A DNA stretch of 31,855 nt from a virus: positions 1 through 31,855 of the IMG/VR virus record IMGVR_UViG_3300009068_000112, one strand, 5' to 3'. Positions 1 through 31,855 of the stretch are shown one piece after another. The translations under genes were made by a program, and so were the position numbers. Every line of letters begins with the position of its first letter. Positions within the stretch are counted from its first letter, which is position 1. The notes beneath the pieces are model-generated. The model saw only the letters and a program-made list of their open reading frames with translations, was not told the DNA's origin and searched no databases.

Positions 1-1
1 A

Positions 2-1060
2 GCAGAAGTAGGAACAAAGTACGAAGACTATGTAGATTTAATTACAGAAAACGGAGAACCAGGTTTTATCTGGCTTGATGTTGCTCGTAATTATGGACGA
101 CTAAAGGATGCGCCAGACGGTAAGGATTATCGTGTGATGGGATTTAACCCATGTGCGGAGCAGCCATTGGAATCATACGAACTATGTACACTTGTAGAAG
201 TGCACTTAAATCGTCATGAATCTAAGGAGGACTTCCTGCGTACCCTTAAGTTTGCATACTTATATGGAAAGACTGTAACACTTGTTCCAACACACTGGCC
301 ACAAACAAACGGTATCATGCAACGCAACCGTCGTATTGGTACATCATTAACAGGTATTGCATCATTTGCAGATCAAAAGGGTTTGCCAATTGTTCGTGAG
401 TGGATGGATGAAGGATACAACAAGATTCGTCACTATGATCATCAGTATTCAGAATGGCTATGTGTTCGTGAATCAATTCGTGTAACAACAGTTAAGCCAT
501 CAGGATCAGTTTCAATTCTTTCTGGTGCAACTCCTGGAGTTCACTGGGGACCTGGAGGAAACTTCTTCCTTCGTGCAGTTAGATTTGGAAACACAGATCC
601 AATGATGCACTTATTCAAAGCAGCAGGGTACACAATTGAAAACGATGTAGTATCAGCAAATACATCAGTAGTTTATTTTCCAATCAAATCAGGTCATCCA
701 AGATCTGAAAAGGATGTAACCTTATTTGAAAAGATTGCACTTGCTGCAACAGCCCAAAAGTACTGGTCTGACAATGGAGTTTCTGTAACATTATCATTTG
801 ATAAGGAAACAGAGTCAAAGCACATTGTTCCAGCACTTAATATGTACGAGGGACAACTAAAGGCAGTTTCATTTCTTCCAATGGGAAACACAGTTTACCC
901 ACAACAGCCTTATACTCAGATCACAGAAGAGGAGTATAATAGTTATATAGGTAAGTTAAAGCATATTGACTTTAGTGCAATTTACGACGGAGTAGATAAT
1001 CTAGAGGCTCAAGGTGAAGCATACTGTACAACAGATTATTGTGAGGTAAAGATACAATGA
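2..1060 (+). CDS. Adenosylcobalamin-dependent (class II) ribonucleotide reductase, C-terminal part
   Basis: Reduces ribonucleotides to deoxyribonucleotides using B12, supplying DNA precursors for phage replication. The frame is open to the window's left edge, so the N-terminus lies outside; 352 residues are visible. Seen: the active-site motif NPCAEQ (nt 146-163), whose Asn, Cys and Glu match the N-x-C-x-E spacing of the thiyl-radical Cys408 and Glu410 of the Lactobacillus leichmannii enzyme; the motif PSGSVSILSGATPGVHWGP; and a C-terminal Cys pair five residues apart (codons 1025-1027 and 1040-1042) in CTTDYC, matching the redox pair that re-reduces the active site. This fits the monomeric triphosphate reductase type, although diphosphate specificity cannot be excluded. 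The stop overlaps the next start as ATGA. Arginine is often CGT here, unlike the very A+T-rich gene that follows. Confidence 0.93.
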   Translation, partial: AEVGTKYEDYVDLITENGEPGFIWLDVARNYGRLKDAPDGKDYRVMGFNPCAEQPLESYELCTLVEVHLNRHESKEDFLRTLKFAYLYGKTVTLVPTHWPQTNGIMQRNRRIGTSLTGIASFADQKGLPIVREWMDEGYNKIRHYDHQYSEWLCVRESIRVTTVKPSGSVSILSGATPGVHWGPGGNFFLRAVRFGNTDPMMHLFKAAGYTIENDVVSANTSVVYFPIKSGHPRSEKDVTLFEKIALAATAQKYWSDNGVSVTLSFDKETESKHIVPALNMYEGQLKAVSFLPMGNTVYPQQPYTQITEEEYNSYIGKLKHIDFSAIYDGVDNLEAQGEAYCTTDYCEVKIQ

Positions 1061-1578
1061 GTTCAGATTTAATAAAAATTTATCAAAACTTTATTAGTTC
1101 AGAACTTGCAGAAATCATATATGATTATTCAAAAAAAACAGATAGTTCTTTTTTTAAATATGAGCATATAGATTATTTTAAAATACAAACGTTTCAGGAA
1201 ATTTCAAAAAATGATGTAAATGTAATAAGTTTATTGCAAAATGTTGCAAAAAAAACATACAGTCAAATAGTTGAAGACTATGAAGGACCATTTCAAGATT
1301 TTTTAGAAAGAAAGACACATATTTCAAAATTTGATATAGGTGCAGATATGCCAGCACATTTTGATACATCTAGACCAAATGATATTGCAACACTAATATA
1401 TTTAAATGATAATTATGGTGGTGGAGAAATTTATTTCCCAGACCATGATATAGAGATTAAACCCAAGACTGGAGATATGATTGCTTTTCCAGATAACCCC
1501 TCTTTTATGCACGGTGTAAAAAAAATTACTGGCTTAAATAGATATGCACTTCCAAGATGGTTTACCCGCATAGTATGA
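1057..1578 (+). CDS. 2-oxoglutarate/Fe(II)-dependent oxygenase (prolyl 4-hydroxylase-like)
   Basis: A 173-residue protein with the double-stranded beta-helix signature of Fe(II)/2OG dioxygenases: HFD at residues 101-103 (His101, Asp103), distal His152 in FMHG, and Arg162 ten residues later, the expected ligand for the 2-oxoglutarate carboxylate. LIYLNDNYGGGEIYFP (residues 113-128) is the core strand region typical of the P4Hc group. Such enzymes hydroxylate protein side chains or nucleobases; the substrate here is unknown. It overlaps the reductase by four bases (ATGA) and immediately precedes the large LamG protein. The gene is more A+T-rich than its upstream neighbour, with many poly-A and poly-T runs, which hints at separate acquisition. 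All catalytic residues are present, so it is probably active. Confidence 0.88.
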   Translation: MSSDLIKIYQNFISSELAEIIYDYSKKTDSSFFKYEHIDYFKIQTFQEISKNDVNVISLLQNVAKKTYSQIVEDYEGPFQDFLERKTHISKFDIGADMPAHFDTSRPNDIATLIYLNDNYGGGEIYFPDHDIEIKPKTGDMIAFPDNPSFMHGVKKITGLNRYALPRWFTRIV

Positions 1579-1584
1579 TAAAAT
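1576..1584 (+). promoter_or_regulatory. Extended -10 box TGATAAAAT
   Basis: TGN plus TAAAAT, overlapping the stop codon of the oxygenase gene. It ends 9 bases before the ATG at 1594, which has no Shine-Dalgarno sequence. The layout fits a leaderless or very short-leader transcript. No convincing -35 is visible. This is the weakest match of the series found in the window. Confidence 0.35.
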
Positions 1585-1593
1585 AGACCTATA

Positions 1594-4500
1594 ATGTCTA
1601 TTCCATCAAATCTATATGCAGAAAAAGTGTTTGCCGAACACCCAACGGTTTTGTGGGCATTGGATGATAAAGCAGACTATATTTCTTTGATTAATGAAGA
1701 AGAAAGATCTGTTTTCAATTGGTCAGTAACTGGTGGGTCTTCGCAAGAGTTTGACTCCGTATACGATGAGCCTTTTACAGATAGTTCAATTACTAAACTT
1801 ACTGGAGAGTTAAGCACTCAAGATTTTGGTGAAATAGTTTGCATAAGTGACAACTTAAGTAATTTTACAACACTAAATCCATACATGTCTACATTTTCTA
1901 TTGGTGGTTATATAAATTCATTAAGTTCTTATATTGCTGGAATCGAAATAGGGTATGAATACTACGATCCACTAAGTGGTGAAATAATTCAAAATTTAAA
2001 AAATTATAATACATCTATTTATGGAAAATGGATGTTTGTCTCAGAAACTTTTGAGATTCCAAATAAAAATACAACTTTTAGAATTGTGTTGAAGATAAAG
2101 TATATTAGTGGTTCTATTTCACAAAATGATTATGAATTTCTTGTTAATGGAATAACTCTTGGTCAATGGTCAGAAGAGTTTAATTCAACATCTTTAGGTG
2201 CTCAAAAAGTTTTAGTTCCTTCGGATATAGCAATTGATTCATCATATGCAATTGAGGCAAGGTCTTATGGTTTGTCAGATTCCCCTGGATACTATATGGT
2301 CTCTGACAATGCACTTGTTGCAAAAAATTCTGGGATTCCTTTAGTTTATGGATCTACAAGTACAACAATATTAAAAGAAAATGGAGATCTTCCATCTTTA
2401 ATAATTCCTGGAAATGGTTTTTTAAATGAGGGTGGTAAATTTAAAGAACAAACGCTAGAGATGTGGCTCAGAATTAATTCAGATACAAGTGTTAAGAAAA
2501 GAATCTGTGGACCAATCTCATCTTTGGATGGAATTTATGTAGATGGCCCTTTCATAATTTTAAAGATTGATAATTATTATGGATCTCACTATATTGGTGA
2601 ATGGGTAAGGCCAATGATTGTTCATGTTAGATTAACAAATAACTCGGCAAACCTTCTTATTAATGGAGAGCAGGTAATTTCATTAAACATGATAACTTCA
2701 GAACTTGCTTTACCAGATAAATATAATTCTGAAGGTAAAAATCAAGACTGGATTGGATTTTATGCATACGAAGATGTATCTCCAATTGAAGTAGACTGTG
2801 TTGCAATTTATCCTTATCAGGTTCCATCAATTGTTGCAAAACGAAGGTTTGTTTACGGTCAGGGCGTTGAGGTACCAGAAAATATTAATGCATCGTATAG
2901 TGGAACTTCTCTTTTTATTGACTATCCATTTTCAAATTATTCAAATAATTACTCTTATCCAGATATTGGTCGTTGGTCTCAAGCATCTATAGATAATCTA
3001 GTTACATCAAATAATGTGCTATCTCTTCCAGAATACAATTTGCCAACGATATTTTTTAATAATAAAACAACTGAACAGTGGTATGCAGCATGCAAAAATA
3101 TACAAAATGAATCAAGCATGTTATTTAAATTAAGGCCAAATGCTGACTGGAACTCTACAAGCGGATATATTTTATTTGATAGTTTAGATGTTACAAATAC
3201 TCCAATTAGATCTTTTTATGGAGTGTTTAAAGTTTTGGCTACACCGTCATCCCCACAATTATTGTTTAAGGTTGATGACCAGATTACTGGAAACTCTTTT
3301 GTTATTGAACTACAAACTACTTTGGAGTTAGAATACAAGATTGTTAAATCTTCTGGAGAAAAGTTTATATATGAAACTGTTTCAGTAAATATTGGTGAAG
3401 AGTTTATTTCGGGTATGGATATTAATACATTTTGTTCACATTATGGACAAGATGTTGCTAGTTTCTTCGGAAATAGATCAGGTCTTAAATTATATGTAGG
3501 TGGAGATACAACACTTTCTAAAATGTTTTTAGGAAACATATATAAGATCGGTTTTGCAACCGAAAGAAATTATTCTTTTATTTCTGAGTGCTTCAATGAT
3601 TTTGGAACACCAACTAATTTTGAAAATGTGTTTAATACTTATAATCAATACATTGACTATGATGCTGGTCAGTATGTTGGTGCAAGTTCATATTTCTGGG
3701 ATTATATTTTAGATGGTGGAAATATTAACTCATATCCAACTCAAAAATTAATAAATCATATAGCAAGTTATACTTTAAGCCCAAATAACTACTTTGATAC
3801 TTTTGCATTAGATATAGATATAGATGGTTATTGGGAAGATCACATACCATTGTCATATTTTGCAAAATATGTTACAGATGCAAAAAATGAATCTTACTAT
3901 GATCTAGATTTTATGCAGTTTAATATAAATTATCCAGCACCATCAAAGTTTGTAGAAGAGTCTCAGGTTGGTTCTTGGACATATGATGAACTTAATTCTG
4001 AATATCAGAATCCAATTCAGAGAACTTACGAATCTCTTGACAATCATCTTTTCACTGGTTATATAGATTATTCAGATTTAAAAAATAGATCTTCAAAAAC
4101 ATATAAGTATGATACCTCAAACTCATTAGTAAAATCTTATGTCAGTTTTCAGTATGTCTCAACAGGTGCAAATGCTAAAGACTCTTATTTTACAAATATA
4201 GAGTCACCATTGCAAAATGGAATTGTTGAGCCAGGAACATATCTTTTAGGTTATGATGATAACAACAATCCAATATATGATAATTTTATAAACACTAAAT
4301 ATGAAGTAGTTGATGGAATGTTATTATATCCACCAAGAGGAACTAATTTTAATGATCTTGCGGTAGTTGTTCATTTAAATTTTAAAGTGCGTGGAATTCT
4401 TAATAATCCAGTTAGAGTTAAAAGTTTGCAACTAGCATCACAGGCTTATAATGATGTGGCTCCAAATCCAATTGGAAGCAGGTTTGGTGTTCAGATTTAT

Positions 4501-5328
4501 CCATATACAAAAACTGGTATTTACTATGATTATAAAAAGCCAAATCCATACACAATTTATAAGGGTAGTTCTCCATATTTATACCTTACAAAAAATTCTG
4601 GAATACAGGTAAAAGGTTCGTATGACCCATTAATAAATCGTGGACTATCAATTCAAATAAATCCAAATAAGTCTTCTAATTATAAAGTTATGGCTATGCA
4701 GGCAGCAATTAGATATGATCAAGACTTTTTCCCATATGCTCCAACACAAATTTTTGAGGTTGAGGGCAAAAATGATCTTATAAAGTTTTATATGGTGGCA
4801 AATCATCCAGATGGTAAAAGAGCAAAAATATATGCTGTTAATGCAAGAACTGGACAAATTGAAAACGGTATTGGGTTTTATTGGAATGGCAATCTTGTAA
4901 AAGAGCCAAACATAACTATAAGAGAATGGGGAATGCTGGGGGTATCATTTTCCAGTATTGTTAACTTTGATAACTACGCTGGATCAATTAAGATTAATGG
5001 TCCACTTCTTGTTAATCTTGTTTCTCATTATAAGTCTACAAACTTGCAGGAAGTTCAAAATATTACAGAAAGACCTTGGTTTAAGGTCAAGTATCTGGGT
5101 CCTTTAGAGTTAGAGTGGGACTACTGGAATTCAGCATATGTTTGGAATGGAGTACTTGTTTTATCAACAAAGTCCTACTATGGAGTAGATCCTTCTGATG
5201 TCTATAAGAGTTATGTTGGTACAAATAAAATAATTGTAGACGATACAAGAACATTTAGGTTAAACTCATATCAATATGAACTTTATACAGATATTGTGTG
5301 GCAGTCTCAAACATCAAACCCAGTATAA
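1594..5328 (+). CDS. Large LamG-domain phage structural protein (minor tail/fibre-like)
   Basis: A 1244-residue beta-rich protein with no signal peptide or membrane segment. The N-terminus, with YAEKVFAEHPTVLWALDD near residue 8, is of a type I associate with actinophage minor tail proteins. A LamG/concanavalin-like region spans roughly residues 285-410 (LEMWLRINSD, then NLLINGEQVISL, then DWIGFYAYEDV and VDCVAIYPY). Such domains usually bind glycans, which would suit a tail fibre or virion surface role. The remainder is rich in Asn, Tyr and Ser and has several alternating-strand stretches I cannot assign. The gene lies between metabolic genes and the head module, far from the other tail genes. 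The ATG at 1594 lacks a Shine-Dalgarno sequence and sits just behind a -10-like box. Structural role likely; exact position in the virion unknown. Confidence 0.7.
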   Translation: MSIPSNLYAEKVFAEHPTVLWALDDKADYISLINEEERSVFNWSVTGGSSQEFDSVYDEPFTDSSITKLTGELSTQDFGEIVCISDNLSNFTTLNPYMSTFSIGGYINSLSSYIAGIEIGYEYYDPLSGEIIQNLKNYNTSIYGKWMFVSETFEIPNKNTTFRIVLKIKYISGSISQNDYEFLVNGITLGQWSEEFNSTSLGAQKVLVPSDIAIDSSYAIEARSYGLSDSPGYYMVSDNALVAKNSGIPLVYGSTSTTILKENGDLPSLIIPGNGFLNEGGKFKEQTLEMWLRINSDTSVKKRICGPISSLDGIYVDGPFIILKIDNYYGSHYIGEWVRPMIVHVRLTNNSANLLINGEQVISLNMITSELALPDKYNSEGKNQDWIGFYAYEDVSPIEVDCVAIYPYQVPSIVAKRRFVYGQGVEVPENINASYSGTSLFIDYPFSNYSNNYSYPDIGRWSQASIDNLVTSNNVLSLPEYNLPTIFFNNKTTEQWYAACKNIQNESSMLFKLRPNADWNSTSGYILFDSLDVTNTPIRSFYGVFKVLATPSSPQLLFKVDDQITGNSFVIELQTTLELEYKIVKSSGEKFIYETVSVNIGEEFISGMDINTFCSHYGQDVASFFGNRSGLKLYVGGDTTLSKMFLGNIYKIGFATERNYSFISECFNDFGTPTNFENVFNTYNQYIDYDAGQYVGASSYFWDYILDGGNINSYPTQKLINHIASYTLSPNNYFDTFALDIDIDGYWEDHIPLSYFAKYVTDAKNESYYDLDFMQFNINYPAPSKFVEESQVGSWTYDELNSEYQNPIQRTYESLDNHLFTGYIDYSDLKNRSSKTYKYDTSNSLVKSYVSFQYVSTGANAKDSYFTNIESPLQNGIVEPGTYLLGYDDNNNPIYDNFINTKYEVVDGMLLYPPRGTNFNDLAVVVHLNFKVRGILNNPVRVKSLQLASQAYNDVAPNPIGSRFGVQIYPYTKTGIYYDYKKPNPYTIYKGSSPYLYLTKNSGIQVKGSYDPLINRGLSIQINPNKSSNYKVMAMQAAIRYDQDFFPYAPTQIFEVEGKNDLIKFYMVANHPDGKRAKIYAVNARTGQIENGIGFYWNGNLVKEPNITIREWGMLGVSFSSIVNFDNYAGSIKINGPLLVNLVSHYKSTNLQEVQNITERPWFKVKYLGPLELEWDYWNSAYVWNGVLVLSTKSYYGVDPSDVYKSYVGTNKIIVDDTRTFRLNSYQYELYTDIVWQSQTSNPV

Positions 5329-5330
5329 TA

Positions 5331-5339
5331 TGGTATACT
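5331..5339 (+). promoter_or_regulatory. Extended -10 box TGGTATACT
   Basis: TGG plus TATACT, with a further TATAAT at 5324-5329. The hexamer ends seven bases before the ATG at 5347, the normal distance to a transcription start, so the head-module transcript may begin at that A (leaderless). The same nine bases recur at 13928. No -35 is evident. Confidence 0.55.
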
Positions 5340-5346
5340 TATGGTT

Positions 5347-5751
5347 ATGAATCTTGAAAATCCAAAGAAAAAGCGTAAAGCACTGCCCAAGATGAAGGGG
5401 CAAGTAGGCGAATCTCGTGCAAAGATTATTGAAAAGCATTATGATTGGGGCCTATATGTTTACAAAAGGGCCAACGGAAAGTGGTTTACTGATGGAACTG
5501 GCTCCGTACTCAATATTGAGTCAATGAAGGGTGACATAACACAGATTGCAAAACTCCGTGATGCAGCAAAATATTACGGGGATGAAGGCGATGGAGAATG
5601 TATTTTTGTGCCAGGATTAACCAGAATTTCAGAAGAAGAATATTCAGAACAAAAACAAAGAATGGCAGAAGGATTAATTCCTTCTATGAATGATCTTGGC
5701 GCAGTTCAAGCAGCAAAAGATACTATTGCAAAGTATGGAAGTGATGATTAA
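5347..5751 (+). CDS. Hypothetical protein upstream of portal
   Basis: I do not recognise a family. The product is 134 residues, starting MNLENPKKKRKALPKMKGQ. A basic N-terminal 25 residues is followed by a mixed middle (HYDWGLYVYKRANGKWF near residues 30-46) and an acidic, helical C-terminus containing LGAVQAAKDTIAKYG. The position directly before the portal gene suggests a packaging or head-associated role; a small terminase subunit is possible, but no diagnostic motif is seen. An ATG at 5341 in the same frame would add two residues, but it lies one base after the -10 hexamer and would be outside a transcript starting at the usual distance, so 5347 is preferred. Its stop shares one base with the portal start (TAATG). 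Confidence 0.7.
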   Translation: MNLENPKKKRKALPKMKGQVGESRAKIIEKHYDWGLYVYKRANGKWFTDGTGSVLNIESMKGDITQIAKLRDAAKYYGDEGDGECIFVPGLTRISEEEYSEQKQRMAEGLIPSMNDLGAVQAAKDTIAKYGSDD

Positions 5752-7346
5752 TGAGTGAAGACAAAGAATTTTTTATTAGAGCAAAAACAGATACTCCTCT
5801 TCCAGAAGATGATACTTTTTTAAAGCAAGATCCTTTTAACCAATCTTGGGATACAATCAAAGACCTCAAAGGACTTGATGCTAATTTTAAAAGAAGAACT
5901 TCTCGTATTTTAAAAACAGAAGCATCACAATCCTATATTGATAGTTCAAGAGCAGAAAGCACTGGAATTAATGGAGCAAGATCAAAAGAAATTAATCCAG
6001 GGGTAATTTTTCATAACGCTTATGGTTTATTTGATGTAATTACTCCACCTTGGAATTTATATGAACTTGCAAGTTTCTATGACACATCATTTGCTAACCA
6101 CGCAGCAATTGATGCTAAGGTAGAAAACATTGTTGGTCTTGGATACGAGTTTAAGGTTTCAAAAAGAACTATGCTTAAATTAGAAGCATCAGAGCCAAAG
6201 ACTTCTGAGAATGCAAGAAAAAGAATTGAAAGAGCAAAGATTGAACTAACTGACTGGCTTGAGTCTTTAAACGATGAAGATTCTTTTACAACAACTATGG
6301 AAAAAGTTTTTACTGATCTTCAGTCAACTGGTAATGCCTACCTTGAAGTTGGTAGAACTACTCGTGGAGAAATTGGATATGTTGGGCATATCCCTTCTAC
6401 AACAATGCGTGTTCGCAGACTTCGTGATGGATTCGTTCAAGTTATTGCAAATAAAGTTGTTTACTTTCGTAACTTTGGAGCAACTAATGCAAACCCACTT
6501 GGAACAGATCTAAGACCAAATGAAATTATTCATTTCAAAGAATATTCACCACTAAACACTTTTTACGGGGTACCAGACATTATGTCTGCAATCGGATCAC
6601 TGCACGGAGATCAACTTGCATCACAGTACAACATTGACTACTTCCAGAACAAAGCAACTCCAAGATATGTTGTAACTCTTAAGGGTGCAAAGTTATCTGC
6701 TGAAGCAGAAGACAAGATGTTTAGATTCTTACAAACAGGTTTAAAGGGGCAGAATCATAGAACTCTTTATATTCCATTACCAGGAGACTCTGATACTAAT
6801 AAGGTAGAGTTTAAAATGGATCCAGTAGAAAACGGAATTCAGGAAGCATCATTTAAAGAATATAGAAAACAGAATAGGGATGATATTCTTGTTGCTCATC
6901 AAGTTCCTCTTTCTAAAATTGGTGGATCTGACTCTGCTGCAATAGCAGCAGCATTATCACAAGATCGCACATTTAAAGAGCAGGTTGCAAGACCAGCACA
7001 AAGAAACCTTGAAAAAATGATCAATAAAATTATTAAAGAAAAAACAGATATTTTAGAGTTTAAGTTTAATGAACTTACTCTAACAGATGAGATTGCACAA
7101 TCACAGATTATTGAACGACTTGTCAAGACTCAGGTAATGCTTCCAAACGAAGGCAGAGAACTTCTTGGTCTTCCACAGATTGAGGGTGGCAACGAACCAC
7201 TTCAACTTAAGCCAGAACAAGTCTCAACCGATAATTCAAACAGAGCAAGGGACACAGAAAGAACTAACAACCAGTCCGATAGCCCAGCCACAGTAAGTGG
7301 TCGTAATCCAAAGGGCGAAGGCAGAAAATTTGATGACATTATTTAA
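5751..7346 (+). CDS. Portal protein (PBSX/SPP1-like family)
   Basis: A 531-residue protein of typical portal length. It forms the dodecameric ring at one capsid vertex through which DNA is packaged and ejected. Recognisable stretches: FYDTSFANHAAIDAKVENIVGLGY (residues ~109-132), GNAYLEVGR (~198), IIHFKEYSPLNTFYGVP (~259-275, the hallmark H-x-x-x-Y-S-P-x-x-x-x-YGVPD block of PBSX-type portals), a helical stem segment after it, and ILVAHQVPLSKIG (~380) before the C-terminal helices. The C-terminal 60 residues are polar and probably disordered (Asn, Arg and Ser rich). It follows the small unknown gene with a one-base overlap and precedes the protease, the standard head order. Confidence 0.93.
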   Translation: MSEDKEFFIRAKTDTPLPEDDTFLKQDPFNQSWDTIKDLKGLDANFKRRTSRILKTEASQSYIDSSRAESTGINGARSKEINPGVIFHNAYGLFDVITPPWNLYELASFYDTSFANHAAIDAKVENIVGLGYEFKVSKRTMLKLEASEPKTSENARKRIERAKIELTDWLESLNDEDSFTTTMEKVFTDLQSTGNAYLEVGRTTRGEIGYVGHIPSTTMRVRRLRDGFVQVIANKVVYFRNFGATNANPLGTDLRPNEIIHFKEYSPLNTFYGVPDIMSAIGSLHGDQLASQYNIDYFQNKATPRYVVTLKGAKLSAEAEDKMFRFLQTGLKGQNHRTLYIPLPGDSDTNKVEFKMDPVENGIQEASFKEYRKQNRDDILVAHQVPLSKIGGSDSAAIAAALSQDRTFKEQVARPAQRNLEKMINKIIKEKTDILEFKFNELTLTDEIAQSQIIERLVKTQVMLPNEGRELLGLPQIEGGNEPLQLKPEQVSTDNSNRARDTERTNNQSDSPATVSGRNPKGEGRKFDDII

Positions 7347-7381
7347 ATGTCCAAATAGTGATACTTTAATAAAAAAGGGTA

Positions 7382-7387
7382 TATAAT
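7382..7387 (+). promoter_or_regulatory. -10 box TATAAT upstream of protease gene
   Basis: Two overlapping perfect TATAAT hexamers (7382-7387 and 7387-7392) lie in the 50-base gap after the portal gene. The first ends 9 bases before the SD-less ATG at 7397 and the second ends 4 bases before it. No TG extension or clear -35 is present. A leaderless start is plausible. Confidence 0.45.
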
Positions 7388-7396
7388 ATAATAACC

Positions 7397-8806
7397 ATGA
7401 ATATATCTAAAGCCCATTGGGATACTAAGGGCGACAGTGTTCGCCTATCCCTACCATTTGCAAAAGTAGACAAGGAAAGAAGAATTGTCTCAGGATTTGC
7501 ATCTTTGGATAACCTTGATAAGCAAGATGACATCGTAACAGCCGAAGCATCAATGGATGCATTTGCAAAATTCCGAGGGAACATTAGAGAAATGCACCAG
7601 CCACTAGCAGTAGGCAAAATGGTTTCATTTAAAGAAGATAAGTATTTTGATCCAGAATCAAAAAAGTTTTACAGTGGAGTTTTTGTATCCGCATATGTTT
7701 CAAAGGGTGCACAAGACACTTGGGAAAAAGTTCTAGATGGAACTCTAACTGGTTTTTCAATTGGTGGAAAAATGAATAAATGGGATGATGCATATGATGA
7801 AAAATCAGATAAAACTATTAGAGTTATTAAGCAATATGATTTGGTAGAGTTGAGTCTTGTAGATTCACCAGCAAATCAGTTTGCAAACATAATGTCAGTT
7901 GAAAAAGTTGATGGAATAGATGTTGTTAAAGGTGATGAAACAGTTTTAGAAAATGTTTTTTATGATAAAGAGTCTGGCATTGTTTTGTTGTCAGAAGAAG
8001 AAACCGTTATGAGTCCAGTCACTGGAACAGAAATGAAGAACATAGGTTTCGTTGAAAAAACAGATAGCGAAAAAATAAACATGATGAAATTCTTAGTAGA
8101 TAGTGCTAAAGGCATTAATACTTCTAAGATTAACAAGGAGGAAAACCTTATGGCAAAATCAACAAAAAATACAGTTGAAGAGATCGTTGAGAAATCTGAT
8201 ATTGTAGTTGAAACAACAGAGGTCGCTCTCAAGGCAGACGCAAATATGGAAGAAGTTACAAAGGCTTCAACATGTCCAGATTGCGGAAAGGCTATGGACG
8301 CATGTGAATGTGATTCAAAGGCTGATGCAAAAGATGAAGATTCAACAGAAAAGGCTGCAAAGCCAAAGACTGATGAAGAAGAATCTGCTGCTATGGCTGC
8401 TGCTGAAACTCCAGCAGATGAAGAAGCAGAGGCTAAGAAAAAGCCTATGGCTCCTAAGTCAGATGAAGTAATTGAAGGATCAGTCAATGAAACAAATGAC
8501 GGTCTTGAAAAAGCCTTTAGCGATCTAGTATTAACAGTTCAATCTTTGCAGGCAGAAGTAGAAATGCTTAAGTCTTCAAAGGTAGATATTGAAACAGCAA
8601 AACAGTCATTTGAAGCAGTTGCAAAAGATATTGCATCAGCAACAAATGTATTTAATGAATTTGGTAAGCGTGTGGAACTTGTAGAGCAAGACACTGCTTT
8701 CCGAAAGTCTGGCGATCTCGGCGAGATAGTACAGAATCAACCTGAAACGGTTGAAAAATCCCTATGGGGCGGTAGTTTCCTCAAAACAGCCGATCTATTC
8801 ATTTAG
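7397..8806 (+). CDS. Prohead protease (XkdF-like) fused to scaffold domain
   Basis: A 469-residue capsid maturation protease with an attached scaffold. The protease domain spans about residues 1-165: RIVSGFASLDNLDKQDDIV (~29-47), His67 in MHQPLAVGK, Ser121 in TGFSIGG, and YDLVELSLVDSPANQF (~146-162), the pattern of PBSX XkdF-type serine proteases. Residues ~165-250 are a linker. From Met252 the chain is a scaffold-like region, acidic and Ala/Glu/Lys-rich, with a coiled-coil-like segment near residues 375-435 (GLEKAFSDLVLTVQSLQAEVEML). A four-Cys cluster (CPDC at 293-296, Cys303, Cys305) is unusual for this role. The start ATG has no Shine-Dalgarno sequence but lies just after TATAAT boxes. 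It lies directly upstream of the major capsid gene, as expected for a protease-scaffold pair. Confidence 0.85.
   Translation: MNISKAHWDTKGDSVRLSLPFAKVDKERRIVSGFASLDNLDKQDDIVTAEASMDAFAKFRGNIREMHQPLAVGKMVSFKEDKYFDPESKKFYSGVFVSAYVSKGAQDTWEKVLDGTLTGFSIGGKMNKWDDAYDEKSDKTIRVIKQYDLVELSLVDSPANQFANIMSVEKVDGIDVVKGDETVLENVFYDKESGIVLLSEEETVMSPVTGTEMKNIGFVEKTDSEKINMMKFLVDSAKGINTSKINKEENLMAKSTKNTVEEIVEKSDIVVETTEVALKADANMEEVTKASTCPDCGKAMDACECDSKADAKDEDSTEKAAKPKTDEEESAAMAAAETPADEEAEAKKKPMAPKSDEVIEGSVNETNDGLEKAFSDLVLTVQSLQAEVEMLKSSKVDIETAKQSFEAVAKDIASATNVFNEFGKRVELVEQDTAFRKSGDLGEIVQNQPETVEKSLWGGSFLKTADLFI
8135..8141 (+). promoter_or_regulatory. Internal Shine-Dalgarno AAGGAGG
   Basis: A perfect AAGGAGG lies inside the protease frame, 8 bases before an in-frame ATG at 8150. 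Because the protease's own ATG lacks such a site, this internal site should translate the nested scaffold more efficiently than the full-length fusion. Confidence 0.8.
8150..8806 (+). CDS. Nested scaffolding protein (internal in-frame start in protease gene)
   Basis: A 218-residue product identical to the C-terminal part of the protease ORF, beginning MAKSTKNTVEEIVEKSD. The evidence is the strong Shine-Dalgarno sequence with optimal spacing plus a protein composition typical of scaffolds: strongly acidic and Ala/Glu/Lys-rich, with a central disordered stretch and a C-terminal helical, coiled-coil-like region. The architecture parallels lambda C/Nu3, where a scaffold is made from within the protease gene so that both share a C-terminal targeting region. 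It would guide assembly of the capsid protein encoded immediately downstream. The N-terminal third carries the CPDC...CEC cysteine cluster. Not shown experimentally; the internal start is inferred from the site. Confidence 0.75.
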   Translation: MAKSTKNTVEEIVEKSDIVVETTEVALKADANMEEVTKASTCPDCGKAMDACECDSKADAKDEDSTEKAAKPKTDEEESAAMAAAETPADEEAEAKKKPMAPKSDEVIEGSVNETNDGLEKAFSDLVLTVQSLQAEVEMLKSSKVDIETAKQSFEAVAKDIASATNVFNEFGKRVELVEQDTAFRKSGDLGEIVQNQPETVEKSLWGGSFLKTADLFI

Positions 8807-8816
8807 AAAAAATCAC

Positions 8817-8825
8817 AGGAGGTGA
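8817..8825 (+). promoter_or_regulatory. Near-perfect Shine-Dalgarno AGGAGGTGA for capsid gene
   Basis: Nine bases complementary to the 16S rRNA 3' end, placed to favour the ATG at 8830. It is the most extensive ribosome binding site in the window and fits the most abundant virion protein. Confidence 0.8.
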
Positions 8826-8829
8826 CAAT

Positions 8830-9981
8830 ATGTCGGAACAAAATATAGAAAAGAACCAGCCAGGTACTTCAGGTAACCTAGGCGGAACAGCACCAGGACT
8901 CTATCAGGGTCAGGGAGCGTTCGCATCTGGATCAGATGCAGGTTCAAACACACCAGGTAATTACACCGATGGTGGTGTCTTGGGTAATATCCCAACAGCA
9001 CTATCAGGAGTTAACTCTGGACCAAATGCAGTAAATCCTTCAGGTGAGGCTGGATCAGGTATCCTACGCCCAGAGCAAGCACGTCGTTTTATTGATTACG
9101 TGTGGGATGCAACCATTCTCGCTAAAGATGGCCGTCGTGTTACTATGAGAGCCAATACAATGGAACTCGAAAAGGTAAACGTCGGAGAGCGTGTTATTCG
9201 TGCAGCAGCGCAAGCAGTTGGCGACTACACAAACGCAGGTGCAACATTCTCAAAGGTTGAATTGACTACAAAGAAGATTCGTCTTGACTGGGAAGTATCT
9301 GCAGAAGCACTAGAAGATAACATCGAAGGTGCAGCACTAGAAGACCACATCGTACGTTTGATGACAAATGCTTTCGGTAATGATATCGAAGACCTTGCAA
9401 TCAACGGTGACGCTGCAACAGGTAACTTCTTGTCAATCATGAACGGTTTCGTAAATCGTGTCAAGACTGAAGGAGATTCTCACGAAGCAGTTGTTACAGT
9501 TGCTAACGGAGGATGGACTCCAGAAGTTATGCAAAAGATTATTCTTGCAATGCCACGTAAGTATCGTGCACTCAAGAACAATCTAAAGTTCTACGCTGGT
9601 ACAGATGTTTTCCAAGGTATCGTTAAGAATAACGGTACACTTGCTGATGCAATTGCAGAAGCATTTGGTTCACACGCAGGTGCTGCTGGAACTCCAGCAA
9701 TGCGCCAATCATACCTAGACGGTAATGATCAGACATTCGGTGGAGCACGTACAACACGTGTTCTAGGAATTGACGTACAAGAAGTTCCATACTACCCTGC
9801 AGGATATGTCGATTTGACATTCCCACAGAACCGTGTATGGGGATTCCAGCGTGACATCACTGTAAACCGTGAATACAAGCCAAAGAAGGACACTGTAGAA
9901 TATACAGTCTTCGTTCGCTTCGGTATTCAATGGGAAGAACAAGATGCTATCGCATGGGCTGACGCTGCAGCAGATGCATAA
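8830..9981 (+). CDS. Major capsid protein (HK97 fold)
   Basis: A 383-residue shell-forming protein. Residues ~8-80 are a Gly/Ser/Asn/Pro-rich low-complexity arm, followed by the E-loop and P-domain pattern: GILRPEQARRFIDYVWDATILAKDGRRVTMRANTMELEKVNVGERVIRAA (~77-126), LTTKKIRLDWEVSAEALEDNIEG (~144-166), and LIVRLMTNAFGNDIEDLAINGD-like spine helix (~172-194). LKFYAGTDVFQGIV (~250) is followed by the C-terminal strands near residues 305-375 (LGIDVQEVPYYP, NRVWGFQRDITV). This pattern, the length, the position after protease/scaffold and the strong ribosome binding site identify it. Codons are enriched in CGT, GGT and AAC/AAG compared with neighbouring genes, as expected for very high expression. 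A terminator follows 20 bases after the stop. Confidence 0.93.
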   Translation: MSEQNIEKNQPGTSGNLGGTAPGLYQGQGAFASGSDAGSNTPGNYTDGGVLGNIPTALSGVNSGPNAVNPSGEAGSGILRPEQARRFIDYVWDATILAKDGRRVTMRANTMELEKVNVGERVIRAAAQAVGDYTNAGATFSKVELTTKKIRLDWEVSAEALEDNIEGAALEDHIVRLMTNAFGNDIEDLAINGDAATGNFLSIMNGFVNRVKTEGDSHEAVVTVANGGWTPEVMQKIILAMPRKYRALKNNLKFYAGTDVFQGIVKNNGTLADAIAEAFGSHAGAAGTPAMRQSYLDGNDQTFGGARTTRVLGIDVQEVPYYPAGYVDLTFPQNRVWGFQRDITVNREYKPKKDTVEYTVFVRFGIQWEEQDAIAWADAAADA

Positions 9982-10000
9982 TCTGTAAACAGTAAAAATT

Positions 10001-10036
10001 AGGGGGAGTAGGAGTTAATTCTCCTACTCCCCTTTA
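10001..10036 (+). terminator. Intrinsic terminator after capsid gene
   Basis: A perfect 12-bp stem (10003-10014 with 10021-10032, GGGGAGTAGGAG against its complement) with a 6-base TTAATT loop. Two more outer pairs (G-U, A-U) extend it, and TTTATT follows. It would end or reduce transcription after the capsid gene. Confidence 0.9.
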
Positions 10037-10046
10037 TTACTTATAA

Positions 10047-10055
10047 TGATATAAT
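10047..10055 (+). promoter_or_regulatory. Extended -10 box TGATATAAT
   Basis: TGA plus a perfect TATAAT, with another TATAAT at 10042-10047, in the short gap between the capsid terminator and the gene at 10073. It would restart transcription for the connector genes. The gene has its own Shine-Dalgarno AAGGAGG at 10062-10068. Confidence 0.55.
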
Positions 10056-10072
10056 ACTAACAAGGAGGAATT

Positions 10073-10510
10073 ATGGAATACATGAATAATAATCCAATTG
10101 AAGAAGAGTCAGTGTTTGAAGCACCAGTTTTTGAAGCACCAGTTGTTACAGAGCCAGTTGCAGAACCTATTGAGGAAACTCCAGTTGTAGAAGAAGTACC
10201 AGTTGTAGATGCCCTTGAAGCCCCTGCATACGAGGCACCTGAAGAAGTTCAGGCTCTTGGATCAGTTGCAGATGGTATCATTGGAGCAACAACAGCGCCA
10301 AAAGAATCAAGAAAGCCTAGCAAGAAGTTACCTACTGAAAAGAAGGAAACAGTTGCTCTTTATTCAACTAAGAATGTTACCTGGTCAGAGGTAGGTAAGG
10401 TATACCGTGGCTACAACATTGTTGAAAAGGATGCAGCAGACAAGTGGCTTACACGCTCACATATTAGAGTTGCCACACCAGAAGAAGTTGCTAAGGAATT
10501 CGGTAAGTAA
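10073..10510 (+). CDS. Acidic-repeat head-associated protein of unknown function
   Basis: A 145-residue protein in two parts. Residues ~1-65 are an acidic, Pro/Val/Glu-rich imperfect repeat (FEAPVFEAPVV, then EPVAEPIEETPVVEEVPVV, then EAPAYEAPEEV), probably extended and disordered. After a basic linker (ESRKPSKKLPTEKKE), residues ~92-145 form a compact domain (VALYSTKNVTWSEVGKVYRGYNIV, then ADKWLTRSHIRVATPEEVAKEFG). I recall a similar C-terminal domain in actinophage proteins encoded right after the capsid gene, but I know no established function; decoration or a connector accessory role are candidates. Its start follows AAGGAGG with a 4-base gap. ATG 10082 is an in-frame alternative but is further from the site. 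Confidence 0.8.
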   Translation: MEYMNNNPIEEESVFEAPVFEAPVVTEPVAEPIEETPVVEEVPVVDALEAPAYEAPEEVQALGSVADGIIGATTAPKESRKPSKKLPTEKKETVALYSTKNVTWSEVGKVYRGYNIVEKDAADKWLTRSHIRVATPEEVAKEFGK

Positions 10511-10513
10511 TTC

Positions 10514-11419
10514 ATGGAGGTTTTGAGAGTTCCACCTTATCCAATTTTAACTACATGGGATGTTCCATTAGCGAACACAGACTATGTTATTTATATTGAG
10601 GATTTGGTGGATCACTCAATCCAAACTTTGCCAACAACATCTAATGCAGACTCACAACTTCTATATGTAGTTCCTCAGTCGCAATTAGAGTTTGATAGAA
10701 AATTTTTATTTAAGGTCATAAATTTATCAGGAACTACTGTTTTAAATGATAACCTAGATATTATTAGACCATATATTAATGCAAACAAACTTGGAACAAC
10801 TGCTTCTGAAATTGCAGAGTACAGGATGTTTGAACTAGTTTCAAGAGCAATAATTGATACAATAATTCCAAATGGATTTTATAATCATAAGCAAATTATA
10901 CAGGCAGTAGGTCAAGGAACAGACTATTTCCCGCTATGGCATGATGCAAATAAAATACTAAAAGTTTATGAAAATAATGTTTTAGTTTATGACATTGAAG
11001 ATCAAGAAAATAATATATATGATTTTGTAATAACTTTAGATAACTCTGCAATACAAAGAGTTGAGGCTGGTTCATTTAATAGATATGAGGCAGCAGCACC
11101 AAACCTACCAGTAGGTAGAGGAGATCTTGGATACTATGGATACAAGTCAATTGCTTTTCCACAAGGATATGATTATACATTTGTTGTATCAACTGGATAT
11201 TTAACAATTCCATCGGATGTAGAATATGCAACAAAACTTTTAATAGAGGATATTAAATGTGGAAAGTTAGATTATTACAAGAGATATATTACAGCATACA
11301 ATACAGATCAGTTTAGAATTCAGTTTGACAAATCAGTTTTTGATGGAACTGGCAATATGCTAGTAGATAAGATATTAGATAAGTATTCAAATAATATTCT
11401 TAAACCAGGGATAATTTAA
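10514..11419 (+). CDS. Head-tail adaptor-like connector protein
   Basis: 301 residues, larger than usual adaptors (about 100-200). Residues ~1-90 look like an Ig-like beta domain (PYPILTTWDVPLANTDYVIYIEDLVDHSIQTL). Residues ~98-125 are helical (EIAEYRMFELVSRAIIDTII), and the C-terminal ~235-300 is again helical (VEYATKLLIEDIKCGKLDYYKRYITAYNTDQFRIQF), resembling the HK97 gp6/SPP1 gp15 pattern with a beta-rich insertion between. Adaptors bind the underside of the portal. The place in the order (portal, protease, capsid, accessory protein, this gene, stopper, neck, terminator) supports the call. Its stop and the next start overlap as TAATG. Family assignment is by position and helix pattern, not by a decisive motif. 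Confidence 0.6.
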   Translation: MEVLRVPPYPILTTWDVPLANTDYVIYIEDLVDHSIQTLPTTSNADSQLLYVVPQSQLEFDRKFLFKVINLSGTTVLNDNLDIIRPYINANKLGTTASEIAEYRMFELVSRAIIDTIIPNGFYNHKQIIQAVGQGTDYFPLWHDANKILKVYENNVLVYDIEDQENNIYDFVITLDNSAIQRVEAGSFNRYEAAAPNLPVGRGDLGYYGYKSIAFPQGYDYTFVVSTGYLTIPSDVEYATKLLIEDIKCGKLDYYKRYITAYNTDQFRIQFDKSVFDGTGNMLVDKILDKYSNNILKPGII

Positions 11420-11865
11420 TGATATGCGAAGAGCCAGATTTTATTTTTCCTATGCAAGCAGACGTATATCATCCACTTGTTGAACAAGGGGCATATGGAG
11501 ATGTTAAAAAAACATGGATACTGGATAGAACAATTGCTTGTTCTTTTGCATCAGCAGGGACGGCATTTAAAGAAGAGATGTCTCCAAATATAAACATTAC
11601 ACAAGACAAGATTCTTTTAGGAAGAACAAAGACAGACATAAGAATTTCTAGCCTAGAAGGAAGCAACTCTATAACAAATGTAATTATAACTAACATTAAA
11701 GATAAAAATTGCAATGAGATTTATACAGAAACTTCTGGGCCCCGAGCAGGAAAGTCTACTATTTTTGAAATAGCAACTCAGGATCCTTTTTCTGGTCCTT
11801 TTGGTAACGTAGAGTACTACAAGTTAGTAATCCGTCGCTCAGAAAATCAGGCGGTAGATGTATGA
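11419..11865 (+). CDS. Head-tail stopper-like protein
   Basis: 148 residues, beta-rich, with no membrane segment. Stretches such as YGDVKKTWILDRTIACSFASAG (~26-47), TQDKILLGRTKTDIRIS (~61-77) and YYKLVIRRSE at the C-terminus fit the small beta-barrel stoppers (SPP1 gp16/HK97 gp7 type) that seal the portal channel after packaging. The call rests chiefly on its position directly after the adaptor and before the neck protein, and on size. Starts by TAATG coupling and ends in an ATGA overlap with the next gene, so it is probably translated by coupling. Confidence 0.55.
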   Translation: MICEEPDFIFPMQADVYHPLVEQGAYGDVKKTWILDRTIACSFASAGTAFKEEMSPNINITQDKILLGRTKTDIRISSLEGSNSITNVIITNIKDKNCNEIYTETSGPRAGKSTIFEIATQDPFSGPFGNVEYYKLVIRRSENQAVDV

Positions 11866-12536
11866 GAGTAACCTTTAACGACAAGATGTTTATGAAAGAT
11901 TTAAATAATGTAATTGAATACTCCTATGGATTTCTAGAAGGCTTGCAATTGGGAAAGAAAGAACTATATTCAAATCTTGGTCCAGAAATTGTAGCCCTTG
12001 CATCAAAGTATGTAGATACAAACGCAAACATTACCCCACAACTGCTTCACCATGTTTATGAATGGAGTCAAACAGGAAGCCCAAAGGCAAGGTTGTTTGA
12101 TATTGATTACACTATTAGTAATTTAGGATTAACATTTAACACTAAATTAAAGCAGTCTTCTTCTATTAAAGATGGATCAAGAGTCCCATTTTATGACAAA
12201 GCAAGAATAATGGAAAACGGAATTGGCGTAACAATTACCCCTAAGAAAGCATCTGCTTTGCGATTTGAAATTGATGGAGAAGTCATATACACAAAAAATG
12301 AAGTTTTTGTAGAAAACCCTGGTGGACAAACACAAGGACAGTTTGAAAAGGTAATTGATGAATTTTTTAGTATTTACTTTAAGCAATCATTTTTAAGAGT
12401 AAGCGGATTAGATAAATACTTTAGTAATCCATTAGTCTATAAGAAAAACATTAAGGCAGGTAAAAGAGGCGGTAGAAATGTTGGCAAGTCTACTGGAATT
12501 AAATGGGTAGCAAGTGCGGGGGTTAAGATAGCATGA
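11862..12536 (+). CDS. Neck/tail-completion protein (HK97 gp10-like)
   Basis: 224 residues. A helical N-terminus (FMKDLNNVIEYSYGFLEGLQLGKKELYSNLGPEIVALASKYVD), then LLHHVYEWSQTGSPKARLFDIDYT and beta strands to GVTITPKKASALRFEIDGEVIYTKN. This is followed by FVENPGGQTQGQFEKVIDEFFSIYF, the pattern of gp10-type neck proteins that join the closed head to the tail. The C-terminus is strikingly basic (KAGKRGGRNVGKSTGIKW, ~200-217). Overlaps both neighbours by ATGA. Placement between stopper and terminator genes supports it. Confidence 0.6.
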   Translation: MRVTFNDKMFMKDLNNVIEYSYGFLEGLQLGKKELYSNLGPEIVALASKYVDTNANITPQLLHHVYEWSQTGSPKARLFDIDYTISNLGLTFNTKLKQSSSIKDGSRVPFYDKARIMENGIGVTITPKKASALRFEIDGEVIYTKNEVFVENPGGQTQGQFEKVIDEFFSIYFKQSFLRVSGLDKYFSNPLVYKKNIKAGKRGGRNVGKSTGIKWVASAGVKIA

Positions 12537-13165
12537 CTTACGGAGAAATATGGAAAGAAAGTTCTAGCGTATTAAATACACCAGTATTGTGGATTAACAA
12601 ATATCTACAAGAAAAGGTTTCTGAAATATTTCAAGCAAACGATGGGAACTCAAAAGCAACATTCCCCTTTTTCCCATCAACCCCATCTACGATAGATGAC
12701 CTAACGGAATACTTTGGAGAAAGCACACAAGGTGTTGCTGCTACCTGGGATAGGCTTGTTAAAATGAATAGAACTGGATTTCCTCATATAAAGTGTGAAC
12801 AACTTATGTATTATTTTTATGCTTCAGGCTCTAGCCCAGTAGAAAAAATGATAACAATACAAGAGTCTGTTTTAAGATTGATGGATCGTTTTGATGAGAC
12901 AGCAGAAGAAATAAATAATTGGGCGATGAATAAACAAATAAATGTTGGAACTCAGTCTGTTCCAATTCTTCTAGATAACCAGTTTTATTTTCACAACTTC
13001 AAGGTCTACCAACTACAAGAAACCCGTGACATTATTGATTTTGGAACAGCCAGAACCTTCGGCGGTAACAAGATAATTATAGACTATGACTATCACCAAA
13101 TGAGTGGGCTTACAAACGCTTCTTGGTCACCAGAGCCTAAAAAGGCAGTCAAAGACATAATTTAA
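12533..13165 (+). CDS. Tail terminator-like protein
   Basis: 210 residues with the order expected for the gene just before the tail tube. The N-terminus MTYGEIWKESSSVLNTPVLWINKYLQEKV is helical. A central region (IKCEQLMYYFYASGSSPVEKMITIQESVLRLMDRFDETAEEINNW, ~86-130) and a strand-rich C-terminus (FYFHNFKVYQLQETRDIIDFGTARTFGGNKIIIDYDYH) resemble the alpha/beta tail terminators (lambda gpU type) that cap the tube when it reaches tape-measure length. No diagnostic motif is visible, so position carries the weight. It is the last gene of the coupled connector set; a 75-base gap follows. Confidence 0.58.
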   Translation: MTYGEIWKESSSVLNTPVLWINKYLQEKVSEIFQANDGNSKATFPFFPSTPSTIDDLTEYFGESTQGVAATWDRLVKMNRTGFPHIKCEQLMYYFYASGSSPVEKMITIQESVLRLMDRFDETAEEINNWAMNKQINVGTQSVPILLDNQFYFHNFKVYQLQETRDIIDFGTARTFGGNKIIIDYDYHQMSGLTNASWSPEPKKAVKDII

Positions 13166-13178
13166 AAATAAAAAAGGC

Positions 13179-13187
13179 TGTTATACT
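13179..13187 (+). promoter_or_regulatory. Extended -10 box TGTTATACT before tail tube gene
   Basis: TGT plus TATACT in the 75-base gap preceding the tube gene. It would give a leader of about 47 bases containing the Shine-Dalgarno AAGAGGTGA at 13227-13235. No good -35 is visible. Confidence 0.5.
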
Positions 13188-13240
13188 TGTACTTGAGGAA
13201 ACAAGCCCTTTAATCTAATAAGAAAAAAGAGGTGAAATAT

Positions 13241-13855
13241 ATGGCATATACACGTGGTAGTTCAAACGATATTATCGTTGGAGCAGCAGCACTCTTCACA
13301 TACGAAGATGGCGCACTTGCAGACGCAGACATGCCAGCATACGTAGCAGGCGACTCATACAAGGATACCCTTGCAGATGACGCAGACTTCCGTAATGTTG
13401 GATACACAATGAATGGTTTGGAAATTCAATTCCAGCCAGATTTCGGTGAAGTAGCAGTAGACCAGGTACTTGACGTTGCTAAGTTATTTAAGCAAGGCAT
13501 GCAGGTAAACCTAAATACTACATTCGCAGAATCAACACTAGAGAATCTCCTGTTTTCATTAGCAGGAAAGAATGAGGATCTAGCAACAGTTTCATCAAAC
13601 CCAACCCTTAGACTTTCAGCAGGCGACATCGGAGATGTCCCAGTTGAGCGTGGTTTAATTGCAGTTGGTCCAGGAACTGGAAACGCCGCACTAAACGTAG
13701 AGCGTGTTTACGTTGCATACCGTGCACTTTCAATTGAAAATGTTACAGTAGCAGCAAAGAGAGACGAAGCGACAATGTTCGAAGTATCATTCCGTCTTCT
13801 TCCAAATGATAATGCATCATACGGTAAGATCGTAGATCGTACTGTTAGCGCATAA
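13241..13855 (+). CDS. Major tail tube protein
   Basis: 204 residues. It polymerises into the tail tube through which DNA passes. Start chosen at ATG 13241 because AAGAGGTGA lies five bases upstream; a GTG at 13232 in frame overlaps that site and is not used. Pattern: RGSSNDIIVGAAALFTYEDG (~5-24), the strand pair GYTMNGLEIQFQPDFGEVAVDQVLDVAKLFKQGMQVNLNTTFAE (~54-97), and the C-terminal AYRALSIENVTVAAKRDEATMFEVSFRLLPN (~160-191), typical of tube-fold proteins. Codon use resembles the capsid gene (CGT, GGT, AAC enriched), which fits high expression. Followed by a terminator and then the chaperone genes and tape measure, the canonical siphovirus order. Confidence 0.88.
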   Translation: MAYTRGSSNDIIVGAAALFTYEDGALADADMPAYVAGDSYKDTLADDADFRNVGYTMNGLEIQFQPDFGEVAVDQVLDVAKLFKQGMQVNLNTTFAESTLENLLFSLAGKNEDLATVSSNPTLRLSAGDIGDVPVERGLIAVGPGTGNAALNVERVYVAYRALSIENVTVAAKRDEATMFEVSFRLLPNDNASYGKIVDRTVSA

Positions 13856-13887
13856 TAATCATTAAATAAAAACTTAATAATACAGGG

Positions 13888-13928
13888 TTGCCCTTGCTCA
13901 TTAACTTGAGCGGGGCAATTTTGTTTTT
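13888..13928 (+). terminator. Intrinsic terminator after tail tube gene
   Basis: Stem TTGCCC-TT-GCTCA (13888-13900) against TGAGC-G-GGGCAA (13907-13918) with a six-base loop and one small internal mismatch, followed by TTTTGTTTTT. The next -10 box begins almost immediately after the T-run. Confidence 0.88.
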
Positions 13929-13936
13929 GGTATACT
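13928..13936 (+). promoter_or_regulatory. Extended -10 box TGGTATACT, leaderless start for chaperone
   Basis: The same nine bases as at 5331. The hexamer ends six bases before the ATG at 13943, the normal distance to a transcription start, and no Shine-Dalgarno sequence is present. A leaderless mRNA beginning at the A of the start codon is the simplest reading. Confidence 0.6.
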
Positions 13937-13942
13937 ATATGA

Positions 13943-14626
13943 ATGGCTACAGAAGTATATGAAAGCGACTACCTAACTCTTATAGATGGCACAGAGTTGT
14001 TTATTACACCATTAAAAATAAAATATCTAAGACAGTTTATGGTTGCTTTTGAGTATGTCAAATCAGCAAAAGATGATGATGGTGCAATCGATGCTTTAGT
14101 TGAGTGTGCTCGAATATGTATGAAACAGTATTACCCAAAAATTTCGTTATCAAAAGAACTAGTCGAGGATAGTTTTACATTAAAAGACATCTATCATCTT
14201 TTAGATATTGCAGCGGGAATTAAAGTAAATGAAAAATCCGAAGAGCCAGTAAAAAAACAAGCAACAGATAGTGGATCAACTTGGGAAACACTAGACTTGG
14301 CAAAACTTGAAGCAGAGGCGTTTCTGCTTGGCATTTGGAAAGACTACGAAGAACTTGAATGCTCTATGTCTATGCCAGAAATAATGTCAACTCTTTCAAT
14401 CAAAAGAGAATTAGACTATGCAGAAAAAAAATTCCTTGCAGCAATGCAGGGTGTTGACCTAGACAAACAGTCTGGGAAAAAAAATGAATGGGAAGAACTA
14501 AAGGCTAGAGTTTATAGCAATGGGGAAGCAAGAAACTCAAGTGATATTTTGGCACTGCAAGGAGTCAATGCACAAAAGGCTGGATTTGGAATTGGAATGG
14601 GCCTAACTTACGAAAAAATTGACTAA
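13943..14626 (+). CDS. Tail assembly chaperone, long (pre-fused G-T-like) form
   Basis: 227 residues in two domains within one uninterrupted frame. Residues ~9-93 are the chaperone N-domain (LTLIDGTELFITPLKI, MKQYYPKISLSKELVED, IYHLLDIAAG). Residues ~118-227 are the T-like part (LDLAKLEAEAFLLGIWKDYEELECSMSMPEIMSTL, RELDYAEKKFLAAMQGVDLD, DILALQGVNAQKAGFGIGMGL). In most siphoviruses the two parts are joined only by a programmed ribosomal frameshift; here they are already fused. The N-domain is clearly paralogous to the whole downstream gene. These chaperones bind the tape measure and recruit tube subunits. A poly-A heptamer at the domain junction (14251-14257) could still give a short product. 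The start is SD-less behind TGGTATACT, suggesting modest expression compared with the downstream gene. Confidence 0.82.
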   Translation: MATEVYESDYLTLIDGTELFITPLKIKYLRQFMVAFEYVKSAKDDDGAIDALVECARICMKQYYPKISLSKELVEDSFTLKDIYHLLDIAAGIKVNEKSEEPVKKQATDSGSTWETLDLAKLEAEAFLLGIWKDYEELECSMSMPEIMSTLSIKRELDYAEKKFLAAMQGVDLDKQSGKKNEWEELKARVYSNGEARNSSDILALQGVNAQKAGFGIGMGLTYEKID

Positions 14627-14642
14627 TTCATAGGCTTGTCTA

Positions 14643-14651
14643 TGATATAAT
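14643..14651 (+). promoter_or_regulatory. Extended -10 box TGATATAAT before second chaperone gene
   Basis: TGA plus perfect TATAAT, 24 bases before the ATG at 14676, in a 49-base gap. An overlapping alternative is TTGACT (14619-14624), 16 bases, TATGAT (14641-14646). Either would give the short chaperone its own transcript; AGGAGG at 14666-14671 serves translation. Confidence 0.55.
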
Positions 14652-14675
14652 TAACTAACTAACACAGGAGGAATA

Positions 14676-14999
14676 ATGGCTGAAAAAGCAAATAGCAAAA
14701 CAGTTACACTGATAGATGGCACAACACTAAATGTTCGACCACTAAAAATTTCACTACTACGTCCGTTTGTAAAAAGATTTGGGGATCTAGCACTTGTTGC
14801 AGATGACAATGATAAATCTATGGACGTTCTACTTGATTGCGTCTTAATTGCAATGAAGCAGTATAAACCAGAACTTTCAGAAAGCAAAGAAGCACTAGAG
14901 GATCTTTTGGATCTTCCAACAGTCTACGAAATCATCGAGGCTGCATCAGGAAGCGATTCTGCTACAAGTAACAACTTGATGGCATCAATCAGCAAGTAA
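14676..14999 (+). CDS. Tail assembly chaperone, short (G-like) paralogue
   Basis: 107 residues, equivalent to the N-domain of the gene at 13943 and nothing more. Shared blocks include TLIDGT near residue 11, PLKI near 23, MKQY near 55 and SKE followed by ED near 66. By hand about 37 of 84 aligned residues are identical, with one gap. It has its own -10-like box and a strong AGGAGG site, so it is probably made in excess over the long form, as the short chaperone is in lambda. It lies directly upstream of the tape measure. No frameshift-prone extension is seen: the region after its stop has no T-like domain. An origin by duplication of the N-domain is inferred. Confidence 0.82.
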   Translation: MAEKANSKTVTLIDGTTLNVRPLKISLLRPFVKRFGDLALVADDNDKSMDVLLDCVLIAMKQYKPELSESKEALEDLLDLPTVYEIIEAASGSDSATSNNLMASISK

Positions 15000-15004
15000 T
15001 TGGT

Positions 15005-15013
15005 AAAGGGGTG
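15005..15013 (+). promoter_or_regulatory. Shine-Dalgarno AAAGGGGTG serving tape measure start
   Basis: It lies 9 bases before the TTG at 15023, the only possible start near the tape measure's N-terminus because the frame has a stop at 15017-15019. It is also 2 bases before an out-of-frame ATG (15016) that opens an eight-codon ORF ending at 15042. Confidence 0.65.
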
Positions 15014-15022
15014 TTATGAAAA

Positions 15023-18000
15023 TTGTCAGACGTAAATGCTAATATAGGCATAAATTTTAATACGGCTGACGCCTTAGCACAACTTAGAACTTTACAGTCT
15101 GGACTAAGTAGGTTTCATCAAAGCCTTGCAGAAGGAAACCTTGCTGCCTCTAATGCACAAAAGGGATTAAATGCACAACTAATTCAGTCAATTAATGCGA
15201 CTGGAAAATTTTCTGCATCTCAGGTAAAAGTAGCAACTAGTACACAAGCCTTCACAACAGCACTTGAAAAAAATCAGTTAAGCCTTGGTCAGTATTTTAG
15301 ATACACGGCTGCTGCTGCAACTGCAAACACAAAGACTCTTACGAGTATGTTTGCACAGGAAAGAGAAATACTTAATCGTGCACGTAGAGATAGAGTAAAG
15401 GCTTTACAGTCTCAATACATTCAATTGCAAAAAGCCAACGGTGGCTTTGTAGATGCAATAAAAATAATGCCAAAATCTTTAACTATGGCAAATGGACAAT
15501 TTACTGAACTCGGAACAAGGATTCAATATGCTGCACAAAGACAGCAATTCTTAAATCAATTACTAAGGCAAGGATCAACACAACTTCTAAACTTTGGTAA
15601 GAATACTCAATGGGCTGGTCGTCAGTTGATGGTTGGACTTACTATTCCACTTGGAATGCTTGGTTCATATGCTGCACGGGCATTTAAAGAGATGGAAGCA
15701 GCAACCGTAAAGTTCAAACGTGTATATGGAGATGCTTTTACTGATAGTAGAACAACAGACATCGCAGTTGAAAATATTAAACGAATTGGTATGGAATATA
15801 CCAAGTTTGGTATTGCTGTCAAAGATACAATGGATATGGCAGCAACCGCTGCAGCAGCAGGTTTTTCAGGCACAGCATTAGATGCACAGGTAAAACAAGC
15901 CAACAAACTTGCAGTCCTTGGTCAAGTTGAACAGCAGCAAGCGCTTGAAACAACTATATCTTTACAAAATGCTTTTGGAATTTCTTCAGAAGACCTTGCA
16001 AAGAAAATTGATTTCCTTAACGCAGTTGAAAACCAAACAGTCCTTTCTATTGAAGATTTAACAATTGCAATTCCTAAAGCAGCACCAGTTGTAAAGCAAC
16101 TTGGTGGAAATGTAGAAGACCTAGCCTTTTTCATGACTGCAATGAAAGAAGGTGGAATTAATGCATCAGAAGGTGCAAATGCTCTAAAGTCTGGTCTTGC
16201 TTCTATGATTAACCCAACAAAGAAAACTTCAGAGATGCTTGCTGAAATGGGAATTAATATCAAGGGTGTTGTTGAAGCAAATAAAGGGGATCTAAAGGGC
16301 ACTGTTGTTGGATTTGCAAGAGCACTGGATGAGTTAGATCCACTAAACCGTGCAAGAGCAATTGAGCAATTATTTGGTAAGTTTCAGTTTTCAAGAATAT
16401 CAACATTATTTCAAAACGTAGTAAAAGAAGGAAGCCAAGCCTCAAGAGCACTGCAACTATCGGGTGCTTCACTTGAAGAGTTAGCAATTATCTCTGAGCG
16501 AGAAATGGGCAAGATTGAAGATGCCGTTGGAGTTAAGTTTCAAGCAGCAGTAGAACAATTCAAGCAAACTATTATGCCAATAGGAAAACAATTTCTAGAA
16601 GCATTAACACCAGTTGTTAAGTTTATTGGTAAACTGTTTGAAAAGTTTAATGATCTATCTGATGGAACTAAAAAGTTTGTAACAATACTTACAGCAGTGG
16701 TTGCTGGAATTGGTCCAATATTTTTAATGACATTTGGTTTGCTTGCTAATGGTCTTGCAAACCTAATTAAATTGTTTGCAACCATCAGAGGTGGAATTGC
16801 AAAACTTAATGGACAAAATAAAATGCTTGGTGGCGGATTTGACTATCTAACACAGCAAGAAATTGAGAATGTTGCATCATCAAATGCTCTACACGGATCT
16901 CATGAAAGACTTATTCAAGTATTTAATGTTGAAAATGTTGCACTTCAAAAATTAGCAAACTCATATGCAAATGCAGCCTCACAAGCCAGAGCCCTTGCAA
17001 CATCTTCCCCTGGACTATTTGCATCACCAGGTGCTGGTGCAGCAGTTGCAAAATTACCTGGCGGACAAGGTAGACCAGTTAGACGATATGCAGAAGGAGT
17101 TTTGCAAGTACCTGGTCCAAAAGGTGCAGGGGATATACAGCCAGCATTCCTTGCTCCAGGAGAAGCAGTTATACCAGCAGATGTAACTGCAAAAAATATT
17201 GGATTCCTACATGCAATGATGGAAGGGAAAACTCCTGGATATATGGCAGGAAAGATACCAGCAAGACCATCATTTCATGCAAAGCCTGATGAATTACAAT
17301 CAGGAGCAAAGTTTGTCGGAATGCCAAAATCTATTGGCCAAGTAACACAGTCAAGACAAATAGCAGACCGCATTGCAGAATCAGTTACAAAGAGCCAATT
17401 TGGAAAAGTTCCCCCAACAGATTTTGGAACACTGCTTCAAGGAACCTCTGGAAGAAGTTTTCCTATTCCAAACGTTGGTGGAATTTATAGAAAACCAAAT
17501 GGAGAAGTAGTATTTGTTAAGCCTGCAGTAGATGCAACCTCAGCATTAGCAGAGCAACGTGCAACAATAATTGCAAGAGATGTACACGGATTAAAAGCAC
17601 CAAATCAAACAATCAAGACAATGTTAGACCCAACAGATGCAACTGGTAAGAGAAAGTTAATTGTACTTGAATCACCATACGATCCTAAGTTAGCAGAAGC
17701 AAGTGGTAAGTTTACAAAGAAGCAGATGGTTACTCAACTTGTTGCATCTCTTCTTCGTGGAGATAAAGATTTGTCTAAGTCTAATGTTTTTGGAAATACG
17801 TTAGCAGACGTTGGCCCAGCAGGAGTATTTAGTAGAGCATCTGGATTTAGAGATATTCAATCCGCAATGCCTTCAATGAAAGATCAGGCAATGATTAATC
17901 TTCTTGGAGTTAAGGGTGGAGCAAGAAAAGATTTTGCTTTATCTACTGCAGACATAGCAAAAAAGATGACACCACAAGAGTACAACTCTGCAATTAGCGC

Positions 18001-21000
18001 AGAGATTGCAAAGGTGCTACCAAAACTTAAAAAAACTGTTGCTGGAATGAACCTATCTCCTGCAGATGCTGCTCCTTACAGTGCAATGATTGCACGACTA
18101 GAGGCTGGTCAAAAAACAGATTGGTCTTCATTCCAAAAAATACATGCTGCTGCTGGCTCACCAGTTAAAAAATTAATGGCAGGATTTATTCCAGAACTTT
18201 CAGTATCACAAAGATCACAGTCACAAGTTGAAATGCAAAAGTTTTTTGATTGGGCAGATAAGCAAGTAGAGTCTTCAAACCTAGATGGAACATTTAAAGA
18301 TAGATGGAAGAAGTCTACTGGTCCAGCGTTTAGACAAAGCCTAATGGAAAAAATGATTTATGATCCAAACAGTAAAACATTTTGGACAAACATGGGTGGA
18401 ACAAATGGAGTTAATCTTGAAAGAATGCAAGAAAGATTTAACTACAGATTCGGTATTGCACCTGATGCACAAACTGGAAAGTATGTAAAATCAAACCTAT
18501 TTAATATTAGTAAGTTTTTAAGTAATGTAACCTCTGGTGGACAGTCAAAGCGTGGTGGAGATATTGGAGCAAATAATCCAAAAGCAAAAAAAGTTTGGGA
18601 TGAAATAAAAGTAGCAGCAGCAAATCCAGGCGGAGTTAAGTCAGATAAAACAATTAGAAAGTATACAGACTTCCTTGCTAATATGAAAGACGGAGCAGGA
18701 AATGAAACGCAATTAGCAAAAGACCTAAAGTCTAACTCTCCATTAGTAAGAAAATCTGCAATGGAATCAGTTGATAAAATGTTTAGACTTGATGCTTCAC
18801 ACGCTCAAGCAGTAAGAGTGTATGATAGTTTAGAGGATGCACAAGCAGGAAAGTCTAGACCAGCATCAAAATCAGAAAAATATTCTCTTGGTCAAATGGG
18901 TCCAGACTATAGAGTTATAAATGAATTTGTTAAAACAAACGACCCAGGAAATAAATCTAGATTTGAAAAAATATTAGAGTGGAATAATAAAAATGGAAAC
19001 CCTCTTGCAATTGATGGCACACAAAACAGAAATCTTCAGTCTGCAATTCAGTCAATTATTAGAGAAGAAAACCATCCGTTTGATCCACAAAATCAAAAAC
19101 ATGTAAAGGCTCTTGCAGAACTTGAAATAAAAGCAAGAGATTTAATGACAGTTGATCCATCTAAAGCAAAAGGCTTATCGTTTTTAAGTAAATCTTCTAG
19201 TGCATACATAAATGCAAGACTTACAGACAACATTATGTCTGATAGAATTTCAGACTCTAATTGGTTTAAGAGAATGAATGAAAATAAGATGTTTATGAAT
19301 ACATCTGTTCTTGATGATAAAGGTAGACCAGTACGAGGCGCACTAGAAACAGTTAGAAAGTCTGAGTATTACTTTGATTCAAAGACTGGTAGATTTATAC
19401 CTTACACAGGACAAAACACTTCTGCTGTTGCAACTGGCAGAGTGACTGGAAAAGGAACAGAAACAAGAACTCCAAACGCTAGTAAAACTGGTGGGCAGCC
19501 AACTGCAACAAGATCTCAGGCAAGAGCATTTGCTGTAAGACGTGACGCAGGTGACCCAAGATTCAAAGGACTTGGAACAGATTCTCCATTAAGCAAGAAC
19601 GCACAAGGAAGAATTACAAATGCTATGCAAGAGCAGGCACGTTTGTTAAAGTTAAGAAATAACTTGTCAGCAAAAGAAATAGATCAAGCACTATCTCAAT
19701 ATAGAAGAAGGCTTATACTTGCAGAAAGAGAAAAGGCACATGCTAATGCACAAGCGCTACGAATGCGTGAGCAGTCAAAGATTGATTCTGAAAGAGTTGT
19801 AAATTCTAAGGCTCTAGCAAAGCAAGAGCGAGCACAAAGGCAAATGGCTCGTCAAGAAAAGGTAGGAAGATACTCTGGAGGAACATCTGCAGCCCTAGGC
19901 GGAGTTGCAATGGGTGCAATGATGATGGGGGCCGACGCTAAGGTCACTGGAGGCCTATTTGGGGCCTCTGCACTGGCTGGTATGGCTCCAATGCTAACTA
20001 ACCCATATGTTGCTGCTGGAACGGCTGTACTGGCTCTTGCTGGGTCTGTATTGCTTGCAGAAAAGGCCAATAGATCAGCAGCAGAAAAAATATCAAGATT
20101 TACAGATGCAACATCTGCAACAACTGAAAAAATGAAGTCTATTGGAGAACTTACTGGAAAAGTCGGTGCTTCAGAACTATATGCACGAAAGAGATCTACA
20201 TCGGTATCTGATAGATATACAACTGGATTTGAAAGAGGAAAGCAACAGTTTGGTGCAACCTTTGTAGAGTCAGAAACTGGTAAATCAATTGTAGAGTCAT
20301 TTACAAAAGACATGGTGACTGGTGGAAATAATGCTGTTAAGAAAATATCTTTGCAACTTGCTGCTTATGTTTCAGATGGAATAATGAGTGCAGAACAAGC
20401 CCATTCAGTTGCAAGCCAAATTGGAATTAATTTAAACAATCAAACTGTAACCTCTCAGATAAGTGGTGAGATTATTTCACTTATTGGTCCAAGTGGTGTA
20501 GATCTACTTAAAGATCCACTAACTGTAAGAATGAATTTAGTGCAAGAACAAATTTCTAACACATCAATGAGCACAGAAGATTATGCCTCTGCTGGAGTTC
20601 CAATATTTGATGTAGGGTCTCAGGATGATATTCAAGAGGCTATATCTAATTATTTTGATGACTACATTGCTCTGTTTACAGAAACTGGACCAGAAAAAAT
20701 TGGAGCAGCATTAGGTTCATCGTTTGCTCAATCTTTTGAGTTTAATCAATCTCAGGCAGATTCATTTGCTAAGTACTATGATGATCAGATAGCAATATTA
20801 CAAAAACAAAAGTTACAAACATCTGAACTTTCAAAGCAAGAGGTTATAACAGGTAAAATTCGTAAATTAGAAGAAAAAAGAGATGCTGGTTTACAAGATT
20901 TTAAGAAAAACAATCAAACAATATTAGATAACGCAGGTAAGGCTGTTGGTGCACTACAAAATAGCACACCAGGACTAAGCGCACTTAAAACAGCATCACG

Positions 21001-24000
21001 AACACAATTATTAGACAAGTACAAGGGTGGGCCAGAAGAGTTGGCATCGGTTGTTCTTGCAGAAAAAACCAAAAAGTTAAACACAGATCTAGAGATAAAG
21101 ATTAATGCTGTAGCAGGAAGTGGAATTGTCGGTCCAGACGCATTAAGTCAAATGGTTGATATGTTTGGAACAGATGCAAAGGGACAAGCAGCAATCCAAA
21201 GAAACCTAGATTTGGCAATCACAAAGCAGGACCCAGGAAAAGTTCAACAATTACTTCTACAACTTGGAACATTTAAAAGTCCAAAAACAAGTAGAAAAAT
21301 TTTTGTTGCATTAATGAAAAAGGATCCAGCACAGTTTGACAAACTTGCATCAACAATTGCACTTATGCAAAAGATGGATACTAAGGAAATTAACCTAGAG
21401 GCATTTTTTGAATCGGAAGACGCTGAAACAAAACTAATAGACCTTCAGGAAAAACTTGAAAAAATTGAAAAAATGCCAACCCCAATTACTAAAGAGGCAA
21501 TTGCTCTTGTTAATACTGATGGAAATTCAAAAACTAAAGATATGACCGCCCTGCTTGCTATCTGGGATCAATGGGGTAACTTGCCAGACGAAACAAAGAA
21601 GACTGTAATTCAAGAATACGTTGCAATATATTCAACGATTGATGATCAGGCAGCAATTACAAGTATAAAAACCAAAAATCCAAGAGCAAGAAGAATTACA
21701 AAAGCACAGATTGATGCTGAAAAAGGAAGAATGGCAGCAGAAAGAACAATGCAGGTTGTTAAACAAGATATTGCGTCTAAGGCTGCTAGTAATCTTGAAC
21801 AGGAACAAAAAAATGGTTCAAAGAAGGCTGACCCAATAAATGATATTCTTGCAAGACTTAAGCAGGTAAGGCTTGCATCTTTAGATGCCACAAAGGGGAT
21901 TGCAGAATTATTTAAAGCAGTTGGAGACGGTAAAAAGGTAAAGGGTGTAATTGGTGATGTATTTAATGGCATGCAGCAACAACTTCTTAAGAAGGGTTCA
22001 AACCAACAGTTTATTGATTTCCTAACTTCTATGATTGGTGATCCTGCAGAATTAGCCAAGTATATGAGGACTGCTACAAAGGCAACTAGCGGTCCAAATA
22101 AGGGCAAGGTGGTTGATCCATTTAATCCTAAAAATGTTCTTAAGGGTAGTAAGGTTGGGGATGTTGTTTTATCTGAATCAGGCAAGGCAGCCCAAGCAGG
22201 AATAACTAAAGCCGTAGGCGGTGACTATAATTTAGCACAACTTAAATCAATAACAAATGATAAAGACCGTGCTAAGGTTATGGAAAGAATTGCAACTCTT
22301 GCAAAAACAAACAACAAGTTTGTTATTGATAACCACACACTTCAGAATATTCTTAATGATGAATACTATGTAACCGAACTTGCTGCAGGCAGAATTACCG
22401 ATGCTGAATTTGAAACAAACACTCTCCTTGCAAAACAAGCAGAACTTAGAGAAAGAATTAATGGTATTGTCTCAGAAGGGTTGTCTGCAAAACAAGAATT
22501 GGCAGATAAGGGCAGAGTTGGAGAACTTCTTAAGTTTATGACGGAGACAACAGATCTTCCTAAGTTATCTTCTGGTGCTTTGCTTGATATGATTAAAGAT
22601 CCAAATCAATTATCTGCTGCAATCGCTGCCATGGATATGTATAAGAGTGGAATTGAAAAGGTACCTGCAAGTTTGCAGAATGTTGTAGATGGACTTAATA
22701 ATGTTCAAAAGAATGCAAAGATTCAAGGATATATAAATTTTGCATCTCAAACAGTCCCAGAAAAAATTTCTCAAGGTGCTGCTGCAGCACAGAATGTTCT
22801 TAGTGTTAAAGCAAGACTAAGAGAAAAAATGAATATTTCTGAATTAAGAAAATATGGCACAAAAGCAAATCCTAATATGGGAGAAAATGCATATCAGGCT
22901 GCTGTAAAAGCAACAGGTGGCACAGCAATAACTGGTGGCGGAAAGAGTTTAAGTCAAATTCAAGTTGCTCGTCAAGGCCTTGGATCCCAAATGAACCTAG
23001 TTCAAGCAAGAGCAAATCAAATACAAAAAGACATTTCTGCAAAAGAAGATGAATTGAACAAGGCAATTGAAGATAAGAATAAATATTATAATAAATTAAT
23101 TGATACCGAAAAGGATTCTATTGAAGCAAATGAATCAAAACTTAAAAAAGAGTTTACAGATTTAATTGATAAAAAACAAACAGAATCAAACAAGTTAAGC
23201 AATGATCTTGCTATAATCAATCATCAAGAAGAAGAAATAAACAAAGTCTATGATGAAAGAATTAAGGCTTTAAATGAGACCCAGCAAATAAATCAAAGAC
23301 TTATTGCTCAACAACAAACACAGTTGGGTCTTGCAGATGCTCTTACACAGGGAGATATTTCAGCAGCAGCAAAGGCTGCTCAAGAAATGCGATCACAAAA
23401 TGCTGCAGCATATGCAGAAGACACTACAAATGCTTTAACACAGGCAAGAGATAATCAGATAAAGGGTCTTAAGGGTTCAGAGTCAGGAATGACTAAGGAT
23501 CAAATTGCTGAAAGACAATATAAAATATCCCAAGAAATTTATAAGATTGAAACAGACCCTAAGAGACTTGAACTTGTTAAAGCAATTGAGACATCACAAG
23601 AAAAAATTACGCAGTATGAAAAAGATAGATCAACTGCAATTGATGCAATAAATCTTAAGTATGAAAAAGAACTTGCAGATCTTAATACAGCACTAACATC
23701 GCAAACAAGTATTTTAGATAAATTAGAAAAAGAAGATGCAGAACTTGCTTCCCAAGAAGCAGAATTACTTCTTATTCTTGATAGTCTAACAAGTATGGAT
23801 GATCTTGCTGGTAAAACACTACAAGATTTTGAAGATATGGTTCTTAAGGCAGAAGCAATGGCTACTGCACTAGAAGAAGATATCGTTAAAGCAATGATGG
23901 CAATCGAGGAAGACTCTGCAAGTGCTTCTGGTTCTTGGACAAATATTGTAGATAAAATTAATGCCCTTCCCGATTCGATTACTATTAAAAGCATTATTGA

Positions 24001-24571
24001 TGAAGTGAGAAACATAACCGAAAATATTACAAGATATATAACAACTATTACAACTGGTGGTGGCTCAAGTTCAAGTTCATCAAGTAGTTCAAGTAGTTCA
24101 AAGGTTGGTCAAGGTAAAGATGACGGAAACGGATCTTCTCTTGGTTTTTATAATTCTTTAGGCTCAGATGGAGAAAAGGGAAGTACTGCAGCAGAAAACG
24201 CAGCAGCAGATGCACAAGCCAAAGCAGATGCAGCCTCAGCAAGACTAAATAATTGGTTTTGGGAAAGAGACTCTTCTGGTGGATTAATTAAGCCAAGACG
24301 ATTTGCTATAGGTGGACCAGTAATAGGTACAGACATTATTCCAGCAATGCTTACTCCAGGAGAATTTGTAATGAGTAAATATGCTGTAGATACACACGGC
24401 ATTGATAAAATGAAGGCTATTAATTCTGGATCAGATGCATCTTCTTCAGTGTATAATTATGAGTTAACAGTTAATGTTAGATCAGATGCAAGTCCAAGCG
24501 ATATTGCAAATACAGTAATGACTAAGATTAAGCAGGTTGATTCTATGAGGATAAGAGGTAATAAACTATAA
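15023..24571 (+). CDS. Tail tape measure protein (TP901-type core), very large
   Basis: 3182 residues; sets tail length and enters the host envelope at infection. Starts at TTG. Domain map: ~1-215 helical N-terminus; ~218-500 TP901 core (AFKEMEAATVKFKRVYGDAF, then GFSGTALDAQVKQANKLAVLG, then NVEDLAFFMTAMKEGGINASEGANALKSGLAS); ~552-590 hydrophobic segment (VTILTAVVAGIGPIFLM); ~686-716 RRYAEG...FLAPGEAVIP; ~810-1010 a globular kinase-like block; ~1010-1600 helical, basic; ~1618-1680 Gly/Ala-rich hydrophobic stretch; ~2655-2780 and ~2850-2925 coiled coils; 3015-3026 a run of 12 Ser; 3092-3118 RRFAIGG...MLTPGEFVMS. The second PGE motif is the usual tape-measure C-terminal signature; the first sits 2400 residues earlier. 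At about 0.15 nm per residue the helical length would approach 480 nm, an upper bound because inserted globular domains add nothing. The stop overlaps the next start (TAATG). Confidence 0.93.
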   Translation: MSDVNANIGINFNTADALAQLRTLQSGLSRFHQSLAEGNLAASNAQKGLNAQLIQSINATGKFSASQVKVATSTQAFTTALEKNQLSLGQYFRYTAAAATANTKTLTSMFAQEREILNRARRDRVKALQSQYIQLQKANGGFVDAIKIMPKSLTMANGQFTELGTRIQYAAQRQQFLNQLLRQGSTQLLNFGKNTQWAGRQLMVGLTIPLGMLGSYAARAFKEMEAATVKFKRVYGDAFTDSRTTDIAVENIKRIGMEYTKFGIAVKDTMDMAATAAAAGFSGTALDAQVKQANKLAVLGQVEQQQALETTISLQNAFGISSEDLAKKIDFLNAVENQTVLSIEDLTIAIPKAAPVVKQLGGNVEDLAFFMTAMKEGGINASEGANALKSGLASMINPTKKTSEMLAEMGINIKGVVEANKGDLKGTVVGFARALDELDPLNRARAIEQLFGKFQFSRISTLFQNVVKEGSQASRALQLSGASLEELAIISEREMGKIEDAVGVKFQAAVEQFKQTIMPIGKQFLEALTPVVKFIGKLFEKFNDLSDGTKKFVTILTAVVAGIGPIFLMTFGLLANGLANLIKLFATIRGGIAKLNGQNKMLGGGFDYLTQQEIENVASSNALHGSHERLIQVFNVENVALQKLANSYANAASQARALATSSPGLFASPGAGAAVAKLPGGQGRPVRRYAEGVLQVPGPKGAGDIQPAFLAPGEAVIPADVTAKNIGFLHAMMEGKTPGYMAGKIPARPSFHAKPDELQSGAKFVGMPKSIGQVTQSRQIADRIAESVTKSQFGKVPPTDFGTLLQGTSGRSFPIPNVGGIYRKPNGEVVFVKPAVDATSALAEQRATIIARDVHGLKAPNQTIKTMLDPTDATGKRKLIVLESPYDPKLAEASGKFTKKQMVTQLVASLLRGDKDLSKSNVFGNTLADVGPAGVFSRASGFRDIQSAMPSMKDQAMINLLGVKGGARKDFALSTADIAKKMTPQEYNSAISAEIAKVLPKLKKTVAGMNLSPADAAPYSAMIARLEAGQKTDWSSFQKIHAAAGSPVKKLMAGFIPELSVSQRSQSQVEMQKFFDWADKQVESSNLDGTFKDRWKKSTGPAFRQSLMEKMIYDPNSKTFWTNMGGTNGVNLERMQERFNYRFGIAPDAQTGKYVKSNLFNISKFLSNVTSGGQSKRGGDIGANNPKAKKVWDEIKVAAANPGGVKSDKTIRKYTDFLANMKDGAGNETQLAKDLKSNSPLVRKSAMESVDKMFRLDASHAQAVRVYDSLEDAQAGKSRPASKSEKYSLGQMGPDYRVINEFVKTNDPGNKSRFEKILEWNNKNGNPLAIDGTQNRNLQSAIQSIIREENHPFDPQNQKHVKALAELEIKARDLMTVDPSKAKGLSFLSKSSSAYINARLTDNIMSDRISDSNWFKRMNENKMFMNTSVLDDKGRPVRGALETVRKSEYYFDSKTGRFIPYTGQNTSAVATGRVTGKGTETRTPNASKTGGQPTATRSQARAFAVRRDAGDPRFKGLGTDSPLSKNAQGRITNAMQEQARLLKLRNNLSAKEIDQALSQYRRRLILAEREKAHANAQALRMREQSKIDSERVVNSKALAKQERAQRQMARQEKVGRYSGGTSAALGGVAMGAMMMGADAKVTGGLFGASALAGMAPMLTNPYVAAGTAVLALAGSVLLAEKANRSAAEKISRFTDATSATTEKMKSIGELTGKVGASELYARKRSTSVSDRYTTGFERGKQQFGATFVESETGKSIVESFTKDMVTGGNNAVKKISLQLAAYVSDGIMSAEQAHSVASQIGINLNNQTVTSQISGEIISLIGPSGVDLLKDPLTVRMNLVQEQISNTSMSTEDYASAGVPIFDVGSQDDIQEAISNYFDDYIALFTETGPEKIGAALGSSFAQSFEFNQSQADSFAKYYDDQIAILQKQKLQTSELSKQEVITGKIRKLEEKRDAGLQDFKKNNQTILDNAGKAVGALQNSTPGLSALKTASRTQLLDKYKGGPEELASVVLAEKTKKLNTDLEIKINAVAGSGIVGPDALSQMVDMFGTDAKGQAAIQRNLDLAITKQDPGKVQQLLLQLGTFKSPKTSRKIFVALMKKDPAQFDKLASTIALMQKMDTKEINLEAFFESEDAETKLIDLQEKLEKIEKMPTPITKEAIALVNTDGNSKTKDMTALLAIWDQWGNLPDETKKTVIQEYVAIYSTIDDQAAITSIKTKNPRARRITKAQIDAEKGRMAAERTMQVVKQDIASKAASNLEQEQKNGSKKADPINDILARLKQVRLASLDATKGIAELFKAVGDGKKVKGVIGDVFNGMQQQLLKKGSNQQFIDFLTSMIGDPAELAKYMRTATKATSGPNKGKVVDPFNPKNVLKGSKVGDVVLSESGKAAQAGITKAVGGDYNLAQLKSITNDKDRAKVMERIATLAKTNNKFVIDNHTLQNILNDEYYVTELAAGRITDAEFETNTLLAKQAELRERINGIVSEGLSAKQELADKGRVGELLKFMTETTDLPKLSSGALLDMIKDPNQLSAAIAAMDMYKSGIEKVPASLQNVVDGLNNVQKNAKIQGYINFASQTVPEKISQGAAAAQNVLSVKARLREKMNISELRKYGTKANPNMGENAYQAAVKATGGTAITGGGKSLSQIQVARQGLGSQMNLVQARANQIQKDISAKEDELNKAIEDKNKYYNKLIDTEKDSIEANESKLKKEFTDLIDKKQTESNKLSNDLAIINHQEEEINKVYDERIKALNETQQINQRLIAQQQTQLGLADALTQGDISAAAKAAQEMRSQNAAAYAEDTTNALTQARDNQIKGLKGSESGMTKDQIAERQYKISQEIYKIETDPKRLELVKAIETSQEKITQYEKDRSTAIDAINLKYEKELADLNTALTSQTSILDKLEKEDAELASQEAELLLILDSLTSMDDLAGKTLQDFEDMVLKAEAMATALEEDIVKAMMAIEEDSASASGSWTNIVDKINALPDSITIKSIIDEVRNITENITRYITTITTGGGSSSSSSSSSSSSKVGQGKDDGNGSSLGFYNSLGSDGEKGSTAAENAAADAQAKADAASARLNNWFWERDSSGGLIKPRRFAIGGPVIGTDIIPAMLTPGEFVMSKYAVDTHGIDKMKAINSGSDASSSVYNYELTVNVRSDASPSDIANTVMTKIKQVDSMRIRGNKL
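24065..24100 (+). repeat. AGT/TCA serine-codon low-complexity repeat in tape measure
   Basis: Twelve consecutive serine codons, only TCA and AGT, forming an imperfect TCAAGT repeat that encodes a flexible linker at residues 3015-3026. Preceded by three Gly codons. Prone to length change by replication slippage. Confidence 0.8.
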
Positions 24572-25224
24572 TGGCTACTAACCCAACTGCTGCTGCCTAT
24601 ATGTCTGGTAGAAGAAAATATCAAAGACCACAAGCAATGTTATGGTCAGAAAACTCTGGCACACTAGTTAATGGTGTTTATGTTCCAAATGGCTATGAGG
24701 TTGGATCAACAACTGGATCAGAAACAGACGAATCCACATTTAATCAATTTTTAATTCTTTCAGATGATAATAGACAGCCGATTGATTTTAAACCAACCAG
24801 AATTGAAAAGCGTGAAAGAATGATTAATGGCAGAATGCGTTCTTATCATGTTGCAGACAAGTTGACAATTTCTACTAGTTGGAGTATGCTTCCTTCTAGA
24901 TCTTTTGCACTTGCTCCAGAATTTAATCCATCAAATGGAAAGGCATTAGTAAAAGAAAAGAACTCTTTAGAATATACTTCTGATGGTGGTGCTGGTGGAG
25001 TTGAACTACTTGATTGGTATGAAAACCATCAGGGATCTTTTTGGGTATATCTAGCATATGATAAATATTCAAATTTTGGAAAAGATGATACAGACTATGG
25101 ACATCTTGGACAATATAATCAATTAGTTGAAATGTTTTTTAGTGATTTTTCTTATAGCGTACAAAAGCGTGGCGGAAGTAATTATGATTTTTGGGATATC
25201 TCAGTAACCCTGGAAGAGGCATAG
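24571..25224 (+). CDS. Distal tail protein-like (first gene after tape measure)
   Basis: 217 residues. The N-terminus MATNPTAAAYMSGRRKYQRPQAMLW precedes a beta-rich region (FLILSDDNRQPIDFKPTRIEKRERMINGRMRSYHVADKLTISTSWSMLPSR, ~62-112), LLDWYENHQGSFWVYLAYDKY (~145-165), and a C-terminus ending FWDISVTLEEA. The position directly after the tape measure and before the large hub protein is that of distal tail (Dit-like) proteins, which cap the tube tip. The WDISVTLEEA ending resembles tube-fold proteins. Starts by TAATG coupling; two bases separate its stop from the next ATG. Family identity is inferred from place and fold pattern. Confidence 0.6.
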   Translation: MATNPTAAAYMSGRRKYQRPQAMLWSENSGTLVNGVYVPNGYEVGSTTGSETDESTFNQFLILSDDNRQPIDFKPTRIEKRERMINGRMRSYHVADKLTISTSWSMLPSRSFALAPEFNPSNGKALVKEKNSLEYTSDGGAGGVELLDWYENHQGSFWVYLAYDKYSNFGKDDTDYGHLGQYNQLVEMFFSDFSYSVQKRGGSNYDFWDISVTLEEA

Positions 25225-25225
25225 A

Positions 25226-28200
25226 ATGTTTCAAAATGATGAATTAAAAAATCATCTTCAAACATCTTCAGTTATTAGAACTAACTCTGCTGTAATTGCT
25301 GAGTGGAATATGAACATACCAGAAAATATTCAAAAGATTGGCAACTATAGATATAGACCAACACAAGATAGTTCTGTATACAAAAATATTATATCTAGTT
25401 TTAATGATGGAGAAGACAAAAATACACAGGTCCCGTTTTATTATGGAGCAACAGATGCTGATGTAACAATTGATGGTGGAATGGACGATATCAATCAGCC
25501 AACATTACTAACTTCTAGAAAAGAATATATTAAACTTCTCTATTCACTAGAAAACTGTTTTTATAAGTTTAGACCAAGATCAGGTATTAATAAGGCTTCT
25601 TATTTTTCAAACTCATATATTCACAATGCTAATTCAGATATGGCAAAAAGACCAAGATATTATATGCCAGATAAAGGCGATTATTTTAAATATTGGACAT
25701 CTTATAGAACTGAAAATGGTTCTGAGTACGGTGTTGCAAATAAAACCTTAAATGGCCAATACTTCATTGAGGATACAGCACCATTTGTTGTTTATAAAAA
25801 TAAAATTCCAGTAAATAGAGTTGTAGTAAAAATGCAAACACATATTGGCTCTGTTGACCTTGGGCCATTTTCAACATCTTCTAAATCATTCTCAGACCCA
25901 TTCTATGGTGATGCAAATAAAAAGACACCAGTTAAATGGAAGATTCAAGCACTTAAAAATAATAACTGGGTTGACATAAAGAAATTTGATGCAAGCACAA
26001 GAAGAAAAAATGGTACACCAATAATTGGTTCAGATGGATACGTAGAACTAGCATATGGATTAATTGTTCCAGATAAATATCAAGATACCTTTATTAGAGC
26101 AGAAGAACATGCTACAACATCAACTTTACCAGAAACATCAATAAATGGTTATGCATATTTAGTTAAAGAAAATGAAGATTCTTTAGGCACGTATCATATT
26201 TGGGTATCAGATAAGTATGAGACCTTTGTTCCAACATATGGCTGGTATGTAAGTGAAGAAACAGTAGATAGATTAACTAACTTTGTTACAGATACAACAT
26301 CTCCAATTCAGTACTCAAATGCATCTGATGGTTTGCCAATGTATAGAGAGTTTGATTATATTAATGGCTTAAGAATTGTTGTTGATACAATGACAAGGGC
26401 TGACTCAACTTTTGATCTAATTGAACTATCACCAAGATTAGTTGTAGATTTATCAGGAAAGACAGTTGATTTTTCAATAACAAAAACAGCATCTGATTTA
26501 GGATCTTCTGGCCTTCCAGTTGGTCAATTGCTTGCATCAAATGGAACCCTAAAACTATTTGACTACGATCAAGCATTTAATCCAAATAATAACAACAGTA
26601 TTATTAAAAACTATATAACTAAAAATATACAAGTTAAGTTTTATGAAATAATTATGAATGTAAATGGGTATGATTATTTTGTTCCAATTAAGACAATGTA
26701 TACAGAAGGTTTTCCAGAGTCAAACAATGAAACAAGACAAGTTTCTTTAAAATTAAGAGATCTATTCTTTTACCTAGAATCAATCAATGCCCCACAACTG
26801 CTAGTTACAAATGTGTCTCTTAGTTATGCAGTCTCAACACTTTTAGATTCAATTGGTTTTACCAACTATTCATTTAAAAGAGTAGATGATGAAGTTGATC
26901 AGATTATTCCATACTTCTTTATTCCGCCAGACACTAGCGTTGCTGAACTATTAAATCAATTAGCGATATCAACACAGACAGCAATGTTCTTTGATGAATA
27001 TAATAATTTTGTAATGATGAGTAAAAATTACATTCTTCCAAAAGAGTCAGAAAGAGAAACTGATTTTGAATTTTATGGTACCAAAGATTTTATTGAAGAA
27101 GGTGCAATTAATAACAAAACTACCAATGAAAAACTTGCAAACATAATTTCTATCAACTCTCAAAATAATGAAATTTTTAATGATGGAAGCATTAACTATA
27201 AAACAAGATACATTCAAAAGACATATGGATCAATTAGGCAAGCAAGTATTGTTGATCAGGAAAAAACATGGATATACAAACCAGTATTATTATGGGAAGT
27301 TGCTGGGGACGATAACACAAAGTCTATCAATGATCAAGCAAATAAGCAGTCTAGTTATGTTTTGGGTGCTATACCGCTTAACTCTGATTTATCCGATACA
27401 CTTCCAAGCGTTTCTAATAATATAATGATTAATAATACAATGGATTTAGGAGAGGGCATTTATTGGCTTTCAAGATACAATGGATATTTTTATGCAAATG
27501 GAGAAATCATAAAATATGATGCAGTTCAGTATAGTGTCAGCGGTATTGGCAATGTATGGATTACAAGTGTAACTGATTATCAAAACTATTTTTCCAAACT
27601 AAGTCATAATGGAAAGATCTATCCAACAGGATTGGTGAGAATTTATTCATATCCAAATTATCAAACTATAAATGGAATCACTAAATTAAAAAATGGAGAA
27701 GTAGCAAAGCACGGTAGAGGTCAGTTTGGCACAAGTGTTCTAAAGCACAATGCTGGTTTAAATTCATACTGGTCCGATAATGCAAATGTTCGTGGCTGCT
27801 CAATGAAGTCTGATTATTTGTTTAGTCTTGCAAGTAAAACTGAAGCAGATGCAAAGATTTCACTTTTAACATTAGACAATCTTGCAGCAGGAGTTAGCAA
27901 TGATTTGGCAACTCAATCCAATAGATCAGGAATTATGAAAAATTTCTTGTCTCAATATTATGGCACAGAAAAAGATTTTAATAAACTTAAAACAACTCAA
28001 ACTGGAACAATCCAGTCGTCTGCATTTATTTTAAATGGTCCATCTTTTACAACTACTCAAAAGGGCATTGACTTTATTTCGTATGTACATAAACCATTGA
28101 CAGACTCATTTAAACATTTTGGTACAAGAATGAGAATTGTTGGTAAAATTGAAAATAACCAGAACCGTGGTCAGACTCCAATTGGTAGTGATACATACTT

Positions 28201-29545
28201 TGTGGTAACTGGTAATTCTCCAGATCAAAATATTAATATTAGTGCTGGTTCGGGCGGATTAGCCGTTATGCTAAATCCAACAACAAATGTTGGATACTAT
28301 TTTGAAATTTTAGCACTAACAGAAAATAACGTCAGTAGTTATAATAAATCTGCTGAAAATCTTCACAATGTAATCTTTTATAAGATAAAGCGTGACTCTG
28401 CCACATCCGATGCTATACCAGTTAAACTTTGGGGTGGTCTTGCAAGCATAACAGTTGACGATGGAAAGTTTACTGGTCAATACAGAATGGTTGGCGAGCA
28501 AAATCCAACGGTATATGATTTAGCAGTTGAGTATAGAAATATTGGAAACAGTAGAAGGTTCTACTTATATATAAACAACAAACTTGTTGCAACTGTTGAC
28601 GATACTTCTCCTTTGCCAGTATATAACAATATGGCTATGTTTGTAAGAGGATCTGCAAGATGTATGTTTGAAAATATCTACGCATTAACAAATAATTATA
28701 GTCAAAATACAACCTTTGCTCTTGATACACCAGTTATGTCAGCGATTAATGATTCTGAGATAGATGCAAATGAATCATTCAGAAAATATGCAATGAGTGG
28801 TATTGTTCAATCAACCTATTTATCTGGTATTAATCCGTCTCAGCCACCACAATATAATATGTACTTTGAAGAATTTGGTACCATTATGAGAGAAGCAGCA
28901 TACTTTAATATTCGTTATGACAAGGCCTATCCAGCATTATATGCAAAACTGTCTCCAACATTTAATAAGGTTAAGGGGTATACAGTATCTGGATTTAGAG
29001 CAGGATCTTATGGAGCAGAATTTTTAATATTCAATGCAACAGATACCGCACTAAGCCTAGATGAGACAACTGGCAATTACTTAAGAATTCAAGGTATAAC
29101 TTTTACACAAGAGTCACAACACCAATTGACAATGGATGAGTATTTTAATAAAAATAGTGATTTTTCAAATCCTCAACTAAGCGGATCAACACTATTAAAA
29201 TCTCCTATAAAATATGATAATGATTATCAAGACATTAAAGTAAGCAGAATTACCTATGGTAAAAAAGATTTTTCATTAGAAACACCATACATACAAACAC
29301 AAGATGACGCAAACAGGCTAATGGAGTGGATTGTCAATAAAGTTGTTAAGCCAAGAAAATCTGTTAGTCTTAAGGTTTTTGCAACACCAACCGTTCAACT
29401 AGGAGATGTTGTCACTATTGACTATAAGGATAAAGACTCAGTAAATCAAATATCATCATCTAACTCTAGGTTTGTAGTATATAATATAGAGTATGCTAAA
29501 AGTTCTGGAGGGCCAGATATGACTGTTTATCTGAGCGAAATTTAA
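25226..29545 (+). CDS. Baseplate hub / tail-associated protein with inserted lectin-like domain
   Basis: 1439 residues. Hub-like parts: residues ~400-600 (VDLSGKTVDFSITKTASDLG; a strand-rich region with VNGYDYFVPIKTMYTEGFPE; LLDSIGFTNYSFKRVDDE; AELLNQLAISTQTAMFFDEYNNFVMMSK) and the C-terminal ~1335-1439 (QDDANRLMEWIVNKVVKPRKSVSLKVF, QLGDVVTIDYKD, RFVVYNIEYAKSSGGPDMTVYLSEI), which resemble gp27/Tal-type hubs. Between them, about 930-1160, lies a concanavalin/LamG-like domain (FGTRMRIVGKIEN, GYYFEILAL, DLAVEYRNIGNSRRFYLYINNKLVATVDD, MAMFVRG) likely to bind sugar. The N-terminal 400 residues include a second beta-rich region of unknown fold. No peptidase or lysozyme motif was recognised. Together this suggests a tail-tip protein combining hub and adhesin functions. 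Confidence 0.7.
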   Translation: MFQNDELKNHLQTSSVIRTNSAVIAEWNMNIPENIQKIGNYRYRPTQDSSVYKNIISSFNDGEDKNTQVPFYYGATDADVTIDGGMDDINQPTLLTSRKEYIKLLYSLENCFYKFRPRSGINKASYFSNSYIHNANSDMAKRPRYYMPDKGDYFKYWTSYRTENGSEYGVANKTLNGQYFIEDTAPFVVYKNKIPVNRVVVKMQTHIGSVDLGPFSTSSKSFSDPFYGDANKKTPVKWKIQALKNNNWVDIKKFDASTRRKNGTPIIGSDGYVELAYGLIVPDKYQDTFIRAEEHATTSTLPETSINGYAYLVKENEDSLGTYHIWVSDKYETFVPTYGWYVSEETVDRLTNFVTDTTSPIQYSNASDGLPMYREFDYINGLRIVVDTMTRADSTFDLIELSPRLVVDLSGKTVDFSITKTASDLGSSGLPVGQLLASNGTLKLFDYDQAFNPNNNNSIIKNYITKNIQVKFYEIIMNVNGYDYFVPIKTMYTEGFPESNNETRQVSLKLRDLFFYLESINAPQLLVTNVSLSYAVSTLLDSIGFTNYSFKRVDDEVDQIIPYFFIPPDTSVAELLNQLAISTQTAMFFDEYNNFVMMSKNYILPKESERETDFEFYGTKDFIEEGAINNKTTNEKLANIISINSQNNEIFNDGSINYKTRYIQKTYGSIRQASIVDQEKTWIYKPVLLWEVAGDDNTKSINDQANKQSSYVLGAIPLNSDLSDTLPSVSNNIMINNTMDLGEGIYWLSRYNGYFYANGEIIKYDAVQYSVSGIGNVWITSVTDYQNYFSKLSHNGKIYPTGLVRIYSYPNYQTINGITKLKNGEVAKHGRGQFGTSVLKHNAGLNSYWSDNANVRGCSMKSDYLFSLASKTEADAKISLLTLDNLAAGVSNDLATQSNRSGIMKNFLSQYYGTEKDFNKLKTTQTGTIQSSAFILNGPSFTTTQKGIDFISYVHKPLTDSFKHFGTRMRIVGKIENNQNRGQTPIGSDTYFVVTGNSPDQNINISAGSGGLAVMLNPTTNVGYYFEILALTENNVSSYNKSAENLHNVIFYKIKRDSATSDAIPVKLWGGLASITVDDGKFTGQYRMVGEQNPTVYDLAVEYRNIGNSRRFYLYINNKLVATVDDTSPLPVYNNMAMFVRGSARCMFENIYALTNNYSQNTTFALDTPVMSAINDSEIDANESFRKYAMSGIVQSTYLSGINPSQPPQYNMYFEEFGTIMREAAYFNIRYDKAYPALYAKLSPTFNKVKGYTVSGFRAGSYGAEFLIFNATDTALSLDETTGNYLRIQGITFTQESQHQLTMDEYFNKNSDFSNPQLSGSTLLKSPIKYDNDYQDIKVSRITYGKKDFSLETPYIQTQDDANRLMEWIVNKVVKPRKSVSLKVFATPTVQLGDVVTIDYKDKDSVNQISSSNSRFVVYNIEYAKSSGGPDMTVYLSEI

Positions 29546-29546
29546 T

Positions 29547-30038
29547 ATGGCAAGTGCAATACCACTTACACCAGATACTACTGCATCTAACGCAGATGCA
29601 GGGGTACTTGCTGCAACCACCAACCTTATAATTACAAGTTATGATGAAACACCTTTAGAGGTAATGACTGACCTTATCTTTGAAGATATAGGTGGTCAAG
29701 AAATTATTAATATATCCAGAACTGACATTGTTAATGGTCAGGATATTATTTATCAACCAATTAAAAATTTGGCAAGCATTAACTATCAGTATAATCCGCA
29801 AAATATTTTGGCCCTACAAGATACATCTGAGAACTATTTTAAAAAATTTCCAATTAATGCAGCAAACAAAGTTCCAACTACTGGAACAGGACAAAATGGA
29901 TCAACAGTTTACATCGATGAGGCTACGGGAAATCTAGTTATTGAACTAGTAAATGTAGAGGATGATGAGCAAGTAGAAGTTCAAATACTAAGAAATGGAA
30001 AATTTTTTAATGATACAATATATGAGGTGCAACAATGA
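29547..30038 (+). CDS. Small tail-tip protein, unknown
   Basis: 163 residues, unrecognised. Begins MASAIPLTPDTTASNADAGVLA and is then strand-rich and acidic. A short Gly/Thr linker (PTTGTGQNGSTVYIDEATGNLVIELVN, ~110-136) leads to a last strand segment VEVQILRNGKFF. Encoded between the hub and a fibre-like gene, with ATGA overlap to the latter, so a minor structural or fibre-attachment role is likely. No membrane segment or signal peptide. Confidence 0.65.
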   Translation: MASAIPLTPDTTASNADAGVLAATTNLIITSYDETPLEVMTDLIFEDIGGQEIINISRTDIVNGQDIIYQPIKNLASINYQYNPQNILALQDTSENYFKKFPINAANKVPTTGTGQNGSTVYIDEATGNLVIELVNVEDDEQVEVQILRNGKFFNDTIYEVQQ

Positions 30039-31192
30039 TTACTAATACTGGAAAAAATATTTTAGCCAAATATCTACTTGGTCAGGCTTCTGCCTATGCT
30101 TCGTATATTGCTATTGGCTGCGGTTCAAAGCCTTTGAACTCTGATGGAGTTCTTGGGGATTACTCAGATAAAGAAAGACTTGATTTTGAGATGTTTCGTG
30201 TACCAATTACTTCAAGGGGTTATGTAAGCGAAGATGGAATTACAAAAATTGTTTTAACTGCAGAATTGCCAAGTGAAGAAAGATATGAGATTAGCGAAGT
30301 TGGTATTTTTTCTGCGGGATCTAATACTGCTGCAGGTGCCTATGATAGTAAATCTATTTATGCTTTTACACAAGATGAAAATTGGGAACACCACAATGCC
30401 CAGGGTGCATACCAAATTCCAGTAAAGTATACACCACTAGACAATGATTCAAACAATATAATTAGTGATGTTATGGCTACAAGAGAAGGATCTCAGGTTG
30501 TTGCAAAAGTTTTTCAAACAAACGCAGATAACAGAATTTTTACAGATCAAGGAAGAGTTTTAAGGTATGAAAGATGCAGATTTTTAAATAATACAATTAT
30601 GCTTAAAGGAAATTCTTCTACGCTAACTGCTGATGGATCTGGCAATCTTGTAATAGGAAACAACTCAGAGCACATACATTTAACTGGTGCAATACTAGAC
30701 TTTAACAGAAACTCGCCAACTGATGAAATCAAACTGTCTTTTTCGGTAGTTAACAAAGACGGAGAGTCAACGATTGTTCCAGATAATGTTAGACTAATGG
30801 TAGAGTTTTCTTCATCTGATTCGCTTGTCGGTCAATTTGCAAGATTTCAAGTAAATATTAATAATGGAACTGGAGTAGGTCAACACGATTTTTCTACAAA
30901 TAGATATGTTGTAGCAACAAAACAACTACAAGAATTATATAAGAGTTCTGGCTTTACATGGAGTCAGGTTGATGTTGTTAAGATTTATGCATGTGTCACA
31001 GACAATGGCAGCCCAACAGATAACTTTTATATTGCTTTAGATGCTTTAAAACTTGAAAATACAAGTTCGTCAAACCCACTTTATGGAATGACTGGATATT
31101 CTGTTATTAAAAATAAAGATGCAGCAACTATTGTAAAATCTGCAAACACAACAAACTATATTGAATTTAGGTTTGCCTTGGATGTTCAATAA
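30035..31192 (+). CDS. Tail fibre/receptor-binding-like protein
   Basis: 385 residues. The N-terminal domain (~1-110) resembles tail-collar fibre proteins: MITNTGKNILAKYLLGQASAYASYIAIGCGSKPL, then RVPITSRGYVSEDGITKIVLTAELPSEERYEISEVGIF, the pattern of proteins anchoring fibres to the baseplate. The C-terminal half (~165-385) is a beta-rich, jelly-roll-like domain (RVLRYERCRFLNNTIMLKG, IKLSFSVVNKDG, FYIALDALKLENT) of the kind that binds carbohydrate. This makes it a candidate for host recognition. Overlaps both neighbours (ATGA before, TAATG after). Confidence 0.68.
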   Translation: MITNTGKNILAKYLLGQASAYASYIAIGCGSKPLNSDGVLGDYSDKERLDFEMFRVPITSRGYVSEDGITKIVLTAELPSEERYEISEVGIFSAGSNTAAGAYDSKSIYAFTQDENWEHHNAQGAYQIPVKYTPLDNDSNNIISDVMATREGSQVVAKVFQTNADNRIFTDQGRVLRYERCRFLNNTIMLKGNSSTLTADGSGNLVIGNNSEHIHLTGAILDFNRNSPTDEIKLSFSVVNKDGESTIVPDNVRLMVEFSSSDSLVGQFARFQVNINNGTGVGQHDFSTNRYVVATKQLQELYKSSGFTWSQVDVVKIYACVTDNGSPTDNFYIALDALKLENTSSSNPLYGMTGYSVIKNKDAATIVKSANTTNYIEFRFALDVQ

Positions 31193-31632
31193 TGGCACAA
31201 GAAAACTCTAGAGTAAAAAAGGTTATTATACCAAAATCTTCATTACCAGAAATATCTGGTGTTGGACAAGACTATGTGGTTAGATACAGAATTGTCAGTG
31301 ATGATAAAAATAGATATTCTTATTGGTCACAAAAATATAGAGTCGCCATACCAAATACAACTACTGTACCCTTTTCTGTGACTAAATCTGGTTCAACTAT
31401 AACAGCAGTTTGGACACCAGATAATACTATAAGGTCAGAGTTTGATATTTATGTTAAATGGAATAATGAAGAATGGAAATATATAACAACTGTATATTCA
31501 ACAATCTATGCTAGTGTAATTAAAAATAGTGCCACAAAGGTGAAAATTGCAGCACAGATACCAACCTTTCCAAAAGAAAGATTCAATTCTGCCACACTTT
31601 TTGAATCCAACGAGATTGACTTAGTGGTATAA
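31192..31632 (+). CDS. Small fibronectin III-like tail protein
   Basis: 146 residues. RVKKVIIPKSSLPEISGVGQDYVVRYRIVSDDKNRYSYWSQKYRV (~7-52) and VTKSGSTITAVWTPDNTIRSEFDIYVKWNNEEWKYI resemble a fibronectin III or Ig-like beta sandwich (strand WTP...YDIYVKW pattern), common in tail-tip proteins where it may give weak carbohydrate contact. No catalytic motif. Translationally coupled to the fibre gene. Confidence 0.6.
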   Translation: MAQENSRVKKVIIPKSSLPEISGVGQDYVVRYRIVSDDKNRYSYWSQKYRVAIPNTTTVPFSVTKSGSTITAVWTPDNTIRSEFDIYVKWNNEEWKYITTVYSTIYASVIKNSATKVKIAAQIPTFPKERFNSATLFESNEIDLVV

Positions 31633-31633
31633 T
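31625..31633 (+). promoter_or_regulatory. Extended -10 box TGGTATAAT
   Basis: TGG plus a perfect TATAAT, overlapping the end of the upstream gene and ending 9 bases before the SD-less ATG at 31643. Same layout as at 1576 and 7382. The bases just before the ATG (ATAACC) also match those before 7397. Confidence 0.55.
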
Positions 31634-31642
31634 TATATAACC

Positions 31643-31855
31643 ATGGCAAAATTACCTTTACCAGAAAGAGGGCAACCATTAGATGTTGCTTACATTTATC
31701 AATTAGCAAACACCATAAACGATCTATCATCACAGATATCTCCAGCAACATATAAATATGTTACAGTGGACACCCCTGGTGTTGGAAAGCAAAGCGTCAA
31801 GGCTTCTGAGGCTAGAATTATTGGCGGGTATGTAAATGTAGTAAACAGTTCAACA
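31643..31855 (+). CDS. Unknown tail-region protein, N-terminal part (runs off window)
   Basis: 71 codons, open to the right edge. Begins MAKLPLPERGQPLDVAYIYQ, followed by LANTINDLSSQIS and a beta-like stretch (YKYVTVDTPGVGKQSVKASEARIIGGYVNVV). A short helical trimer-forming segment before strands would suit a fibre or appendage protein, but the visible part is too short for a call. No Shine-Dalgarno sequence; it lies behind TGGTATAAT. Confidence 0.6.
   Translation, partial: MAKLPLPERGQPLDVAYIYQLANTINDLSSQISPATYKYVTVDTPGVGKQSVKASEARIIGGYVNVVNSST

Follow-up and report, generated by a model that had tools for sequence, protein, structure and literature searches.

The locus considered here raises the question of how a long-tailed phage could supply a short and a long tail assembly chaperone from two separate genes, and what has become of the frameshift by which such a pair is usually made. 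In most long-tailed phages, both tail chaperones are produced from one gene by a ribosomal slip; few features of such phages are as widely conserved as this G/GT frameshift, and tail assembly is held to depend critically on the proportion of its two products. Xu, Hendrix and Duda are said to have described, in 2004, tail assembly chaperones of the gpG/gpGT type with a programmed -1 frameshift. In lambda, whose type of gpG/gpGT expression by programmed -1 frameshifting has been reviewed, many gpG associate with the tape measure protein for each gpGT (approximately 30:1), and recruitment of the tail tube protein falls to the T domain (PMC5009743). A preliminary description of the present locus had proposed that a duplication has replaced the frameshift and that the ratio of the two forms is set by expression.

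We analysed the loci from the DNA of the virus record IMGVR_UViG_3300009068_000112, the whole 31,855 bases of which are referred to as the window. Both open reading frames were confirmed where they had been described, i.e. at 13943-14626 (227 amino acids) and 14676-14999 (107 amino acids), and are referred to as GT and G2. The features of the locus are as follows.

13232-13855, plus strand: major tail protein gene, with an Ig domain; upstream neighbour, with a probable ATG start at 13241.
13882-13928, plus strand: intrinsic terminator that separates GT from the major tail protein gene; its stem core (13892-13915) is followed by a T-run.
13931-13936, plus strand: extended -10 box TGG-TATACT, 6 nt 5' of the GT ATG; the transcript is predicted to be leaderless.
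13943-14626, plus strand: GT, the long tail assembly chaperone, 227 amino acids, with the N-domain and the T-domain in one frame; assigned from homology, domain profiles, Foldseek and dN/dS.
13943-14233, plus strand: G-like N-domain of GT (residues 1-97), a paralogue of G2 in a clade of its own (96/78); phrog_10504, E 4e-17.
14219-14281, plus strand: fused linker GIKVNEKSEEPVKKQATDSGS, sitting where the frameshift relatives slip, as placed by alignment with the Moab frameshift product GGIKLNDPN/SSSGGSGSTWE.
14251-14257, plus strand: A_AAA_AAA run in slippery phase at codon 103, from which a -1 slip meets a stop four codons on; judged to be a chance run.
14282-14623, plus strand: T-like C-domain of GT; phrog_10474, E 3e-13, and tblastn matches to T of 127 Streptomyces and three Rhodococcus phages.
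14646-14651, plus strand: extended -10 box TGA-TATAAT, 24 nt 5' of the G2 start codon.
14666-14671, plus strand: Shine-Dalgarno (SD) sequence AGGAGG of G2, conserved among the representatives.
14676-14999, plus strand: G2, the short chaperone, 107 amino acids, a paralogue of the GT N-domain; assigned from homology, its clade and a dN/dS of 0.09.
15023-24571, plus strand: tape measure protein gene, 3182 amino acids; downstream neighbour, matching PF10145 (E 1.7e-28) and phrog_10030, tape measure (E 4e-72).

The upstream neighbour matches the profiles phrog_2175 (E 3e-32) and phrog_885, major tail protein (E 0.008), and shares 74% DNA identity over 118 bp with the major tail protein of Streptomyces phage Moab. 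The N-half of GT matches phrog_10504 and its C-half phrog_10474, in agreement with the original claim that one frame of 227 residues holds both a G-like and a T-like domain. G2 matches phrog_10504 only, without phrog_10474, and therefore repeats the first domain alone; as had been supposed from a hand count of 37 identities in 84 residues, it is a copy of that domain, with 39 of 90 residues identical to GT by BLASTP (43%, E 4e-22). The kinship of the two N-domains was also to be judged by structure prediction, and AlphaFold models from the proteins' own alignments gave them near-identical predicted secondary structure, with the same order of elements (two strands, and helices ending at 40, 63, 77 and 91). 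The mean pLDDT was approximately 76 in both models, near 90 in the GT N-domain, and the last 50 residues of GT were poorly predicted. In a Foldseek search of BFVD, the GT model matched GT of phage N15 (E 2e-3, prob 0.98) and several annotated tail assembly chaperones; the Foldseek search of solved structures gave no match for the models.

Searches against tail chaperone families had been suggested as a further check: PHROG profiles of tail assembly chaperones were matched weakly by the G2 relatives, tblastn recovered annotated chaperones, namely those of Stanwilliamsviridae and of three Rhodococcus phages, and the Pfam search of the chaperone proteins matched no relevant family. The pair has the composition of the G/GT type, i.e. 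a short N-domain protein and a long protein of N- and C-domains with a common N-domain; the pair is related to known chaperones and flanked by the genes of the major tail and tape measure proteins. The gene order major tail protein, GT, G2, tape measure matches the position of the annotated chaperones in Streptomyces phages. Gene position and homology together make the chaperone assignment strong, and a chaperone role is the predicted biochemical function of GT and G2 in this phage. Median dN/dS values of 0.07 for GT and 0.09 for G2 indicate that both genes encode constrained proteins under purifying selection.

A survey of related phages, which had been suggested as a check, revealed that the two-gene arrangement recurs. 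Each search gave the best 80 of about 500-600 matching loci, and rare exceptions could thus be missed. All of the first 80 IMG/VR relatives (the best 80 of approximately 500-600) carry a fused GT, with G2 present unless the contig ends. Among the matches listed, 265 loci, which overlap between searches and include at least 159 distinct GT/G2 DNA pairs, fall by domain layout into 235 with GT and G, 25 of the frameshift type without G2, four with GT alone and one odd locus, L156. The last has a seeming frame break within GT at the contig edge (positions 1-257), probably a sequencing or assembly error. The four loci with GT alone each stop at a contig end, and apart from such truncations no fused GT without G2 was found among the matches listed. 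Scans of viral contigs and genomes for intermediates, i.e. a fused GT without G2 or a frameshift type with G2, likewise gave only contig-end truncations among the matches listed. WhiB genes are present on 13 of 15 relative contigs, which is consistent with actinobacterial hosts. The GT/G2 viruses constitute a large, previously undescribed aquatic group whose hosts are probably actinobacteria. For the Nanopelagicales, other phages have been obtained as isolates (PMC10202952); these are not known to carry the GT/G2 locus.

A single G gene with T in the -1 frame was found in Streptomyces phages of the Stanwilliamsviridae, in two Rhodococcus phages and in an aquatic sister group. The Stanwilliamsviridae (Moab, TunaTartare, MulchMansion) were compared at two loci, those of the tail chaperones and of the major tail protein; the window has minimal DNA similarity to named phages. 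These phages resemble the GT/G2 viruses in their homologous G and T domains and in gene order, with 35-39% identity over GT in tblastn. They differ in having one G gene without a second copy, and a T that lies in the -1 frame and, in the Streptomyces phages, overlaps the end of G, with CCCAAAT at the opening of the T frame in the five Loccivirinae sampled. The predicted Loccivirinae frameshift product aligns with GT of the window across the junction, and a joined CDS is annotated in TunaTartare, Patelgo, NiceHouse and Francesca. In Boydwoodruffvirinae (junctions of L164, L165, L166 and L170), the same -1 overlap carries CCCGGAA in place of a canonical X XXY YYZ heptamer, an atypical slip signal. 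The aquatic frameshift group was found by a search with L264 (CAINGU010000031.1), a relative in a cyanobacterial MAG bin, and L264 and L266-L345 together represent a second lineage of aquatic phages, one whose chaperone locus is of the frameshift type; the bin labelled as a cyanobacterium holds one member of it, possibly a phage contig that was binned there. Among the matches listed, all 44 distinct loci, one of them of the Rhodococcus type and the others from the aquatic group, have T in the -1 frame, with CCCAAAC/T as the heptamer in 43 of the 44 and GGGAAAA in one, and a second copy of G was found at none of these 44.

The direction of the change is given by trees. The T domain is single-copy and its tree therefore follows the locus. 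When rooted on the Rhodococcus phages, this tree presents the frameshift types as a grade; the fused type is monophyletic (100/97) and groups as sister with two loci of the aquatic frameshift type (95/89). The fused type is thus nested within the frameshift types, which indicates that the frameshift was the ancestral state, lost a single time. In the G-domain tree, the N-domains of GT form one clade (96/78, and 97/80 in a second tree) and G2 another (100/98 in both), which points to one duplication before the radiation of the group. The G-domain tree, built from 100 columns and with long branches, conflicts with the T-domain tree in that the aquatic frameshift group does not join the GT N-domains and G2, possibly as a result of long branches after the duplication. 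The rooted T-domain tree, the -1 relatives without a second G and the constant presence of G2 with the fused type among the matches listed together uphold the proposal that a duplication replaced the frameshift.

The signals in front of the two genes differ and are conserved. The -10 box of GT, TATACT at 13931-13936, lies close to the start without an SD sequence, and a TANNNT box occurs 5-9 nt 5' of the start in 55 of 56 representatives (mean 10.3 and maximum 18 in shuffles), with no SD motif in any of the 56. An intrinsic terminator is located upstream in all 56 (mean -20.4 kcal/mol), with the -10 box almost directly after it; the fold reaches -25.3 kcal/mol in L001, whose upstream sequence is identical to that of the window. 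G2 has TATAAT or TATACT 14-30 nt upstream in 52 of 56 representatives, mostly at 24-28 nt (shuffle mean 1.95, maximum 8), a strong SD (AGGAGG or a near match) in 49, and an SD core of at least 4 nt in all 56. The reported leaderless-type start of GT behind its own -10 box and the reported box and AGGAGG site of G2 are therefore patterns kept across the group. A generic promoter scan of the single window gave nothing above chance, and the evidence for the promoters is consequently their conservation across relatives. In L046 (4691-5477), GT and G2 are separated by an inserted open reading frame of approximately 220 amino acids that looks like a SAM-dependent methyltransferase (ELGCGSGNDTLFLS...); G2 retains its own -10 box and SD there, which suggests that GT and G2 are separate expression units. 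In the aquatic frameshift types, G has an SD in 23 of 23 loci and a -10 box at 22-30 nt, and none is leaderless; a -10 box was also seen in the Stanwilliamsviridae upstream regions sampled. As the aquatic frameshift-type G shares the layout of G2, it is the short form that appears to retain the ancestral signals, the leaderless start being a gain of the long form. Other gene starts in the window, at 1594, 5341 and 7397, also have a -10-like box 1-9 nt upstream and no evident SD, and leaderless expression may therefore be general in this phage and not specific to GT. In Mycobacterium tuberculosis, leaderless mRNAs with TANNNT -10 boxes are well documented, and the median abundance of the proteins made from them is below that of SD-gene products, a difference that may arise in translation or in transcription (PMC3898074). 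By its start signals GT would likewise be translated from a leaderless mRNA; that such expression is weak is our assumption.

It is conceivable that G2 has diverged to another role, e.g. chaperoning the tape measure protein exclusively or regulating GT, so that GT by itself covers the tasks of both G and GT. The stem branch of G2 in the G-domain tree is long (0.85), and its function is predicted from sequence in every phage. Nevertheless, G2 keeps the length of the G domain and the conserved motifs LIDGT, PLKI and LR.F, adjoins the tape measure gene, has the promoter and SD layout of the frameshift-type G, and is never lost with a fused GT among the matches listed. Its C-terminal tail also resembles that of the frameshift-type G, with a mean score of 6.8 that only 0.1% of common-position permutations equal; since the GT linker also scores in the same comparison (5.3; 1.4%), inheritance of this tail from the ancestral G is suggestive and only supportive. 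Taking these points together, we regard another role for G2 as unlikely.

We consider it less probable still, and rather remote, that GT continues to yield a short form by slippage at the A_AAA_AAA run, with G2 as an accessory copy. In dnaX, a short form arises in this way by -1 slippage at A_AAA_AAA; the run in GT is in slippery phase, and its product of approximately 107 residues would be near the size of G2. However, G and T share one frame of 227 codons in the fused GT, and heptamers in phase within codons 95-112 occur in six of 56 representatives, the number expected from synonymous shuffling (5.97 +/- 1.85). Close relatives, L009 (82% identical) among them, lack such a heptamer, and the ancestral CCCAAAC/T is missing from the linker position in all 159 pairs listed. 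With heptamers at chance level and the ancestral one gone, the run is best read as a chance occurrence in the Lys-rich linker of an A-rich gene, and a retained frameshift in GT was rejected. G2 as a -1 continuation was also rejected, the -1 frame after codon 95 being open for a median of only seven codons. An artefact of assembly, strain mixing or annotation, as might be suspected for the fused GT or the additional G2 from fused-type members being metagenome contigs throughout and from the broken frame of L156, is in practice refuted by independent contigs: at least 159 distinct pairs have the same arrangement across many independent IMG/VR metagenomes, with median dN/dS below 0.1.

We therefore favour, as very likely, replacement of an ancestral programmed -1 frameshift by gene duplication in a long-tailed phage, probably one that infects actinobacteria, at its locus for the tail assembly chaperones. 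We propose that one copy of the ancestral G/T gene became fixed in a single frame and gives only the long chaperone GT, and that a second copy kept the G domain alone and gives the short chaperone G2. As in lambda, numerous G2 molecules would cover the tape measure protein, with a few GT bringing in the major tail protein. The terminator would isolate the locus from the transcript of the major tail protein gene, GT would be made from its own weak leaderless transcript, and G2 from the second promoter with its strong SD. There is no strong terminator between GT and G2; GT transcripts should thus also run into G2, and this read-through would add to G2. The scheme predicts an excess of G2 over GT, and from the signals in the DNA we infer that the GT:G2 ratio is set by expression, as first suggested. 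A fuller account, which we put forward tentatively and hold at a little under an even chance, is that the frameshift was replaced once by duplication and fusion, that control of the ratio moved to a leaderless long-form and an SD-bearing short-form mRNA and became responsive to the translation state of the host, and that the design then spread through a widely found aquatic clade.

As in lambda-type phages, a short N-only and a long N- and C-domain chaperone have their genes flanked by those of the major tail and tape measure proteins, and the GT model resembles GT of N15; in contrast, the long form here is one open frame, the short form is a separate gene and the frameshift site has been lost. 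For T4, Vladimirov, Gautam and Davidson reportedly proposed in 2022 that the short and long chaperones are separate genes. The T4 proteins gp26 and gp51 (L265, 5803-7229) are weak paralogues, with 20% identity over 161 amino acids in a single comparison (E 2e-6), and their genes are adjacent, divergent and near the tape measure gene 29; this pair, a two-gene solution like GT/G2, is a candidate for the one meant in that proposal. T4 has a different tail type, and its pair was compared here only with itself; the present case differs in that a tree gives the change a direction and a conserved pair of leaderless and SD signals accompanies it. The locus had been called a clean alternative solution to the stoichiometry problem; this needs qualifying, given the reported proposal for T4 and its weakly paralogous gp26 and gp51. 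In Microbacterium Cluster EA phages, the passage that treats the chaperones gives two separately expressed ORFs and no evident frameshift, as in GT/G2; they are two ORFs and not a fused long gene with a duplicated short one, and homology between them goes unmentioned in that passage (PMC7302621). No description of a fused GT with a duplicated G2 was found in the open-access literature searched. What appears to be new, judged from sequence comparison, is a two-gene system polarised on a tree, kept in a large uncultured clade and marked by a conserved leaderless/SD pair, the two-gene principle itself having reportedly been proposed for T4.

For annotation, the locus carries the warning that a short gene of the G2 type would be called hypothetical and that looking for a slippery site would be unsuccessful. 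With sister lineages that have and lack the frameshift, and a direction of change from the rooted tree, the question of why the frameshift is usually kept becomes testable, as do those of what ratio is really needed and whether promoter and translation-initiation signals can replace recoding.
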